Shown here one piece after another: positions 1-64,000 of a DNA stretch of 64,000 bases. Every line of letters starts with the position of its first letter. Within the stretch, counting starts at the first letter, position 1. Under the pieces are notes generated by a model, which saw nothing but the letters and a program-made list of their open reading frames with translations, searched no databases and had not been told where the DNA came from. The translations under genes were made by a program, and so were the position numbers. The stretch is from Eubacteriaceae bacterium (lineage in GTDB: Bacteria; Bacillota; Clostridia; Eubacteriales; Eubacteriaceae), in assembly GCA_017405085.1 (NCBI GenBank), contig JAFRBB010000051.1, forward strand, positions 1 through 64,000, written 5' to 3'.

Positions 1-139
1 ATTATGAAGAAAAAGGGATTGATTCCAAACAGCAGTTCTTTTATTTTTTGCATTCAAAGCTTTTTTATGTCGAAAATCGTTCCAAATAGAAAAGCCGTGC
101 TTAACTCAGTTGTTTAAACACGACTTTGTCTTTGGTCTG

Positions 140-162
140 AAGCGAACGATTGACGTTCGCTT
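140..162. terminator. Hairpin downstream of the PIN-TRAM gene
   Basis: Perfect 9-bp inverted repeat (AAGCGAACG / CGTTCGCTT) with a 5-nt loop, about 45 bases past the stop of the minus-strand PIN-TRAM gene. There is no strong T run on either side, so it may be a weak terminator or an mRNA 3'-end stabiliser. The rest of positions 1-205 shows no gene. Confidence 0.4.
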
Positions 163-205
163 ATTTCGTATCGTTCTGTTGAAATGAAATCACAGGCCGC
201 GAAAA

Positions 206-1390
206 TCAGCCGTCGATGGAACTCGGTCTCGCGAAAATCATGCGGCCCGCCGCGGTTTGCAGCACCGTTGTCACGTCCACGTCAATGTCCTGACCGATCA
301 GCTTTCTGCCGTTTTCCACGACAATCATGGTGCCATCTTCAAGGAAGGCCACCGCCTGGCCGGCTTCCTTGCCGTTTTTCACAGGCTGAACGTGCATCAC
401 CTCACCGGGCAGCACCACAGGCTTGACCGCATTGGCCAGTTCATTGATATTGAGCACCGATATCCCGCGCACACCGGCAACCTTGTTAAGGTTGTAATCA
501 TTGGTAACAATCGTCGCCTTGATCTGTTTGGCCATGTGCAAAAGCTTTTCGTCCACACCGCTCAAATCGTCATAGTCCTCTTCGCGGATTTCCACGCGAT
601 CTTCAAATTCCGTTTGCAAATCTGCGATAATGTCCAGTCCTCTTCGGCCTCTGGCGCGTTTGAGATCATCGCCGTGATCCGCCAGAAGCTGAAGCTCCCC
701 GACGACAAACACAGGAATGATCATCTGCCCTTCAATAAAACCGGTACGCAAAATATCCCCGATTCGCCCGTCGATAATCACGCTGGTATCGAGAAGTTTC
801 GGCTTCGCGACGGCTTTTTTTCGCGAGATGCGCAATTTGCCGGCTACGCCTTCAAGGCGTTTTTCCCGTTCTTTGTCGCTGTCTTTTTCCTTTTTCTCTT
901 TGTCGCGGTCACGATCAAAACGCTCCTGAAGCTGCAGAAAATAAGATTGAAATTCGTCGCGCCGCTGCAAAGGAATCGTCACGCCGAGATAAGCGGCCAG
1001 CACATAGACCAGCGCCGTCAAAAGCAATGACAGCCATCTGATCGGAATGAGCGCCAAAGCGCTGCTGATGAGCATGGCAATCAAAAGCCCGATAATGAGT
1101 CCGACAATCCCCAGGACCACATCCATCATGCGGACACCACGCAAGCTTTCTTCGACAGCTTTTGAGATTTTTTTGATGAGCCCCGCAACAACGGGAAATA
1201 AAATATAAAAAATAATTCCAAAAATAAGAACAAATCCGCCGTAAATACCTATCTGATAAGCAACCTGGTCACGCAGCATCGATTCATTGATAAAAGATAA
1301 AAACCCGCTGCGGATTAAAGGCCCTGCCAACAGATAACCGGTAATGGCACCGAGAAGCGCGAAAGCCCATCGTAAAATTTTTTGCAACAT
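206..1390 (-). CDS. Membrane PIN-TRAM domain protein (YacL-like)
   Basis: 394 aa. The first ~140 residues hold about four hydrophobic membrane segments, followed by a highly charged Lys/Glu/Asp linker. A PIN nuclease-like domain begins at the LLDTSVIIDGR motif, whose aspartate is one of the metal-binding acids of the family, and a TRAM-type RNA-binding domain forms the C terminus. This is the architecture of Bacillus YacL, a presumed membrane-tethered RNase; its target is not known. The start was placed at MLQK because AGGAGGTGAGGAGG lies directly before that ATG; an in-frame ATG 13 codons earlier sits ahead of this ribosome site. In many Firmicutes it follows carD, as it does here, but a terminator and its own promoter separate the two. 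Confidence 0.85.
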   Translation of the reverse strand: MLQKILRWAFALLGAITGYLLAGPLIRSGFLSFINESMLRDQVAYQIGIYGGFVLIFGIIFYILFPVVAGLIKKISKAVEESLRGVRMMDVVLGIVGLIIGLLIAMLISSALALIPIRWLSLLLTALVYVLAAYLGVTIPLQRRDEFQSYFLQLQERFDRDRDKEKKEKDSDKEREKRLEGVAGKLRISRKKAVAKPKLLDTSVIIDGRIGDILRTGFIEGQMIIPVFVVGELQLLADHGDDLKRARGRRGLDIIADLQTEFEDRVEIREEDYDDLSGVDEKLLHMAKQIKATIVTNDYNLNKVAGVRGISVLNINELANAVKPVVLPGEVMHVQPVKNGKEAGQAVAFLEDGTMIVVENGRKLIGQDIDVDVTTVLQTAAGRMIFARPSSIDG

Positions 1391-1445
1391 CCTCCTCACC
1401 TCCTTTCCTGAACATTTTATCAGGTTCATTGAGTAAACCCATTTT

Positions 1446-1454
1446 ATTATACCA
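1446..1454 (-). promoter_or_regulatory. Extended -10 promoter for the PIN-TRAM gene
   Basis: TGGTATAAT on the minus strand, 56 bases before the chosen start. The -35 position 17 bp upstream is poor (TATGTC), so the TG extension probably compensates. Confidence 0.55.
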
Positions 1455-1566
1455 TGTTTTCTTAAACTGACATAAACAAAATTAAATAAAATGATGAAAA
1501 TTTGTTTTTCAAATATGAAATTTTGTTTGGTGTTTTTATTTTACAGACCATGAAGACACTTTCTCA

Positions 1567-1594
1567 TCAAAAAAACGGACAACTCTTGTCCGTT
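1567..1594 (-). terminator. Rho-independent terminator of carD
   Basis: Perfect 9-bp stem (AACGGACAA / TTGTCCGTT) with a 3-nt loop, followed on the minus strand by seven T. It lies just past the carD stop and separates carD from the PIN-TRAM gene. Confidence 0.85.
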
Positions 1595-1606
1595 CCCGAT
1601 GTTTTG

Positions 1607-2086
1607 TTAATTCCGAATTGCCGAATCAATCGTTTTTTCCGCTTCTTCTTTTGTTTTATTGTCAACAGCCATAATTTCACTGATTAAAAAACCTTTGGCC
1701 GAATGGAGCATCTTTTTTTCACCGCCGGAAAGCCCCTTTCCCCGGTCGAGAATCGTGAGATTTTTGACCACTTTTGCCGTGTTGACGCTATCCCCGCTTT
1801 TCAGAAGACTGAGATTATCCTGATAGCGTTTGGACCAATTGTTTTCCATGGGGTCCAAATCGCCGCCGAGAGCAGTGATAATGGCCTCCACGTCATCGTG
1901 TCCGCCGATGGGCCGCATGCCGATGGATTCCGCCTTGTCGACAGGGATTAAGATTTCCAATTGATTGCCGATGATGGTGACGGAATAATAATCCTTGCGT
2001 TCTCCGAGAATCTTTTTTTCTTCCACCGATTGGATGACGCCGGCACCATGCATGGGATAAATAATTTTGTCTCCGACACTAAACAT
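1607..2086 (-). CDS. carD: CarD/CdnL-family RNA polymerase-binding regulator
   Basis: 159 aa. The N terminus (FSVGDKIIYPMHGAGVI) is the conserved start of the CarD_TRCF Tudor-like domain that contacts the RNA polymerase beta subunit. The C-terminal half is helical, with the basic/tryptophan patch (NNWSKRYQDNL) expected of the DNA-binding domain. Known CarD/CdnL proteins stabilise open promoter complexes, especially at rRNA promoters. GGAGGAG precedes the ATG. It has a perfect consensus promoter, a ~185-nt 5' leader and its own terminator, so it appears to be a single-gene unit. Confidence 0.9.
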   Translation of the reverse strand: MFSVGDKIIYPMHGAGVIQSVEEKKILGERKDYYSVTIIGNQLEILIPVDKAESIGMRPIGGHDDVEAIITALGGDLDPMENNWSKRYQDNLSLLKSGDSVNTAKVVKNLTILDRGKGLSGGEKKMLHSAKGFLISEIMAVDNKTKEEAEKTIDSAIRN

Positions 2087-2118
2087 TTTCTAAACTCCTC
2101 CGGCTTTCTAAAACTTGA

Positions 2119-2138
2119 TGTCAACGTACGGATTGACA
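2119..2138. repeat. Inverted repeat in the carD leader
   Basis: TGTCAA-N8-TTGACA between the carD promoter and its start codon. It could be an operator or mRNA hairpin, or chance. Confidence 0.2.
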
Positions 2139-2279
2139 ACGCTTTTTTGACAAAGACGCGACCCCCGAGCAAAATTTTCGGCGGTAAATAATGGCGCGCA
2201 CCGATGCTAAAACCAAATTGCGACATGATCTGTTATTATTTTAACCTTTTGTCGGATTTTTTGCAAATAAAAATTTTTA

Positions 2280-2308
2280 ATTATAATGGAATTATCTATC
2301 TTTGTCAA
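2280..2308 (-). promoter_or_regulatory. Consensus sigma-A promoter of carD
   Basis: TTGACA at 2303-2308, a 17-bp spacer and TATAAT at 2280-2285, read on the minus strand: a perfect match to consensus. The start site would be near 2273. The ~300-bp region from 2290 to the tex stop is AT-rich and shows no gene. Confidence 0.8.
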
Positions 2309-2545
2309 TTACTTTATCGCTATAATTTATTTAAATACATACATCTTCAAAAAAAGTAAATTATTTTAACATCTGCTATAGAATGTCTTTTTTTCTTAAA
2401 TCATGGATAAAGAAAATCCGCCGACAAATCCATTTTGTTTCATTCCCAAAGGAACAATTCAATTGGATAATCTTCGTCAAAAACAAAAATTTTGCAGATC
2501 ATATTTTTTGCAGCAGTCCATCGCGCATTGGGCATTGAACGCCGA

Positions 2546-2570
2546 AAGCGCCGGCATGAAACCGGCGCTT
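2546..2570 (-). terminator. Hairpin after tex
   Basis: Perfect 9-bp GC-rich stem (AAGCGCCGG / CCGGCGCTT) with a 7-nt loop, 21 bases past the tex stop. The T tract is weak on the minus strand, so termination efficiency is uncertain. Confidence 0.5.
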
Positions 2571-2590
2571 AGAAGAAGTTGTTCGCAAAA

Positions 2591-4735
2591 TTATTTCATT
2601 GTCAGGCTGATGCGCTCGCGCTTTTTGTCAACGGAGAGCACCCGCACATCCACAATATCCCCGACGGCAAGGACCTCGGAGGGATGCTTGATATAGCGCG
2701 TCGTAATTTCGGAAATGTGAACAAGGCCGTCTTCATGCACGCCGATGTCCACAAAGGCGCCGAAATCAATGACATTGCGCACGGTACCGCGAAGGCTCAT
2801 CCCCGGTTCCAAATCGTCGATGGTCATGACATCGCTTTTCAAAACCGGCGCAGGCGCCTCATCTCTGGGATCCCGTCCGGGTTTTTTAAGCTCCGCGATG
2901 ATATCCCGCAAAGTCGGCTCACCAATGCCGAGTTCTTTAGCTTTCTCCTTCACATTCACCTTGTCCAGGACATCGGCCGTGGCTTTCAATCGCTCACCGA
3001 CCAAATCCTCTTCGGTCAGACCGAGTTTTTGCAAAAGCGCCTTTGCCGCGTCATAGGATTCCGGATGGACACCGGTGTTGTCCAACACCGACACGCCCTC
3101 GGGAATGCGCAAAAACCCCGCGCATTGTTCATAAGCTTTGTTGCCGAGGCCTTTGACTTTAAGCAGCTGTTTTCTCTCCGTGAAAGGGCCGTTTTCCTCA
3201 CGGTAGGCGATAATATTTTTGGCGATGCTTTGGGACACGCCGGAAACGTGCTTTAACAGCGATACCGATGCCCGGTTGACATTGACCCCGACGTTGTTGA
3301 CGGCGTCCTCCACCGTCGCGTCAAGGACCGTCTCCAAAGCCTTTTGATTGACGTCGTGCTGATATTGGCCAACGCCAAGATGCTTGGGATCAATTTTGAC
3401 GAGCTCTGCCAAAGGATCCTGAAGTCTTCCGCCGATGGAAATCGCCCCGCGCAGCGACACGTTTAAGTCCGGGTATTCCTCGGTCCCCAAATCCGACGCC
3501 GAATACACCGACGCCCCCGCTTCGTTGACAATGACATAATCCACGTGATGCTTCGTTTTTTTGAGCATGTCGGCGACAAATTGCTCGCTTTCCCGGGAAG
3601 CGGTTCCGTTGCCAATGGCAATGAGTTCCACGTTGAGCCTTTCGATCATGTCGAGCAGAATACGCTCGGACTTTTCCACTTGATGGTGAGGCATTGTCGG
3701 ATAAACCGTCGTCGTCTCAAGGACTTTTCCCATGCCGTCCAAGACGGCAATTTTACATCCGGTGCGGTAAGCCGGGTCAAATCCCATGGTCACCTTATCT
3801 TTGAAGGGTCTCGTCATCAAAAGCTTTTTTAAGTTGATGCCGAAATTTCGGATGGCCGACGCCTCTGCCCGCTCTTTAAGCCCAGCGCGCAGTTCCCGCT
3901 CCACCGATGGAAAAATAAGTCTTTTATAGCTGTCGGCAATGGCGTCGCCAAGATAATGGCTGCAGCCCTTCGGCGCGTAATGTTTCACGAGGCCCTTTGT
4001 CATGGCATCGGGAAATCCTTCGAGCTTGACCGTCAGCACTTTCTTTTTCTCACCGCGGTTGACTGCCAGAATCCGGTGATCGGCCATTTTGGCAATGGGT
4101 TCGGTATAATCATAATAATTTTGAAATTCCGTTTCGGTATCGGCAAAATCCGGTGTGACATGGGCTTGCAAAAGCGAACGCTCAGCCAAGAAATTCCGAA
4201 CGGCCTTTCTGGCCGCCGCGTCGTCGCTGACATCCTCAGCCACGATATCCATGGCGCCGTCAAGGGCTTCCTTGGCGCTTGACACCTCTTTTTCCGGATC
4301 GACAAATTGAACGGCCCGTTCCTCGAGCACCGCGTCCTGAGCCCGTTTTTTAAACATGAGCTCCGCCAAGGGCTCCAGGCCCTTTTCTCTGGCGATAGTG
4401 GCTCTTGTGCGTTTCTTTTGCTTGTAGGGCAAATAGAGATCTTCCACCTCGGTCAGGGTTTTGGCCGCGCCGATCGCCTTGGCGAGCTCCGGCGTCATTT
4501 TGCCCCGCTCGGTAATGGCCGCGATGACCTCCTCGCGCCGCTTATCCAGCTTTCTTAAATAAGCCAGCCTTGTATTGAGTTCGCGCAGCACGGCATCATC
4601 CAAGTTGCCGGTTTTTTCTTTGCGGTAACGGGCAATAAAAGGAATGGTATTGCCCTCATCAATCAGATCAATCGCGGCCTGAGCTTGTTCCGGTTGAATG
4701 GAAAACTCCTTGGCCAACACTTCGGTTATATTCAC
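2591..4735 (-). CDS. tex: Tex-family S1 RNA-binding transcription accessory protein
   Basis: 714 aa, the usual length. The N terminus (IDEGNTIPFIARYRKEKTG) is the conserved Tex helical region. The middle contains the YqgF/RNase H-like fold (DPAYRTGCKIAVLDGMGKV), then HhH segments, and the last ~75 residues are an S1 domain (GTVRNVIDFGAFVDIGVHEDGLVHIS). Tex/Spt6-like proteins bind RNA and affect transcription elongation and expression. The start is GTG, with AAGGAGG seven bases upstream (AAGGAGGAAACGTG). It looks monocistronic. Confidence 0.95.
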   Translation of the reverse strand: MNITEVLAKEFSIQPEQAQAAIDLIDEGNTIPFIARYRKEKTGNLDDAVLRELNTRLAYLRKLDKRREEVIAAITERGKMTPELAKAIGAAKTLTEVEDLYLPYKQKKRTRATIAREKGLEPLAELMFKKRAQDAVLEERAVQFVDPEKEVSSAKEALDGAMDIVAEDVSDDAAARKAVRNFLAERSLLQAHVTPDFADTETEFQNYYDYTEPIAKMADHRILAVNRGEKKKVLTVKLEGFPDAMTKGLVKHYAPKGCSHYLGDAIADSYKRLIFPSVERELRAGLKERAEASAIRNFGINLKKLLMTRPFKDKVTMGFDPAYRTGCKIAVLDGMGKVLETTTVYPTMPHHQVEKSERILLDMIERLNVELIAIGNGTASRESEQFVADMLKKTKHHVDYVIVNEAGASVYSASDLGTEEYPDLNVSLRGAISIGGRLQDPLAELVKIDPKHLGVGQYQHDVNQKALETVLDATVEDAVNNVGVNVNRASVSLLKHVSGVSQSIAKNIIAYREENGPFTERKQLLKVKGLGNKAYEQCAGFLRIPEGVSVLDNTGVHPESYDAAKALLQKLGLTEEDLVGERLKATADVLDKVNVKEKAKELGIGEPTLRDIIAELKKPGRDPRDEAPAPVLKSDVMTIDDLEPGMSLRGTVRNVIDFGAFVDIGVHEDGLVHISEITTRYIKHPSEVLAVGDIVDVRVLSVDKKRERISLTMK

Positions 4736-5027
4736 GTTTCCTCCTTGTGCGCGTCAAATGAAAGTCATCGACTCTCTACGAAATTGCCTGTTGATAACGC
4801 GCGTTCATCGTTGATTGTCATTCTCAAAAAAATGCCGAAATATAGTCTAACACAAAGCGCCATTTTGCGCCAATTTAAAATAATAAAAACCCTTAGATAA
4901 AGATGTTTCATTTTCTCCTGAAAAGACTTTCTTGACGCGGCAAATTTTTCTTAGGAAACCTTTGAACGAATGATGACAGGCGCGGCATATGCTGTTAAAG
5001 GTTAAAAGCTTCGCCGGCAAAATCGTC

Positions 5028-5070
5028 AAAAAACGCAAAAGCGGATAGTGATGAGCTATCCGCTTTTGCG
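5028..5070 (-). terminator. Strong Rho-independent terminator
   Basis: Perfect 15-bp stem (CGCAAAAGCGGATAG and its complement) with a 7-nt loop, followed by TTTTTT on the minus strand. It ends the murE transcript and/or the candidate small RNA. Confidence 0.9.
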
Positions 5071-5137
5071 TAAAATAAGGAAAAGAAATGAAAATTTTAT
5101 AGTATCGCCGTACCCGACGAGTTCTTAGCCTTTTGAT
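5028..5137 (-). ncRNA. Candidate small RNA (or murE 3' leader-terminator)
   Basis: On the minus strand a TGCTATAAT extended -10 is followed by about 70 nt containing a short hairpin (TCGTCG-GGTA-CGGCGA) and then the strong terminator at 5028-5070. The predicted transcript is about 110 nt with no good ORF. It starts about 50 bases after the murE stop, so it could instead be the processed 3' end of the murE mRNA. Confidence 0.35.
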
Positions 5138-5143
5138 GTTTCT

Positions 5144-5152
5144 ATTATAGCA
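5144..5152 (-). promoter_or_regulatory. Extended -10 element of the candidate small RNA
   Basis: TGCTATAAT on the minus strand. The -35 at optimal spacing is poor (TACAAA). Confidence 0.4.
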
Positions 5153-5186
5153 AATTTTGTTTCTATTTTGTATCTTTTTTTTAATA

Positions 5187-6674
5187 TTAAGAATTGCTTA
5201 AGTTTTCTTCGGCGATCACGGACAAAATCACGTCTTTTTCATAATAAGGTCTGACGCCTTTCCGGCTGGTTTCGGTTTTTTCATGGCCCTTACCGGCAAA
5301 AATGACCACATCCCCGGGCATGGCCATGCTCAAGGCCTTGACCGTCGCTTCACGCCTGTCGGTTACGCGGGTGTATTGATCGGTGACGGGTTTAACCGCC
5401 GCTTCTATCTCGTCAATGATAATTTCGGGATCCTCAGTTCGGGAGTTATCCGAGGTGATGACGGTAAAATCCGCGCCTTTGGCGGATATTTCTCCCATGA
5501 TCGGCCGTTTCCCTTTATCTCTGTCGCCGCCGCATCCAAAGACGCAGATAATGCGCTTCGGTCCGAGTTCCCGCACGGTTTTGAGCAGATTTTCAAGGGC
5601 GTCCGGCGAATGAGCATAGTCCACGACGATATCAAAGGGCAGCTCGGCTTTGATGCGCTCCATTCGGCCTTCCACCACCGGTGCGTCAGCCAGGGCCTTG
5701 GTGATCATTTCCCAGGAAATACCGGCTTCGTGAGCGATGAGCGCCGCCACTGTCGCGTTGTCCACCATAAACCGGCCGATCACATCCAGAAAGATCGTAT
5801 GGCTCCCGCCTTCGTATTCAATCGTAAATCGGCTGCCGGAAGTGGAGAGATCCACATCGGTGATGCGGCAATCCGCTTCGGCACCGGTTCCGTAGGTGAT
5901 GATTTTTAAATCGGGATGTTTTTCCCGGACAATCTCAATGAGCTTTCTCCCCCAGGGATCGTCGGCGTTGATCACCGCCGCCTTTGAGGTCTGATCGAAA
6001 AGCCGCGTCTTGGCTTCAAAATAATTTTGAAAATTCTTGTGATAGTCCAGATGGTCCTGGGTTAAATTGGTAAAAGCCGCGTAATCAAAATCCACATCGA
6101 CCAGACGTTCCAAATCGAGAGCCTGAGATGACGCTTCCATCACCAACGCGTCGGCCCCTTCCCGCACCGCCCGGTCAGCAAAAGCCTGAAGATCCCGGGA
6201 TTCCGAGGTGGTGCGTCCTTTGTTGTCGATAATGGTGTCGCCGATTTGATCGTCAATGGTGCCCATCCGGGCAATTTTTTTGCCCGCCGTCCGCAGAACA
6301 TGGCTGAGAAAATAGGTGGTGCTGGTTTTGCCGTTGGTGCCCGTGATGCCGCATACGGTGAGCTTTTCGGTGGGATGATCGAAAAATCGGGCAGCGATTC
6401 GTCCCAACATAAACCGGCAGTCCGTCACTTTAATGTACACCACATCGTCATGGTACTCCTCAAGTTCCGCCTGATGCACGATGACCTTGGCGCCGCGTTT
6501 GACGGCGTCTTCAACAAAGCGGTGTCCGTCGGTGGCAAACCCGAAAATCGCCACAAACAACGCGCCGGGCACAGCGGTTCTCGAATCGTAAACCACATCG
6601 CTGATCTGAACATCGATACCGCCGTTTTTAATTTCGATTATTTCCGTCTCTTTGATTAAATCTCGATAATGCAT
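5187..6674 (-). CDS. murE: UDP-MurNAc-tripeptide synthetase MurE
   Basis: 495 aa cytoplasmic ligase adding the third amino acid to the peptidoglycan stem peptide. It shows the Mur ligase P-loop GITGTNGKTSTT near residue 110, the YHKNFQNYFEAK segment carrying the conserved lysine that is carbamylated in Mur ligases, and the C-terminal domain with VVDYAHSPDALEN and GCGGDRDKGKRP. The motif that selects the incoming residue, normally DNPR in diaminopimelate enzymes, reads DNSR here (residues 409-412). The arginine is kept but the proline is not, so the amino acid added cannot be read with confidence. GAGAGGAAG precedes the ATG. Confidence 0.93.
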   Translation of the reverse strand: MHYRDLIKETEIIEIKNGGIDVQISDVVYDSRTAVPGALFVAIFGFATDGHRFVEDAVKRGAKVIVHQAELEEYHDDVVYIKVTDCRFMLGRIAARFFDHPTEKLTVCGITGTNGKTSTTYFLSHVLRTAGKKIARMGTIDDQIGDTIIDNKGRTTSESRDLQAFADRAVREGADALVMEASSQALDLERLVDVDFDYAAFTNLTQDHLDYHKNFQNYFEAKTRLFDQTSKAAVINADDPWGRKLIEIVREKHPDLKIITYGTGAEADCRITDVDLSTSGSRFTIEYEGGSHTIFLDVIGRFMVDNATVAALIAHEAGISWEMITKALADAPVVEGRMERIKAELPFDIVVDYAHSPDALENLLKTVRELGPKRIICVFGCGGDRDKGKRPIMGEISAKGADFTVITSDNSRTEDPEIIIDEIEAAVKPVTDQYTRVTDRREATVKALSMAMPGDVVIFAGKGHEKTETSRKGVRPYYEKDVILSVIAEENLSNS

Positions 6675-6755
6675 AGTCTTCCTCTCTCATCATTGCTATA
6701 GATTGATAATGCACCCTTTTTAACACATCACCAACCAATCCGCTTCCAAGATTGA

Positions 6756-7655
6756 TTACGTCGTCGGCTGTGGCGCTGCCGTCGGTTCCGGCGCCGCTGT
6801 GGGTGTGGGCTCGGGCGCCGTCGTGGGAGCCGGAGCCGCCGTCGGCTGAGGCGTCTGCGCGGCAGCGGGTGTTGGCGTCGGCGTTGCCGTGTTTTCTGTA
6901 TAATATCCATAGTCATAATCGCTGTAGCCGGAGTCGCCGGCCACGGGATTTTTGACAAATTCGGTGATGCCGTCAATGGCGATCACTTTTTTCATGAGTT
7001 CATTGCCCTTAGCGTTTACCGTGGCGGCATCCGAGGGCGTCCATTTATTTTTTGAATAAATCACATAGGGATTATTGGGATATTTGGTGCTGTTTTGCTC
7101 GGCGCCGTCCACAATGCTTTGCTTTTCGTCCGCTTTGCATAAATGCCAGTAAGGCTCGCTGGTTGTCTCATCGGTGCCGACACCCAAAATTTGATTATCG
7201 CTGCACATATACCATTTTACATTGGTCCCGGCGCTGACAAGTCGCGCGGGAAATCCGTTTCGAACGGTATACAAATCAAAAATCATGCCTTTATAGGACG
7301 ATGCTTTGGTGTCTGTGCCAATGATGAGTTCCTTCACGCCGTCGTCGTTTAAATCCGCAAGTTTATAGCCGAATTTGCTGTTGTCGAGTCCCAACACATC
7401 GTAGATGCTTGAATTGAGGCCCATGGAGCTGATGGACTCGTTGCTGTCTCCCGAAAGCGCTTTTTTGTAGCGGTCGATGATTTTGGCATAAACTTTGTTT
7501 TCATCAACGTTGGATGAGGGCGAGCTGACCCCCATTCCGGCGGATGTGCTGGGCGACGGTTCCGCTTTTTTACCGCACCCGCTCAAAGCAATCATCAACA
7601 TCGCCGCAAGGCAGAGCGCCATGAAAAAAGCGATGTGTTTTTTATCAAGTCTCAT
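6756..7655 (-). CDS. Secreted lipoprotein with Pro/Thr-rich tail
   Basis: 299 aa of unknown function. A basic N terminus, hydrophobic core and LSGC lipobox (Cys near residue 27) mark an exported lipoprotein. The middle has DLNDDGVKELIIGT, a calcium-loop/VCBS-like signature seen in extracellular proteins. The last ~55 residues are low-complexity Pro/Thr/Ala repeats (PTPTP, PTAAPEPT), typical of a wall-spanning linker, but nothing follows the tail, so the usual order (linker near the membrane, domain outside) is reversed. GGGAGG precedes the ATG. It lies between asnB and murE with no sign of co-function. Confidence 0.75.
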   Translation of the reverse strand: MRLDKKHIAFFMALCLAAMLMIALSGCGKKAEPSPSTSAGMGVSSPSSNVDENKVYAKIIDRYKKALSGDSNESISSMGLNSSIYDVLGLDNSKFGYKLADLNDDGVKELIIGTDTKASSYKGMIFDLYTVRNGFPARLVSAGTNVKWYMCSDNQILGVGTDETTSEPYWHLCKADEKQSIVDGAEQNSTKYPNNPYVIYSKNKWTPSDAATVNAKGNELMKKVIAIDGITEFVKNPVAGDSGYSDYDYGYYTENTATPTPTPAAAQTPQPTAAPAPTTAPEPTPTAAPEPTAAPQPTT

Positions 7656-7802
7656 TTGATTGATGACCTCCCTGGTATGAAATTCACATTTTCGATTCTC
7701 TTTTCCGTGGCCGTGAAAACGGCTTTTCCGCGTTGATCTTTTTTATATTAGTAATAATGAAGTTTTTTGATTGCTCCGCTGATATACCGGATTATCTTAG
7801 CA

Positions 7803-7811
7803 ATTATATCA
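7803..7811 (-). promoter_or_regulatory. Extended -10 promoter of the lipoprotein gene
   Basis: TGATATAAT on the minus strand about 150 bases before the start codon. The -35 is poor. Apart from this and the asnB terminator, 7656-7985 shows nothing. Confidence 0.45.
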
Positions 7812-7851
7812 CCTTTTCTCAATGAATCATAGCGTATTTATTTGTCAACGC

Positions 7852-7883
7852 AAAAAATCTCCCGCGGCATACGGAAGATTTTT
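7852..7883 (-). terminator. Rho-independent terminator of asnB
   Basis: 12-bp stem with one G-U pair (AAAAATCTTCCG / CGGGAGATTTTT on the minus strand) and a 7-nt loop, with the stem's own T run extending to six T. Confidence 0.75.
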
Positions 7884-7985
7884 GACATGTTTTTGATGAT
7901 TTAAAATGATTTGTATTGCTAAAAATGATCCAAAGTCCAGCATCTTTTCCAATTGTTTGGAAAGCGATGTGAGATAGACGCATTT

Positions 7986-9833
7986 TTAGAATCGCGATTT
8001 GACGGGCATGTCGTTAAAAAACACTTCATACCACAATAAAAATGTATAGACCGACCACAGTTTGAGGTATCCGTTAAATCGGCCCTGCCGGTAGGCGTCT
8101 AGCATGCTGTCGAGAGCTTTGGTATCAAAGAGCGTCTCGCCGATGTCCGAATGATACATGGCTTTGATTTGACTGGCGTAACGCTCTTCTTTCATCCAGA
8201 ATTTGAGGGGCACGGGAAAGCCGAGTTTTTTCTTTTGGGCCGTCACCTCCGGCAGATGACGGGCCGCCGCGGCGCGAAGGGCAATTTTTGTGCGGCGGTC
8301 CTTGACGCGCATTGCTTCAGGCAGGCGTTTTGCCGTCTGATACAACGTTTTGTCGAGGAAGGGCACGCGCACCTCCAGGGAATTGGCCATGCTCATCTTG
8401 TCGCCTTTTAAGAGAATATCCGAAGCCAGCCACATGTGCATGTCAATGTATTGCATTTTGATAATGTCGTTTTCGCTGGCGACATCGGCATAAAAAGGCG
8501 CGACCAGATCGACCCGGTCCGGGGCGCCTGTTTTGACCCGCAGCAGACGCTTGCGTTCTTTTTCGTCAAACCCCGAGTTGGGATTGCCGGCAAACCAGTC
8601 TTCCACCGTGCCGCGATGACGAATGATAAACTCGCGGCCTTTAAAATGCGGCAGCGCACCCGCCAGCCCGGCTGCGCCTTCGCGAAGCGGTCTTGGAATT
8701 TTGCGGTAGCCCGCCCCGCGCTGGGTCTCCTCATAGGTGTTGTAGCCGCCGAAAATTTCATCCGCACCTTCTCCCGACAGGCAGACTTTGACATCTTTTG
8801 AAGCCTCTTTGGCCACAAAATAGAGCGCGATGCAAGCCGGATCTCCCAGTGGCTCGTCCAAATGATAAATAAGTTTGGGAAGCACATCCCAATATTCTTC
8901 TTCGGTGATGATTTTGCCGCGGTTTTTCAGACCGACGGCATCGGCGCAGGCTTTGGCATAACCGAGCTCGTCATACTGATCCCCTTTGAAACCCACGGTA
9001 TAGGTTTTGTCCACCCGGGCCTGAGCCGCGATATAGCTGGAATCAATGCCGCTGGAGAGAAACGATCCCACCTCCACGTCGGCAATTTTGTGAGCTTCCA
9101 CCGATTCGGCAAAAGCCGCTTCGATGTCATCCGCCCAGTTCTCAAGACTTTTGGTGTCGTCCACATCAAAATCGGGCTTCCAATAGCAGGCCGTTTGCAA
9201 CCTGCCCGCCTCATAGAGAAAGAAATGGGCGGGCTTTAGCTTATACACGTTTTTCATCAGCGTATCTGCCAGAGGTGAATATTGAAAGGACAAATAATTT
9301 TCCAGGGTGTCGGTGTTGAGCTCCCGTTTAAAATCGGGATGAGCCAAAAATGCTTTCATCTCCGACGCGTACATGAGCGCGCCGTTCATCTCGGCGTAAT
9401 ACAGCGGTTTGATGCCGAAATAATCCCGGGCGCCGAAAAGCCGCTTTCTTTTTTTGTCCCAAATCACAAAGGCGAACATGCCGCGAAGCTTTTCCGGCAG
9501 CGCCGTGCCGTATTCCTCATAACCGTGAACGAGCACCTCCGAGTCGGAGCGGGTTTTAAACACATGTCCTTTGGCAATCAAAGTTTCTCTGAGTTCACGA
9601 TAATTGTAAATCTCACCGTTAAACGTTAAAACCATGCTTCCGTCTTCGTTATATATGGGCTGATCCCCTCCGGCAAGGTCGATAATGCTCAAGCGGCGAA
9701 ACCCCATGGCAATATCTTCATCAATATAACTCCCTTCGGAATCTGGACCGCGATGACGAATCCGCTCCTTCATCTCATCCAGCACTTTTTCTTTTCTTTC
9801 AATATGCCCCGTAAAGCCGACGATTCCGCACAT
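7986..9833 (-). CDS. asnB: Glutamine-hydrolysing asparagine synthetase
   Basis: 615 aa. Starting at MCGIVGF leaves Cys2 as the N-terminal glutaminase nucleophile after Met removal; CAGGGAGG sits seven bases upstream. The class II amidotransferase domain (RHRGPDSEG, FNGEIYNYREL, SDSEVLVHGYEE) covers about residues 1-210. The synthetase domain follows, with the PP-loop-like SFLSSGIDSSYIA motif, CLSGEGADEIFGGY, and KGDKMSMANSLEVRVPFLD. It converts aspartate to asparagine using glutamine and ATP. An in-frame upstream extension lacks any Cys2 logic and was rejected. Confidence 0.96.
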   Translation of the reverse strand: MCGIVGFTGHIERKEKVLDEMKERIRHRGPDSEGSYIDEDIAMGFRRLSIIDLAGGDQPIYNEDGSMVLTFNGEIYNYRELRETLIAKGHVFKTRSDSEVLVHGYEEYGTALPEKLRGMFAFVIWDKKRKRLFGARDYFGIKPLYYAEMNGALMYASEMKAFLAHPDFKRELNTDTLENYLSFQYSPLADTLMKNVYKLKPAHFFLYEAGRLQTACYWKPDFDVDDTKSLENWADDIEAAFAESVEAHKIADVEVGSFLSSGIDSSYIAAQARVDKTYTVGFKGDQYDELGYAKACADAVGLKNRGKIITEEEYWDVLPKLIYHLDEPLGDPACIALYFVAKEASKDVKVCLSGEGADEIFGGYNTYEETQRGAGYRKIPRPLREGAAGLAGALPHFKGREFIIRHRGTVEDWFAGNPNSGFDEKERKRLLRVKTGAPDRVDLVAPFYADVASENDIIKMQYIDMHMWLASDILLKGDKMSMANSLEVRVPFLDKTLYQTAKRLPEAMRVKDRRTKIALRAAAARHLPEVTAQKKKLGFPVPLKFWMKEERYASQIKAMYHSDIGETLFDTKALDSMLDAYRQGRFNGYLKLWSVYTFLLWYEVFFNDMPVKSRF

Positions 9834-10095
9834 AAAAACCTCCCTGTCATCCGCGATTCGGATGAACAATCCCGCGTTTTCATCCAACTGTGTTGCCAAA
9901 ACGCGCTCTTATCTTCCATGAATTGGTTTATGCCAAATAAATGTTATAGGCCAAACAGCTATCCCTTGAGCGCTAGCCCGATAGCCCTTTGACCGATTCA
10001 CGCATCCGGAAAGCCATAGATGACAGTCAAAAGCACGCCATCCATGGGTTTCCGGAATTTAATTGCCGATATTGAATATTTTCAATAATGAGTAA
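9834..10095 (-). other. Long structured 5' leader of asnB
   Basis: About 255 nt between the predicted start site and the asnB ATG, without a good ORF. It contains an extended hairpin at 10006-10055 (CCGGAAA/TTTCCGG, then CCAT/ATGG and GATG/CATC after single mismatches) and a second stem GCTATC/GATAGC at 9958-9985. No T-box consensus (AGGGTGGNACCGCG) and no clear terminator were found. It may be a cis-regulatory RNA. Confidence 0.4.
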
Positions 10096-10124
10096 ATTAT
10101 AGTATAGCAGGGGCTATTTGACCA
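10096..10124 (-). promoter_or_regulatory. Promoter of asnB
   Basis: TGGTCA (10119-10124), 17-bp spacer, TATAAT (10096-10101) on the minus strand. The -35 matches consensus at four of six positions. Confidence 0.5.
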
Positions 10125-10176
10125 TAGGTTATCGTGTGCTTTATCAAAAACAATCCGGCAAAACGCCAATGCAAAA

Positions 10177-10205
10177 TTCACAAGGCGTGAAAAACATGCT
10201 ATAAT
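10177..10205 (+). promoter_or_regulatory. Promoter of mscL
   Basis: TTCACA (10177-10182), 17-bp spacer, TATAAT (10200-10205), with a TG extension before the -10. Confidence 0.75.
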
Positions 10206-10244
10206 GAAAGCAACACATTGCAAATCATTTTACAGGAGGAAACC

Positions 10245-10673
10245 ATGAAAGAGTTTTTCAAGGACTTTAAAGATTTTATCGCCAAGGGCGATGTCATGTC
10301 GATGGCCGTCGGGATCATTGTCGGTTCCGCCTTCACCGCCATTGTCACCGCATTGGTGGATAACATTATCACTCCGATTTTAGGGATCATTTTAGGCGGT
10401 TTGAATTTTTCCGAGCTCGCCATTACCGTCGGCAACGCTCATATTCAATACGGGGCTTTTATTCAGGCCGTCATCAACTTCCTGATTGTCGCCTTCGTCC
10501 TGTTCTGCGCCATGCGCGGCTTAAACCGCCTCAAAAATATGGCCCTCAAAGAAAAGAAAGAGGAAGAAGACAAATCCGAGGAACTTTCAAAAGAAGCTAA
10601 ACTTTTGACAGAAATCAACGAGACCCTCAAAAAATCGGTCATTCTTCCCAAGATCAACAACAACGGGCAATAA
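10245..10673 (+). CDS. mscL: Large-conductance mechanosensitive channel MscL
   Basis: 142 aa. The short amphipathic N terminus (KEFFKDFKDFIAKGDVMSMAVG) is the typical MscL start. TM1 (GIIVGSAFTAIVTALVDNIITP) lines the pore, a short periplasmic loop follows, then TM2 (FIQAVINFLIVAFVLFCAM) and a charged cytoplasmic helix rich in Lys/Glu. The channel opens under membrane tension to release solutes on osmotic down-shock. AGGAGG lies five bases before the ATG, and the gene has its own promoter and terminator. Confidence 0.96.
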   Translation: MKEFFKDFKDFIAKGDVMSMAVGIIVGSAFTAIVTALVDNIITPILGIILGGLNFSELAITVGNAHIQYGAFIQAVINFLIVAFVLFCAMRGLNRLKNMALKEKKEEEDKSEELSKEAKLLTEINETLKKSVILPKINNNGQ

Positions 10674-10691
10674 TCACATCCATAAAAACTG

Positions 10692-10720
10692 AGCCGGCCG
10701 CGTGTGCAGCCGGCTTTTTT
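10692..10720 (+). terminator. Terminator of mscL
   Basis: Seven-bp stem AGCCGGC / GCCGGCT with a 10-nt loop followed by TTTTT. Confidence 0.85.
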
Positions 10721-10755
10721 AATGTGAGGTGTGAATTGATGAAAAACGGTTTGAT

Positions 10756-11043
10756 TTAAAACCGGTTTCTGTATAAGGGTGTCCGGGTCCGAGTGCTTTT
10801 CAGACGATTCTCTTCGGTGAGATAACGGTAGACCGTTGAAGTGGACACATTCATATCATCGGCGATTTGACGAAGGGTCATGCCCTCCTCGCGAAGTTTT
10901 TGCATCCGGGCAACTTCTTTTTCACCGACACTCGGTTTTCTGCCGAGCTTATCGTAAAGCTTGAGATTTTCACCGCGGAGGGTTTTCACTTCGCCTTCCA
11001 GCGCGGCAATTTTGGCTTTAAGGGCTTCGACTTCTTTGTTCAT
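10756..11043 (-). CDS. Small coiled-coil HTH DNA-binding protein
   Basis: 95 aa. The first ~35 residues form a heptad-like coiled coil (EVEALKAKIAALEGEVKTLRGENLKLYDKL). This is followed by GRKPS and a resolvase/Hin-type helix-turn-helix (MTLRQIADDMNVSTSTVYRYL) near residues 55-76. There is no catalytic recombinase domain, so this is a regulator-like DNA binder, probably a dimer. The start is the second of two near-adjacent ATGs, because AAGGAGG overlaps the first and is well spaced only from the second. A 19-bp palindrome covers its own predicted start site, which suggests autoregulation. Confidence 0.75.
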   Translation of the reverse strand: MNKEVEALKAKIAALEGEVKTLRGENLKLYDKLGRKPSVGEKEVARMQKLREEGMTLRQIADDMNVSTSTVYRYLTEENRLKSTRTRTPLYRNRF

Positions 11044-11139
11044 CGTCATCCTCCTTATTTTAGCGGCCTCTGCGTGTCCGCCGGGAATCCATTCAACCGT
11101 AAAACGAATCGACAAACATTCATGATGGATAAAAAGTTT

Positions 11140-11158
11140 GTTTCAAAACTTTTGAAAC
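11140..11158. promoter_or_regulatory. Palindromic operator at the HTH gene start site
   Basis: Perfect 9-1-9 palindrome (GTTTCAAAA and its complement) about 7-25 bases downstream of the predicted transcription start of the HTH gene. A bound dimer would block initiation or early elongation. Confidence 0.5.
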
Positions 11159-11171
11159 ATCTGATGTCATG

Positions 11172-11200
11172 ATTATAAAACCATCCCATGTCGATGGCAA
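11172..11200 (-). promoter_or_regulatory. Promoter of the HTH gene
   Basis: TTGCCA (11195-11200), 17-bp spacer, TATAAT (11172-11177) on the minus strand. Confidence 0.65.
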
Positions 11201-11425
11201 GCAAATTGTGATGCCTTTAAGCTGTTTTAATTCTCATATCGATTTTGTAACAAAAACTCACCATTTATATCAACATCAAAAGAGAAAGTACGCCGTAGAA
11301 AGCTTATATCAAAATCGGTAAATTCACTTTATCGAAAATATTTATTGCGGAATTTTTTTAATCCATTAAAAAATTTTGCGGATACTTGGCACAGACGTCT
11401 TAAGATAAATAAAGGTCTGACACAA
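11201..11425. other. AT-rich intergenic stretch
   Basis: No gene. Contains one AT-rich inverted repeat around 11355-11380 (AATTTTTTTAAT / ATTAAAAAATT) of unknown meaning. Confidence 0.5.
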
Positions 11426-11461
11426 TAAAAAAACAACACGCCGGTTATATTCGGCGTGTTG
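11426..11461 (-). terminator. Terminator of the 11516-12460 gene
   Basis: Perfect 10-bp stem CAACACGCCG / CGGCGTGTTG with an 8-nt loop, followed by seven T on the minus strand. Confidence 0.9.
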
Positions 11462-11515
11462 CCTCATTCTGTAACATTGCCGATTTAAACAATAAATTCG
11501 CTTCGCATCAACGAT

Positions 11516-12460
11516 TCATCGGAGAAACGTTTCGCGCAGCAATCGATAACGCAGCTCGGCAAAATAGGGCAATAACGCGCCTTTGCCGATGGAAGAATCC
11601 ATCAACGTTCCCATGCTGTGGCGCGCCCGGAACTGAAAAGCCATGCAGGCGAGCAGCGCGTCATAAGACATATGCCTAAGCCATCCCGGGGAACCCCGCC
11701 AGATGCTTTCTTCATCAATTTCGGCCTCAGCGAGAACCCGAGCGAAATCCGTGCTTGAAAGACCTGAGCGGTGGGCGTCGCGAAGAAAGACATTAAGCGC
11801 CGTTTCCATCTCGGGATAAGCGGGATTTTCCACCACAAAAGAATATGAGCGGCACCACTTCAACATGTCGTCATCATTTAAAACGCGGGATAAAAAACGC
11901 TCGGAACGTTCAATATAATCGAGCCAAAGGCGTTTGCGAACATCGGTCAAAACCGCGCCGAGAACATTTTCTCCTTCAAAATCATCGGGATCAATCCGCA
12001 GACTTCCCGCTGAATCCGCGAGTTTTCCAACATCTCCGATTCCGAAAAGCACATCTTCACCAGTGCAGATCAAAACGCGGTTTCGCGTGCTCATGAGTTT
12101 TCCCCCAAGTTCGCTGTCCTCTCGAAATAGCGCGAGATAGCCGTCGGTCATCACACGGGAAATAACGGCAGTCTCCCCCGTCTCTTCATAAGCGCTCAGA
12201 ATGACCATCGTCAAAGCTTCTCTGTTCATGCCCGCCATGACCCGCTCATACAATGAAACGTCATCCGACACCAATGCCAACCGCGCCGCCGTATAAGCCG
12301 CCACACTGACAAAACGCGTCACGCCGTCGGAAAAATACGTCTCCGCGAAGGGCCCAAAAGAGGGATCCTCCAAATCAAAGCCAAAAACCGGCGGCAACGC
12401 GCCTTCATGATATGTCGCGGCAATTTGTTCGTTGTAGGTTTTTTTTCGTTCAAAAGTCAT
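11516..12460 (-). CDS. Uncharacterised protein
   Basis: 314 aa, not recognised. It is a soluble, acidic, mostly helical sequence without signal peptide, membrane segment or catalytic motif. It is rich in aromatic and acidic residues (ATYHEGALPPVFGFDLEDPSFGP near the N terminus). The longer open frame upstream is only the antisense of folC, so the start was placed at MTFERKK. No Shine-Dalgarno is close to this ATG, but TATAAA sits six bases before it, so a leaderless start or a slightly different start is possible. It is divergent from folC and ends in a strong terminator, which supports it being a real gene. Confidence 0.6.
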   Translation of the reverse strand: MTFERKKTYNEQIAATYHEGALPPVFGFDLEDPSFGPFAETYFSDGVTRFVSVAAYTAARLALVSDDVSLYERVMAGMNREALTMVILSAYEETGETAVISRVMTDGYLALFREDSELGGKLMSTRNRVLICTGEDVLFGIGDVGKLADSAGSLRIDPDDFEGENVLGAVLTDVRKRLWLDYIERSERFLSRVLNDDDMLKWCRSYSFVVENPAYPEMETALNVFLRDAHRSGLSSTDFARVLAEAEIDEESIWRGSPGWLRHMSYDALLACMAFQFRARHSMGTLMDSSIGKGALLPYFAELRYRLLRETFLR

Positions 12461-12522
12461 CGTAATTTTATAAGGCTTTCGCCCGTCCTCCCTGATTTTC
12501 CCCGATTGACGGGTGAGAATGA

Positions 12523-12550
12523 TTGATTTATTTCCATCTTGGATTATAAT
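12523..12550 (+). promoter_or_regulatory. Promoter of folC
   Basis: TTGATT (12523-12528), 16-bp spacer, TATAAT (12545-12550). Confidence 0.6.
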
Positions 12551-12581
12551 ACAGAAAAGCAAATTTTTAAAGGAAGTTCCC

Positions 12582-14063
12582 ATGAACGCGAAAGAAGCCA
12601 AACAATATATCGAAGATAACGGTAAATGGGGCTCACGTCCGGGGCTGTCCCGCATTGACATGCTTTTGGATAGACTGGACAGACCCGACAAAGACCTTGA
12701 CATCATCCACGTCGCGGGCACCAACGGCAAGGGATCGGTGTGCATGATGTGTGAAGCGATTCTTAGAGCCGCGGGTTTTGTCACCGGGCTGTTTACATCA
12801 CCGGCCCTTTTGGATTTTTCCGAGCGCATCCGCATTGACGGCAAATCCATCGATGACAAACGCCTCGCCCAATCCGTCGAAATCGTCAAAACCCAATGCG
12901 ATCAAATGGTCAAAGACGGCTATGAACACCCGACAGGATTTGAAATCGAAACCGCCGTTGCCCTCATCGCTTTTCAAAACGCCGACGCTGATATCGTCAT
13001 TTTGGAAACGGGTATGGGCGGTCGGATGGACGCGACCAACGCCGTCAAAAATCCCGTTGCCTGCGTGATCACCCACATTGCCCTTGACCACACCGAATGG
13101 CTCGGTTCCACCGTGGCCGAAATCGCGGCGGAAAAGGCGGCCATCATCAAACCCGGTGCCATCGCAGTCACCGCAAAACAAGATCCCTCTGCTTTTTCGG
13201 TCATCCGAAAAAAAGCAGCCGAGGTGGGCGCCCCCCTTTATTCGGGATGCGATAATGCCCTCATATGTCTGAATGACAGCCTTGAGGGTCAGCGATTATG
13301 TTTGACTTCCCCAAAGAACAAAACCGGGCAAAATCATCTGCGCTTAACCGGACAAAAAGACACTCCCTCACAGCACCGGAACGAAAACAATCTCGAAACA
13401 CAAGCTTTCACCCTGTCGCTTTTAGGCGCCCATCAACGGGATAACGCTTCCTGTGTCCTCGCGTTAATTGACGGTTTAAATCAAAAAGGCTACGATATTT
13501 CGCAGACTGCTGTCGCAAAAGGTATGACATCCGTATCATTTCCCGCCCGTTTTGAAATCATCCAAAAAAAACCGCCGATACTCATTGACGGCGCCCATAA
13601 TCCCGACGGCGCGAAGGCCTTCGCGAATAATATCAAGCATTATTTTAAAACCATGCCCATTCATCTCTATATCGGCATGCTCGGAGACAAAGACGTCGAC
13701 AGCGTCCTGATGACATTACTTCCGATTGCCGACACAGTCACGGTGCTTACCCCGCTCAATGATCGAGCGATGTCTGCTGAGACCCTCGCGGACAAAATCA
13801 AAAGCTTACGTGATGTGCATGTAACCATCGCGCGGTCGGTCGATGAAGCGGTGGAACATATCAACGATGACGGATGTCTGCACGCCTTCACCGGCTCCCT
13901 TTATTTAATCGGTCACGTGAGAAACGCCGTATTAACTCTCCGAAAATCGAAAGAGCAGAGACAAAGTCACGACTGCCACTACCGCGATACCGATGCCGGA
14001 GACGATAAACCAGCTGTTGATGCCCATCATATCCGCAAGGGGACCGCCGAAAGCGAGGCCTAG
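12582..14063 (+). CDS. folC: Folylpolyglutamate / dihydrofolate synthase FolC
   Basis: 493 aa Mur-ligase-fold enzyme that adds glutamate to folates (and, in bifunctional forms, to dihydropteroate). Motifs: IIHVAGTNGKGSVCMM P-loop, FTSPALLDFSERIRIDGK, ETGMGGRMDATN, HIALDHTEWLG and the C-terminal DGAHNPDGAKAF. AAAGGAAG precedes the ATG. The reading frame runs about 40 residues past the usual family end (after HVRNAVLTLRK) into sequence that is the antisense of the convergent MFS gene, giving a 132-bp 3' overlap. That tail is low-similarity, charged sequence and probably adventitious. Confidence 0.92.
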   Translation: MNAKEAKQYIEDNGKWGSRPGLSRIDMLLDRLDRPDKDLDIIHVAGTNGKGSVCMMCEAILRAAGFVTGLFTSPALLDFSERIRIDGKSIDDKRLAQSVEIVKTQCDQMVKDGYEHPTGFEIETAVALIAFQNADADIVILETGMGGRMDATNAVKNPVACVITHIALDHTEWLGSTVAEIAAEKAAIIKPGAIAVTAKQDPSAFSVIRKKAAEVGAPLYSGCDNALICLNDSLEGQRLCLTSPKNKTGQNHLRLTGQKDTPSQHRNENNLETQAFTLSLLGAHQRDNASCVLALIDGLNQKGYDISQTAVAKGMTSVSFPARFEIIQKKPPILIDGAHNPDGAKAFANNIKHYFKTMPIHLYIGMLGDKDVDSVLMTLLPIADTVTVLTPLNDRAMSAETLADKIKSLRDVHVTIARSVDEAVEHINDDGCLHAFTGSLYLIGHVRNAVLTLRKSKEQRQSHDCHYRDTDAGDDKPAVDAHHIRKGTAESEA

Positions 14064-15158
14064 CGGAATGGTCACCGAGTTAATCGCCATCAACGTGGAA
14101 AAGGCGCGGCCGAGCTTATCTTCGGGAACGGTCTCTTGAATATAGGCGTTAAACGGAAGGGCATAAACATTACCGAAAAGCCCGATACACAAAGAACAAA
14201 TCGTAAAGCCGATCCAACCGGCAAAAGTCGCGGGCATCGCTCCTGAAAGAAAACATACAATCCCCATGCCGAGGTATCCCGCCGCCGAAAGCCTGAGCTT
14301 GTGCTTGACGTCAAACCCCGTGGAAAACACCGCCGCGGAAATAATCACGCCGGCGGACATGATGCTCTGAGACACACTGCCGTAAAAGGCCGGAAGTTTA
14401 AAATAAGTTCCGGTCATTAACGGAAAAAACGTGTCAAGGGGTGTATAAAGCAGATTGCAAAGAAACACACAAATCACATAGCCGAGCAAAAGCTTGTTGG
14501 ACAAAAATACATTAAACCCTTCTTTGATTTCGGACAAAACAAAGGATTTTGCTTTGGTTTCGCTCTTCTTTTCGGGAATTTTGACCTGCCATAAGATAAT
14601 GCCGGCAATGATCGCGATGACAAGATCAAAGGGCAAAACATATTCAATCGGTATAAAAGCATAAAGGGAACCGCCAATCATGGGACCCAAAATATAGGAC
14701 GCCGAGCGAACAGTTTGAAGAATGCCCCCGGCCTGCATCAAATTTTCCTTTGGCACAAGACTTGGAATCAAGGCGGAAATCGCCGGCTGTTGAAAGGTGT
14801 TGCCCACGGCTCTGGCGAAGAGTACCACCAATATCATATAAATCGACGGATCCCAAAAAGCCGAAAGCAACGCGTAGCCCATCGTCACCAGACCCACGGC
14901 AATGTCCGCGGCAATCGTGATGATTTTTTTATTATAACGATCGGCGGCGATACCCGCTATAGGAGACAAAAGCACCATCGGTAAAAACGCGGCCAACCCC
15001 GACAAGGAAAGCACCTTTGCCGATCCGGTATCTGCCGAAAGCTGCCAAATTATCATAAATTGGATGGCAGCACTGGTGATCAATGAAAGGCCCTGACTCA
15101 AAGCAACGGCATAAAATCGTCTTCGCCATGCGGGGTTATTATCTTTTTTTTCTGTCAT
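13932..15158 (-). CDS. MFS efflux transporter (macrolide/siderophore exporter type)
   Basis: 408 aa with about 12 membrane segments. The loop after TM2 carries the MFS motif A variant GIAADRYNKKIITI. The N terminus (FYAVALSQGLSLITSAAIQFMIIWQL) and RAVGNTFQQPAISALIPSLVP resemble the MFS_3 group that includes Mef macrolide pumps and EntS-like exporters. The substrate cannot be read. The start at MTEKKDN follows AAAAGGAG. It is separated from the upstream membrane-protein gene by a terminator. Its last 132 bp overlap the 3' end of folC on the opposite strand. Confidence 0.85.
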   Translation of the reverse strand: MTEKKDNNPAWRRRFYAVALSQGLSLITSAAIQFMIIWQLSADTGSAKVLSLSGLAAFLPMVLLSPIAGIAADRYNKKIITIAADIAVGLVTMGYALLSAFWDPSIYMILVVLFARAVGNTFQQPAISALIPSLVPKENLMQAGGILQTVRSASYILGPMIGGSLYAFIPIEYVLPFDLVIAIIAGIILWQVKIPEKKSETKAKSFVLSEIKEGFNVFLSNKLLLGYVICVFLCNLLYTPLDTFFPLMTGTYFKLPAFYGSVSQSIMSAGVIISAAVFSTGFDVKHKLRLSAAGYLGMGIVCFLSGAMPATFAGWIGFTICSLCIGLFGNVYALPFNAYIQETVPEDKLGRAFSTLMAINSVTIPLGLAFGGPLADMMGINSWFIVSGIGIAVVAVVTLSLLFRFSES

Positions 15159-15200
15159 TTTTAAGGCACTCCTTTTCCGCGTCAAATCCCAGGAAAAAAC

Positions 15201-15224
15201 AAAAATCGGCATACGCCGATTTTT
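15201..15224. terminator. Terminator of the ECF operon
   Basis: Perfect 10-bp stem AAAAATCGGC / GCCGATTTTT with a 4-nt loop. The minus-strand side continues into GTTTTTT. It closes the operon that runs from 22329 down to 15242. Confidence 0.8.
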
Positions 15225-15241
15225 AAATCTTTGAGAGAATA

Positions 15242-16510
15242 TCAGTGATCACCAATCTCCGGCGTCTCATGACCGGGGTCATCGGACGGTGCTTCAACCG
15301 GCTGACCATCTTTCTGATCGTCGGCTTTACTTGAGGTTTCCTCACGAAGACGATTGGTTTGTTCTTCTTTTTTTCTGTTGGCTTTGTCGCTTTTTTTCCG
15401 AGAACGGGTTAATCCAAGACGGTCTTTTTCCTGAACCTTAACGATAAACCAGATGATGGCGTCAATGAACATCACAATTGTGATAGCGATGAAAAAGACG
15501 CGGGTAATCATCAGCGGAGTTACGGCGCTCACCGCGTCGTAAATAATCCCGATAGCATCGCCATAGGACAGCACGAAGGGATAAAACGAGCAAATCACGG
15601 CGGCCGCCACAACGATAATGGATGGAAGCATCAGGAAAAACCATCCCTTAGGCATCAAGCTTTTTAAGAGCATGCTGTGCACAAAAGCCAGCATCGCCAC
15701 ACTCCAAATCCCAACGATGACATACATATAAAAAATATTGTCAACATATTGATTAAAGGCCAAAAGGATAACGCCGATCGCGCCGCTTACCAAAATAGGG
15801 AAAATGGTAAATCCCCAATAGGGCAGTCGGTTGACGTTGATCAGAACGTGAAGCAGAGCAATCACGGCCAAGGCCCCGAAATAAACACCGAGATACGGCG
15901 ATAAATTGAGGTAAAGCCGCTCAATGGTAATAAAGGTCAATCCCGTTGCTCCGCCCGAAAGCACAAACATCAAGGCGACGAGAAGCCAACCGCGCACATA
16001 ATAATAGGGTTTATGTTTACGGATTTTTTCTTTTTTGAAAAGCATCGGCTCATCGGGTTTTTCCGTCGACGGAACCGCCGAAAGCACCGCGGTCACTCGC
16101 TCGATTTCTTCGTCTCGGATGACTTCGCTTTGTTGATTTTCATCTTGCTTTTCATCGGTTTTCAAGGGAACTTCTTCAACTGCGGCATCGGTTTTCTCCG
16201 GGGAAATGTCTTTGGCAGTCCCTTCGATTTTCTCCGGATATACAGCGTCATCCGTCCGCTCATCCGCAACCGATTCTTCTTTGAGAGCCTCGACTTCATC
16301 CGATATGTTGTCGATATGTTCTGTCTCTGTGATGATTTCGCTTTGAATATCACCGGAAGATTCTTCCGAATTTGGGGGCGAAGCCACAACAGATGACGCA
16401 TCATTTTCCTCATGATGCGGCGATTTAGCATGTTGATTGAGTTGGCTTTTTTTCTTATATGATTGAGAACGCCTTTGACTCTTTTTTGAACTGGATTTCT
16501 TTTTCTTCAT
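15242..16510 (-). CDS. Polytopic membrane protein with long charged tails (last gene of ECF operon)
   Basis: 422 aa, not recognised. Residues 1-170 are hydrophilic: a very basic Lys/Ser start, then a long acidic Glu/Asp/Thr-rich stretch. About six membrane segments follow in residues 175-360 (from GWLLVALMFVLSGGATGLTF to VFFIAITIVMFIDAIIWFIV), and a charged Lys/Arg/Glu C-terminal tail. The flanking charges suggest both tails are cytoplasmic. GGAG precedes the ATG. It starts 36 bp after the first S component and ends at the operon terminator, so it is probably co-transcribed with the transporter, but no function is assigned. Confidence 0.75.
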   Translation of the reverse strand: MKKKKSSSKKSQRRSQSYKKKSQLNQHAKSPHHEENDASSVVASPPNSEESSGDIQSEIITETEHIDNISDEVEALKEESVADERTDDAVYPEKIEGTAKDISPEKTDAAVEEVPLKTDEKQDENQQSEVIRDEEIERVTAVLSAVPSTEKPDEPMLFKKEKIRKHKPYYYVRGWLLVALMFVLSGGATGLTFITIERLYLNLSPYLGVYFGALAVIALLHVLINVNRLPYWGFTIFPILVSGAIGVILLAFNQYVDNIFYMYVIVGIWSVAMLAFVHSMLLKSLMPKGWFFLMLPSIIVVAAAVICSFYPFVLSYGDAIGIIYDAVSAVTPLMITRVFFIAITIVMFIDAIIWFIVKVQEKDRLGLTRSRKKSDKANRKKEEQTNRLREETSSKADDQKDGQPVEAPSDDPGHETPEIGDH

Positions 16511-16546
16511 AATTTCTCCGTTGTTTGCCTGATATTTGCCGTTTAA

Positions 16547-17422
16547 TCAATCTTTTTTAGATTCGATCAAACCGTATTTCACTTTAATTCGCTCCAATTT
16601 TTCGATCATCGGTTTCGCCGCGATCAACAGGAAAAACACGGTTGACAACGCGTGAATCAGATCGAAAGGGGCTCCCGTCACATAATAGGGAATAAACATT
16701 TCCAGCGTCATGGTTCCCTGATAAAACATCAGCGGGCTTGCGGTGTTCATAATGAACCCGTAAATAAAAAATGTTGACAAGAAACCATAAACGCAAAGGG
16801 ATGTTCGGGTCGCCTTGAGTTTACCTTTGGTGAAAAGAATGCCGGCGAGAAAACCGATAATTCCCCAGGCAAACATTTGATAGGGTGTCCAAGGACCCTG
16901 GCCCATAAAAAAATTGGACACAAAGCCGGAAAGGGCGCCGACCAAAAAACCGGATTCAGCACCGAAGCACACAGCAGTGATGATGACGATGGCCGTCACC
17001 GGTTTAAATTGAGGCAGCATGAAAAATGCCGCGCGGCCCGCGACCGCGATACCCGCCATCACGGCAAGAACCATGAGTTCCCTGGCTTTTGGCTTTCTGC
17101 CTTCAAAGACCATCACAAAGGGCAGGATGGTATAAATGACAATGGCCATACTGATAAAATAGTATTTGCGATCCCCAAAGAAGGTGAGACCCAGCCAGAT
17201 AGTCAAGGGAATCAACACGAAAATCGCGATGATCGCAAACCAGGTACGTTTGCTCAGTTTGCCGCTTTTCGGCGCGACGGTAATTTCGGGACCTTCCGGA
17301 GGTTCCCAGGAGATGGCGTCGTCCCGTTCGGCCATCACCGGCACCTTTACCGTATTGTCGCCGTTTAAATACGCTTCCAGAAAAGCATCGGCATTAAAAG
17401 CCGTCGATTCGGCCGTTGTCAT
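16547..17422 (-). CDS. ECF transporter S component, copy 1 (with N-terminal extension)
   Basis: 291 aa integral membrane substrate-binding subunit. After a ~57-residue soluble N-terminal extension, about six membrane helices follow. Conserved stretches are FEGRKPKARELMVLAVMAGIAVAGR and MGQGPWTPYQMFAWGIIGFLAG, the latter typical of vitamin-type S components. The second S protein of this operon (21373-22329) has closely matching stretches, so the two are paralogues. S components confer substrate choice and dock to EcfT/EcfA. A corrinoid substrate is inferred from the DUF4430 neighbours, not read from the protein. GGAG lies eight bases before the ATG. Confidence 0.85.
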   Translation of the reverse strand: MTTAESTAFNADAFLEAYLNGDNTVKVPVMAERDDAISWEPPEGPEITVAPKSGKLSKRTWFAIIAIFVLIPLTIWLGLTFFGDRKYYFISMAIVIYTILPFVMVFEGRKPKARELMVLAVMAGIAVAGRAAFFMLPQFKPVTAIVIITAVCFGAESGFLVGALSGFVSNFFMGQGPWTPYQMFAWGIIGFLAGILFTKGKLKATRTSLCVYGFLSTFFIYGFIMNTASPLMFYQGTMTLEMFIPYYVTGAPFDLIHALSTVFFLLIAAKPMIEKLERIKVKYGLIESKKD

Positions 17423-17487
17423 GGCACATCTCCTTTCCCTTTTATTATGGCTGTCCTGCCACTATTTTGCAAGTTGATTTAGAAAAT

Positions 17488-19209
17488 CTAACGATCATTT
17501 TGCAAACAACAGTCGATCACATCATCAGCGGTAATGGCATCGTCAAACAAATGTCTGGATAAGCGGTTGGCCGACGTGGTGTAAAAGCTGTTGTCTGCAA
17601 AGAATGCCCGCGGTGTGTTTTCCGTCACGAGATTACCTTCGAAAAAGAGTCCGCAGCGATCGGCGTAATCCGCGCAGAATTCCACATCATGAGAGACCAT
17701 GATGATGGTGACGCCGTGCTGCTTTAATTTATATAATATGCCGGCAAGTTCTTTTTTAAAGTGATTATCCAGCCCTTTGGTCGGCTCATCCATCAAAAGA
17801 ATTCTGGGATTTAAAAGCATAATCTTCGCGAGGGCCAGCCGTTGCTGTTCACCGCCGGACAAATCATAGGGATGTCTGTCCATCAGGTGATCGATGTGCA
17901 TGAGCTTGGCCATCCCTGCCACCGCCGTTTTTTTCGGCATATCCTTTTGATATTCATCACTTTTACGTTCTTTGGTCCCGCCGATGACTTCATAGAGGTC
18001 AAGCTCAACGGTTTTTTTGACGAAGAGGCTTTGAGGGTTTTGAGGAAGGACGCCGATTAAACCGCGAAAGCGCTCAATGCCGCTCATGCGTCCGACGGGC
18101 TTTCCGTCAATATTGATTTTTCCGCGGTAAGGTTTATTGACACCGCTGATTAAAGAAAGGGTTGTCGTTTTTCCCGTTCCGTTTCCGCCGACAATGGCGA
18201 AAATTTCACCGGGATAAATATTGAGCGACAAATCCCTGACGACATCGGGAAGGCTTTTGTCATAGCGAAACCACACGTCTTTCACGGTGATAATCGGTGT
18301 TTTGTGTTCCACCGGCGGTTTTTGTCTGGCCGCGCTGACCTTGACATACTGCGGTTTCTGACCCGCGTAATGCCCGGTTAACCATTGTCTGCCTTCCCGG
18401 ACAGTTAAAGGACAAATGTCTGCGGCACTTTCCGAATTCATGCCGTCCACACCGGCGAATATCTTCATCGGCGCAGGCATCGCTTCAAACATATCGTGAT
18501 GATCAAGGTTGAGCCTGACACCGACTTCCCGGGGATTGCCGATGGCGATGATTTTTCCCGCGTCCATCACAATGACTTGATCCGCCGCGGGGAAAATGTC
18601 CTCAAGGCGATGTTCGGTCATAATGATGGTCGTCCCCAGATCGCGATTGATTTTTTTGACGGTTTCCAAAAAATCCGACGCCGCGATGGGATCAAGCTGA
18701 GAGGTCGGTTCGTCCAAAATGAGCACCTCGGGATGCATGGCCATCACCGATGCCAAATTTAAAAGCTGCTTTTGTCCGCCGGAAAGCTCGGCCACATCGC
18801 GATAAAACCAGGCTTGAATGCCAAAATAAGAAGCCATTTCCGCGACACGCAGGCGAATCGTCGCGTTATCAAACCCCAAGCTTTCCAGCCCGAAGGCCAG
18901 TTCATGCCAGACTTTGTCCGTCACGATTTGATTGTCCGGATTTTGAAGCACGTAGCCGATGGCTTCGGCCTGAGTACGGTGATCGAGTTCTCCGATCGGT
19001 TGATCTTTATATTTGATTGACCCCGTTGTCTTTCCGTGAGGTGCTAGAACGGTTTTGAATTGTCTGAGTAATGTTGTCTTGCCGCACCCGCTTTTTCCGC
19101 AGAGCACGTTAAAACTGCCTTCTTTGATGGTCAAATTGATATCCGAAATAGTCGGCTTTGATGCTTCGGGATAAGCGAAATTAAATTGTTCAACAGTGAT
19201 CATGTCCAT
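17488..19209 (-). CDS. Fused energy-coupling ATPase (two ABC domains) of an ECF transporter
   Basis: 573 aa carrying two complete ABC ATPase domains in one chain, equivalent to EcfA1 plus EcfA2. First domain: Walker A GKSGCGKTT, LSGGQKQ signature, Walker B VLILDEPTSQLDP, switch histidine MTEHR. Second domain from ~residue 300: GGNGTGKTT, LSGGEQQRLALAK, ILLMDEPTKGLD, MVSHDVEF. Q-loops IGYVLQNPDNQ and IGVLPQNPQ are present, so both sites look active. It powers transport by coupling to EcfT. The start overlaps the ecfT stop by 10 bp, indicating translational coupling; a second ATG two codons in is possible. Confidence 0.93.
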   Translation of the reverse strand: MDMITVEQFNFAYPEASKPTISDINLTIKEGSFNVLCGKSGCGKTTLLRQFKTVLAPHGKTTGSIKYKDQPIGELDHRTQAEAIGYVLQNPDNQIVTDKVWHELAFGLESLGFDNATIRLRVAEMASYFGIQAWFYRDVAELSGGQKQLLNLASVMAMHPEVLILDEPTSQLDPIAASDFLETVKKINRDLGTTIIMTEHRLEDIFPAADQVIVMDAGKIIAIGNPREVGVRLNLDHHDMFEAMPAPMKIFAGVDGMNSESAADICPLTVREGRQWLTGHYAGQKPQYVKVSAARQKPPVEHKTPIITVKDVWFRYDKSLPDVVRDLSLNIYPGEIFAIVGGNGTGKTTTLSLISGVNKPYRGKINIDGKPVGRMSGIERFRGLIGVLPQNPQSLFVKKTVELDLYEVIGGTKERKSDEYQKDMPKKTAVAGMAKLMHIDHLMDRHPYDLSGGEQQRLALAKIMLLNPRILLMDEPTKGLDNHFKKELAGILYKLKQHGVTIIMVSHDVEFCADYADRCGLFFEGNLVTENTPRAFFADNSFYTTSANRLSRHLFDDAITADDVIDCCLQNDR

Positions 19210-20228
19210 AGCTTGATTTTTCCTTTCGACATCCGCTCGGCATCCGTGATATTATTTTCATCCGATGTCGGTGTACCGAACATCGCGTTTCTGAGGCTTT
19301 CGTCGGCGCCGGTCATGCTGATGCCCGTTTCCTGACTGTTTCGAAGTCGCCGCCATCTGTAATCGCCCATAATATCAATAATCACGGGGCTTAAACAAAA
19401 CAAGAAATAGCAAATAAATGTCAATAAACTTAAGGGCGTCACCGGATTGATGCCGGCAGCTTTAAAATACGGATTATACTGTACGGCGCCGGCTCCCAGG
19501 GCGAGACCGATGCAGGTGATGCCAAAAGCCAAACCCATGAGAATCGCCGCGATGGCGTCCCGATTGTCGAATCGAAAGATGGAAAATGCCGTTCTCCCTT
19601 TTAGGCCGTAGCCCCTTGCCCGCATGCTGTCCGCGGTTTCAATGGCATTTTCAAGGGCCCAGGTGATCATAATCGATATGATTCTCACACCGTGTTTGGC
19701 CCGCTCAATGAGATTGCCTGAGGACACGTCCCGACCGATACATTTTTGACCGTTCGAAATCACCTCAAGCTGTTTTTTAAAACGCGGCACAAAACGCAAG
19801 ACCATTGACAGAATCAGCGAAAGCGCAGGAATCATTCGTCCGAAAAGATAGACAAATTTATCGCTGGTCATGACTTTGTTATAAGACGAAAACCAGATGA
19901 TCACCGTCACGAGCATGACCCCCATGACAAAACCGTAAATGATGGACTCAAGGGTAATCGGGTTGCCATTGGGAAAATATCCGAGGATATGCACACCGTA
20001 GTGATTAAACATCGGGTTAAACAACACAGCAATGAGCAAAATCGGGACCATGGCAAGCAGGTTGAATCGAAGCGCTTTTTCTGTACCTAATGTAAAAAAT
20101 GAATAGAGAACCGCCGCAAACAGCGCTTCTGCCATCATCACCGGATGATTGAAAAACATCGCCATTAAAATCACGCCGGCGAAATAAAAGAAATTAATCG
20201 CCGGGTGATAGGTTGAAAATTGATCCAT
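19200..20228 (-). CDS. ecfT: ECF transporter T component
   Basis: 342 aa. The N terminus (YHPAINFFYFAGVILMAMFF) is typical EcfT (CbiQ family) and is followed by 5-6 membrane helices. The coupling region includes MRARGYGLKGRT and the preceding ALENAIETADS, the conserved Ala-Arg-Gly coupling motif that contacts the ATPases. It is longer than many EcfT proteins (~265 aa) because of a ~40-residue hydrophilic C-terminal tail. It lies 29 bp after the DUF4430 lipoprotein gene and overlaps the ATPase gene. Confidence 0.92.
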   Translation of the reverse strand: MDQFSTYHPAINFFYFAGVILMAMFFNHPVMMAEALFAAVLYSFFTLGTEKALRFNLLAMVPILLIAVLFNPMFNHYGVHILGYFPNGNPITLESIIYGFVMGVMLVTVIIWFSSYNKVMTSDKFVYLFGRMIPALSLILSMVLRFVPRFKKQLEVISNGQKCIGRDVSSGNLIERAKHGVRIISIMITWALENAIETADSMRARGYGLKGRTAFSIFRFDNRDAIAAILMGLAFGITCIGLALGAGAVQYNPYFKAAGINPVTPLSLLTFICYFLFCLSPVIIDIMGDYRWRRLRNSQETGISMTGADESLRNAMFGTPTSDENNITDAERMSKGKIKLWT

Positions 20229-20257
20229 AGGTGAATCCTTTTTATGCTAAAACTATT

Positions 20258-21367
20258 TTAATACTGTGAGTTATCTCCGACGTCCTTACCGAGATCACAG
20301 GTGTAGACCCAGTCGATAACATCGCCGCCTTTGACGTTGTACTGACTGGCGCCGTAATTGGGGAACCAGCCGTTCACCTTGAACATCCATCCCGACAAAT
20401 CGCCGCAATCATATTCATACAGTTGATTGATACCGCGGACATACGCCGAATTGTAGGCCGGTGTGAATTCGGAATCCATTTGAATACCTTTTTCCTGGCA
20501 CACTTTTTGGAGAATGTCGTGAATGTTTTGACCTTCCGTAAAAGTAACCTGGGTTGGTTGTAAAATCCATCCGTCGGCGGGGATAAATTCTTTTTTGCTG
20601 TTGTTGAGCTTATCCATATTGTTCAAGACCGTCGCGCAGCTGATGGAAATAGTCACTGTGTTGGAGCCGTCCCCGTTTGAAGAGCTTTCGCTGGTTGACG
20701 AGCTTGATGAGCCGCCCGTCGTATTACCGTCCTGAGCTGTCGGCTCGCTGCTGCCGCTTTTACCGCAAACGGCGTAATAGGTGTCTCCCCCCTGGGTGAC
20801 ATTAAAGGTCATCACCGTTTGATCTTGCACTTGCTTGTCAAAAGTGACCGTTGAGATCTTGGTGACTTTATTGTCTTTTTTGATGTATTTTAAGAAAATA
20901 CCGGCATTGACGTCCCATTTTTTCCCGGTTTTCAGTGTCAACCGCGGTACGGTGACAAAACCACTGGTTTGTTTAATGGTAACGCCGATGCCTTCCGGCG
21001 CGCTGTTGGCAAGGGTTTTAACTTTATTTAAATCTTCGGATGCCGTCACCACATCAATTTTAAGATTTTGATCTTGGGGATTTTTAATATTTTTTCCGTT
21101 GAAGGACCAGATATACTCCACACCGTTGCTTTTTCCCGTAAAGGTTACCGTGCGGTCTTTACCGGCGATACTTCGAAACTGTGCGGCTTTAATGACGCCG
21201 TCTTCCGGAATTTCCGTGTTGTCGGCTAGCTCAATGACTTCACCGTTGTTGGCGTTGGCGTTATTGGCTCCGGTGAGCATGCTGAGCGGATCACTGCACG
21301 CCGTGACCACGCCAAGGACAACAACCAGCGTCAAACATAACAACAATGAGCGCAATACTTTTTTCAT
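20258..21367 (-). CDS. DUF4430 domain lipoprotein (putative corrinoid-binding)
   Basis: 369 aa. A signal peptide with lipobox VTAC (Cys near residue 24) anchors it on the outer face of the membrane. Residues ~45-210 form a beta-rich domain of unknown type, followed by a Ser-rich linker. The last ~130 residues are a DUF4430 domain (NTVTISISCATVLNNM, then DGWILQPTQVTFTEGQNIHDILQ, YEYDCGDLSGWMFKVNGWFP, VKGGDVIDWVYTCDLG). DUF4430 resembles the C-terminal domain of transcobalamin. It begins five bases after the second S component, so it may hand ligand to it. Confidence 0.85.
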   Translation of the reverse strand: MKKVLRSLLLCLTLVVVLGVVTACSDPLSMLTGANNANANNGEVIELADNTEIPEDGVIKAAQFRSIAGKDRTVTFTGKSNGVEYIWSFNGKNIKNPQDQNLKIDVVTASEDLNKVKTLANSAPEGIGVTIKQTSGFVTVPRLTLKTGKKWDVNAGIFLKYIKKDNKVTKISTVTFDKQVQDQTVMTFNVTQGGDTYYAVCGKSGSSEPTAQDGNTTGGSSSSSTSESSSNGDGSNTVTISISCATVLNNMDKLNNSKKEFIPADGWILQPTQVTFTEGQNIHDILQKVCQEKGIQMDSEFTPAYNSAYVRGINQLYEYDCGDLSGWMFKVNGWFPNYGASQYNVKGGDVIDWVYTCDLGKDVGDNSQY

Positions 21368-21372
21368 CGTTT

Positions 21373-22329
21373 TTACTCCTTCACTTCAGATTCTAAAGTT
21401 GGACCGTTTACCTGATATAAACCGTATTTAATTTTGACCCGTTCGACTTTTTCGATCATCGGCGGACCCAAAAGTGCGCAAAATACCGCGGAAGCCAGAG
21501 CGTGTACGCCGTCATAGGGCACACCTGAAATATACAGCACCTTAAGCGATGTCCAGTTGATGCCCACTTCCGATCCAGGAACGGCCGCCGACATGACCAT
21601 CGCCGCAATATTCATGATGCCGCCGTATATGATAAACGTGGTTAAAAAGCCGAATATCGCCAAGGTAATACGATCTGCCGGCAATCGGTTGCGCTGAATG
21701 ATTAGTCCGATTAATAGTCCAATAGCGCCGAAGGCATAAAGCCACCATCCGCCGTACTGACTTTTGGTGACAGTCGCGATGACAAACCCCACTGCTTCAC
21801 TGATGATCACACCGACCAATGGTCCGGTGACAATTTTAAACCGGGTATCTTTTCTGATATATTCTTTGTCTTTATTGAAGCAAATTCCGCCGAGAAAACC
21901 TAGTAGTCCCCAACAGGCCATTTGCCAGGGCGTCCAGGGTCCTTGTCCCGTAAACATATTGATGACAAGTCTTGCCATGGCACCGGTTAAAAATCCTTCA
22001 GTAGGGCCGAGACAAATTCCGGCGATGATCACCAGGGCTGTCCCCGCTTGAAAGGGGCCTGCCCAGAAAAATCCTAAATTCCCCACAACGGCAATAGCCG
22101 CCATGACGGCAAGCATCATAACCTCTCTGGCCTGGGGACGCCTTCCTTCAAAGCTGACGATAAACGGCACAAAGGTATAAAACAATATTAAAACACTGAT
22201 AAACAGATAGGCTCTGTCTCCGAAATAGCGGATGCCGATAAATATCGTTAGAGGAATCAGCAAAAAGATGATGCCTAACGTTAAAATCAATTGTTTCATT
22301 TTAGGTGTTAAGCGTCGATCTTTTTGCAT
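21373..22329 (-). CDS. ECF transporter S component, copy 2 (first gene of operon)
   Basis: 318 aa with about seven membrane helices and only a short N-terminal soluble part, unlike copy 1. It shares RYFGDRAYLFIS, FEGRRPQAREVMMLAVMAAIAVVG, FTGQGPWTPWQMACWGLLGFLGG and the C-terminal GVPYDGVHALASAVFCALLGPPMIEKVERVKIKYGL with copy 1. An extra helical pair near residues 165-210 distinguishes it. Probably imports the same or a related ligand. A TATAAA-like box lies ~50 bp upstream but no clear promoter was found. Confidence 0.85.
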   Translation of the reverse strand: MQKDRRLTPKMKQLILTLGIIFLLIPLTIFIGIRYFGDRAYLFISVLILFYTFVPFIVSFEGRRPQAREVMMLAVMAAIAVVGNLGFFWAGPFQAGTALVIIAGICLGPTEGFLTGAMARLVINMFTGQGPWTPWQMACWGLLGFLGGICFNKDKEYIRKDTRFKIVTGPLVGVIISEAVGFVIATVTKSQYGGWWLYAFGAIGLLIGLIIQRNRLPADRITLAIFGFLTTFIIYGGIMNIAAMVMSAAVPGSEVGINWTSLKVLYISGVPYDGVHALASAVFCALLGPPMIEKVERVKIKYGLYQVNGPTLESEVKE

Positions 22330-22562
22330 TTGATTCTTCCTTTTTTATGCTTACTTTTTTCTATATGATACTCTGGGATAATCTTTTATAATTCACTTAG
22401 ATAATGATTAATTTGGTTGATTTTAGAGTTATCTTAGTTAACTTTATGAGTGACTATGCTTTCCTCTTGTTCCGGCGATTTTGCGCAAATCTGTCTTTAT
22501 GACGGAATTCTATCACCCGATAGAGATAGCCTATTTACCATCAAAGTCTCGTTGATTGACCG
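22330..22562. other. Region ahead of the ECF operon
   Basis: 233 bp, AT-rich near the ECF operon start. It presumably holds the operon promoter and the 3' end of the upstream giant gene. There is a short inverted repeat around 22515-22535 but no convincing terminator, so read-through into the ECF operon is possible. Confidence 0.4.
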
Positions 22563-25500
22563 CTATTTTTTAAGAAAGAATTTCTTCCCTTTCATGGCCA
22601 CAGCCACCATAATCGCGTACACACAGGCAAGACCGAAGATCACCGTACCGATGAGCGCCGAAGCGCGTTTTTCGCCTTCAAGAAGCTGTTCATCAGAGGA
22701 CCATCCGGAGCCGGTCACAATGTTGCTCTTGGTGTCGTATTGAGTGTCAAAGCCCCAACCGCTATTTTGATTGTTAGAACTGGATTTCGCCGCGGTTCTG
22801 GAAGCGCTGCTTCCACCAACTTGATTGGTCGTTCGAATTGTTCTGACCGTTTGAGTATTCCTGTTGACAATTTCTTTTTCTGTCACTCTTTCGATAATCG
22901 GCTCGGGTTTCGGCTGACCGTTGGTGTTGAACAACGCGATGAGATGTCCGCGGTCATTGCGGTAATAGACTGTCCCATCGGAATCGCAGTTTAAGCTCGT
23001 CGTCACATATTGCTGTTCACTTGATGGCGGTGTGTAAATCACCTTAGAGTCCGGCGTTGTGTTGCCAGCGTAATCCTTCACCCGAACGACGGCACCATCT
23101 TTATTGTTGACTGTCACATAAAGATAAACCGTGTGTTTATTGTCTTCATAATATGTGGTGAGCAAGGGCGATGCCTTAGAAGGTCCACCGAGATCGGCGT
23201 TGTAGATTAACTTCATGGTAGAAGCATCAATAACCGCCATTTTGCCGTTGGTTTTGCTATTTTGATCAATGACCGTTGAATCCGCGCCGACACTGCTGCC
23301 AGCGGCATTATTTGTTGTAAGATAAACTCGGCCATTGTACACAACCGGTGTTGAAGTTGAACCGGAAATCAAATCGGTTGAAGACGGTGTGCCTAAAGCA
23401 CCGGTATCCGCATTGATAGGAACTTTAAAACATTTGCCATCTGAGCCGCCGTAACCACCGCTGACCGTCGTCGACGAGAAGTAGACCGCCTTGGTCGCCT
23501 CATCATAAGCGATAGCGCTGCGAATGGATGATCCGGTATTCACAGAAGCGATAACGGCACCCGTTTCGTGATCCGCCACATAGAGCCGCCCGGAATCGCC
23601 GCCATAAACCACATAGTTTCCGACGACACAAGCGCCGGCCCAATAGAAACCGCCGTTATCCGTCGATTGCCATTTGACTTTTCGCACGCCGCCGACTTCA
23701 TCGGCTTTTCCGCGTTCTCTGGTGGCATCAACACAATAGAACACACCGGAACCGCCTCCCGTGCCGCTCCAAACGCCGGAATAAACATATCCGTCGTGAT
23801 ATGTCACTTGACAAATACTCTGACCGGAGATATTTTCAGAAATCCAAACGCGTTCCAATGTCATAGCATCAAAGGCCTCAATAACGCCGTTGCTTTCCGG
23901 CACGAAAATCATCCCGTCACCATAGGTCGCAAAGGAGAAAAAGCCGATATTGGAATTTAAATTTGTCTGGGCGACAATGGCTCCAGTAGATTTATCAAGG
24001 CAATAGAGCTTTTTATTTTGGGTGGGCACATAGATATAATTGCCGATGACAAGCGGTGTCCCGCAAGTACTGAGTCCATTGGGAACAATCTCACTATTGG
24101 ACCAGATCTGATAAAATTCGTCGTTGTCTTTGGGGAGCTTAGCGTTGACAACGGCCATGTTGCTATTATTTTTTCTGAAGGTTGGGAAATAGGCCGAGGC
24201 TTCGTTTTCTTCAGCAAGAACTGTGACTTGGCAGGTTTTGACAACGCCGTCAACAGAAACGGAAACCGCGGCGGTGCCGGGATCTTTTGCCGTCACGACG
24301 CCATCTTTATTAACCGTGATAACCTTTTGGTTGGACGTCGTAAATTGCGCCCGGTCCATATCCGTGGTATCAGCCGGTTTTTGATTTTGGGTTCCGAGCA
24401 CAAATTTATCTTCTTCGCCGATGCGCAGCGTATAATTATCGTTGGTCAGGTCATAATCAGAAACGGGCACGCGGCTATCGCTGATGATCATCAAATCACC
24501 GAGACGATCAAAGGTAAAACTAAAATTATTTTCCAGAAAACGATAGGTGATGAGATTTTGCCACTGATCATTTTCCCGATACCGATAGCCAATATAATCA
24601 TCCCCGTTGATCAACGTGAGGTTTTTACTGCTGGAAGAGTCAAATTCCTTCGCCGGCAGCGTAATCTTCAGATCATCGGGAGCCGTTTGATATAAAGGAA
24701 CATCATCAACTGTCGTTGCCTGGCTGAAGTCTCTGGCGATTACTCTGTAATTCGCTACAACCACCGGGTTCACATAACGGTTGTCTTCCGACAGTTGTTT
24801 AAGCTCATCTTCAGATGCCGTTTTGGTTTCGGCGGTAATTTTGACATACCAAGGCAGCGTTTTGTCTGTATCGACTACCTTCACATCACCATCGCGATGA
24901 TTGATTTCAGTCACTTCCTCAATAAGCCGGTTGATTTTTGCGCGCATCTGGGCAATTTTATTCTGTTTATCGTTTCCCCGCTCTTGCATATCTGTAACGG
25001 CTTTGTCAGCGGAGACGAGTTCCAATAAAGTAGCGTCGCCGATCTTTCCGTCGGCGGCAATTTCTTCATGGATCTTATCAGTGAGAATGCCCAATTTACC
25101 ATCTTCCAGCGCGTAGGCTCTGGCATAGCCATCAGTAATGGCTTTTTCGACCGCCGCGCGAAGCTCGGTGGAAAGCAACATTTTTTGTGAAGCGTTGAGG
25201 CCTAAATAAGCGTCATTTAACGCCTGGACATCGCCTAAAGTCGGCTCTGCCTCAGCGTTTAACGCGCGCACACGCTGAACCAAGGCATAGGCCGTCGCCG
25301 TATCTTCTTCGCTGGCTTCACCAACGGTTGCCGAATCATCGTTGGCGTATTTCGAGGGCATATCCCCGGTGTTTACGGACTGATCGCCAGATACGTCGGA
25401 TGACTTGGCGCTGTTTTCACCGGAATTCTTATTTTGATCTGTGTTGTTTTGAGAACCGGGGGTATTTTTTGAGGGTTCGGGGGCTTTGACCGTAACGGCG

Positions 25501-26507
25501 CATTCCCCCTTCATGCCGTAAAACTCCACAGTGACTACAGCGGTGCCCGGCGCGACAGCCTTCACGACTGTTCCGTTTACCGAGACGGTCTCGGGATGAT
25601 CACTGGTAATATTGACGCCTTCGGTCAAGACAAGACCGGCAGGCTCTGTCACAACCGATAAACCGTGCTCCTCACCAACGGTTAAAGTCAACGTTTTTTC
25701 GGCAAACGCAACCGCGCTTAAGGGCGACAAATCCAGTGCTCCTTGCAAACGCGCCGTCGCGGCGTCCATATCAGCCTTGATGGTTTCAAGATCCGCCGTT
25801 TTGGTTTTCGCGTTATTGACCGCTTCGGCTACAAAAGCTTTTTGTGCCATTTGGGCATAGTCACCCCGGGAAAGGGTCTGAGCGAGAAGTTTGGTGATGG
25901 GCATTCGGTCGGCGATCTCCGTTCCGGGATTGCCGGCATCCAGATTACCCACATCCAGTCCGTTTCCAGTCAGGGAAAACATCACCCGGACCACATCGCC
26001 GTCCGACAGCGTCAGCTGATCCATCCGCACCTGAGGATAGGTATTGTTCACGCTGTAAACCCAACGAGAGGTGTCGATGTACGAGCCTTTTTGCAAAGCG
26101 GGCATCGTCGCGTTGAGGGTGTCGTTCGTCGCTTTGTTTTGAGTCAGCGCCGTAATGTACACCGGGATATCGGATTTTTGATCCGCTTTGTCGCCGTTGG
26201 TCACCGAGACCAAGCCCTTGCCGTCATCGGCTGCGTCAAAGACCGCGGTGTTTCCAAGCTTTCGCTCCGTAACGCTTTTGACCGTATCACCAGCGTAAAT
26301 CGGCAGGATAACCGGCTCCACCACATAGCCTTTGCCGACACTGAAGCATTCGACACTGAAGGTGACGGTTCCGATTTGTTCCGCTGCATAAGCCCGCGGC
26401 GCAAAACCAAAAAACAAAAAAGCAAAAATAAGGCAGGCCAAGATTGCCATGCTTATTTTTCCTTTATGTTTTCGTGTTATGAATTCACGATTTTGATTGA
26501 TTTCCAT
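22563..26507 (-). CDS. Giant membrane-anchored surface protein: DUF4430-like, Ig-like and PQQ-like propeller
   Basis: 1314 aa. A signal peptide ends near AYA-AEQ (residue 41). Residues ~45-195 are a DUF4430-like domain (VTFSVECFSVGKGYVVEP ... SRWVYSVNN ... LSDGDVVRVMFSLTG). A helical spacer, a BIG2-type Ig domain, an Asn/Ser/Asp-rich linker and a second helical part follow. A second Ig-like domain occurs near ~700-770, then a PQQ/WD-like beta-propeller of ~400 residues (repeats such as CGTPLVIGNYIYVPTQNKKLYCLDKSTG). The C terminus ends in a hydrophobic segment (TVIFGLACVYAIMVAVAM) with a Lys-rich tail, so it is membrane-anchored rather than sortase-attached. Probably a surface ligand-capture protein working with the ECF importer. 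Confidence 0.8.
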   Translation of the reverse strand: MEINQNREFITRKHKGKISMAILACLIFAFLFFGFAPRAYAAEQIGTVTFSVECFSVGKGYVVEPVILPIYAGDTVKSVTERKLGNTAVFDAADDGKGLVSVTNGDKADQKSDIPVYITALTQNKATNDTLNATMPALQKGSYIDTSRWVYSVNNTYPQVRMDQLTLSDGDVVRVMFSLTGNGLDVGNLDAGNPGTEIADRMPITKLLAQTLSRGDYAQMAQKAFVAEAVNNAKTKTADLETIKADMDAATARLQGALDLSPLSAVAFAEKTLTLTVGEEHGLSVVTEPAGLVLTEGVNITSDHPETVSVNGTVVKAVAPGTAVVTVEFYGMKGECAVTVKAPEPSKNTPGSQNNTDQNKNSGENSAKSSDVSGDQSVNTGDMPSKYANDDSATVGEASEEDTATAYALVQRVRALNAEAEPTLGDVQALNDAYLGLNASQKMLLSTELRAAVEKAITDGYARAYALEDGKLGILTDKIHEEIAADGKIGDATLLELVSADKAVTDMQERGNDKQNKIAQMRAKINRLIEEVTEINHRDGDVKVVDTDKTLPWYVKITAETKTASEDELKQLSEDNRYVNPVVVANYRVIARDFSQATTVDDVPLYQTAPDDLKITLPAKEFDSSSSKNLTLINGDDYIGYRYRENDQWQNLITYRFLENNFSFTFDRLGDLMIISDSRVPVSDYDLTNDNYTLRIGEEDKFVLGTQNQKPADTTDMDRAQFTTSNQKVITVNKDGVVTAKDPGTAAVSVSVDGVVKTCQVTVLAEENEASAYFPTFRKNNSNMAVVNAKLPKDNDEFYQIWSNSEIVPNGLSTCGTPLVIGNYIYVPTQNKKLYCLDKSTGAIVAQTNLNSNIGFFSFATYGDGMIFVPESNGVIEAFDAMTLERVWISENISGQSICQVTYHDGYVYSGVWSGTGGGSGVFYCVDATRERGKADEVGGVRKVKWQSTDNGGFYWAGACVVGNYVVYGGDSGRLYVADHETGAVIASVNTGSSIRSAIAYDEATKAVYFSSTTVSGGYGGSDGKCFKVPINADTGALGTPSSTDLISGSTSTPVVYNGRVYLTTNNAAGSSVGADSTVIDQNSKTNGKMAVIDASTMKLIYNADLGGPSKASPLLTTYYEDNKHTVYLYVTVNNKDGAVVRVKDYAGNTTPDSKVIYTPPSSEQQYVTTSLNCDSDGTVYYRNDRGHLIALFNTNGQPKPEPIIERVTEKEIVNRNTQTVRTIRTTNQVGGSSASRTAAKSSSNNQNSGWGFDTQYDTKSNIVTGSGWSSDEQLLEGEKRASALIGTVIFGLACVYAIMVAVAMKGKKFFLKK

Positions 26508-26632
26508 TCTTCTTCCTCACTTAATGATTTAATTGATTTGTAAAGCTATTCGTTTTGATTCTCTCGTGTGCGTACCCGTGTTTTAAGAAAAGCAAAACCA
26601 ATTGCTTTAAAAGTCCTTTTTCCCTTCTATAT

Positions 26633-26661
26633 AATATACACTAAACACCGCCCGTTCTCAA
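26633..26661 (-). promoter_or_regulatory. Promoter of the giant surface protein gene
   Basis: TTGAGA (26656-26661), 17-bp spacer, TATATT (26633-26638) on the minus strand. The ~120-nt leader contains one hairpin (AAAGCAA / TTGCTTT). Confidence 0.65.
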
Positions 26662-26726
26662 GGTTTTTCGAGGATTTATTTGACAATCGCCATATTTTTG
26701 TGACATTCTTTAGTCTTTCCAAAAAT

Positions 26727-26761
26727 CAGCAAAGCCTATCCTAAAATTGGGATAGGCTCTG
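26727..26761 (-). terminator. Terminator of the ChW/DUF4430 protein gene
   Basis: Nine-bp stem AGCCTATCC / GGATAGGCT with an 8-nt loop, followed on the minus strand by TTGCTGATTTTT. It lies within the 303-bp gap between the two giant genes. Confidence 0.7.
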
Positions 26762-26810
26762 CCTTTGCCGTCACAATATAACAGCAATGATGTCATTCAT
26801 CTTATGTGTT

Positions 26811-29750
26811 TTATTTTTCCACAAAACGGATTTGGATAGCTTCAACACGGAGTGAACGTCCTTCCGTTCCGGCGGTTTCACCATTTTTCACCCAAGGCAT
26901 CCAACCGATATTTTGAACGTGCGCGCGATATTCGATATCATATTTGTCGGCGTTAGCCCCTTCTGCCTTGATTTGAACAGCTTCCATACGCCAGCCGTGA
27001 CCTTCGGTGCCGGCATATTCGCCTTCGTTTTTCCAGCCTGTCCAGCCAGCGTTCTGACAGTGGGCATTGTATGTTAAAGTCAAATCGGGATCATCATCTT
27101 TGAGGATAATACCCTCAACGCGCAATGATTGTCCACTCGTTCCGATAACTGCCGTCTTTCTCTGGTTGAAGGAAACAAAGCCTTGTCCCCAACCGATGTT
27201 TTGAATATGCGCTTCGCCGGAGCCTGTTTCCGCAACCTGAGATGCGTTTTTGTAGTTGTATTGGCTGTGATTGTAGGTATAGCCTTTAGGCGCGACATAC
27301 GCTTCAATGGCTTCAATGGCATATCCAAAGCCCGAGGTGCCTGCCATTTCGCCGTTTTTGGTCCACTGTGTCCAACCCACATTGGCCACATGGGCACGGT
27401 AGAATACATCGTATTTGTCAGCGTCGGCACCGGTGAGTTTGATCTTCACGGCTTCGATGGTGTTGTCGCCTTGGCCGGCTTCTTCGCCGTCGGCCACCGG
27501 ATCCATCCAGCCCACATTGGCCACATGGGCTTCGTAGGAAACACCGAGGTTGTCGTTGCCGTCAATTTTAAATTTCATGCCGGTCATTTTTTTGCCTTGG
27601 CCGGTCGTGCCGATTTCTCCGTTTTCGGTCCATGATCTTTTATAGTCATAGCCTTGGCCTTTGGCATTACCAAGCAGCGCGCCCGGCACTTTTTCCGAAA
27701 TGTCGTCCATCACTTTTTTCGTTGCGTCATCCACGCTCTTTTGATCGCCGGGAAGTTTGGCCGCTTCTTCTTTGAGGGCGTCCACACTATCGCCGGTCAC
27801 ACCGTATTGATTGGCATCCGCGATGGCGGCAATGGCCTGAGCCTTCGGAGCGTAATCGACATCCCACGGTTGATAGGAAGTTTTGTACCAATCGTTGCCA
27901 TAGCCATAGAGGGAATAACCGATACGGATGACGTCGTTATCTTGGACGGTATAACCGTCAATACCGACATCCATTCCGTTGTCGTTGACCGTATACATAA
28001 ATCCGCCGGTAGAGCAGAAATCTTTTTCGGTCAGCCAACCGGCTTCAGCGGCAGCTGTACCGACTGTCACTTTATCCGCGTCAATTTTTTCTTTAATGTA
28101 GGACGGAACCTTGCTCAAATCAAGGTCGGTGTCCGCCTTTTTCATTGAATCATCTTTAACAGCTGCCAAATATGCGCCATATTCTGTCGCTACCATTTTA
28201 TAACCATCGGTTCCGACGGTTTCGTCCAAATAACGTTTGATGACATCGGCAGCCGTTTCGCCTTTTTTGGCTTTAACCACTTTAGGTTCAACCAAGAATC
28301 CCTGACCCATGGTGAATTTTTCGACATCCACCACTACGCTATAAGGATATTCGCTGCCGTCAATCAATGCTTGCAGATTTTCTTTTACATTATTAACTGC
28401 AGATTGGTCTCCCGGGAGAGTCGAGGATGTGGTCACAGCGGCTTTGTATGTTTCTGTATCTTCAAGGCCTGCCACTTGCGCGGCGGCCATGGTTTCCTGA
28501 AGATCGTCTACATTGGCATATTCCTGTTCCCACGGTTGCCATGACGTTTTTTGCCAATCGGAACCCATGGCGAGTGAGAATCCGAAGCGCACCACATCGC
28601 CGTCGTTGATCGGTGTTTTGGCAAATCCGTCCGGAAATGGTGTGTTGTTCCTTTCGGCGACAAACCCACTATAGGTGATAAAATCGTTGCTGCCAAGCCA
28701 GCCCGCTTCATTCGCGGCGGTAGATTCGATGCTGTCACCCACTTTATCCATGATATAGCTCGGAACTTTGGTTTTGTCCAAATCCGTATCTTGCGCTTTC
28801 ATGTCATCATCGGCAATGTATGTGTTCCAGCCTGACATTCTGATTTTGCCGTAGCCCAGTTCCCGGTTCACCACGCGTTTTAACACGGCTTCGGCGTTTT
28901 CGCCACTTTTAATGGGCACGGTTGTGGGCTCGATGATGTAACCTTGACCCAACACAAATTTTTCAACGGAAACCGTCGCTGTGCCGTCAAATGCGGAGGC
29001 GGCATCCACTTTGGCTTGAAGCGCGGTTTGTGCAGCTGTAATCGCCGCTTCATCACCGGGAAGCGCGGTGGCAGCTGTCACAGCGGCTTTGTATTCATCG
29101 GAGCCTTCCAGAGCGAGTTCATCGGCGGCGGCCATGGTGGCAAGCAGTGCTTTTTTATCAGCATAGGTTGGCCACTCAACCTTGCCGTCTTCCCAACCGG
29201 TCACAGCCCATTCACTTCCAAGAGCAACAATGGTATAGCCAATACGCACCACATCACCGTCTTTTACGGTATCTGTGGACATTCCGCCACCCCAAGTGTC
29301 ATTCACTTTATAGGAGTAGCCACCCCATTCGTTAAAATCCCCTGTTGAAAGCCATCCAGCTTTGTTTGCTTTTGTCGTGATCGGTCTTTCATAAACCGTT
29401 GAAGCATCTTTAATGTACTGAGGCACTTTTTCAAGATCGACATCTGTGTCTTCGCCTTTCATAGATGGATCTTTAACAGCAGACAAATATCCGTTTTCCA
29501 ACGAATAATTCCCGGCTCCCACAGTGCTGTCCAAAAATCTTTTTGTAACGGTTTCAACCGTCTCACCGTCATTCACAGTTACTTTTGCAGGCGCAATCAA
29601 GAAGCCCTGACCCAATGTCGCTTTTTCTATTGACATCGTCACAGTGCCCTGTTCCGCCGCGAAAGCATTGGACATGCCAAGGCCGAAGACCACAAACATG
29701 GCAACCGTCAGGCTTAACACAATACGTCTGGTTTTTGAGGTTTGCATCAT
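26811..29750 (-). CDS. Secreted protein with three DUF4430-like domains and ChW repeats
   Basis: 979 aa. The start was set at MMQTSKT, seven bases after GGGAG. The signal peptide ends near NAFA-AEQ. Three consecutive ~190-residue units share the pattern [V]S[V]EK-x-LGQG-[YF]-[IL]-P ... GWL ... [DN]GDVVR-[IF]-G[YF][TS] ... W. Each matches the DUF4430-like domain of the 1314-aa protein. The C-terminal ~270 residues hold five ChW repeats (AHVANVGW, AHVANVGWTQW, AHIQNIGWGQG, AHCQNAGWTGW, AHVQNIGWMPW), known from clostridial secreted proteins as surface/ligand-binding units. There is no membrane anchor or LPxTG. It appears to be a wall-bound multivalent binder. It has its own promoter, attenuator-like leader and terminator. 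Confidence 0.85.
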   Translation of the reverse strand: MMQTSKTRRIVLSLTVAMFVVFGLGMSNAFAAEQGTVTMSIEKATLGQGFLIAPAKVTVNDGETVETVTKRFLDSTVGAGNYSLENGYLSAVKDPSMKGEDTDVDLEKVPQYIKDASTVYERPITTKANKAGWLSTGDFNEWGGYSYKVNDTWGGGMSTDTVKDGDVVRIGYTIVALGSEWAVTGWEDGKVEWPTYADKKALLATMAAADELALEGSDEYKAAVTAATALPGDEAAITAAQTALQAKVDAASAFDGTATVSVEKFVLGQGYIIEPTTVPIKSGENAEAVLKRVVNRELGYGKIRMSGWNTYIADDDMKAQDTDLDKTKVPSYIMDKVGDSIESTAANEAGWLGSNDFITYSGFVAERNNTPFPDGFAKTPINDGDVVRFGFSLAMGSDWQKTSWQPWEQEYANVDDLQETMAAAQVAGLEDTETYKAAVTTSSTLPGDQSAVNNVKENLQALIDGSEYPYSVVVDVEKFTMGQGFLVEPKVVKAKKGETAADVIKRYLDETVGTDGYKMVATEYGAYLAAVKDDSMKKADTDLDLSKVPSYIKEKIDADKVTVGTAAAEAGWLTEKDFCSTGGFMYTVNDNGMDVGIDGYTVQDNDVIRIGYSLYGYGNDWYKTSYQPWDVDYAPKAQAIAAIADANQYGVTGDSVDALKEEAAKLPGDQKSVDDATKKVMDDISEKVPGALLGNAKGQGYDYKRSWTENGEIGTTGQGKKMTGMKFKIDGNDNLGVSYEAHVANVGWMDPVADGEEAGQGDNTIEAVKIKLTGADADKYDVFYRAHVANVGWTQWTKNGEMAGTSGFGYAIEAIEAYVAPKGYTYNHSQYNYKNASQVAETGSGEAHIQNIGWGQGFVSFNQRKTAVIGTSGQSLRVEGIILKDDDPDLTLTYNAHCQNAGWTGWKNEGEYAGTEGHGWRMEAVQIKAEGANADKYDIEYRAHVQNIGWMPWVKNGETAGTEGRSLRVEAIQIRFVEK

Positions 29751-29821
29751 TTCATTACTCCCTTTTGTTAGATTTTTATATATCAAACGGCAATGCTGCC
29801 GTGTTGTTGTCCGCCATAAGT

Positions 29822-29860
29822 GAAAAAACAAAAGCCCCATTTCATGAAGAAATAGGACTT
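29822..29860 (-). terminator. Intrinsic terminator inside a 5' leader
   Basis: 12-bp stem with two G-U pairs (AAGTCCTATTTC / GAAATGGGGCTT on the minus strand), 5-nt loop, then TTGTTTTTT. It lies ~75 nt before the start codon of the downstream gene. Confidence 0.75.
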
Positions 29861-29930
29861 AAAGAAAGCGCATAAACGCTTGAAGACGAACCCGTTTCCA
29901 CATGACACGTGTTTTGCCTTATATGCATGA

Positions 29931-29998
29931 GCGCCAGAATTTTCCGACCGATTCCGGTTGCAGTGGAGCAGTTGCGTTTATCGCATTCCTCATGGCGT
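29931..29998 (-). promoter_or_regulatory. Possible degenerate cobalamin-type aptamer
   Basis: The element order follows the B12 riboswitch core: GCCA; GAGGAA (cf. AGGGAA); stem TGCG-ATAAA-CGCA; ACTGCTCCACTGCAA (cf. GCTGNCCCGCAACTGTAA); a short stem CCG-GAAT-CGG; GTCGGAAAATTC (cf. AGTCAGAATACC); TGGC closing on GCCA. Several core bases differ from consensus and the P4/P5 arms are minimal, so this is a tentative call. Another riboswitch class remains possible. Confidence 0.35.
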
Positions 29999-30075
29999 TC
30001 ATGATTTAAATTTGGTTGATAATTGATAATATTTTGATAATAATTGGATGAATTTAAAACATATTTCTTAAGAAG

Positions 30076-30104
30076 ATTTTAAAACAAAAATAAAAAATCG
30101 TCAA
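30076..30104 (-). promoter_or_regulatory. Promoter of the ChW/DUF4430 gene
   Basis: TTGACG (30099-30104), 17-bp spacer, TAAAAT (30076-30081) on the minus strand. The surrounding 30005-30242 is strongly AT-rich and otherwise empty. Confidence 0.7.
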
Positions 30105-30242
30105 TAAAAAAATGGGTTTTTAAGAAACTAATAAAAATTTGACCATTATTTTGCAATATTTTATCTTTTATGATTTGCATTTGGCCGTTACTGATATTTT
30201 TGTGTCAGAGATAATGCACAAAAAATAACAAAAGCTTAAGCC

Positions 30243-31061
30243 TCAGCTTAAGCGATCAATCATTGCCGTAAAGTAATCTCGGCTTTTCAAAAGCACCCCT
30301 TTATAATCATAAAAAGGGACGATGGCTTTACCGTCTTGTTGAACAGTCCGCATCTCGGCGCCATTGTCTGCGAAAACCAAAAACCGGTTATTTGCAATCA
30401 TCGGCGAAAAATCGCCGGTGGCCGTCAACGTCTCGTAGATCACCTTTGTCTGCGCGGTCAAATCCGCCACCTCCACGGTAGCCGTGAGCCCATCATACAT
30501 GTCCTCTAAATAAATTTTTTCCGTCTCAGCACACTTTCCAATATATGAGAAAAACAATTTCTTCCCCCGCCCGGCGAGTAACACCCGCGGCAGATTTTTG
30601 GCCAGCATGACCCCGGTGCTGACGTCCGAAGCCATTCTCCTTGCGGATTGTCGGGTTTCGTCGTCTCCTTTGAGCCACAGATACGAAGCGCTATCCGTCA
30701 CAAAGGTGCTCTTTGGCAAGGCTTGACCGGCAAAATACTGTCCGGCAAGAATCCCCGCCAGGCCAAAGCCGACAATGATGTCCGGCGTGCCGAGGGTTTT
30801 TCGGATGAGAGTGTCGACGACCTTTCGGTCATTTTCACTTCGGGGCAGTTCAAAGGTGAGAACATCAAAACAATGGGCCAAGCCGTTAAACAGGCGGTAT
30901 GTGATGTCCATCATCCCCGTTTCTCCGGGAAAAATCACCGCTTTTTTTCGCGCTGCCTTCGCGTCATGATGCCATCGGAACAAAATTTTCGTTCCATCGA
31001 TTGCCGCGCGTTTTTTGGGATAGCGCGATTGATAAATTTTGAATTCTTCCCGAAAGGTCAT
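30243..31061 (-). CDS. Alpha/beta-hydrolase-like protein lacking the nucleophile
   Basis: 272 aa, soluble. The order of beta strands and helices suggests an alpha/beta-hydrolase fold: KAVIFPGETGMMDITYRLFNGLA (oxyanion-loop-like region), VLTFELPRSENDRKVVDTLI, then PDIIVGFGLAGILAGQYFAG at the nucleophile elbow. The elbow reads GFGLAG where active enzymes have G-x-S-x-G, so the catalytic serine is a glycine, and no clear acid/His pair was found. This suggests a non-catalytic binding role, but the fold call is inference. TGGAG precedes the ATG. A TGGTATAAT promoter lies 30 bp upstream. Confidence 0.55.
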   Translation of the reverse strand: MTFREEFKIYQSRYPKKRAAIDGTKILFRWHHDAKAARKKAVIFPGETGMMDITYRLFNGLAHCFDVLTFELPRSENDRKVVDTLIRKTLGTPDIIVGFGLAGILAGQYFAGQALPKSTFVTDSASYLWLKGDDETRQSARRMASDVSTGVMLAKNLPRVLLAGRGKKLFFSYIGKCAETEKIYLEDMYDGLTATVEVADLTAQTKVIYETLTATGDFSPMIANNRFLVFADNGAEMRTVQQDGKAIVPFYDYKGVLLKSRDYFTAMIDRLS

Positions 31062-31090
31062 TGCACTTCTCCAATTCTGAGATTTTAATC

Positions 31091-31099
31091 ATTATACCA
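31091..31099 (-). promoter_or_regulatory. Extended -10 promoter of the hydrolase-like gene
   Basis: TGGTATAAT on the minus strand. TTGAGC lies 19 bp upstream as a possible -35. Confidence 0.55.
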
Positions 31100-31233
31100 T
31101 GAATCCATCGGAGACGCTCAATAAATTTACAATTCGGCAGTCGAATAACGAAATGCCTTTGATAGACCGGATTTGTCCCATGGCCGAAGGCTTATTTTCG
31201 CGGTTGGCCTGGCTCCTTCCGTCCTCGAGCCGT

Positions 31234-31797
31234 TTACGCGTTGTGAGAAGCGGAACTGCCGACAGTCAGTCTGTCCAGAGCAAAGCCCTGTTTGAAGCAG
31301 CGTTCATAAACTCTCGTGCATTTTTTATAACGGGCAAAACGACAGCGCGCGCCCTTTTCATCGCCGTAAACCTTCCAGCAGCCTGAGCATTTGCAGGCTT
31401 TGCCTTGATGAGCGATAAACCCTCTGACATCATCCGCCGGATAATCCAAAAACAGGCCGATTTCATGGGGAAAATCATCGCTTTCCAAAAGACGCCCCGC
31501 CAAACGGGCAAGTCTCTCGGTCAGGCTGGCTCCGGTGTAGCCGAAGGTTCTTAAAATGGCCTCGCACTCTTCGTTTTGAAGCCTTGCCGCCAATGCGGCG
31601 GGACGATAGACATAGATGAGCGGACGTCCGTTCTTTTTCGCCAAACACAGAACTTGCACGCCTTTGGGATTTAACGCGGCGTTCCAACGGGAAAGCACCT
31701 CGTCAATGTCCGGACTGTCATCCCCGTTGAAAAGATTGGCGGCTTTGATGCCGGCCAAGGTGGGGGCGCAATAATGAATCAGCTTCGCGTCACTCAT
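31234..31797 (-). CDS. DUF3793 family protein
   Basis: 187 aa. The N terminus (IHYCAPTLAGIKAANLF) and GYPDEIGLFLDYP-like stretch (FPHEIGLFLDYPADDVRGFI) are the signature of DUF3793, a Firmicutes family of unknown function. The C terminus is Cys-rich (CKCSGCWKVY plus three more Cys), suggesting metal or Fe-S binding. The family is commonly found next to flavodoxin genes, as here, and a redox or iron role is therefore plausible. AAGGAG precedes MSDAK; the upstream frame was not used. The gene follows the flavodoxin with a terminator in between. Confidence 0.85.
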   Translation of the reverse strand: MSDAKLIHYCAPTLAGIKAANLFNGDDSPDIDEVLSRWNAALNPKGVQVLCLAKKNGRPLIYVYRPAALAARLQNEECEAILRTFGYTGASLTERLARLAGRLLESDDFPHEIGLFLDYPADDVRGFIAHQGKACKCSGCWKVYGDEKGARCRFARYKKCTRVYERCFKQGFALDRLTVGSSASHNA

Positions 31798-31863
31798 ACA
31801 AACTCCTTTTTCCCTTGATGAATCCACATGCCGTAACAGTTGCCGGTCGAAAATGAATGCCTC

Positions 31864-31895
31864 AAAAAGCCGCGGGCCGTCCATCAGGACGACCC
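31864..31895 (-). terminator. Terminator between flavodoxin and DUF3793
   Basis: Nine-bp stem with one G-U (GGGTCGTCC / GGACGGCCC on the minus strand), loop TGAT, then GCGGCTTTTT. The spacer before the T tract is longer than ideal, so partial read-through is likely. Confidence 0.55.
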
Positions 31896-31912
31896 GTCCC
31901 GTCATAAATGGT

Positions 31913-32335
31913 TTAGCAGAGGGCTTCGCCGAGAGCTTTTAAAGCCGCTTCGGCTTCGTCGTCAGGCGCGTTGTTGCATATAACCGCGTCGCATGCCGCG
32001 CGGGCACCGACGTCGTTTAAATCCTCTTCCCAATCCTCCATCCATTGACCGTCGCCCCAACCGTAGGAGCCGAAAAGCGCGACGGGTTTACCGGAAAGCG
32101 CGCCCTTCACTTCTTCCCACATCGGTGCGAAAGTGGTTTCCTCAAGTTCTTCGTCTCCCATGGACGGGCAGCCGAAGGCAAAGGCATCGTAATCCGCGAC
32201 CTGCGCCGCGCCAAAGCTGTCGGCGGTCAAAAGGGCGACGTCGGCGCCTTTTCCTTTGGCGCCTTCAGCCACAAATTCGGCCATAGCTTCGGTGTTTCCG
32301 GTTCCGCTCCAATAAACAACTGCGATTTTCATCAT
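31913..32335 (-). CDS. Short-chain flavodoxin
   Basis: 140 aa FMN-binding electron carrier. The phosphate loop is VYWSGTGNTEAMAEFV at the N terminus. FGCPSMGDEELEE and GSYGWGDGQWMEDWEE supply the two FMN-isoalloxazine loops. It is highly acidic, as usual. AAAGGA precedes the first of two adjacent ATGs. Flavodoxins replace ferredoxin under iron limitation, which fits the position beside the iron locus, though joint regulation is not shown. Confidence 0.95.
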   Translation of the reverse strand: MMKIAVVYWSGTGNTEAMAEFVAEGAKGKGADVALLTADSFGAAQVADYDAFAFGCPSMGDEELEETTFAPMWEEVKGALSGKPVALFGSYGWGDGQWMEDWEEDLNDVGARAACDAVICNNAPDDEAEAALKALGEALC

Positions 32336-32373
32336 TTAAAATTCCTTTCTCTATGGGTTTATATTTAAAAATC

Positions 32374-32396
32374 AGTCTTATTTGTTTTGAAAGACT
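32374..32396. repeat. Inverted repeat upstream of flavodoxin
   Basis: AGTCTT-N11-AAGACT about 40-60 bases before the flavodoxin start. Could be an operator; not assigned to a regulator. Confidence 0.25.
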
Positions 32397-32416
32397 AACT
32401 TTTAGGCTGTTAATCA

Positions 32417-32446
32417 GGCGTCTGCCGCTTCGGTTGGACAGACGCC
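32417..32446. terminator. Hairpin downstream of the P-type ATPase gene
   Basis: Perfect 8-bp stem GGCGTCTG / CAGACGCC with an inner CCG-CTT-CGG stem. A second CCGGCC/GGCCGG hairpin lies at 32472-32493. The T tract follows on the plus strand, so for the minus-strand ATPase transcript these may act more as 3' stabilisers. Confidence 0.45.
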
Positions 32447-32574
32447 GCAATTTTTATTTGTTATCATCTTTCCGGCCTTGATTTTTTGGCCGGCGATTGA
32501 TTGACTTCAAACCAAAATGTTTGCTGTAAGGCTGTTTTTAGCTTGGTGTTTAAGTAAAATTAGTTGGTGCCGTT

Positions 32575-34656
32575 TCAGGCCTCAAGCAAATCCCCCATGC
32601 TGCGCAGACAAATCGCCACAGTTGAGGTGTTGTGCAAAAGCGCCGCCGGAGCTGGTGCAAGTACGCCGAAGGCGCCGGCAATCATCAAGGCCGAATTGAC
32701 TGTGAGAATGACGCGGCCGTGAACCTTCATTTCACGCATCAGCGCGTCGCTGAGTTTTTTGAGCGTCACCAATTGAGCGAGCTCATGGCCGGACAAGGTG
32801 ATGTCGGCGATTTCCGCCGCGATATCGGCTCCTTCTTTCATGGCGATGCCCACATCCGCCGCCGACAATGCCGGCGAATCGTTGATGCCGTCACCAACCA
32901 TGACCACTTTGCGCCCCTTGGCTTTTTCCGCTTCCACAAACCGCGCTTTGTCCTCGGGCAGTACTTCCGAATAGTATTCATCGATGCCTGCCGCTTTTGC
33001 GACGGCAGCGGCTGTTTTTTCGCTGTCGCCGGTCATCATGACGATGTGGTTGATCCCGAGTTTTTTAAGCTCGCCCACAATGTCGGCGGCATCCTCCTTG
33101 ATGGGATCCTCAATGACAATCACGGCGGCGAGTCTGCCGTCGATGGCCAGATATAGTCTGGAATAACGATCGGGAATATCGGCGATGCGGCGGAGCGCCT
33201 CATCGGAGGCTTTGACCTTTTCGTCCTCAAAGGCAAAATGATAAGAGCCGATGATCACGCGTTTCTCGTCAATGGTCGAGACAATGCCGTGGGCCACAAT
33301 ATATTCCACATCGGAATGCATTTCGTCATGGGAAATCCCCCGCTGACGCGCCGCTCTGACGACGGCGTTGGCCATGGAATGGGGAAAATGTTCCTCGAGA
33401 CAGGCGGCAATGCGAAGCATTTCCGTTTCATCATTACCGTCCATGACGATGACCTCTTTTAATGTCGGCGTCGCCTTGGTGAGGGTCCCGGTCTTGTCAA
33501 ATACGATGGTGTCAGCCTCGGAGAATAACTCCAGAAATTTTCCGCCCTTGACGGTGATTTTGTTTTTCCCGGCCTCCCGCATGGCGGACAGCACGGAAAT
33601 CGGCATGGACAGTTTGAGCGCGCAGGAATAGTCCACCATTAGCACTGCCGTGGTGCGGCTGATGTTGCGGGTGAGGGCATAGGTTAGCGCGGCGCCGATA
33701 AAGCTAAAGGGCACAAGCTTGTCCGCAAGCTCAGAAGCTTTGTTCTGGCTGTCGGCAGCCATGTTTTCCGACGAGGCAATCATTTGCATGATTTTGTCAT
33801 AGCGGGTGTCGCCGCTCACCGAATCAATGGTGATGTCAAGCTCGCCTTCTTCCACGACGGTGCCGGCATAAACGGACAGCCCTTCTTTTTTGGCCACTGC
33901 CACCGATTCCCCGGTGAGCGCCGCCTGATTGACCATGGCCACGCCGGAGCGCACCACGCCGTCTAAGGGAATCATGTTTCCCATGCCCACGCGGATCACA
34001 TCCCCTGCTTTGATGCGGTCGATGGCAACCAACTCGGGCTTTTCGCCTTCCACGCGCCAAACCTTGGTGACGTTAAGCGACAAGGACTGGGCCAAATCAC
34101 CGACGGATTTTTTATACGTCCATTCCTCCAAAAGCTCCCCGATTTTAAGCAGGAAGGTGGTGGAGCCTGCCGTGCCGAAATCCCCGGTCAGAAGCGCCGC
34201 TGCGACGGCGGTGGCGTCGAGAACCGTCACGTCCACCCGCCGCTCGATGATGAGAGTCTTAAGTCCCTGCAAAATATAGGGCAGCGCGTTTTTATAATGA
34301 AAGAAACGGCGAATGGGCATCGGCAGCAGCAGACGCTTGATGCTTCTTGTGAGGATCATCATGATGAGTTTTTCGCTGTACTCGGCGTTGAGCGCCCGGG
34401 CCGATTGCGCAGGGACATTTTCCTTTGCCGCGTCGGTCGTGTAGTCAAGATGATCCATATAGGTCAAAAGCGCTTCGACATCTCCCGATGTCTGAAGCAC
34501 AACCCGGGCGGTGCGGGCCTTCACCGAAACCGCGCGGACCGCCGGCGCGTCGATTAACGCGTAATAGAGGGCGTCGGCATCGGCATCATTCAAACGGCTT
34601 TTGACCAGATTGATATGCAGTCTGTTTTTTGATCGATGTTGTATGCTGTATCTCAT
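32575..34656 (-). CDS. P1B-type heavy-metal ATPase with atypical Ser-Cys-Ala site
   Basis: 693 aa. Residues 1-75 resemble a metal-binding ferredoxin-like (HMA) fold but have no CxxC. ALTGES (TGES at 248-251), phosphorylated D387 in DKTGTLT, and GDGINDSPAL are intact. The membrane metal-site motif is DYSCALKLSMP (342-352), with a single Cys and no CPC/SPC. The usual HP-locus reads FPHSMAN. This group is seen next to DUF6110 and Feo genes in Firmicutes. A role in Fe2+/Mn2+ or related divalent-metal export is an inference from context. It starts 18 bp after the DUF6110 gene and seems to be the end of the iron locus. Confidence 0.85.
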   Translation of the reverse strand: MRYSIQHRSKNRLHINLVKSRLNDADADALYYALIDAPAVRAVSVKARTARVVLQTSGDVEALLTYMDHLDYTTDAAKENVPAQSARALNAEYSEKLIMMILTRSIKRLLLPMPIRRFFHYKNALPYILQGLKTLIIERRVDVTVLDATAVAAALLTGDFGTAGSTTFLLKIGELLEEWTYKKSVGDLAQSLSLNVTKVWRVEGEKPELVAIDRIKAGDVIRVGMGNMIPLDGVVRSGVAMVNQAALTGESVAVAKKEGLSVYAGTVVEEGELDITIDSVSGDTRYDKIMQMIASSENMAADSQNKASELADKLVPFSFIGAALTYALTRNISRTTAVLMVDYSCALKLSMPISVLSAMREAGKNKITVKGGKFLELFSEADTIVFDKTGTLTKATPTLKEVIVMDGNDETEMLRIAACLEEHFPHSMANAVVRAARQRGISHDEMHSDVEYIVAHGIVSTIDEKRVIIGSYHFAFEDEKVKASDEALRRIADIPDRYSRLYLAIDGRLAAVIVIEDPIKEDAADIVGELKKLGINHIVMMTGDSEKTAAAVAKAAGIDEYYSEVLPEDKARFVEAEKAKGRKVVMVGDGINDSPALSAADVGIAMKEGADIAAEIADITLSGHELAQLVTLKKLSDALMREMKVHGRVILTVNSALMIAGAFGVLAPAPAALLHNTSTVAICLRSMGDLLEA

Positions 34657-34674
34657 TGGAAAAACCGACGGGGA

Positions 34675-34995
34675 TTATTCAAACTGAACGTCTTCCGCTT
34701 CGCCGCGGACGCCGCTTTCGGTTTTGTCTTGCGCCTCAGCATCCTTTTCTTTTTCTTGATAGTGTTTTTCATTCATGGCCTTGGCGTCGGCAACGATATC
34801 GCCGGCTTCGGCCTGAACCCGTTCCACCGTGCTCATCACGGCATCCTTAGCCCTTAGGGCGCCCGCGGTGACGACGGTGCCCGCCTTGGCCGCGCCCTTG
34901 GCCCCGATGACCGCGAGGACCGCCGCCCCCGCAACCACTCCGCCGGCAAACACGCCGACATCTCTTCCGCTGATGTTTTTGACTTTTTCAATCAT
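34675..34995 (-). CDS. DUF6110 family protein
   Basis: 106 aa. The N-terminal half has a Gly/Ala-rich hydrophobic stretch (GVFAGGVVAGAAVLAVIGAKGA). This is followed by AKDAVMSTVERVQAEAGDIVADAK and a charged C-terminal tail. This is the pattern of DUF6110, small proteins found beside heavy-metal P-type ATPases; the hydrophobic part could insert in or lie on the membrane. The function is unknown. The start at MIEKVK follows GGAAGG. It sits between feoA2 and the ATPase gene, probably in one operon. Confidence 0.75.
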   Translation of the reverse strand: MIEKVKNISGRDVGVFAGGVVAGAAVLAVIGAKGAAKAGTVVTAGALRAKDAVMSTVERVQAEAGDIVADAKAMNEKHYQEKEKDAEAQDKTESGVRGEAEDVQFE

Positions 34996-35038
34996 TGGTG
35001 TTTTTCCTTCCTCCTGATAAAAATAAAGCTTATGACGA

Positions 35039-35254
35039 TTAAACCATGATGCGGGACGCCATGGTTTTATCAATCGCGATGCGGCTTTCTTTGATCTGGA
35101 CGATCAGATTGCCTTGAATTTTGGTGACGGGTTTGACCGTCATCCCGACGACAAAGCCAAGCTCATACAAATGACGTTTGACGTCATCTTCGTCTTTTCC
35201 GCGAATGGCTTTGATGGTGTATTCTTCTCCGAGTTCGGCCATGTAGATTGGCAT
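35039..35254 (-). CDS. feoA: FeoA-like SH3 domain protein, second copy
   Basis: 71 aa. Shows the FeoA core: ELGEEYTIKAIRGKDEDDVKRHLYELGFVVGMTVKPV and the C-terminal IKESRIAIDKTMASRIMV. FeoA is a small cytoplasmic SH3-like protein thought to modulate FeoB GTPase/iron uptake. AAGGAG six bases before MPIYM set the start. A terminator-like hairpin separates it from the FeoB-associated gene upstream, so it may be expressed separately with DUF6110 and the ATPase. Confidence 0.88.
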   Translation of the reverse strand: MPIYMAELGEEYTIKAIRGKDEDDVKRHLYELGFVVGMTVKPVTKIQGNLIVQIKESRIAIDKTMASRIMV

Positions 35255-35389
35255 AATGTTCTCCTTGTTTTTAATGGGTTGATTTCCCTGTTTTTCATTT
35301 TGAAAAGCCATCATTTGCAACAAACGATTGACGCCTTTTGTCCAAAAATGCGGGAAACCAAATGTGAAATAGTCTTGTCGCTGACATCA

Positions 35390-35430
35390 ATAAAACGGGC
35401 CCCTGTTGTTTTTAGACATAGGCGGCCCGT
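35390..35430 (-). terminator. Terminator-like hairpin between FeoB-associated peptide and feoA2
   Basis: Seven-bp outer stem ACGGGCC / GGCCCGT with an imperfect inner CCT.TGT/ACA.AGG stem, followed by TTTATTG on the minus strand. Confidence 0.55.
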
Positions 35431-35435
35431 CACAT

Positions 35436-35612
35436 TTAAGATTCGTGAGGCTTATCGGTTGCCGGCTTGTGATTGTGGGCTGGACATTGCCCTTGCATAT
35501 TGCAATAGGCGCAGCCACCGACGCATTTGCCGGTTTTGTGATCTTTGATGACGACACGGACAATGAGCACAATGGCAACCAGAAGCCCAAGAGCGATTAA
35601 AATTGTTCCCAT
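35436..35612 (-). CDS. FeoB-associated Cys-rich membrane protein
   Basis: 58 aa. One N-terminal membrane helix (MGTILIALGLLVAIVLIVRVVI) is followed by a short tail KDHKTGKCVGGCAYCNMQGQCPAH with C-x3-C-x2-C-x5-C. This is the pattern of the small Firmicutes FeoB partner thought to take part in ferrous iron uptake, possibly as a FeoC-like factor. AGGAGG lies before MGTIL, fixing the start. It lies 126 bp after feoB. Confidence 0.9.
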   Translation of the reverse strand: MGTILIALGLLVAIVLIVRVVIKDHKTGKCVGGCAYCNMQGQCPAHNHKPATDKPHES

Positions 35613-35668
35613 GTCATACCTCCTTTTTGACATCATGATGCTTAAAGCGCCGATGCCGAATTGACAAC

Positions 35669-35701
35669 GCTTTGCCGTCATGTTCGATAAGACGGCAAAG
35701 C
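35669..35701. repeat. Intercistronic hairpin between feoB and its partner gene
   Basis: Perfect 11-bp stem GCTTTGCCGTC / GACGGCAAAGC with an 11-nt loop. The minus-strand flank lacks a T tract (T-rich tail is on the plus strand), so processing or mRNA stabilisation is as likely as termination. Confidence 0.5.
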
Positions 35702-35738
35702 TTTCATTGTTTTTTTCGGATTAAACCCCGCGTAGCGA

Positions 35739-37892
35739 TTAATGGGCGATATCCTGTTCCGCCGCCAAATAGGCTTCTCTGTTTTTGTCCTTGCGGAAAA
35801 GCAGATAAAGCAGGCCGGCGAGAACAATCACTGCGGCGATGACGCCGATGACGTTAAACTGCGGCGTACCGATGGAACCGAATTGATAGATCATCAGCGA
35901 TACCGCGTAGGCAAGACCGCATTGATAGCCGATGGCCGCCCATGTCCATTTGGCCGAGCCCATTTCGGATTTGATGGCCCCGATGGCCGCGAAGCAAGGC
36001 GCGCAGAGCATATTGAAGGTCAGGAAGGAATAGGCGGCAGCCGGTGTAAAATCGGCGGCAACCCTGGACCAGATTTCCGCGCCGTCTTCCGCGACTTCCG
36101 CGAAACCGTAGAGAATCCCGAAGGTCCCAACGACGTTTTCCTTGGCGACGAGGCCGGTAATGGCGGCCACAGCAGGTTTCCAAGTTCCCCATCCCAAAGG
36201 CATGAAGACCCAAGCAAAGCCGGTGCCCAAGAAGGCAAGAATGGAATTTTCCATGTTTTCGACCATGCCGAAGGCGCCGTTTTCCATACCGAAGGCTTGG
36301 AGGAACCAGATCACGACGGTGGAAAGCAGGATGACGGTACCGGCTTTTTTAATGAAAGCCCAGCAACGTTCCCAGGCACTTCTGAGCACATCGATGACCC
36401 GCGGCCAGTGATAGGCCGGCAGTTCCATGACAAAGGGTGCGGGATCTCCCGCGAAGAGTTTGGTTTTCTTAAGAATAATCCCAGAGATGATGACGGCCGC
36501 CATGCCCACAAAATAACACGACACCGAGATCCAGACATTGCCGCCGAAAACGGCACCCGCGATGAGATAGATGATCGGCATTTTGGCCGAGCACGGGATG
36601 AAAGTCGTGGTCATGATGGTCATGCGGCGGTCGCGTTCGCTTTCGATGGTGCGCGTCCCCATGACGGCGGGCACGCCGCAGCCCGAGGCAATGAGCATCG
36701 GAATAAAGGACTTGCCGGAAAGACCGAAGCGTCTGAAGAAGCGGTCTAAAATGAAGGCGATACGCGCCATATAGCCGACGCTTTCCAAGAAAGCGAGGCA
36801 GATAAAGAGCACAAACATCTGCGGCACAAAGCCGAGGACCGCGCCGACACCGGAGATAATCCCGTCAACAATCAGGCCATGGAGCCAAGGAGCGGCACCC
36901 ACGCTTTCCAAGAATCCCGACGCGGCGGGAATAATCCACTCGCCAAACAGGGTATCGTTGACAAAGTCCGTGCACAACTGACCGACGGTCCGCATGGAAA
37001 TATAGTAAACCAGCGCCATCACGGCCACAAAAATCGGCAGCGCCAGCCAACGGTTGGTGACGATGCGGTCGATTTTATCCGAAATGGTCATCTCGTTGGA
37101 TTTGTTTTTGACAAAGCTGTCTTTAACCCAACCGGCAATGACATCATAGCGTTCGGTGACGATAATGCCTTCGGCGTCGTCGTCCATTTCTTTTTCGCAT
37201 TTTTTGATGTCTTCTTTGATATGCGCCATTTGTTTTTCGTCGATTTTGATGCCTTCGAGGGCTTTTTCGTCATTTTCGAAAATTTTGACGGCATACCAGC
37301 GCTGTTCACTTTCGGGCAAATCGTGAAGCACAGCCTCTTCGATATGGGCAAGGGTGTGTTCCACGGCGCCGGTAAAGTGATGTTTGGCGATAAAGGGCTC
37401 GCCCTTTTGAGCCAGGGCAATCGCTTTCGTGGTTAACTCTTCAATTCCGGTGCCTTTCATCGCAGAAATCGGCACAACCTCGCAGCCCGTCGCTTTTCCG
37501 AGCTTTTTAAAATCGATTTTGTCGCCGTTTTTCTCCACGATGTCCATCATGTTGATGGCGATGATGGTGGGAATGCCGGTTTCAAGCACCTGGGTGGTTA
37601 AGTACAGGTTGCGTTCCAGATTGCTGCCGTCGATGATGTTGATGATCGCGTCGGGCTTTTCGTTAATGAGGTAATTTCTGGCCACAACCTCTTCGAGCGT
37701 ATAGGGTGAAAGGGAATAAATCCCCGGAAGGTCGGTGAGGGTGACTTCTTTATCGGCCTTCAGCTTCCCTTCCTTTTTTTCGACGGTGACCCCGGGCCAG
37801 TTCCCAACAAACTGGTTCGAGCCCGTCAAAGCGTTAAATAAGGTGGTTTTCCCGCAGTTCGGGTTTCCCGCCAATGCAATTTTGACTCCCAA
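35739..37892 (-). CDS. feoB: Ferrous iron transporter FeoB
   Basis: 717 aa. The cytoplasmic GTPase domain shows G1 GNPNCGKT, G3 DLPGIYSLSPYTLEE and G4 NMMD, with the helical GDI-like region to about residue 270. The membrane part has the two Gate motifs around SMRTVGQLC...GAVLGFVPQMFVLFICLAFLESVGYMAR and CGVPAVMGTRTIES. It imports Fe2+ across the cytoplasmic membrane, driven or gated by GTP hydrolysis. The start codon is TTG with GGAGG six bases upstream. It lies 72 bp after feoA. Confidence 0.96.
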   Translation of the reverse strand: MGVKIALAGNPNCGKTTLFNALTGSNQFVGNWPGVTVEKKEGKLKADKEVTLTDLPGIYSLSPYTLEEVVARNYLINEKPDAIINIIDGSNLERNLYLTTQVLETGIPTIIAINMMDIVEKNGDKIDFKKLGKATGCEVVPISAMKGTGIEELTTKAIALAQKGEPFIAKHHFTGAVEHTLAHIEEAVLHDLPESEQRWYAVKIFENDEKALEGIKIDEKQMAHIKEDIKKCEKEMDDDAEGIIVTERYDVIAGWVKDSFVKNKSNEMTISDKIDRIVTNRWLALPIFVAVMALVYYISMRTVGQLCTDFVNDTLFGEWIIPAASGFLESVGAAPWLHGLIVDGIISGVGAVLGFVPQMFVLFICLAFLESVGYMARIAFILDRFFRRFGLSGKSFIPMLIASGCGVPAVMGTRTIESERDRRMTIMTTTFIPCSAKMPIIYLIAGAVFGGNVWISVSCYFVGMAAVIISGIILKKTKLFAGDPAPFVMELPAYHWPRVIDVLRSAWERCWAFIKKAGTVILLSTVVIWFLQAFGMENGAFGMVENMENSILAFLGTGFAWVFMPLGWGTWKPAVAAITGLVAKENVVGTFGILYGFAEVAEDGAEIWSRVAADFTPAAAYSFLTFNMLCAPCFAAIGAIKSEMGSAKWTWAAIGYQCGLAYAVSLMIYQFGSIGTPQFNVIGVIAAVIVLAGLLYLLFRKDKNREAYLAAEQDIAH

Positions 37893-37964
37893 ATTCTTCC
37901 TCCTTATGGTTTTTTGATAAAAAGCGCAAGGGTAAAAATAAAAGATAAGTGCAGTGAAGTTTGA

Positions 37965-38186
37965 TTATTCAACTTCGACCATGCCTGCGTCTTCTTTTCT
38001 CAGACTGAGCTCATAGCCCCGGACAGTGATCTGAACCGGATCGCCAAGGGGCGCGACCTTTCTGACATAAACATCGGCGCGTTTGGTTAGGCCCATGTCC
38101 ATGATGCGACGCTTGATGGGGCCGTTGCCGTGGATGGCTTTCACGGTGACGGATTCGCCGGGCTCCACATCTCGTAATGTCCGCAT
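37965..38186 (-). CDS. feoA: FeoA, first gene of the ferrous iron operon
   Basis: 73 aa SH3-like protein: LRDVEPGESVTVKAIHGNGPIKRRIMDMGLTKRADVYVRKVAPLGDPVQI and the usual GYELSLRKEDAGMVEV end. It assists FeoB. AGGAGG six bases before MRTLRD gives the start. The promoter upstream is near-consensus and carries a 16-bp palindrome just downstream of the start site. Confidence 0.93.
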   Translation of the reverse strand: MRTLRDVEPGESVTVKAIHGNGPIKRRIMDMGLTKRADVYVRKVAPLGDPVQITVRGYELSLRKEDAGMVEVE

Positions 38187-38222
38187 TTTTGTCCTCCTTT
38201 CCCGTATCGAATAAAAATGATA

Positions 38223-38238
38223 GTCAGACGCGTCTGAC
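38223..38238. promoter_or_regulatory. Palindromic operator of the feo operon
   Basis: Perfect 16-bp palindrome GTCAGACGCGTCTGAC about 10-25 bases after the predicted transcription start. Placement suggests repression, most plausibly by a metalloregulator (DtxR/MntR or Fur type), but the sequence matches no consensus I can name with certainty. Confidence 0.6.
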
Positions 38239-38254
38239 AAAATAATCTATAATG

Positions 38255-38283
38255 AGTTTAGCACCACTAACAAATAATGTCAA
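38255..38283 (-). promoter_or_regulatory. Promoter of the feo operon
   Basis: TTGACA (38278-38283), 17-bp spacer, TAAACT (38255-38260) on the minus strand. Confidence 0.7.
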
Positions 38284-38299
38284 GGGCGCCAAACAAAAA

Positions 38300-39261
38300 A
38301 ATATACGGGAAATCAAACCTAAACGCCGGTCACTTTGTTTTTGAGTATTTCATGAATGACTTCGCGATACGGACGCCATTTTGACCAGTTTTCCCGCCTT
38401 GCTCAAAACCATCTCCACCCGCTTTGCGGGGTAAGTTCGCATGGACCAAATTAAAAATTTGGATGCTCACTTACGTTCGGGACGGCTGTCCCTCACGGGG
38501 GCACCGTCTAAAATACTGTTTCACAGCGTACGGCCTCCCCTAAATTAGGGGAGGTGGCGCCCGAAGGACGTCGGAGAGGTTCTAACGCGGAAAGGTGACA
38601 AAGAATAACACGCTATGTGAGCTTTTTGCCTATCTTTTTTGGGTCAGTTTTCTCGCTTCGCTCGAAAACATCCGCTCGGAACGGCTGTTCCTCGCGGGGC
38701 GCCGCTCGTCTCGCTCGCGGCTTACGCGATAAGCCCGAACCCTCCGCTTCGCTCTCGGGTTCGGCGTCCATTCGCACGCCGAGCTATCGCGCTATGTGCT
38801 CATGTCCGTTGCCTTGTCAAACGTCCGTATGCTTTGACGAATCGTAAGCTATGCGATAAGCCCGAACCCTCCGCTTCGCTCCCGGGTTCGGCGTCCATTC
38901 GCACGCCGAGCTATCGCTCTTTGTGCTCATGTCCGTTGCCCTTGCCCAACGGCCGTATGCTTTGACGAATCGTAAGCTATGCGATAAGCCCGAATTGCTT
39001 CGTTTCACTCCCGCAATTCGGCGTCCATTCGCACGCCGAGCTATCGCTCTTTGTGCTCATGTCCGTTGCCTTGTCAAACGTCCGTATGGCCTGACGAGCA
39101 AGCTCGTCGTCCATACGGCCGCTTGACAAGAGCTTATCGCTCAAACAAAAACGACGGCCCGTCGGCCGCCGCTTTCGCAAAGAGATGGTTCCATTCCCAT
39201 ATCGGGGGAAAGAGGAATGAATTAATGGTGTTAAATATGTGATCCCCACTGTCACACATTT
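38300..39261. other. Gene-free, repeat-rich region
   Basis: About 1 kb with no convincing gene on either strand. It contains a 32-nt sequence (38411-38442) repeated with two changes at 46947-46978, a hairpin-type repeat around 38530-38580 (CCTCCCC/GGGGAGG followed by TGGC), and the tandem repeats at 38727-39109. Short open frames here are repetitive and Ser/Arg/Pro-rich and are not believed. Confidence 0.7.
38727..39109. repeat. Tandem repeat, three units of 127-128 bp
   Basis: Units begin at 38727, 38854 and 38982 with CGATAAGCCCGAA. They share GGCGTCCATTCGCACGCCGA, GAGCTATCGC, TGTGCTCATGTCCGTTGCC and CGTATG. Units 1-2 keep a CCCGAACC...GGGTTCGG pairing, whereas unit 3 has CCCGAATTG...CAATTCGG, a compensated change. 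A single partial copy recurs at 46606-46660. Too long and imperfect for CRISPR. Confidence 0.85.
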
Positions 39262-39290
39262 AAAAACCCTCTCTTGATTTAGAGAGGGTT
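39262..39290 (-). terminator. Terminator downstream of the cobalamin riboswitch
   Basis: Perfect 10-bp stem AACCCTCTCT / AGAGAGGGTT with a 6-nt loop followed by TTTTTAAA on the minus strand; the expression platform of the riboswitch. Confidence 0.9.
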
Positions 39291-39350
39291 CATAAACATT
39301 TCCTGTTATGCTTCCTGAACACTCTAAATCGGAGCGTCTTCAGAACAATC

Positions 39351-39490
39351 ACTGTGCCGGTCTTCTGGCTTAACGATATCATCCGATGACCTTCCCATTC
39401 CGAAGAACAGTGGTGACTCATCGGCATTTCGCATCACAGCTGCGATTACAGCGCAAGATTCTCACTTGCTTCCCTATTTTTCACAGGATC
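39351..39490 (-). promoter_or_regulatory. Cobalamin (B12) riboswitch aptamer
   Basis: Read on the minus strand it shows the full B12 core: CCTGTG (pairing with CACAG at the 3' end), AATAGGGAA, stem GCAAG-TGAGAAT-CTTGC, GCTGTAATCGCAGCTGTGA, a variable arm with CCACTG, and AAGCCAGAAGACCGGC. It is preceded by a consensus promoter and followed by an intrinsic terminator, but no gene follows within the next ~1 kb until feoA, which has its own promoter. Confidence 0.92.
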
Positions 39491-39509
39491 ATCATATTTA
39501 ACTATAATT

Positions 39510-39538
39510 ATTATAGGAGTCTAACCCGGGATTGTCAA
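39510..39538 (-). promoter_or_regulatory. Perfect consensus promoter of the cobalamin riboswitch RNA
   Basis: TTGACA (39533-39538), 17-bp spacer, TATAAT (39510-39515) on the minus strand. Confidence 0.9.
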
Positions 39539-39592
39539 GGGTATTTTACGCCTTGTCATTTTTTTGACTACACAGAACAGAATATTATATTT

Positions 39593-40330
39593 TTACAATG
39601 CGTCCACCGCTTTGCTCATGACATCCGCGATGTCTTCGTGGATGACGAGCTCCGCTTTGCTGTCTGCCGGGGTGGAGGATTTGTTGATGAGCACCAGGTG
39701 TTTTCCCCGGAAATAATCAATGAGTCCCGCGGCGGGATAGACGATGAGCGACGTGCCGCCGACAATGAGCATATCGGCTTTGCTGATGGCGTCCACCGCG
39801 CCGTTGATCTGCACGGGATCGAGGGCTTCTTCGTAGAGCACCACATCGGGCTTGACCAGACCGCCGCATTGATCGCAGGTCGGCACGCCGTCACACGCCA
39901 TGACGTATTTGTCATCGAAAAATTTGCCGCATTTGGTGCAGAAATTGCGAAGCACCGAACCGTGGAGCTCAAAGACGATCTCACTCCCCGCCTTTTGATG
40001 CAGCCCGTCGATGTTTTGGGTGACAACGGCTTTGCACTTGCCCATTTTTTCAAGCTTGGCCAGAGCGATGTGGCAGCCGTTGGGCTCAGCGTCGGGATAG
40101 ACCATTTTGTCTTTGTAAAAATCGTAAAAATCTTCGGTGTGATTCACAAAAAACGAATGGGATACCATTTGCTCCGGCGTGAATGTGGCGTGAAGCTTTT
40201 GATTGTAAATGCCTCCCGCCGAGCGAAAATCCGGAATGCCGGACGCCGTTGACACACCGGCGCCGCCGAAAAACACAATACGATTGCTTTCTTTTAACAT
40301 GGCCGTGAGTTGTTCAATTTGATTCATCAT
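39593..40330 (-). CDS. cobB: Sirtuin NAD-dependent protein deacylase
   Basis: 245 aa. Motifs: FFGGAGVSTASGIPDFRS (NAD binding), TQNIDGLHQKAGS, catalytic His in ELHGSVLRNF, four zinc cysteines (CTKC and CDQC), KPDVVLYEEAL, and VGGTSLIVYPAAGL. It removes acyl groups from lysines using NAD. GGGGG precedes two adjacent ATGs; the second is best spaced. The gene lies just upstream of the B12 riboswitch promoter but is not under its control. Confidence 0.95.
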   Translation of the reverse strand: MMNQIEQLTAMLKESNRIVFFGGAGVSTASGIPDFRSAGGIYNQKLHATFTPEQMVSHSFFVNHTEDFYDFYKDKMVYPDAEPNGCHIALAKLEKMGKCKAVVTQNIDGLHQKAGSEIVFELHGSVLRNFCTKCGKFFDDKYVMACDGVPTCDQCGGLVKPDVVLYEEALDPVQINGAVDAISKADMLIVGGTSLIVYPAAGLIDYFRGKHLVLINKSSTPADSKAELVIHEDIADVMSKAVDAL

Positions 40331-40348
40331 AACCCCCTATAGAATATT

Positions 40349-40632
40349 TAATTAATAATGAATAGTGAATAATGAATAATGAATAATTCAGGTGGAAACT
40401 CAGCCGAGCTGAGTTTCTAATTGGGTTTTTGAGGATGGGCTTTGGGGTCGATGTGCTCAGTTTCTTCCCGAATCACTCCTAACTCCGAACTCCTCATTCA
40501 TTCGGGGGAGCCTTTTTGAGCCGTGATTTTAGGGCGGTGTGCTCAGCAAGTTTATTTCCAATTTGAAATCCGGCTTACCGGATTTCTTCCATAATCATTC
40601 ATCATTAATCATTAATCGTTCATCATTCATCC
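40349..40632. repeat. Dispersed hairpin element 1
   Basis: AT-rich left arm (AATAATGAATAATGAATAATT) then hairpin GAAACTCAGC-CGA-GCTGAGTTTC (40395-40417). The right side has hairpin GAAATCCGG-CTTA-CCGGATTTC (40565-40586) then an inverted AT-rich arm (ATTCATCATTAATCATTAAT). The right arm overlaps the stop of the cupin gene. It forms a composite, MITE-like unit with inverted ends but no ORF. Confidence 0.7.
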
Positions 40633-40967
40633 ACATCCACCCGGTCGCCGCCTTCGATAAAAGGCGCGGTGATGATGGTGTAAATCACCGGCTCGTCCGT
40701 CGGATTTTCGATTTTGTGCACTTCCCCGGGATCCAGATGAATAAAATCCCCGGGCTTCGCGTGATGCGCTTTGCCGTCGATGGTAAAAAGCGGGCATCCT
40801 TCCAACACATAAAAATCTTCTTCCATTATATTATGCTTATGGGGCGCGTAAACCTGATGCGGCAAAAGCCTGCAAATCCCGAAGTTGAGCTTCGGTCCCA
40901 TCATCAGATATTTGGGCCCATTGTCGCCATGGCGGTACGCATGGTCTTTTTCATTGGTAATATACAT
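40623..40967 (-). CDS. Small cupin-domain protein
   Basis: 114 aa single-domain cupin. Metal-site motifs: APHKHNIMEEDFYVLEG (His-x-His with Glu) and PGDFIHLDPGEVHKIENP (second His). The ligand and reaction are unknown; such proteins include isomerases, dioxygenases and sensor folds. GGAGG lies before MYITN. The C terminus ends inside the right arm of hairpin element 1, which may have supplied the stop codon. It has its own promoter. Confidence 0.85.
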   Translation of the reverse strand: MYITNEKDHAYRHGDNGPKYLMMGPKLNFGICRLLPHQVYAPHKHNIMEEDFYVLEGCPLFTIDGKAHHAKPGDFIHLDPGEVHKIENPTDEPVIYTIITAPFIEGGDRVDVDE

Positions 40968-40988
40968 TCTGACCTCCCGTATATTTTT

Positions 40989-41017
40989 ATTATACAACGC
41001 TTTCATCCGGATGTCTA
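40989..41017 (-). promoter_or_regulatory. Promoter of the cupin gene
   Basis: TAGACA (41012-41017), 17-bp spacer, TATAAT (40989-40994) on the minus strand. Confidence 0.65.
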
Positions 41018-41175
41018 ATGCTTTCACCTATGAAAGTACGGGATGATTCGCGGCTTTTCCATTGATTTTCGGTTTAAGTGCCGGCATTGCTTTGACATTT
41101 TTTAGCTTAAACCGATTTTTTACAGCAGTTTTTGATGGTTTGGTCAAAATTGTTTTAGCCCTTCGGGAAAGAACA

Positions 41176-41184
41176 TGGTATAAT
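41176..41184 (+). promoter_or_regulatory. Extended -10 promoter
   Basis: TGGTATAAT 34 bases before the start of the Lys/Glu/Pro-repeat protein gene. No good -35. Confidence 0.6.
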
Positions 41185-41217
41185 AAATAAAACTATCAAA
41201 CAAAGAGAGGTAATACC

Positions 41218-41628
41218 ATGATTGCATTAACCCATGTCCATGTTCCCGGCCGTAAAATTCGCCGCCTGTGCAGCACCCTGGGCGCAACGCTTTATAAACT
41301 GCGTAACTTCGAAGGTGAAAACGTCATTTACCGGGCGTTGGACGACAACACTGAAGTCCTCATTTTCGGTCTTGACAACATCAATAAAGATTTCAAAGGC
41401 GCAGTCGTTGTCTACAAAGACGGCAAAGAAGTCTCGAAAAAAGAATTCGAAGGCACCGAAGAAGACGCCGTGAAAGCTTTGGAAGAAGCAGTGAATCCCC
41501 CTGCTCCCAAAAAAGAAGAAAAGAAAGCAGAACCCGCTCCCAAAAAAGAAGAAAAAAAAGCGGAACCTGCTCCTAAAAAAGAAGAAAAGAAAGCGGAACC
41601 CGCTCCCGAAGCCCCCAAAGCTGAATAA
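41218..41628 (+). CDS. Small protein with PAPKKEEKKAE repeats
   Basis: 136 aa, not recognised. Residues 1-90 look like a compact alpha/beta domain (ALTHVHVPGRKIRRLCSTLG; ALDDNTEVLIFGLDNIN; GAVVVYKDGKEV). Residues ~92-130 hold three tandem copies of PAPKKEEKKAE plus a partial copy, a flexible charged tail encoded by near-identical 33-bp DNA repeats. No signal peptide. AGAGAGG precedes the ATG, and a promoter and strong terminator frame it, so it is a genuine, probably well expressed, single gene. Confidence 0.75.
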   Translation: MIALTHVHVPGRKIRRLCSTLGATLYKLRNFEGENVIYRALDDNTEVLIFGLDNINKDFKGAVVVYKDGKEVSKKEFEGTEEDAVKALEEAVNPPAPKKEEKKAEPAPKKEEKKAEPAPKKEEKKAEPAPEAPKAE

Positions 41629-41644
41629 TCCAAAACGTATTAAA

Positions 41645-41677
41645 AAAGAGAATCGCGGCTGCGATTCTCTTTTTTTG
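41645..41677. terminator. Bidirectional terminator
   Basis: 12-bp stem AAAGAGAATCGC / GCGATTCTCTTT, loop GGCT, T run on both strands. It serves the repeat protein (plus) and the 5-formyl-THF cyclo-ligase (minus). Confidence 0.9.
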
Positions 41678-41725
41678 CGCTCATTTCGTTTGACAAGGCA
41701 GAGTCCCTCTCTGTCACTGAATGAC

Positions 41726-42286
41726 TTAAATCGTAAAAATCCGCTCTTCGGTGATAATCCAATCGACCTTTTGATCAAAATGATCCGTTGGAAGTTCCTC
41801 ATAGATGAGGGCTTCCCGGGTCAGGCTCGCGCTGATCATGTGGCTGCCGTATTTTTTGAGGAAGCGGTCGTAGAACCCGCCGCCGTAGCCCAGGCGGTTT
41901 CCCTGCTCCGTAAAGGCCATTCCCGGCACAAGCACCAAATCGATGTCTTCGATGTGCTCGCAGACAGGGCAAGTGGCTTTGGGAATGAGGATGCCGTAGT
42001 GATTGACCACCATGTCATCGGGATAAGCCCGAACCTGGGTGGGAATGAGTTCTTTTGTGAAAATATCACAAGTTGGCAGATAGACGGTTTTCCCGTTTTC
42101 CAGCGCGTGATTGATGATGCGGGACGTGCCGATTTCCGTATTGAAGCTTTGCGTCAGCATGACGGTCTTCGCGTTTTGATAGCCGTACCAGTTGATGAAT
42201 TGATCGGCAACCTTTTCGTTTTCGGCAACGGAATAAATATGGCGCTGGGTGGTTAAGACTCGTTTTCTGAGTTCTTCTTTTTTCAA
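41726..42286 (-). CDS. 5-formyltetrahydrofolate cyclo-ligase
   Basis: 186 aa. Conserved stretches: YLPTCDIFTKELIP, HYGILIPKA, IDLVLVPGMAFTEQGNRLGYGGGFYDRFL (the ATP/folate loop), and SASLTREALIYEELPTDHFDQKVDWIITEERI. It converts 5-formyl-THF to 5,10-methenyl-THF. The start codon is TTG with GGAGG seven bases upstream. It forms a single unit ending in a bidirectional terminator. A stem-loop precedes its ribosome site. Confidence 0.92.
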   Translation of the reverse strand: MKKEELRKRVLTTQRHIYSVAENEKVADQFINWYGYQNAKTVMLTQSFNTEIGTSRIINHALENGKTVYLPTCDIFTKELIPTQVRAYPDDMVVNHYGILIPKATCPVCEHIEDIDLVLVPGMAFTEQGNRLGYGGGFYDRFLKKYGSHMISASLTREALIYEELPTDHFDQKVDWIITEERIFTI

Positions 42287-42310
42287 TTCGTATCCTCCGC
42301 TGACATTTAT

Positions 42311-42355
42311 TCAAAACGAGATACCCCCTCTATCTTGGCTTAATTCTCGTTTTGA
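42311..42355. repeat. Stem-loop in the leader of the cyclo-ligase gene
   Basis: 11-bp perfect stem TCAAAACGAGA / TCTCGTTTTGA with a 23-nt loop, 25 bases before the start codon. Operator or mRNA structure; function unknown. Confidence 0.4.
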
Positions 42356-42382
42356 GCGATCTGTGAACCATCTCGCATTGCT

Positions 42383-42410
42383 ATTATCCCACAAATGCCA
42401 AAAAAGTCTA
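42383..42410 (-). promoter_or_regulatory. Possible promoter of the cyclo-ligase gene
   Basis: TAGACT (42405-42410), 16-bp spacer, GATAAT (42383-42388) with a TG extension. Confidence 0.35.
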
Positions 42411-42431
42411 TAGTTTGAAGAAAAAATTATC

Positions 42432-42779
42432 TTAGTTTAAGTCATCCCCTTTGTCGATGGTCAAACTGTAAATATCGGGAATGGCAATGTCGGTTCCCGC
42501 CACGGTAAGACGCTGCGTGTCGGCGTTGATGCGCATCACATGGCCATCGACGCGTAAATACGCACCGCGCTCATAATAGACCACGCTCACCCGGTCCATC
42601 GGTTTTAAAGCGCGAAGTCTGCCTTCGATGATGGCCGCCTCGTCCTCGGCGATTTCCGCTTTGGGAACAAAGGTTTTTTCCTTTTCTGTCAGTGCTTCTC
42701 GAAAACCTTTTAAGGCCGAAAAGGGCATGAATTGCTTGGCCCGTTCGGACACGGGCATTTTCGCGCGTTTAGTCGCCAC
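42432..42779 (-). CDS. YolD-like protein
   Basis: 115 aa. PVSERAKQFMPFSALKGFREAL near the N terminus and the beta-rich C-terminal half (DRVSVVYYERGAYLRVDGHVMRINADTQRLTVAGTDIAIPDI) match the YolD family, small partners encoded beside Y-family polymerases in Firmicutes. The start is GTG with GGAGG eight bases upstream. The first codons overlap the polymerase gene by 11 bp, which indicates coupled translation. Confidence 0.88.
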   Translation of the reverse strand: MATKRAKMPVSERAKQFMPFSALKGFREALTEKEKTFVPKAEIAEDEAAIIEGRLRALKPMDRVSVVYYERGAYLRVDGHVMRINADTQRLTVAGTDIAIPDIYSLTIDKGDDLN

Positions 42780-44064
42780 TGCGGTGTCCTCCGATCTGTT
42801 TATTTCGTTCGATAGTGGTTCCCGCTTCGTCCAGATTGATGCCCTTCAACACCGCGTTTTTCCCGAAGCGTTTGCGAAGGGCTACCGTCACCTCCGATAG
42901 TTTGCGGTCGCGCTCTTCCTCGGCGGGATCGATGAAGAAATTGTATTGTTCTGCGGCGCTGTCGGTCAAATGCCCGAAGCCGATGCCGACGCGGCGAATC
43001 GGAGCGTCCGGCCGCACATGTCTGTGATAGAGGGCGAGCAGCGCTGCGCGCAGAGTCCTCGACGCGCAGGTGTAGACGGGAAGTTTCTCACTGACGTGAA
43101 CCGAGGGGATGCCCGCGCTTCGGGAATAGCCAACGGTCAGGCTGATGTGCTCGGTATACATGCCGATATCCACCAGTTCCAAGGTGAGCAGCTCGCACAT
43201 TTCCGTCAAAATGACCTCCCCTTCGCGGTAATCATAATCCCTCGGGAGCACCTGTCCGCTGGTGATGGATGATGCCTTGGGTTTATAGTGCTTGATGTCC
43301 GCCAGGGTCACGGGTTCCCGTCCCCAGGCGTGGTCGATGAGCAGCTCGGCGTCAATGCCGAATTCCCGGTACAACACGTCCTCATCGCTCTGAGCGATTT
43401 CCCGCATGTTGAAAATACCGAGGCGGGCAAGTCTGCGCTCGGTGCCTTTGCCGATGCGCCAAAAATCCGTCAGCGGCGTGTGCTCCCACAGTGTACGTCT
43501 GTAGATTTCTTCATCCAGATATCCAATGCGATCCGGCGAATGCTTGGCGGTGATATCCAACGCGATTTTGGTCAGATAAAGATTGGTGCCCACACCGCAG
43601 GATGAGGTGATTCCCGTTCTGTCATACACAGCCCGCATCATGGTTTTCCCCAGAGTGACGGCGTCCATGCCGTACATCGACAAATAATCCGTGACGTCCA
43701 TAAACATTTCGTCGATGGAATAGGGATAGATATCATCTTTGGACAAAAATTGCAGATAGACAGCATATATTTCGGCGGAATAGTCGATATAAAGCCGCAT
43801 TCTGGGCGGCGCCATGATATAGTCAATATTTTTCGGAATCTCGAAAACCCGGCAACGGTTCGGCACACCGAGGGCTTTCATCGCCGGCGTCACCGCCAGA
43901 CAGATGGTTTTGTCGGTGCGCTCGGGATCGGCCACCACCAGATTGGTCGTCATGGGATCAAGGCCGCGCTCCACGCATTCCACCGAAGCATAAAAGGATT
44001 TGAGATCAATGCAGAGATAAATGCGGTCTTTTTTATTTGCTTTGGTTTGTATCTGTTTAGGCAT
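42769..44064 (-). CDS. Y-family DNA polymerase (UvrX/YqjW-like)
   Basis: 431 aa translesion polymerase. The palm motif LCIDLKSFYASVECVERGLDP carries the first catalytic Asp, and YSIDEMFMDVTDYL the second Asp-Glu pair. The helix-hairpin-helix region FWRIGKGTERRLARLGIFNMREIAQ follows, and the little-finger domain closes the protein. Pairing with YolD places it in the UvrX/YqjW group rather than housekeeping DinB. AAAGGA precedes the ATG, which overlaps the MATE gene by 8 bp. No LexA box was identified upstream of the operon. Confidence 0.92.
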   Translation of the reverse strand: MPKQIQTKANKKDRIYLCIDLKSFYASVECVERGLDPMTTNLVVADPERTDKTICLAVTPAMKALGVPNRCRVFEIPKNIDYIMAPPRMRLYIDYSAEIYAVYLQFLSKDDIYPYSIDEMFMDVTDYLSMYGMDAVTLGKTMMRAVYDRTGITSSCGVGTNLYLTKIALDITAKHSPDRIGYLDEEIYRRTLWEHTPLTDFWRIGKGTERRLARLGIFNMREIAQSDEDVLYREFGIDAELLIDHAWGREPVTLADIKHYKPKASSITSGQVLPRDYDYREGEVILTEMCELLTLELVDIGMYTEHISLTVGYSRSAGIPSVHVSEKLPVYTCASRTLRAALLALYHRHVRPDAPIRRVGIGFGHLTDSAAEQYNFFIDPAEEERDRKLSEVTVALRKRFGKNAVLKGINLDEAGTTIERNKQIGGHRSGD

Positions 44065-45418
44065 TGGCCGTCCTTTCTTCTGTCAGATATGGATTTTGTT
44101 TTTTCCTAAGATAGATATAAAACAGGAGGGCGATGACCGAGGCAAAGGCCGAGCCTGCCGGTGAGGCAATTCCCATGGGCCAGAGTGTCTGCGGATACCA
44201 AATCGACGTCAAATAGGCGATGGGCACCCGCACCAAAATCATGGACAGCACATTGTAAACAAAGGCGTAAAAAGCTTTGCCGCAGGCGCTGAAATACCCA
44301 CTGAAGCTGAAATGAAAGCCGGCGAAAAAAGCGTCCCACACATAAACCCTAAAATAACCGGTGCCGAGGGCGATGACGGCGGAATCCGTAGTAAAAAGCG
44401 CCACGGTCCGCTCCCCCAAAAATTGAAAAGCGACGGCAAAGGCAAGACCGCAGGCGCAGGCAAAGCCCATTGCCGAAAACAGCACTTCCCGGGCCCGGTC
44501 ATCCTTGCCGGCGCCGATATTCTGCGCCGCCATGGCGGAGATGGCCGAAGTGGCCGTGGATGGGACGAGGAATAGAAAGGTGATGATTTTTTCCGTGATG
44601 CCCACCGCCGCCGCCATGCTCACACCCCGGGTGTTGGCAATCATGGTGATGACGATAAAGGAAATTTGAATAAAACCATCCTGCAGACTGATGGGCACAC
44701 CGATTTTGAGGACATCCCCAAGGATGCGGCGATTGATTGTCAGATTCTGTCTGCTTAAAGGGCCTGCCGGCTTGTTTTTCCAAAAGGAGATCAAACTGAC
44801 GAGCACCGATATTCCCTGGGCCAACACAGTGCCCAAAGCCGCGCCGGCAGCGCCCATGCCAAAACCACCGATCAAAACAAGATCAATGACAATGTTGCAA
44901 AGGCAGGCGACCGCCGCGAAAGCGAGCGGACTTTTGGCATCGCCCAGACCCCGATAGACGGCAGCAAAGACGTTATAAAGGGTGATGAAGAACAGCCCCG
45001 CAAAACAGATGCTTAAATAGACCGCCGTATCGGCCACCGCTTCCTCCGGAACGGCAAGCAGACGGACGATGGGATTTGTCAAAAACAGCAGCGCCGCCGT
45101 CATTCCCAAGGAAAAGAGCGCGAAAAAAAGCATTCCGGTGCCGATGCAGGCTCTGGCTTTGGCCGGGTTTTTCCCGCCGACGCTTCTGCCGATAACAACC
45201 GTCATCCCCATGGTGAGCCCGACGATCATCACCGTGATCATATGCATGACCTGGGAACCCGCGGCCACCGCCGTGATGGTGGCGGCGCCGGTAAAACGTC
45301 CGACGATGAGCATGTCGGCAAGGCCGTAGAGGGTCTGCAAAAAATAGGCCAATAAAAACGGAACGGAAAATTTGAGCAGTGTTTTGGACACGCTGCCTTC
45401 GGTCAGTGATGTGGACAA
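44057..45418 (-). CDS. MATE-family efflux transporter
   Basis: 453 aa with 12 membrane segments in two homologous halves. Typical MATE N terminus (LTEGSVSKTLLKFSVPFLLAYFLQTLYGLADMLIVGRF) and the matching second-half start (LKIGVPISLQDGFIQISFIVITMIAN). It is a cation-coupled exporter of unknown substrate (drug or metabolite). The start codon is TTG with GGGAG eight bases before it. It is the first gene of a MATE-polymerase-YolD operon with overlapping ends. Confidence 0.92.
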   Translation of the reverse strand: MSTSLTEGSVSKTLLKFSVPFLLAYFLQTLYGLADMLIVGRFTGAATITAVAAGSQVMHMITVMIVGLTMGMTVVIGRSVGGKNPAKARACIGTGMLFFALFSLGMTAALLFLTNPIVRLLAVPEEAVADTAVYLSICFAGLFFITLYNVFAAVYRGLGDAKSPLAFAAVACLCNIVIDLVLIGGFGMGAAGAALGTVLAQGISVLVSLISFWKNKPAGPLSRQNLTINRRILGDVLKIGVPISLQDGFIQISFIVITMIANTRGVSMAAAVGITEKIITFLFLVPSTATSAISAMAAQNIGAGKDDRAREVLFSAMGFACACGLAFAVAFQFLGERTVALFTTDSAVIALGTGYFRVYVWDAFFAGFHFSFSGYFSACGKAFYAFVYNVLSMILVRVPIAYLTSIWYPQTLWPMGIASPAGSAFASVIALLFYIYLRKKQNPYLTEERTANA

Positions 45419-45446
45419 ATGGTTCTCTCCCTTCGGTGCAGAGCGG

Positions 45447-45814
45447 ATTAATGATGAATAGTTAATAATGAATAATTCTGGATGAAACTCGGCTGTGCCG
45501 AGTTTCTATTGGGTTTTTGGGTCCGTCGTTGCAGGTCGTTTGTAACCTTGCTGAGCACACAGCCTTCCCTAGATTAGGGAAGGTGGCATATCGCTTTAGC
45601 GAGATGCCGGAAGGGTTTTTACACGAAAAGATAACGGCATTTATCGCTTTGCGTGACCGCTTCTCAAGAGAACCCCTCAGTCGCCTTCGGCGACAGCTCC
45701 CCTTATCAATGGGAGCCTTTTTGTGCTCAGTTTTCTTTTCAAATTTGAAATCCGGCTCGCCGGATTTCCTCCACAATCATTAATCGTTAATCATTCATCA
45801 TTCATCATTCATCA
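45447..45814. repeat. Dispersed composite hairpin element 2
   Basis: Left AT-rich arm and hairpin GAAACTCGGC-TGT-GCCGAGTTTC (45484-45506). The interior has CCTTCCC-TAGATTA-GGGAAGG plus TGGC-stem-GCCG, and further on the same type of unit in inverse orientation (GTCGCC-TTC-GGCGAC, then CTCCCC..GGGAG). The right hairpin is GAAATCCGGC-TC-GCCGGATTTC (45747-45768), followed by an inverted AT-rich arm. Fills most of the 471-bp MATE/TlpA gap; no gene. Confidence 0.75.
45550..45686. repeat. 137-bp exact repeat, copy A
   Basis: Identical over 137 bp to 46752-46888, in the same orientation. Contains the CCTTCCC/GGGAAGG hairpin and GGCAT-TCGC-TTTA-GCGA-ATGCC-like stem. Confidence 0.9.
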
Positions 45815-45889
45815 AAGTATAACATACATCCGCCGCGTACAAATCAAAAACCGCCGATTTCTTAACCGACGGTTTTTTCATCCAATCCA

Positions 45890-46477
45890 TTATTTTAACT
45901 GAGCTTCCACAATCTTTTGATATTCGTCCATGCTTCTCGCGCCGTAAATGGGATCGCCGATGATTTTGCCGTTTTGATCAACGAGAAAGCTTAAAGGATA
46001 CGCGGCGATGTTGATTTGATTATAAAAATCGTTACCGATGATGATCAGCGGAAAATCCGCTTTGCTTTCGGACAAGATGTCTTTGACTTCCTTGATTTCC
46101 TCATCCTGCGAGTACATCTCACTCATCGCGTAAGCCGAGAGCACACCAGCGTTTTTTTCTTTGAGCTTGGTGTGAAGTTTTGCCAAATCGGGCATTTCGT
46201 CAATGCAATAAGGGCAGGTGACCGACCAAACATTCACCAGGGTTATTTTGTTTTTGGAGAAAACATCCGACGATTTAACCGATTTGCCATCAAGATCCTT
46301 GCCGGTAAAATCAAGGTTTTTCGAGACGAAGGTGGCTTCCGCGCTTTCATCACTCGATGTTTGCTCCGACGGGGCATTTTGGTTCTCGTTGACACTCAAA
46401 CTGCAAGCCGAAAGGGTTAATACCGCCGCGATGGCGCAGACCAAAGCGCCCGCGCGAATAAAGTGTTTCTTTTCCAT
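45890..46477 (-). CDS. TlpA/ResA-like thioredoxin-fold lipoprotein
   Basis: 195 aa. A signal peptide with lipobox LSAC (Cys near residue 25) anchors it outside the membrane. The thioredoxin-like domain has the active-site motif VWSVTCPYCIDEMPDL (CPYC, near residue 93) and the cis-proline segment IAAYPLSFLVDQNGKIIGD. Such proteins reduce or oxidise extracytoplasmic disulfides, e.g. in cytochrome or surface protein maturation. No partner such as CcdA lies nearby. AGAGAGG precedes the ATG. Confidence 0.9.
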   Translation of the reverse strand: MEKKHFIRAGALVCAIAAVLTLSACSLSVNENQNAPSEQTSSDESAEATFVSKNLDFTGKDLDGKSVKSSDVFSKNKITLVNVWSVTCPYCIDEMPDLAKLHTKLKEKNAGVLSAYAMSEMYSQDEEIKEVKDILSESKADFPLIIIGNDFYNQINIAAYPLSFLVDQNGKIIGDPIYGARSMDEYQKIVEAQLK

Positions 46478-46510
46478 GATTGCAAGACCTCTCTTCTTGA
46501 ATTTTTTAGG

Positions 46511-46519
46511 ATTATAGCA
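46511..46519 (-). promoter_or_regulatory. Extended -10 promoter of the TlpA-like gene
   Basis: TGCTATAAT on the minus strand, 34 bases before the ATG. Confidence 0.55.
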
Positions 46520-46674
46520 GGCTTGCTTTGGGTCTTTCTTAAAGCACGAAACGCTTTAAGCTTTATTACAGTGATTGGGTTTGAGAAGGTCTTTTGCCTT
46601 TGCCGGGCGCCGTATGGCCTGACGAACCGTCAGTTTCGCGATAAGCCCGAACCCTCCGTGCTTCGCACTCCCGG

Positions 46675-46904
46675 ATTAATGATGAATAATGAATAATTAA
46701 TCATTCAAGATGAAACTCAGCCAAGCTGAGTTTCTGATTTTAAAATAGGTTGCTGAGCACACAGCCTTCCCTAGATTAGGGAAGGTGGCATATCGCTTTA
46801 GCGAGATGCCGGAAGGGTTTTTACACGAAAAGATAACGGCATTTATCGCTTTGCGTGACCGCTTCTCAAGAGAACCCCTCAGTCGCCTACAAAGTAGAAC
46901 TTTT
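46675..46904. repeat. Dispersed hairpin element 3 (truncated)
   Basis: AT-rich arm, hairpin GAAACTCAGC-CAA-GCTGAGTTTC, then the 137-bp copy B (46752-46888), after which similarity to element 2 stops abruptly at CAGTCGCCT. The right half is missing. It is part of a 758-bp gene-free gap (46478-47235). Confidence 0.7.
46752..46888. repeat. 137-bp exact repeat, copy B
   Basis: Identical to 45550-45686. Confidence 0.9.
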
Positions 46905-47013
46905 CGCTATCCTTTTTGGGGCGGTTTTCTCGCTTTGCGAGAAATTATCTCCACCCGCTTCGTGGGGTAAGTTCGCATAAGGCAAATGAATGAATAAGGA
47001 ATGTGTCATCGTC

Positions 47014-47099
47014 TCTCGCAGATGACGCAGATGATCGCGGATAAATTTTATTTTAAATTATTATTTCTTAATCTGCGTGAATCAGCGTAATCAGCGAGA
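47014..47099. repeat. Long imperfect palindrome
   Basis: Arms built from GCAGAT/ATCTGC-type steps: TCTCGCAGATGACGCAGAT ... ATCAGCGTAATCAGCGAGA, with an AT-rich centre. A transcript would fold into a ~30-bp imperfect stem. It is followed by CATCTCGCC-TTG-GCGAGATG, a fragment of the hairpin-repeat family. Confidence 0.7.
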
Positions 47100-47157
47100 A
47101 ATAAGGATGTTCGAGCATCTCGCCTTGGCGAGATGACGGAAAGGCATATACAGTTAA

Positions 47158-47215
47158 AAATGAAAAGTCCCAACGGAAACGAAGAGATTGCGTCTTACGT
47201 TTCCATCGGGACTTT
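47158..47215 (-). terminator. Terminator of spoVG
   Basis: 18-bp stem with two G-U pairs (AAAGTCCC...GGAAACG paired with CGTTTCC...GGGACTTT), 16-nt loop, then TTCATTTTT on the minus strand. Confidence 0.8.
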
Positions 47216-47235
47216 ATGCTTTGCGGGTGACGGGT

Positions 47236-47556
47236 TTACGCCTCCTCTTCATAATCGACGGTCAGCTCAGTGGCTTCCGCCGCTTCTTCTTGTTTTTGAA
47301 GGTCATAAGCTTCTTCATAGGCTTCGAGCACGGCGGTTTGCATCACGTTTCGCATTTCCGATGTGATCGGATGGCAGATATCTTTAAATTCGCCGTCGGG
47401 CGTCTTTCTGCTTGGCATCGCGATAAAATAACCGTTTTGTCCCTCGATCACCTTGATATCATGAACAACAAAAACGTCGTCGAAGGTGACAGATACAATG
47501 CCGCGCATTTTACCTTCGGCATACACTTTTCTTACTCGCACATCTGTGATTTTCAT
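47236..47556 (-). CDS. spoVG: SpoVG family regulator
   Basis: 106 aa: [53 protein letters not shown] and an acidic C-terminal tail are diagnostic. SpoVG is a small nucleic-acid-binding protein that affects sporulation septation, virulence and cell-surface genes in Gram-positives. GGGGGAAG precedes the ATG. It is divergent from ktrB; the shared 345-bp intergenic region holds multiple TTAA(C/G) boxes. Presence alone does not prove sporulation. Confidence 0.96.
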
Positions 47557-47664
47557 GACTTACGTCTTCCCCCTTGGAATGTTTCAAAGTCCCTTGGACT
47601 GATTGGCTATAGTGTAACATATAATTTTGGGAATGGAAATACTTTATAGTGTATTTTTTGGTGA

Positions 47665-47842
47665 TTAAGTTTTTCTTAACTGCCTTAATAATGTAACATA
47701 TTGCATTTAAAACGATACACCGTGGTGAACTATACCGCATTGTTTAAGTTTTGCTTAAGGTCTGTTAACGATGTATTAACGGATGAGAAAAAACCTTCAT
47801 TTTGTCTTAACATCATCCCGATGATCTTAACACCGTCTTAAC
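47665..47842 (+). promoter_or_regulatory. Array of 11-bp-spaced TTAA(C/G) boxes upstream of ktrB
   Basis: TTAAG/TTAAC half-sites occur in pairs exactly 11 bp apart at 47665/47676, 47744/47755, 47765/47776 and 47827/47838, with a further single site at 47807. Direct repeats one helical turn apart are the binding pattern of OmpR/PhoB-family response regulators (e.g. PhoP boxes). The last pair overlaps where a -35 would be, as expected for an activator. Confidence 0.55.
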
Positions 47843-47853
47843 GCGAAACAACC

Positions 47854-47859
47854 TATAAT
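47854..47859 (+). promoter_or_regulatory. -10 element of ktrB promoter
   Basis: TATAAT 43 bases before the ktrB ATG. No -35 consensus at 17 bp (CACCGT); the position is occupied by a TTAAC pair. Confidence 0.6.
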
Positions 47860-47901
47860 ACAATCATCCGAAATGACCATCTATCCTAAAAGGAAGAACT
47901 T

Positions 47902-49245
47902 ATGAAGCAGCAAATCGCCTTAAAAAAACACCGACTCAATCCCTTTGTCATGATGATCGGAAGCTTTGCCGGCATCATCGGTTTGGGAAGCGTCTTACTC
48001 ATCCTGCCGATTTCCTCAGCAGGCGGCAACTGGACATCGCCGGTTAACGCGCTCTTCACGGCCACCTCCGCGACCTGCGTCACCGGTCTTATCGTTTTTG
48101 ATACCGCCTCATACTGGAGCTTTTTCGGGCAGTTGGTGATTCTGACGCTGATTCAAATCGGCGGCATGGGCGTGATTACCCTGGCCGTCACCCTCATGAT
48201 CATCCGCGGGAAAAAAATCGGTTTGAACTCCCGAAACACGGTCAGCATCGCCTTTGGCGCCGAGCATCCCGGCGGCATCATCGCCATGACCAAAAAAGTT
48301 GTTCTGGCTATTTTGGTTTTTGAACTCGCAGGCGCTGCTTTCCTATCGACGGTTTTTATTCCCGAGATGGGATTGACCTCCGGGCTTTGGGCTTCTGTCT
48401 TTCATTCGATCTCCGCTTTTTGCAACGCGGGCTTTGACGTGATGGGCAAAAGCGCTCCCTTTTCATCACTGACCGCTTATGCCGCAAGTCCCGTTGTCAA
48501 TCTTGTCATCTGCTCGCTGATCATCATCGGCGGCATCGGGTTTTTTACTTGGTCGGATGTTCGCCAGTACGGCTTTCGCCTTCGCCGATACCGCCTGCAA
48601 AGCAAAATCATTTTGACGATGACAGCTCTTTTGATCGTGATTCCCACCTGCGTCTTTTATGTCGCTGATTTTGGGGATATGCCGCCGGGCACCCGGTTTT
48701 TGGCATCCTTGTTTCAGGCGGTCACGCCTCGGACGGCCGGGTTTAACACCGTGGACTTGAACGCGATGACACCTGTCAGCCGCGGGATCATCACCGTTTT
48801 AATGATGATCGGCGGCGCCCCCGGCTCCACCGCGGGCGGGATGAAGGTGACGACGATTTGCGTTTTTATCGTCACGGCAATCTCCCCCTTTCAAAAATAC
48901 GGCGGGCCCCATTGCTTTAAACGGAGAATCACGGAGACCGCGATTAAACAGGCGGTGACGCTGTTGGTGCTATACACGTTTATCTTGATGGCGGGATCGA
49001 TGACCATTTGCGCCATTGACGGATTTCCCATCACATCATGCGTTTTTGAGACCGCCTCAGCCATCGGAACCGTCGGCTTGACGTTGGGCATCACGCCTCA
49101 GTTGTCGACCGTCTCCAAATTGATTCTCTCCGGCTGTATGTTTGTCGGCCGCGTCGGCGGATTGACGCTCATTTACGCCGCCCTTCTCGGCGACACCCAC
49201 GATCACAACGCCAAATATCCCATCGGCTATATCGCGGTCGGCTAA
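47902..49245 (+). CDS. ktrB: Ktr/Trk potassium uptake membrane subunit
   Basis: 447 aa with four pore-loop repeats. The selectivity-filter segments are TSATCVTGL, AFCNAGFD, TPRTAGFNT and SAIGTVGLT, and RVGGLTLIYA lies near the C terminus. The length and features match KtrB more than long TrkH. It conducts K+ (Na+-coupled in Ktr systems) under control of the cytoplasmic KtrA ring. AAAGGAAG precedes the ATG. First gene of a ktrB-ktrA unit. Confidence 0.95.
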   Translation: MKQQIALKKHRLNPFVMMIGSFAGIIGLGSVLLILPISSAGGNWTSPVNALFTATSATCVTGLIVFDTASYWSFFGQLVILTLIQIGGMGVITLAVTLMIIRGKKIGLNSRNTVSIAFGAEHPGGIIAMTKKVVLAILVFELAGAAFLSTVFIPEMGLTSGLWASVFHSISAFCNAGFDVMGKSAPFSSLTAYAASPVVNLVICSLIIIGGIGFFTWSDVRQYGFRLRRYRLQSKIILTMTALLIVIPTCVFYVADFGDMPPGTRFLASLFQAVTPRTAGFNTVDLNAMTPVSRGIITVLMMIGGAPGSTAGGMKVTTICVFIVTAISPFQKYGGPHCFKRRITETAIKQAVTLLVLYTFILMAGSMTICAIDGFPITSCVFETASAIGTVGLTLGITPQLSTVSKLILSGCMFVGRVGGLTLIYAALLGDTHDHNAKYPIGYIAVG

Positions 49246-49281
49246 GTCGCGCGCATGGTCTCGGATATTGTCTCCATCGAT

Positions 49282-49315
49282 GACGCCCGGAATCACGCAT
49301 TTCAATTCCGGCGTC
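49282..49315. repeat. Intercistronic hairpin between ktrB and ktrA
   Basis: 11-bp stem with one bulged C (GACGCC-CGGAAT / ATTCCG-GCGTC) and no T tract; possibly tunes relative expression of the two genes. Confidence 0.4.
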
Positions 49316-49358
49316 AACGCAACACATAAACTTGAAGGATTAAAAAAAGGACAAACTC

Positions 49359-50006
49359 ATGAAATCAATTCTTATCTGTGGGATCGGCCGGTTCGGGACG
49401 CATCTGGCTCACAATCTCACCAAACAAAACGTATCGATCATGGCCGTTGACACGCGGGAGAGCGTGATCAACAGCATCGCGCCCTTTGTCACCGAAGCCT
49501 TAATCGGCGACGCCACCGACGAGCTTTTTTTGAAAGATCTCGGTGTCAGCAATTTTGATGTTTGCATCGTTGCCATCGGTGACAATTTTAGAAGCTCCAT
49601 GGAGACCACCTCGCTTTTAAAGGAATTGGGCGCGCCTTTTGTGGTCTCCAGGGCGTCGGGGGACAAACACGCGCAGTTTTTGACCCGCATCGGCGCCGAT
49701 GATGTCATCTATCCGGAAAAACAATTGGGTGAATGGGCGGCCATTCGCTACGGAACCGACCATGTGTTTGACTATTTCGCCATTGATCACGACTATGCCA
49801 TCTTTGAGGTCTCGGTGCCAAAATCCTGGCAAAACCGGACCATCGGCGAAATCAATATCCGCAAAAATTTTGACATCAGCATCATCGGCATCCGCAACAA
49901 CGGCAGCATGACGCTTCGGATTTTTCCGGACACGGTGCTGAAAGGCAATGAAACGCTGGTCGTGGTCGGGAATAACGCGTCCCTTCATCGTTGTTTTAAA
50001 ATATAA
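49359..50006 (+). CDS. ktrA: Ktr/Trk potassium uptake regulatory subunit
   Basis: 215 aa. RCK_N Rossmann domain: ILICGIGRFGTHLAHNL (nucleotide loop), VDTRE acidic residue at the end of beta-2, and VVSRASGDKHAQFLTRIGADDVIYPE. RCK_C domain from about residue 135 (EVSVPKSWQNRTIGEINIRKNFDISIIGIRNNG). Binds ATP/ADP/NAD and gates KtrB. It follows ktrB by 113 bp; an AAAGGA site lies before the ATG. Confidence 0.95.
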   Translation: MKSILICGIGRFGTHLAHNLTKQNVSIMAVDTRESVINSIAPFVTEALIGDATDELFLKDLGVSNFDVCIVAIGDNFRSSMETTSLLKELGAPFVVSRASGDKHAQFLTRIGADDVIYPEKQLGEWAAIRYGTDHVFDYFAIDHDYAIFEVSVPKSWQNRTIGEINIRKNFDISIIGIRNNGSMTLRIFPDTVLKGNETLVVVGNNASLHRCFKI

Positions 50007-50063
50007 AAAAGCGGACGTTCGCCCTTGAATTATGTTAGTATTATAGAAAGGCAGGACCGAAAG

Positions 50064-50243
50064 ATGCAAGCTGTTATTGTCATTCTATCCTTTGTGGGAA
50101 TTGCCGTTTTCACCTTGCTTTTTTTGGATCGCGTCACCGGAAAACTGGTCAATCCCTATTCGAGAAAATACCGTCATCGTCTTCCCTTGTTTTTTAAAAG
50201 GAAGCATCGCGCCGGAAACCGCCATCATTCCGGGCAATCTTAA
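50064..50243 (+). CDS. Small single-pass membrane peptide after ktrA
   Basis: 59 aa, not recognised. One hydrophobic helix (QAVIVILSFVGIAVFTLLFLD) and a strongly basic tail (YSRKYRHRLPLFFKRKHRAGNRHH), so tail-in orientation is expected. AGGACC-like ribosome site before the ATG. Its position between ktrA and the KdpD-like kinase recalls small K+-transporter accessory peptides such as KdpF, but no similarity is visible. It could be a spurious frame. Confidence 0.45.
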   Translation: MQAVIVILSFVGIAVFTLLFLDRVTGKLVNPYSRKYRHRLPLFFKRKHRAGNRHHSGQS

Positions 50244-50361
50244 AGCAAAGCGAGATTTTTAAATGGCGGTTTTTTAGAAAATCGCCCGGCCTATCATTTT
50301 CATTACGCCGCCCTCGGGGCTGTCCTGTCCCGAATGACGCGCGGTGTGTCAGACCGTATCC

Positions 50362-52230
50362 ATGAATCAACAAATCAACTCAGACCATCCTTCCGACGAG
50401 GTCTCGTCCCCCGTTATCGTCTGTCTTTCGTCATCGCCGGCCAATCAGCGCGTCATCCGCGAGGCCGCCATTGACGCGGAGAACAGACACTGCCCGCTCA
50501 TCGCGGTTTTCGTCGCGTCCAAATCCGATGTTGCCGAACGGCAAATTGATAAAAGCCGTCTTCAAGCCAATATGGACTACGCCGAAAATCTCGGCGCCGA
50601 AATCGTCAAGCTAAACGGTGATAACATCGCTTTGGAAATCGCTATTTTTGCCTCGGACCGCCATGCCTGCAAGCTCTATCTCGGCAGAAGCTTGACTTTC
50701 TCCTTTGGTTATCGCAACACGCTCAATGAACGCATCATTCACTACGCGCCGGATTTGGACATTGTGCTCATCCAAAACCAAAGGGCTCTTCCCTTTCGGG
50801 ATTACCGTTTTTCCGTCTCGCCGGCCGGCGCGCTTTGGGATATCTTTAAATGTGTGGCGGTGTTCGCCCTTTGCATTATCGTATGCGAGATTTTTTCCCG
50901 AATGCATTTCAGCGAAGCCAATATCATCATGGTGTTTATTTTCGGCACGGTGATCAATTCCGTCATCACCAACAGCCGCGTTTACGGTTTGGTCTCCGCG
51001 GCCGCCGGGGTTGTTCTGTTCAATTATTTGTTTACAGAGCCGCGCTATACGCTTTTTGTGTATGAGACAGGATATCAGTCCACATTTATCATCATGTTTA
51101 TGGTTGCGCTCATTACGGGAACACTGGCGCAACGGCTTAAAAATATCGCCCGCACCGAAGCGGAAGCCGTCCGCAGAACCCGTGTCCTTTTGGACGCCAA
51201 CGTTCGCCTCAATCAGGCGGAAACCCACGATGACATCATCGCAGCGACGCAAACCGAACTGACCAAGCTGCTCGACAGAAAAGTCTCCTTTGTGAGCACA
51301 ACGGAGGCTCCGGTCAACCCGGGAGCGGTTCGCTATCCCATTCGCGGCAAAAACGGTTTTTACGGCGCTTTTGATATCAACGACGGCGACATGCCCACCG
51401 AGGATTTTGACAAACGCATGATCGTCGCCCTTCTTCAGGAATGCGCTCTGGCTTTGGACAATGCCAGTAACCGCGCCGCCAAAGCCGAGGCCGAGCTGAT
51501 CGCCCGCTCGGAGCAGATCCGCGCCAATTTGTTGCGCACCGTTTCGCACGACTTAAAAACACCGCTGACGGCCATCATGGGCAATGCCGACAATTTGCTT
51601 GAAAATGAGGACAAGCTCGATGACACCCTTCGGCAAAGGCTCTATCGGGACATCGGCGATGACGCCCGGTGGCTCATGGATATCATTGAGAATATTCTCA
51701 TGATCTCGCATATTCAAGACGGGCGCATCGCTTTGAATTGCTGCGCCGAAAGCATGGTGGACATTGCCGCCGAGGCCATCCGCCACGTCAACCGCAAAAT
51801 CGACGAACACGAACTGATCATGGATTTGTCGGATGATCTTTGTCTCGTATGTGTTGACGCGCGCCTCATTACCCAAGTCGTGATCAATCTGGTCAATAAC
51901 GCCGTCACCCATACCCAAAAAGGATCGCGCATCACCCTGCGGGTCCGTTCGGAAAACGGCCATGTCTTAACGACCGTCGCCGATAACGGGCCGGGGGTGT
52001 CTTCTGAAGAGCGCGACCATATTTTCGAAATGTTTTACAGCGGAGGAAAAAACGCGGCCGATGCCGGCAATGACTACGGCAGATCGACGGGGCTCGGCCT
52101 GCCCTTGTGCCGCTCGATTCTGGACCTCCACGGCGGCGCGCTGTATTTGGAGGCGGGAGACGGCCCCGGCGCCGTTTTTACCTTTTCCCTTCCCGAAACA
52201 CAGGTGATGATCGATGAAAACCAAAAATGA
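50362..52230 (+). CDS. KdpD-like sensor histidine kinase lacking the N-terminal KdpD domain
   Basis: 622 aa. Residues ~15-140 form a Usp-like domain (SPVIVCLSSSPANQRVIREAA). Four membrane helices of DUF4118 type follow (WDIFKCVAVFALCIIVCEIF to FIIMFMVALITGTLAQ), then a GAF-like region. The kinase core has the phosphoacceptor His in RTVSHDLKTPLTAIMGN (residue 396), N box NLVNNAVTH, G1 DNGPGV and G2 STGLGLPLC. Classical KdpD proteins (~900 aa) begin with a ~370-residue Walker-containing KdpD domain that is absent here. A GTG six codons upstream is an alternative start; no strong ribosome site is visible. Likely senses K+ or turgor for the adjacent ktr genes. Confidence 0.85.
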   Translation: MNQQINSDHPSDEVSSPVIVCLSSSPANQRVIREAAIDAENRHCPLIAVFVASKSDVAERQIDKSRLQANMDYAENLGAEIVKLNGDNIALEIAIFASDRHACKLYLGRSLTFSFGYRNTLNERIIHYAPDLDIVLIQNQRALPFRDYRFSVSPAGALWDIFKCVAVFALCIIVCEIFSRMHFSEANIIMVFIFGTVINSVITNSRVYGLVSAAAGVVLFNYLFTEPRYTLFVYETGYQSTFIIMFMVALITGTLAQRLKNIARTEAEAVRRTRVLLDANVRLNQAETHDDIIAATQTELTKLLDRKVSFVSTTEAPVNPGAVRYPIRGKNGFYGAFDINDGDMPTEDFDKRMIVALLQECALALDNASNRAAKAEAELIARSEQIRANLLRTVSHDLKTPLTAIMGNADNLLENEDKLDDTLRQRLYRDIGDDARWLMDIIENILMISHIQDGRIALNCCAESMVDIAAEAIRHVNRKIDEHELIMDLSDDLCLVCVDARLITQVVINLVNNAVTHTQKGSRITLRVRSENGHVLTTVADNGPGVSSEERDHIFEMFYSGGKNAADAGNDYGRSTGLGLPLCRSILDLHGGALYLEAGDGPGAVFTFSLPETQVMIDENQK

Positions 52231-52912
52231 ACCCAAAATTCTGATCGTTGAAGACGACGCGTCCGTCGGCAATTTAATCAAGACCAGTATGATGGCCCAT
52301 GATTATCAATATCTGGTCGCGCAAAACGGAAAATCGGCCCTGATGATGGTGACATCCCATCGGCCGGACATTATGCTTCTGGATCTCGGTCTGCCCGACA
52401 TGGACGGCATTGAGATCATTCGGCTCGTCCGCGGCTTTTCGGCTATGCCGATCATTGTCATTTCGGCCCGAGACACCGACAGCGACAAAATCGCGGCGTT
52501 GGACGCCGGCGCCGACGATTATCTGACCAAGCCCTTTTCCGTCGATGAGCTCATGGCCCGTATTCGCGTGACCCAAAGGCATCTGGCTTCGGTGCAATCC
52601 GACACGCCGGAGAAAGCCGTATTCACAAGCGGCGATTTGGCCGTGGACTATCATGCCGGCGCGGCGGTCGCGGGCAAAGCGCTTCACCTGACGCCGAGTG
52701 AGTTTAAGCTATTGTGCGTCTTATGCCAAAACGCCGGCAAAGTGCTGTCCTACCCTTTTTTAAGCAAAACCCTATGGGGCAACGAATGGGAGGAGAATAT
52801 CCCATCCCTTCGGGTGTTTGTCGCAACCTTAAGAAAAAAGCTCGCCGCCGGCAATTGTCCCCGGATTCAAACCCACGTCGGCGTGGGATATCAACTCATT
52901 GAAACAGACTGA
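52214..52912 (+). CDS. KdpE-like OmpR/PhoB-family response regulator
   Basis: 232 aa. Receiver domain with ILIVEDDASV, phosphoacceptor Asp in MLLDLGLPDMDG, ISARD and the KPF lysine. The C-terminal winged helix (LHLTPSEFKLLCVLCQNAGKVLSYPFLSKTLWG ... LRVFVATLRKKL ... THVGVGYQLIE) closely follows KdpE. It overlaps the kinase gene by 17 bp. The predicted binding mode (direct repeats one turn apart) matches the TTAA(C/G) boxes ahead of ktrB. Confidence 0.92.
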   Translation: MKTKNEPKILIVEDDASVGNLIKTSMMAHDYQYLVAQNGKSALMMVTSHRPDIMLLDLGLPDMDGIEIIRLVRGFSAMPIIVISARDTDSDKIAALDAGADDYLTKPFSVDELMARIRVTQRHLASVQSDTPEKAVFTSGDLAVDYHAGAAVAGKALHLTPSEFKLLCVLCQNAGKVLSYPFLSKTLWGNEWEENIPSLRVFVATLRKKLAAGNCPRIQTHVGVGYQLIETD

Positions 52913-52946
52913 AACGGCCTTGGAAAAAGCTCCGCGTGTCATGATG

Positions 52947-52972
52947 CCCGCCCTTCGGCGGGTTCTTTCTTT
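52947..52972 (+). terminator. Terminator of the two-component operon
   Basis: CCCGCC-CTTC-GGCGGG followed by TTCTTTCTTT. The rest of 52913-53164 shows no gene. Confidence 0.75.
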
Positions 52973-53164
52973 GACGCTTTCTCTTCATTTAACAAACGTC
53001 GACGGCATTCTTTCATGACGCTTTGGGTTTTTCGTCAAACCGTTTGTCAAATGATCCGATAAAATATCCAAAGCCTTGTCCGTCACGTCCCTTTTCAGGC
53101 AAGGATTCGGCGCGCCTCCGGGGGTTTTACCCTGCGTGATTGTTTGCCGAGATGCCCGGGGCTG

Positions 53165-53193
53165 TTGCGCGCTTTTGGGAGGACTGGTATAAT
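53165..53193 (+). promoter_or_regulatory. Promoter of murC
   Basis: TTGCGC (53165-53170), 17-bp spacer, TATAAT (53188-53193) with TGG extension. Confidence 0.65.
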
Positions 53194-53242
53194 AATAAGA
53201 TAAAGATTTGTAAAACCCTTTTTGATGATAAAGGAGAATCCC

Positions 53243-54688
53243 TTGAAACTAAAAAACCATTTAGAACAAACCTATGGCCGCCCGGTGGATAAAATCTTTT
53301 TTATCGGCATCGGCGGCAGCAGTATGAGCGGTCTGGCCGCCCTGGCCTTTGACGCCGGTTTCGCCGTGGAAGGCTCCGACATGGCCGAATCGCTCTATAC
53401 CAAAAAACTACTGGCGAACAATGTCACGATCCACATCGGCCATGACCCGAAAAACATCGGTTCCGACACTGATCTGGTGGTCTACTCCGCCGCGATTCAC
53501 GACGACAATCCCGATATGGTCCGCGCGGCGGAGCTTGGCATTCCCCGGGTGGAACGGGCGGATTTTCTGGGGCTGATCTCCGACACCCGTCCCAAGACCA
53601 TCGGTGTCGCCGGCACCCACGGCAAAACGACGACCTCTTCCATGGTCGCGACCATGCTGGCCCGAGCCGACATGGATCCCACCGTCAGCATCGGCGGCAT
53701 GGTCCCCGAAATCGGCGGCAATTCCAGGCTGGGCGAGAGCGATTATTTTGTGCTGGAATCCTGTGAATTTGTCGGTTCTTTCTTAAAGACCCGCCATGAC
53801 ATCGGCATCATCACCAACATCGAGCCCGATCATTTGGAATATTATACCGGCGGATTGCCGCAAATTATTGACGCCTTTCACACCTTCGGCGACATCATCC
53901 CGGATGACGGATTGATGATTGCCTGGGGCGACTCCGAGGAGGTCCGGTCCGCCGTGGACGGCCTTGACTGTCAGGTGATGACCTATGGCTTTGACAAAAC
54001 CAATGACTGGACCGCGGAGAACATCACCTTTGACGACACGGGCTTTCCGGCTTTCGACGCCATCCATGACGGCGAGCTTTACGGTCATTTCAAGCTTTTG
54101 ATTCCCGGCAAACACAACGTGTTAAACGCCCTTGCGGCCATTGCCCTCGGCGACTATTTGGGCGTTGACCAGAAAACGGTCACCGACAGCATCAACACCT
54201 TCCCCGGCGCCAAAAGACGCTTTGACTTTGATGGCTCGGTGGACGGCATCAAAGTCTATGACGATTACGCCCATCACCCGACGGAAATCAAGGTGGTCAT
54301 CGACGCCTGTAAAAATCTTAGTTACAACAACTTTTGGGTGGTGTTTCAGCCCTTCCCCTATTCGCGCATCCATTTCCTCTTTGATGACTTTGTGGACGCG
54401 CTCAAGGATGCCGACAAAATCGTCCTCACCGATATCTATGAAGACCGGGAGACCAACGAATGGGACATCTATTCCGAAGATTTGGCCAAGCGGATCAAGG
54501 CCGTTCACCACGTTCCCACCGTCGTCTTTTCCACCTTTGAGATGGTCACCAAATTTTTGGTCGACAACGCGGAGCCCGACGACCTCATTTTGGTCATCGG
54601 CTGCGAAACCATCAACCGCGTTGCCTACATGACCTTTGACGCCCTCAAAGAACGCTATCCCAACGCTGCCATCGTGGAGCCCAAATGA
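53243..54688 (+). CDS. murC: UDP-N-acetylmuramate-L-alanine ligase MurC
   Basis: 481 aa from a TTG start placed six bases after AAAGGAG; an in-frame ATG farther upstream lies over that ribosome site and is rejected. Motifs: FFIGIGGSSMSGLAALA (UDP-MurNAc binding), GVAGTHGKTTTSSM (P-loop), LESCEFVGSFL, ITNIEPDHLEYY, and C-terminal YDDYAHHPTEIKVVI plus VVFQPFPYSRIHFLFDDFV. It attaches the first L-Ala of the peptidoglycan stem peptide in the cytoplasm. First of three closely linked genes (overlap with the next by 4 bp). Confidence 0.95.
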   Translation: MKLKNHLEQTYGRPVDKIFFIGIGGSSMSGLAALAFDAGFAVEGSDMAESLYTKKLLANNVTIHIGHDPKNIGSDTDLVVYSAAIHDDNPDMVRAAELGIPRVERADFLGLISDTRPKTIGVAGTHGKTTTSSMVATMLARADMDPTVSIGGMVPEIGGNSRLGESDYFVLESCEFVGSFLKTRHDIGIITNIEPDHLEYYTGGLPQIIDAFHTFGDIIPDDGLMIAWGDSEEVRSAVDGLDCQVMTYGFDKTNDWTAENITFDDTGFPAFDAIHDGELYGHFKLLIPGKHNVLNALAAIALGDYLGVDQKTVTDSINTFPGAKRRFDFDGSVDGIKVYDDYAHHPTEIKVVIDACKNLSYNNFWVVFQPFPYSRIHFLFDDFVDALKDADKIVLTDIYEDRETNEWDIYSEDLAKRIKAVHHVPTVVFSTFEMVTKFLVDNAEPDDLILVIGCETINRVAYMTFDALKERYPNAAIVEPK

Positions 54689-55182
54689 CCCGTCTACTCA
54701 GGCAGATCTCGGAGCTTCACATTTCCCCCGTCGCCCTGGCCGCGGTTTTCGGCGTTGCCCTTTTTGCTTATCTTATCTTATATATTTTGCTTTCCGGCGC
54801 GCTCTATACCATGGCCAGAAGGAAGCGAAAAGCCTTTTCTTTCATCGCCTGGTTTCCCTTTATCAGACTCTATCTGGTGGGGAGCCTCGTCGATGAGAGC
54901 GTTGAGATTTTTGAATTGACCCTGCCCTACACCCAGGTGCTGCTGCCGGTCATGTCCATTCTCTCCAAGGTTTTCTCGCTGATTCCTGTGCTGGGCACCG
55001 TGCTCTCCTTGGTCTTCAAGCTCTATCAAAGCATTGTCTATCACAAACTTTTTCGACTTTGCGGTTACAAGCACCCTTTGATTCCGGCGATTGCCGTCTT
55101 TGTGTTGCCGATTTTGGCCGGGGCGTTTTTGTATCCGAAGCGAAAACAGATCGCGTCTTCCACGGCGCTCGAAACAGTCTAA
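54685..55182 (+). CDS. Membrane protein of unknown function, coupled to murC
   Basis: 165 aa, not recognised. About four hydrophobic segments (ALAAVFGVALFAYLILYILLSGALYTMA; FSFIAWFPFIRLYLVGSLV; QVLLPVMSILSKVFSLIPVLGTVLSLVFKLY; PLIPAIAVFVLPILAGAFLYP), with basic loops. The ATGA overlap with the murC stop indicates translational coupling, but the link to wall synthesis is only positional. Confidence 0.7.
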   Translation: MTRLLRQISELHISPVALAAVFGVALFAYLILYILLSGALYTMARRKRKAFSFIAWFPFIRLYLVGSLVDESVEIFELTLPYTQVLLPVMSILSKVFSLIPVLGTVLSLVFKLYQSIVYHKLFRLCGYKHPLIPAIAVFVLPILAGAFLYPKRKQIASSTALETV

Positions 55183-55195
55183 AACGCCATTGCAT

Positions 55196-56485
55196 ATGAT
55201 CAATCACGAAACCACTTCTCAAACCACCGGCCTCGTCTTCGGTGAAAACATCGCCGCCTTCGGCGTCGGCGCGGCCATTGCCCTGATGGAACAAAACATC
55301 CCCGTGGACACCGCCCTCGCTTACGGCACCGGGGTCCTTGACGCCATGCTTTTGGCAACAGGAGACATCGCCGCCATGCGCGCCGCCTGGGAAACCCCCG
55401 ACACCTTTAATGCCATTTTCGCTAAAACCGCTCAGCTGGCGGAACGCCTGGCTTCGGGCCGGGAGAATATGAGCGGCGCTGTCAGAGAGGCCGCCATCGA
55501 AGCCGCCTTAAACGAGCCCGACGCCTTGAAAATCATCGCCGATCTTCACCGCGTCTTTGACGAAAAAGCCATTCGCCAATCAAAGCTGCACGTTGTCATC
55601 ATGACCGTCCCCGAAAACGAAACCGAGGCCAAGCTTGTGCCCCTTGAGGCCATCCCCGAAGGTAAGCTTTTCGCGGCCGTTTTGCGCGCCGCCACGCTGC
55701 CGACCCTCGTCGCCGACGCCCACGGCCGCTATCAGCGGCGCTATCCCGAAGAAATCGGTCTATCATATCTCTCGGAGGCCGGCATCCCCGACGTCATCAC
55801 CGTCGGCTTGTCCCCCACGCTGTCCTGTCCGCGCTATATGCGCCGGATTGTCATTGAGAGTTCCGAATATCTGGATGTCAGTTTTGACACCACGAAGGCG
55901 CAAAACGAGCGGGAAATCACCCTCGGCCGCCTCGATACCCTCAAGGCGCTGGGGCTGTTGGAAGGCCACGATTATTATATCGATCCCAAGGGTGAGCACG
56001 CCGTCTTCGACGCCTTGGTCGACGCCCTGGACAAAAATCCCGTCCCCTTGACGGATACGATCCCCGAGGAGACCGATGAGGACTTGATGAGCGCCGTGCT
56101 TCGCCTGCTGCGCCAAACCGCCTACAGCCTCGCCCCCAACCGCATGCTCTCTCTGCTGGAAATCGCCGCCAAACAAAGCGGAGTCCCGCGCCTGGCCATC
56201 TATACCCCCGACGCGTTTATCGCGGCCATTTTGGACGCCTTGAGCGACACCCTCAGCCGTCATCGTCTGGCGCTTTCCCCCGACCACGATTTGCTTAGCG
56301 TCTATTTTCATCCCGCGGAGGAGAACAAGAACGTTCCGAAATTTTGCCTGGCCTATGTGCTTTTCCTTCGGGATAAAAACCATTTGTCCGTCAACGATGA
56401 AAAAGCCGTCCTGCGGGCGATGAGCGCCGAGGAGCGCTTGGCCTTGTTTATGCTCATTAATATTCATTGTCTGTATGATGAATGA
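55196..56485 (+). CDS. Patatin-like protein with lost catalytic serine
   Basis: 429 aa. The first ~250 residues follow the patatin/RssA fold: VFGENIAAFGVGAAIALMEQNIPVDTALAYGTGVLDAMLLATGD corresponds to the glycine-rich oxyanion loop and nucleophile elbow, and VADAHGRYQRRYPEEIGLSYLSEAGIPDVITVGLS to the Asp-Gly dyad region. The elbow reads GTGVLD where active enzymes have G-x-S-x-G, and the oxyanion loop is degraded, so hydrolase activity is unlikely. The C-terminal ~180 residues are unassigned. No good ribosome site is visible at the chosen ATG, 13 bp after the upstream gene. Confidence 0.6.
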   Translation: MINHETTSQTTGLVFGENIAAFGVGAAIALMEQNIPVDTALAYGTGVLDAMLLATGDIAAMRAAWETPDTFNAIFAKTAQLAERLASGRENMSGAVREAAIEAALNEPDALKIIADLHRVFDEKAIRQSKLHVVIMTVPENETEAKLVPLEAIPEGKLFAAVLRAATLPTLVADAHGRYQRRYPEEIGLSYLSEAGIPDVITVGLSPTLSCPRYMRRIVIESSEYLDVSFDTTKAQNEREITLGRLDTLKALGLLEGHDYYIDPKGEHAVFDALVDALDKNPVPLTDTIPEETDEDLMSAVLRLLRQTAYSLAPNRMLSLLEIAAKQSGVPRLAIYTPDAFIAAILDALSDTLSRHRLALSPDHDLLSVYFHPAEENKNVPKFCLAYVLFLRDKNHLSVNDEKAVLRAMSAEERLALFMLINIHCLYDE

Positions 56486-56560
56486 ATAATTTATAATGAA
56501 TAATGAATAATTCAGGATGAAACTCAGGCGAGGCCTGAGTTTCTATTTTTTTGTTTTTGA
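56482..56560. repeat. Dispersed hairpin element 4
   Basis: AT-rich arm then GAAACTCAGGC-GAG-GCCTGAGTTTC (56519-56543) followed by TATTTTTTT. It lies between two convergent genes and could end the plus-strand transcript. Confidence 0.75.
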
Positions 56561-56579
56561 TTTTTCAACGTTTTTTCCG

Positions 56580-57131
56580 TCAAACGTCAAGGGGTGATAA
56601 ATATGCAGACGGAACCGATTTTGTCAGCCAGACACCGTTTGCCGAAAGGTAAAAGACATGACCATCCGCGGCCATTCTTTGACAGTCAACCGTGTAGACC
56701 ACCGGGCGTCCGTGTCTGCTCCCGACTTTTTTTGCCGTCTTCACGTCCGGCGAAAGATGCACGTAAAGCCGCGATTTGGAAATCAATCCCGTTTCATTGA
56801 TGGCCGAAACGTATTTCTCGCCGGTTCCGTGATAGAGCACATCCGGCGGTGTTTTTTTGAGGAGTCCGACATCAACGGGTATCGAATGACCTTGATTCGC
56901 GCGGATCTTGGTTTTGTCCGCATTGAAGGCATATCGTTTTTTTTCGTCGGTCCGGACGATCTCCTCCAGCATGGCGCGGTCAAATTTCCGGGTTTTGGCG
57001 ATGCCCGAAATCAACGCGTCCGCATCGGCCCAGCCATGCGCATCCAGGGTTATCCCGATGGTCTCCGGCTTATGACGCAAAATCAGACTGATAAACCGGC
57101 TTGTTTTTGTTAAATCACGATTGCTGCTCAT
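56580..57131 (-). CDS. kptA: RNA 2'-phosphotransferase KptA/Tpt1
   Basis: 183 aa. N-terminal winged-helix part (RFISLILRHKPETIGITLDAHGWADADAL) and ADP-ribosyltransferase-like half with YHGTGEKYVSAINETGLISKSRLYVHLSPD, RHGRPVVYTVD and FYLSANGVWLTKSVP; the conserved Arg-His-Arg-Arg catalytic set appears present. It transfers a 2'-phosphate from RNA to NAD. Most bacteria have no known tRNA-splicing substrate, so the physiological role is unclear. The start at MSSNRD overlaps the end of the Sel1-repeat gene by 17 bp. Confidence 0.93.
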   Translation of the reverse strand: MSSNRDLTKTSRFISLILRHKPETIGITLDAHGWADADALISGIAKTRKFDRAMLEEIVRTDEKKRYAFNADKTKIRANQGHSIPVDVGLLKKTPPDVLYHGTGEKYVSAINETGLISKSRLYVHLSPDVKTAKKVGSRHGRPVVYTVDCQRMAADGHVFYLSANGVWLTKSVPSAYLSPLDV

Positions 57132-58917
57132 GTTTTTTTCTCGCGGTCTTGTACTTTTCAAGGGGCAACACCAAGTCTTCCACGGGGACGAGTCTGACGT
57201 TTTGGACCGTGACCGATTGTTCGCCGTCATAGCCCATCACAATGACGGTATCCCCGGCTTTGACATCCTCGTCGTCGCAGCGGTAGTCATATTGTCTGCC
57301 TCCCGGCGTGAAGGTGATGCCGACCAGTCTGACAGTTTTCCCGCTCTTGGCTTTCGGCTGTGGAAAACGCCAATCAAAGCTGTCGCCTTTTAACGTGAAT
57401 ACGGGTTTGCTGTCGTAATAGAATATGGTTTTCGCCTGCCCGGATTCGTTGACGATATTGAAATCATCCGCCGTGCCGAAGGCGGGCATCTCACCGCCAA
57501 CGGGGGTGACTTGCCCGTGGATGGTGTCGGTGAAATCGCAATAATAAATGTCCGGAATGACAAAGAATGTTTTTTTCGGCTCGGCCTCACCGCGTTTGGG
57601 CAGTCGGTGAAAGCTCACGGAACAGGCGCCGTTTTCGAGTTTTCGCGCCCGAAACCCGAGGCGGTAGCCGTCACCCATTAGTCTGTCAATTGCCCAAAAA
57701 TAAGCGTCTTCATTTTTCCCGGTGTTTTTTTCCGGCGGACAGATTTCTTTTGCCTCGCCCAAAGCTCTCGTGATGTTGGCGGCCACCACGTTGTCGCCGT
57801 AATGCTCACCCTCGGCCATTCGCCGTTTGATCGCGTATTCGGCTTGTAATAAAACCGCGATGCCATTTCGTATATTTTGCGGCGCCCCGACACCGTGAAG
57901 GATCATGCTGCCGAGCCGAAGGGCAACGTCGGCGAACTTGCCATCATGATTCCCTTTCTCATACTCGGTACAGGTCTCGCGATACAGCATGTCCACCAGT
58001 CGGAAGGCCGTCTCGGGGCTTTTGATGACGCCGTAGCCGTTTTTGTACATGTCCGCAAGTTTATAAATGGATTCATACAGGCCGTTGGCCGCCCCGAAGG
58101 TGAAGCAGGTCAGGGCTTTGTCGTATTCCGGCTCGCCGCCTGTGCAGCGCCCGTAATAATGGATATAACCCAAGGTGTTGGCGTATTGGGGATTGCGGGT
58201 GAGGGCGAAGAGTTTTTCGGCGTCGTCTCGGGCCGCGGTGAAGTCTTGGGCGTAGACGGCGTTTCCCGTGTATTGTCCGTAGCATCTGGCGTGGAGGGCC
58301 CGCGGGTTTTCTTTGTCCGCCAGAAGATCGACCCAGGCGGCGAAGCGTTTTTTCTCCGCGTCGGCGGCCTCGGCGAGGGTGTCGTCATCATCAAAACAGT
58401 CGATGAAGTATTCCATCATGAAGTCGGGATATTGCCATTTTTCTTTCGGCTGATGTTGATTGTTTAAGTAGCAGTCGATGAATGCCGCGGCGTCATGGAG
58501 CGATTCCATTTGCCCGACGGGGGGATTGTCCTCGATCTCATAACAGTCGGAGATCATCGATTGGATCAGATCATGCCAAAGGCGAAAAAGCACCCCGGAT
58601 TCGTTGTCCGGAAAGTCATACCAGGGGACCTCATCCTGATATCGGTATCCTTTTTCCTCATTTAAGACGTCTTTCGGGCCAAGGCCGTCATAGAGGGTGT
58701 CATTTAGTAAATCCCACCAGGTGATGACGTCATCGGCGGTGAGGTTTTGATCGATGATCGCCTGCAGCGCCGCCCGCAAATCGTGAAGGGTCACGTGATA
58801 GACGCCGTCGAAGGTGATGTCCCCGGCTTCGGCCGGATGCCAGATATCGGCGCCGCGATCCGTAAGCCGCAGGATTTTTCGGATGTCTTCTGTGGTGTAG
58901 TGGGTTTTTTTCTTCAT
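57115..58917 (-). CDS. Sel1-repeat protein of unknown function
   Basis: 600 aa, soluble. Residues ~1-190 are an acidic helical region without match. The middle (~200-390) has Sel1/TPR-like repeats: NTLGYIHYYGRCTGGEPEYDKALTCFTFGAANG, YKLADMYKNGYGVIKSPETAFRLVDMLY and LRLGSMILHGVGAPQNIRNGIAVLLQAEYA. The last ~200 residues are beta-rich, ending in a possible small barrel (GDTVIVMGYDGEQSVTVQNVRLVPVEDL). Sel1 repeats mediate protein contacts. AAAGGA precedes the ATG. The 17-bp overlap with kptA suggests joint expression. Confidence 0.75.
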   Translation of the reverse strand: MKKKTHYTTEDIRKILRLTDRGADIWHPAEAGDITFDGVYHVTLHDLRAALQAIIDQNLTADDVITWWDLLNDTLYDGLGPKDVLNEEKGYRYQDEVPWYDFPDNESGVLFRLWHDLIQSMISDCYEIEDNPPVGQMESLHDAAAFIDCYLNNQHQPKEKWQYPDFMMEYFIDCFDDDDTLAEAADAEKKRFAAWVDLLADKENPRALHARCYGQYTGNAVYAQDFTAARDDAEKLFALTRNPQYANTLGYIHYYGRCTGGEPEYDKALTCFTFGAANGLYESIYKLADMYKNGYGVIKSPETAFRLVDMLYRETCTEYEKGNHDGKFADVALRLGSMILHGVGAPQNIRNGIAVLLQAEYAIKRRMAEGEHYGDNVVAANITRALGEAKEICPPEKNTGKNEDAYFWAIDRLMGDGYRLGFRARKLENGACSVSFHRLPKRGEAEPKKTFFVIPDIYYCDFTDTIHGQVTPVGGEMPAFGTADDFNIVNESGQAKTIFYYDSKPVFTLKGDSFDWRFPQPKAKSGKTVRLVGITFTPGGRQYDYRCDDEDVKAGDTVIVMGYDGEQSVTVQNVRLVPVEDLVLPLEKYKTARKKHEQQS

Positions 58918-58994
58918 GGGTTTTCCTTTTTTTGAGGGTCACGATGGATGTGATGCTCGTTGGGTTATCGTCATGTGTTCGTTGCTTTCTTCGG

Positions 58995-59055
58995 TGGATG
59001 AATAATGAATAATGAATAATTCAGGTGGAAATCCGGCCGAGCCGGATTTCTATTT
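58995..59055. repeat. Dispersed hairpin element 5
   Basis: AT-rich arm (AATAATGAATAATGAATAAT) then GAAATCCGGC-CGA-GCCGGATTTC (59028-59050). Confidence 0.75.
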
Positions 59056-59105
59056 TGTTTTTGGGCCGGGCTTTGTAGGTCTTTTGTAACCTTGCTGAGA
59101 ACATT

Positions 59106-59137
59106 AGGCTTCTTCCCCTTGGGGAAGAAGCCTTTTT
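59106..59137. terminator. Strong hairpin after addA
   Basis: Perfect 13-bp stem AGGCTTCTTCCCC / GGGGAAGAAGCCT with a 2-nt loop. Five T follow on the plus strand, while the minus-strand side (addA transcript) lacks a T tract, so its role as addA terminator is uncertain. Confidence 0.5.
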
Positions 59138-59161
59138 GCCGCGTTGCCGTTTGGGTTTCGT

Positions 59162-62100
59162 TTAATCGATCGGCACGTTTTGTCCGACGGTCAAAAAGCA
59201 CAGATAACACGCCGCGGTCTGTCTTCCCGACGCGGCCAGCGCTTCGTTGTAAAACATCAGCTGGGGTTGATAGCGTTGAATTAACTTGCCGAGATGGTTT
59301 TGGTCTTTCACCCGATCGGTTTTATAATCGAGCAGCACCCAGCCTTGCAAGGCCTCGTCGAAAAAGACGCAATCCATGATCCCCTGCAAAATGATGGTTT
59401 CATCCGAGGGAAAATCCTCCCGGACCCGGTTGGCCCTCACCCTTAAGCTGAAGGGTTGTTCGCGCAGGATGTTGTCCGCAGCGAGCAAACGCCGGCCGAG
59501 GCTCTCGGGTTTTCCCTTTTCGGGGAAGGCGAAAAATCCCGTGATGCGCGACGCATCGACGGCGGCGGCCAAGGGCGCCTCCACCATGCCGGCTTCGGTC
59601 ATCCGATGGATTTCCGCCATCACGGTTTTTTCAAGCTCGGCGTTGTCCCGGGCTTTGGACAGGGCCGCGAGATCGATGCCTTGCATGAAGGTGTGCAGCG
59701 CCGTCCCCAGGGCGGCCCCGTCGAAGTGTGTCGCCTCGGCGGTCAAAAAGGCGGGTCTCGTCACGCGCTCAGGCTCGTTTAATAGGCCTCCTGCCGCCGC
59801 CCGGACTCGGACAACGTCGGTGACGCCCAATTTCCCGGGAAATTTTTTTCGACCGGTGAGGTAGTCGGCATTTAGCAGCCGCGAGAGGGTCGCGGTGTCG
59901 ATGGGCGCGGCAGCATTGTCTTGCGCCGCCGCCTTTTGGGGCTCCGCCGGGGACCTGCGGCAGACGGAGATGGCCCCGGACGCGTCGCTTCCGGCGGCGA
60001 GCAGCACCCAATCCAGCATGGATTTCGCGTGGGCCGTCCGGTAGGGCGACGCCTTGGTATCCGACAGGTTGTCGAGGACGTCAAAGCTTCCCACGGTGCC
60101 CACGATGTCAAGCCTTGCCATGGCCCGGGTCGCGGCCACGTAAAGCAGGCGCATCTCTTCGGAGAGGGCTTCGCTTTGGCGTTTGTTGAGGGCCATTTCA
60201 TACAAGGGGGTGGCCATCCGCAGGCGGTTTTGGGGATCGACGAACTGGGGAACCAGGCCCAGATCTTTGTGCATGATGACGCGCTCCCGATGATTGTCTT
60301 TGTTGAAGCCCCGGCCGCATCCGGCGATAAACACGACGGGAAATTCGAGACCTTTGCTTTTGTGGATGGTCATCACCCGAACCACGTTGTCGCTCTCGCT
60401 GAGGGTGTCGGGCTGGGTCTCGTCGTATTTTCGCTCACGGAGATGACGGACGTAATCGGCAAAACCGAAGACGCCGTAGAGGCTGGTGGCTTTGTAGTCT
60501 TTGGCCAGAGCGCAGAGGGATTTTAAGTTCTGTCTGCGCTGTTTGCCGCCGGGCAGGGCGCCCACGGCGGTGTAGTAGCCGGTTTCCGACATCAGATACC
60601 AGATAAAGGCGTCGGGGGGCATCATGGCCGACACTGCCCGGAAATGGTCAATCTTGCCGAAAAAGGCCCGGAGCCTGTCCGCCATGTCCCCTGGGATACC
60701 GCGGGCGGCCTCCGCCGCTTGATAGAAGGGGCTTTTGGGCAGCACCAGGCGGACGCGGGCGATGTCCTCGGCGTCGAATCCGCCGATGGGCGAGAGCATC
60801 ACCGACAGCAGGCTGTAGTCGTCGTGGGGATTGCCTAACAGGGCGATGACGCGCATGATGGTTTGCACCTCGGGGGCGTCGAAATAGGAGGCGCCGCCGG
60901 AAAAGTAGACGGGGATTCCGGCGTCTGTCAGAACCGTCTCAAAGGTTTTTCCGTGGCCTTTGACCGACCGCATGAGCACGCCGATGTCTTTGTATTCCAG
61001 CATTCGGGTTCTGCCTTCCTTGGCGATGTAGATCGGCCGTCCGACCAGCTCGCCAATGGCCCCCGCGATGTAGGCCGCCTCCATCTCATCAACTGGATCT
61101 TCTCCCCGCTCCAACACCGACACGGTGACCTTTCCGGGATCGTCCCCGATGGCGGCGCCGCGGTAGAGCCTCGCGTCGTCGTCATAGGTGACCTCGCCGA
61201 CGGCCTCGCACATGACCTCCTCGAAGATGGCGTTGATGCCGTCAATGACGGCGGCGTTGCTTCTAAAGTTTTTGTTGAGGGTGATCAGCCGGGATTTTGG
61301 CGCTTCGCCCCCGGCAAATCGCCGGGCCTTGTCCAAAAATATGGTGGGATCCGCCAGGCGAAAGCGGTAGATGCTCTGTTTGACATCCCCGACCATGAAG
61401 TAGTTGTCGTCTCTGACGATTTGGGTGATGATGGCCTCCTGCAGGGCGTTGGTGTCCTGGTATTCATCCACAAAGACCAGGGCGACGCGCTCCCGCAAAT
61501 CGACGCGCGCCGCGTCGTCGGCCAAGACGGTCAGGGCCTTTCGCTCCAGATCGTGATAGTCGAGGACGTTCATTTCTCTTTTGAGGGCGGCAAATTCTTC
61601 CTCAAAGGCCAGGGTGAGGGCGTAGAGGTCCCGCATGGGTTTTGCCATGCGGGCCTGGCAGGCCAGCATCTCGGCCGCGGGCATGGTGATGAGCCCCCGC
61701 AAGCCGCTGACGATGGCTTTGGCCGCGTCCCGGTCCGCCTTGACGGCGTCGCTCGTTGGTTTATCCTGCCTGTTGGCGGGATAGCGCTTGAAGGTCAAGC
61801 CCTCGGCCAGGCAGGCGAATAACGCGTCGTAGCCCCCCGCGCAGGCATCCAAAAGGGCATCGGCCTGATGGATTTCGTCCTCGAGGAGGGCGCGGATTTT
61901 GTCAAAGCCATCGATGCCGTCGGTCCGCTCCAATCCGCGGGTGAGCAGGCGGCGGGCCTCCAGGGCCTCGCTTCGGACATGATCCCCGATCATTTTTTCC
62001 CAAAATGAGCCGCGAAACGCGTCATCGGTCATGCTCAGGCGGGCCAGAGCGTCCTCAAACCAGCCGGCGGGATCGGCCAGACTGGCTTTGAAGTCGTACA

Positions 62101-62641
62101 TAGCGATGACCATTTTTTTGAGGTCGTCGTCGTTTCGGGCGCCGGCATAGGCGTCCAGCAGGTCTGTGAGGGTGGTGTCGCCCCGCTCATACCGGGCCGC
62201 GTAGCCCCGGTCGAAGACGTTGGTCAGGGCCTCGTCTTTGAGTTTTTCCCTGAGGGCGTCTTTGCACATGCCAAAGCCGGCGTCGACGTCGGCCGCTTCA
62301 AAATAGTCGGTCACGATGGTTTTGCAAAAGGCGTGAATCGTTGAGATCTGGGCGTCGGGCAAGGCCGCGATCTGGCGGGTGATAAACCGGCGCTCGTCGG
62401 GGGATTCGGCCCCGGCTGCCGCCGCTTTGAGGGCCTTTTGCAGTCTTTCCCGCATTTCCCCCGCCGCCGCTTTGGTGAAGGTGAGGACCAACAACCGGTC
62501 GATGCCGATGTGATCCTCCAGGATGAGCCGGGTGATGCGCTCGATGAGCAGCGCCGTTTTGCCGGAGCCCGCCGCCGCCGAGACCAATAGATTTTCGTTT
62601 CTTGACGTGATGGCCGCCGCTTGCTCAGCTGTCCATTTCAT
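59162..62641 (-). CDS. addA: Helicase-nuclease AddA subunit
   Basis: 1159 aa UvrD-type helicase with C-terminal nuclease. Motif I LLVSAAAGSGKTALLIERI, motif Ia TFTKAAAGEMRERL, motif II VFVDEYQDTNALQ, motif III VGDVKQSIYRFR, motif V/VI VMTIHKSKGLEFPVVFI and LLYVAATRAM. The C-terminal RecB-family nuclease has LQGIMDCVFFDE ... WVLLDYKTDR. With AddB it processes double-strand breaks for recombination and responds to Chi. GGAGG precedes the ATG. It overlaps addB by 17 bp. G+C is visibly higher here than in 20-30 kb. Confidence 0.96.
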   Translation of the reverse strand: MKWTAEQAAAITSRNENLLVSAAAGSGKTALLIERITRLILEDHIGIDRLLVLTFTKAAAGEMRERLQKALKAAAAGAESPDERRFITRQIAALPDAQISTIHAFCKTIVTDYFEAADVDAGFGMCKDALREKLKDEALTNVFDRGYAARYERGDTTLTDLLDAYAGARNDDDLKKMVIAMYDFKASLADPAGWFEDALARLSMTDDAFRGSFWEKMIGDHVRSEALEARRLLTRGLERTDGIDGFDKIRALLEDEIHQADALLDACAGGYDALFACLAEGLTFKRYPANRQDKPTSDAVKADRDAAKAIVSGLRGLITMPAAEMLACQARMAKPMRDLYALTLAFEEEFAALKREMNVLDYHDLERKALTVLADDAARVDLRERVALVFVDEYQDTNALQEAIITQIVRDDNYFMVGDVKQSIYRFRLADPTIFLDKARRFAGGEAPKSRLITLNKNFRSNAAVIDGINAIFEEVMCEAVGEVTYDDDARLYRGAAIGDDPGKVTVSVLERGEDPVDEMEAAYIAGAIGELVGRPIYIAKEGRTRMLEYKDIGVLMRSVKGHGKTFETVLTDAGIPVYFSGGASYFDAPEVQTIMRVIALLGNPHDDYSLLSVMLSPIGGFDAEDIARVRLVLPKSPFYQAAEAARGIPGDMADRLRAFFGKIDHFRAVSAMMPPDAFIWYLMSETGYYTAVGALPGGKQRRQNLKSLCALAKDYKATSLYGVFGFADYVRHLRERKYDETQPDTLSESDNVVRVMTIHKSKGLEFPVVFIAGCGRGFNKDNHRERVIMHKDLGLVPQFVDPQNRLRMATPLYEMALNKRQSEALSEEMRLLYVAATRAMARLDIVGTVGSFDVLDNLSDTKASPYRTAHAKSMLDWVLLAAGSDASGAISVCRRSPAEPQKAAAQDNAAAPIDTATLSRLLNADYLTGRKKFPGKLGVTDVVRVRAAAGGLLNEPERVTRPAFLTAEATHFDGAALGTALHTFMQGIDLAALSKARDNAELEKTVMAEIHRMTEAGMVEAPLAAAVDASRITGFFAFPEKGKPESLGRRLLAADNILREQPFSLRVRANRVREDFPSDETIILQGIMDCVFFDEALQGWVLLDYKTDRVKDQNHLGKLIQRYQPQLMFYNEALAASGRQTAACYLCFLTVGQNVPID

Positions 62642-64000
62642 CGGGTGCCTCCTCTCCTGTTTCCGGTGTGCCGACGATGTCCGCGATGTCGGCCATGATG
62701 TCTTTTTTGCTTCGGGTCTCCATCACCCGGACCCGGTCGCCGTCGATGAGCTCATCAAAGCCGCAAAGGCCGCGGTTTTGACAATAGGCGCAGGGCATGC
62801 TGCCGTCGCTTTTGAGATAGGGCGCGACGCGGATATCGCCCCCGCCCATGGCCTCGGCCCCTCGGATAATGGCCAGGCGCACATAGGCGATCAGCTGTCT
62901 TAACTCGGTGAGGCTGACCTGTTTGTCCCTGGCGCCTGCGGCGTAGACCGCGGTTTTGCCCTCGGGACTCATGGCCTGTTTGAAGGTGTCGTCGGCCAGG
63001 TAGACGCCGTCCATTTTGAAGCATTTGTCCCGTTCGGCCGCCCCGTCGTCCCCGCTGCCCGCCACGCCGACCATCGGGTTGTCGGGATGAAAATAGAAGG
63101 CGCCGCCGGGGACGACGGTTTTGCCCCCCGCCTCCGCCGCGAGCATCTCCTCGCACTCGGCGAGATAGAACAAAAGCTGCAGCGCCAGGCCATAGTAGAT
63201 GTCGGTCAGGTTGATTTTTTTGCTGCCGGTTTTATAATCGATGATTTTGAGATAGAGGGCGTCATCGGTCTCGAAGGTGTCCACCCGGTCGATGATGCCG
63301 GACACTCGGAAGGTCTCGCCGGTTTCGGGGGCCTCGACGGTCTCGCTAAAGCCCTTCTCGCTGGCGTAAAAGGCGAATTTTCCCTCGGCCAGATGGCGCC
63401 TGATCATCTCGGCGCTGACCCGGATGGTGTCGGTCACCCGCTCCCTGCGATAGCGAAAGGCGTCCCGAAGGCCGAACACCCGGTATTCGGGGCGGGAAAA
63501 GACGTCCTCCACCGCCGACGCCACCACATCGGCCATGGCCCCCTCGTCAAGGGTCTCCGGCGGCGTGCCCGCCGCTTGCGCCCGCTTGAAGGCGAGATCG
63601 AGGACGGCGTGCACGGCGTTGCCCACCGTCGGCGGACTGACGTCAAAGGGCAAAATGGCTTGGGGACGGATGCCGTAATTGGCAAAATAGGCGAAGGGAC
63701 AGGCAAAATAGCCCTCGACCCGAGACACCGAGACCCGAGGCGATTTGCCGTAGAGGGCGTCCGCCACCTCGGGGGACAATGTGTCCCGCCTGGCCGTGTC
63801 GATTTTGGCCGGGGTGATGCCCCGCTCGGCCAGGGCGTCGGCCACCGGTGCCACCCGGTCCTTAAGGCCCAAAGCTTCGGCGTCGGCCAAGGCGTTTAAG
63901 GTGCCTGCCGTCGGGGTGATCCACCGGGTTTCATCGTAGGCGGTGCCCTCAAAATGGGTTTTGATCCGCACCTTGGGAAACACGGCGCGCAGGCGCTCGG
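62625..64000 (-). CDS. addB: Helicase-nuclease AddB subunit, C-terminal part (runs off window)
   Basis: The frame stays open through the right edge, so only the C-terminal ~458 codons are present. The nuclease domain has IDRVDTFETDDALYLKIIDYKTG (RecB-type Asp-Glu-Lys site). The Fe-S cluster ligands are split as in AddB: CPFAYFANYG early and CAYCQNRGLC near the end. The N-terminal inactive-helicase part lies outside. AddB precedes addA, as in Firmicutes addBA operons. Confidence 0.93.
   Translation of the reverse strand, partial: ERLRAVFPKVRIKTHFEGTAYDETRWITPTAGTLNALADAEALGLKDRVAPVADALAERGITPAKIDTARRDTLSPEVADALYGKSPRVSVSRVEGYFACPFAYFANYGIRPQAILPFDVSPPTVGNAVHAVLDLAFKRAQAAGTPPETLDEGAMADVVASAVEDVFSRPEYRVFGLRDAFRYRRERVTDTIRVSAEMIRRHLAEGKFAFYASEKGFSETVEAPETGETFRVSGIIDRVDTFETDDALYLKIIDYKTGSKKINLTDIYYGLALQLLFYLAECEEMLAAEAGGKTVVPGGAFYFHPDNPMVGVAGSGDDGAAERDKCFKMDGVYLADDTFKQAMSPEGKTAVYAAGARDKQVSLTELRQLIAYVRLAIIRGAEAMGGGDIRVAPYLKSDGSMPCAYCQNRGLCGFDELIDGDRVRVMETRSKKDIMADIADIVGTPETGEEAPDEMDS

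Follow-up and report, generated by a model that had tools for sequence, protein, structure and literature searches.

A cobalamin riboswitch without a gene

What does a riboswitch control when no gene follows it? The question is raised by a locus of a Eubacteriaceae bacterium (GenBank assembly GCA_017405085.1) lying in a stretch of 64,000 nucleotides (contig JAFRBB010000051.1, positions 1 to 64,000 of the forward strand; hereafter the window). An earlier note, made from the letters of this stretch, had described there an orphan cobalamin riboswitch with a perfect consensus promoter and a terminator, followed by about 1 kb of repeats and then by feoA with a promoter of its own. It proposed that the regulated gene had been lost and replaced by repeats, or that the RNA acts by itself, as a B12-controlled trans-acting RNA or a sponge. 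The locus has the following features, in window coordinates:

39593..40330, reverse strand: Sir2-type NAD-dependent deacylase (sirtuin), the conserved upstream neighbour
39510..39538, reverse strand: promoter of the riboswitch/sRNA unit, TTGACA-17-TATAAT
39339..39521, reverse strand: cobalamin riboswitch aptamer (RF00174), the predicted corrinoid sensor, from the family model
39315..39343, reverse strand: hairpin 3' of the aptamer, from sequence and fold
39322..39330, reverse strand: 5' arm of the antiterminator, GATTTAGAG, complementary at 9/9 positions to 39276-39284
39276..39284, reverse strand: 5' arm of the terminator, CTCTAAATC, partner of the antiterminator, pairing 9/9 with GATTTAGAG
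39262..39290, reverse strand: regulatory intrinsic terminator, predicted to be B12-dependent, from sequence and fold
38982..39139, reverse strand: full copy of RF01699 (Clostridiales-1), a dispersed repeat outside the regulator
38727..38951, reverse strand: two more, partial, tandem RF01699-like units
37965..38186, reverse strand: FeoA-like protein, the next gene downstream, named by reading its sequence

The description of the unit itself held. On the reverse strand RF00174 scores 74.3 bits at 39521-39339 (cut-off 31.5; E 1.8e-16) and is the single above-cut-off cobalamin riboswitch in the window; the promoter agrees with the consensus at 12 of 12 positions, and promoter-like hexamers are found at the equivalent place in relatives. 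No ORF large enough to be credible separates the riboswitch from feoA, whereas elsewhere in this genome cobalamin riboswitch matches are followed by ORFs at a distance of 63-445 nt. The arm GATTTAGAG comprises the loop and 3' arm of the post-aptamer hairpin, and its complementarity to the terminator arm was equalled by 27 of 20,000 shuffles. When the 3' arm of the terminator is included the RNA folds into the terminator, and without it the minimum-energy fold is the antiterminator; the window contains, in other words, an expression platform in which a terminator and a 9-bp antiterminator are mutually exclusive. The post-aptamer hairpin could correspond to P13, with its GATTTA-containing loop able to kiss L5. 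On the opposite strand a near-consensus promoter, TTCACA-17-TATAAT, lies inside the aptamer (39480-39508, forward strand); antisense transcription could start there and run toward the sirtuin gene.

The repeats of the earlier note fill part of the gap, as three tandem RF01699-like units at 38727-39139; the stretch of roughly 125 nt that separates them from the riboswitch terminator holds a conserved RNA module. RF01699 has 29 matches in the genome of the window, in dispersed and partly tandem copies with a 127-bp period, and looks more like a family of repetitive elements than a single-copy non-coding RNA. The idea that the repeats belong to the unit was rejected, since RF01699 is dispersed genome-wide and went unreported in Rfam scans of the relatives' loci. 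As had been noted, feoA has a promoter-like site of its own (38283-38255). Adjoining this site, the feoA leader (38210-38290) contains a perfect palindrome, GTCAGACGCGTCTGAC, together with TTAGTGGTGCTAA, both probable metal-regulator operators.

A conserved RNA module beyond the terminator

We looked up the upstream neighbour, the Sir2-type deacylase, in 60 relatives. In three other genera (g4, g8 and g9) a cobalamin riboswitch again lies directly downstream of the sirtuin gene, in the same orientation and with no gene after it, so that the gene-less riboswitch recurs in four genera of Eubacteriaceae (g1, g4, g8 and g9). These include Pseudoramibacter (g4) and the genus of Eubacterium aggregans and E. 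barkeri (g9); among the genomes are P. porci (G004), P. alactolyticus ATCC 23263 (G021), E. aggregans SR12 (G009), E. barkeri VPI 5359 (G015) and an uncultured Eubacteriaceae (G011). What follows the riboswitch terminator is a conserved non-coding module of about 90 nt with its own terminator, in the window as follows:

39178..39237, reverse strand: conserved core of the sRNA module, from the alignment of relatives
39207..39227, reverse strand: sRNA segment 1, CATTAATTCATTCCTCTTTCC, complementary to a ribosome-binding site and start codon (GGAGG...ATG)
39178..39188, reverse strand: sRNA segment 2 (seed), CCATCTCTTTG, nearly invariant in four genera
39147..39172, reverse strand: intrinsic terminator ending the read-through sRNA

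Few parts of the locus are as conserved as the module, in which TATTTAACNNCATTAATTCATTCCTCTTTCC is followed by a short hairpin with the closing stem CATTCC/GGAATG, then by GGAATGGAACCATCTCTTTG, a GC hairpin and a T-run. It occupies the space from the riboswitch terminator to the following feature in nine genomes of the four genera. Segment 2 is identical at 11/11 positions in 8 aligned sequences, and its variant in G008 is ACATCTCTTTG; the diverged modules of E. aggregans and E. barkeri retain CATTAA-TCCTCTTTC and CCATCTCTTTG. Both segment 2 and the CATTAA are predicted to be unpaired (0.67-0.96) in the RNAs of g1, g4 and g8.

A covariance model (R1) built from the g1 and g4 forms matched the window at 39146-39237 with an E value of 1.3e-14, the window sequence being among those used in training. 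It found one match per genome in the genome of the window and six relatives, six of these seven positives forming the training set and G008 being an independent find, and no match in any other of the 40 genomes of the family that were searched. The diverged modules of g9 escape this model and were identified from synteny and the two segments. An exact-pattern scan of the genome collection returned 89 stretches, with the riboswitch and terminator context confined to those of Eubacteriaceae. Candidates outside the family were set aside: among the 80 loci examined only Eubacteriaceae records looked real, and in one discarded locus (L283) a loose riboswitch motif matched and the remaining sequence was unlike the module. 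The module corresponds to no Rfam family at the gathering threshold, and the literature searched, mostly outside subscription journals, holds no description of it.

Because a conserved non-coding module with a terminator lies beyond the regulatory terminator, the 'gene' under control is most simply read as a small RNA. The alternative that a transporter or cob gene was lost, leaving repeats and an idle RNA, draws on the lack of an ORF before feoA and on the dispersed repeats in the gap. The three other genera have no repeats there and equally have no gene, the promoter, switch and terminators are intact, and the downstream module is conserved across genera. This conservation largely refutes such a loss, which we consider very unlikely; the riboswitch is no relic, and the comparison with relatives goes against the first proposal of the earlier note. 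Still less probable is that transcripts reading through over a long range place feoAB, or some other distant gene, under the riboswitch. In its favour, the first gene downstream on that strand of the window is feoA. Against it, the module is followed by another intrinsic terminator, at 39147, feoA has the promoter-like site given above, and the Pseudoramibacter neighbour is not feoAB, a lysine riboswitch coming next in four of five genomes. Least probable of all is a riboswitch-controlled, conserved small peptide encoded in the module. There is an ATG within GGAATGGAACC of the hairpin, but its frame runs for 17 codons in the window and 5 in P. porci and is shifted by an inserted T in P. alactolyticus, E. 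aggregans has no start there, and the pattern of conservation is not codon-like.

In the Pseudoramibacter-type tandem the lysine riboswitch stands directly after the B12-gated sRNA, with no protein gene between the two riboswitches. The regulatory terminator platform is weak or absent in four g4 genomes: these, of the P. porci type, have no obvious T-tailed regulatory terminator, and therefore the switch mechanism is expected to be a different one there. Their linker from riboswitch to module, with AAGAGGTCGGTTTGACGAATGGATCC, is invariant and is complementary to the sRNA's own seed; because of this complementarity, the linker may mask the seed as an internal mimic of the target (AAAGAGGUC-GGUU), in place of the regulatory terminator.

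Complementarity to the mRNAs of B12-dependent enzymes

The reverse complement of segment 1, GAGGAATGAATTAATG, resembles a ribosome-binding site followed by a start codon. Having predicted in advance that the target would be a 'B12-dependent enzyme', we scanned six genomes with this complement, allowing up to 3 mismatches, and obtained about ten hits in each. The recurrent orthologous hits were the starts of two adjacent genes, pduB and pduC, the latter encoding the large subunit of the B12-dependent propanediol/glycerol dehydratase. In pduC leaders the complement of segment 2, CAAAGAGA, precedes GGAGG by 3-7 nt, an arrangement expected if one sRNA paired at both places, so that the conserved segments are complementary, in colinear order, to the translation-start regions of B12-dependent genes. 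Segment 1 by itself was rejected as a predictor of targets: it is a near-generic complement of ribosome-binding sites, and genomes without the sRNA score too. Since it is in part a generic anti-Shine-Dalgarno sequence, the seed was used for discrimination.

The comparisons gave the following: 1) The bipartite pattern CAAAGAGA-N2..12-GGAGG matched the pduC leader in all seven g1, g4 and g8 genomes, and in four of them this leader was the sole match genome-wide. Other start-adjacent matches in sRNA-bearing genomes were eutB of P. alactolyticus, a corrinoid protein of E. aggregans and a few genes with no obvious link to B12. 2) A run of at least 8 nt complementary to segment 2 is present in the pduC leaders of 7/9 genomes with the sRNA versus 0/21 without it (Fisher 2e-5, a significance overstated by relatedness); the seven do not count as independent events, because the leaders are related by descent. 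The pduC leaders of g9 have no seed site. 3) In a sample taken without regard to pathway, 229 gene start regions from twelve 20-kb stretches spaced over one Pseudoramibacter genome (G017) were scored against its own sRNA. The best partner was the gene for the ethanolamine permease, eutH (Pfam EutH), with an 11-nt seed match and -27.6 kcal/mol versus -18.0 for the next; pduC was outscored by eutH only and pduB by three genes. 4) Runs of at least 9 nt occurred in 3/257 background genes, with all alternative starts allowed, and in 5/6 of the pduC, eutH and eutB genes of G017 and P. alactolyticus (Fisher 3e-8, for genes chosen post hoc). Several of these targets were examined since the pathway was already suspected.

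The eutH sites of the two Pseudoramibacter genomes differ in position, the 10-nt match of P. alactolyticus lying over the start codon, unlike the 11-nt match of G017. The eutB gene of P. alactolyticus has a match of 11-13 nt, according to the length of sRNA flank included, and two corrinoid proteins of E. aggregans have complements of 12 and 10 nt. Seed sites are absent from eutH and eutB of g9 and from the eutH leaders of g8. In a search of 22 genomes, an EutH subfamily with 82-87% identity to the G017 protein was confined to genomes bearing the sRNA; those without it have an EutH of about 45% identity, or none. The genome of the window and P. porci both bear the sRNA and have no EutH or EutB match; therefore ethanolamine control is not its purpose there, where pdu would be the target instead.

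Comparison with known RNA regulators

Small RNAs of the RyhB type are made under cofactor scarcity, are encoded in trans and pair at the ribosome-binding site or start of mRNAs for enzymes requiring the cofactor; RyhB itself is under the Fur repressor and uses Hfq. The RNA described here resembles them in its trans location, its predicted pairing at ribosome-binding sites and starts and its expected production when the cofactor is scarce, a likeness of logic; it differs in that the sensor is a riboswitch within the same RNA.

The closest counterparts among riboswitch-controlled RNAs are Rli55 of Listeria and EutX of Enterococcus, in which an AdoCbl aptamer with its own promoter causes premature termination in the presence of B12; the long non-coding RNA, made only without B12, silences B12-dependent ethanolamine use (PMC8079631, PMC5821096). 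In the window, too, a B12 riboswitch with its own promoter lies upstream of a non-coding RNA. Those RNAs, however, lie inside the eut locus and sequester the EutV protein by ANTAR hairpins, whereas the present module lies away from its putative targets and is complementary to pdu, eut and corrinoid-protein mRNAs. A read-through RNA acting in the same manner, by binding EutV (an ANTAR antiterminator), is improbable, if somewhat less so than the loss of a gene. The architecture and logic are alike (PMC8079631, PMC5821096), and genes for an EutV-like response regulator and a kinase, read from sequence, flank eut in Pseudoramibacter and E. aggregans. Yet the dual hairpins bound by ANTAR proteins, with A1 and G4 in their hexaloops, are absent from the modules of 8 species, none of which has even a single ANTAR-like hexaloop hairpin (A..G..), the sRNA is kept in the genome of the window and in P. 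porci, whose lack of EutH and EutB matches speaks against ethanolamine use, and complementarity to target mRNAs accounts for the conserved single-stranded segments. The same observations speak against a sponge of the Rli55/EutX kind, the other suggestion of the earlier note.

AspocR of Listeria is an antisense RNA gated by a B12 riboswitch that lowers pdu expression without B12 and acts in trans (PMC8079631). Keeping pdu down without B12 is also the role predicted here; AspocR, though, is a 1.4-kb cis-encoded antisense of the regulator gene pocR, and the present RNA is short, encoded in trans and complementary in part, at two separate segments, to several structural genes. No gene lies opposite the unit, and the complementarity is to distant mRNAs only. 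SreA of Listeria, a SAM-riboswitch fragment, acts in trans on another mRNA (PMC8079631) as the terminated short form, whereas the active part here would be the read-through form. The best model is thus a riboswitch-controlled non-coding RNA sharing the logic of Rli55/EutX and AspocR and differing in mechanism, and its conserved, accessible segments, complementary to several mRNA start regions, are those predicted for a trans-encoded sRNA.

Proposed mechanism and implications

We consider it likely, from the sequence evidence assembled above, that the locus is the gene of a B12-riboswitch-gated small RNA repressing B12-dependent mRNAs by base pairing; of the proposals of the earlier note, the B12-controlled trans-acting RNA is the one well supported by the module 3' of the terminator and its complementarity to such mRNAs. 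With B12 bound, transcription would stop at 39262 and yield only an inactive leader, about 250 nt long. When B12 is lacking, the antiterminator would form and allow read-through to the second terminator, with the RNA ending at 39147, which would add the module of about 90 nt with its anti-RBS/start 'CAUUAAUUCAUUCCUC' and seed 'CCAUCUCUUUG'. The seed would find the mRNA and segment 1 would cover the Shine-Dalgarno sequence and start codon, presumably of pduB and pduC in the genome of the window, and of eutB, eutH and corrinoid methyltransferase protein genes in relatives. Such pairing would block translation, and therefore the cofactor-requiring enzymes would be made only when the cofactor is present. 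The switch anatomy, the conservation of the module, its complementarity and the distribution of that complementarity are read from the genomes; from them we infer expression, the translational block and the part of any RNA chaperone. The direction of B12 control is likewise presumed, from the terminator class and by analogy with Rli55/EutX and AspocR.

Somewhat more tentatively, we favour the broader reading of a multi-target trans-acting sRNA that spares B12 by pairing with pdu, eut and corrinoid-methyltransferase mRNAs, occurs in at least four genera of gut-type bacteria, is retuned to the B12-dependent pathways of each genome and may be masked by a target mimic in genomes of the P. porci type. 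If this is true, RNA alone would make up a cofactor-sparing regulon, with sensor and effector in one molecule; known B12-riboswitch non-coding RNAs address one regulator each (the EutV protein or pocR mRNA), whereas several cofactor-requiring targets would be addressed here. A 2018 review pointed to Clostridium eut loci with no riboswitch nearby and asked whether an EutX-like sRNA is encoded elsewhere in the genome (PMC5821096); for a related family, the sRNA locus offers an answer that is concrete and can be tested. A further lesson is that the sequence downstream of 'orphan' riboswitches should be checked for RNA genes before they are labelled relics.

Elsewhere in the window, at 41503-41607, a 33-bp tandem repeat encodes the Lys/Glu/Ala/Pro-rich C-terminal tail (APKKEEKKAEP) of a small protein.
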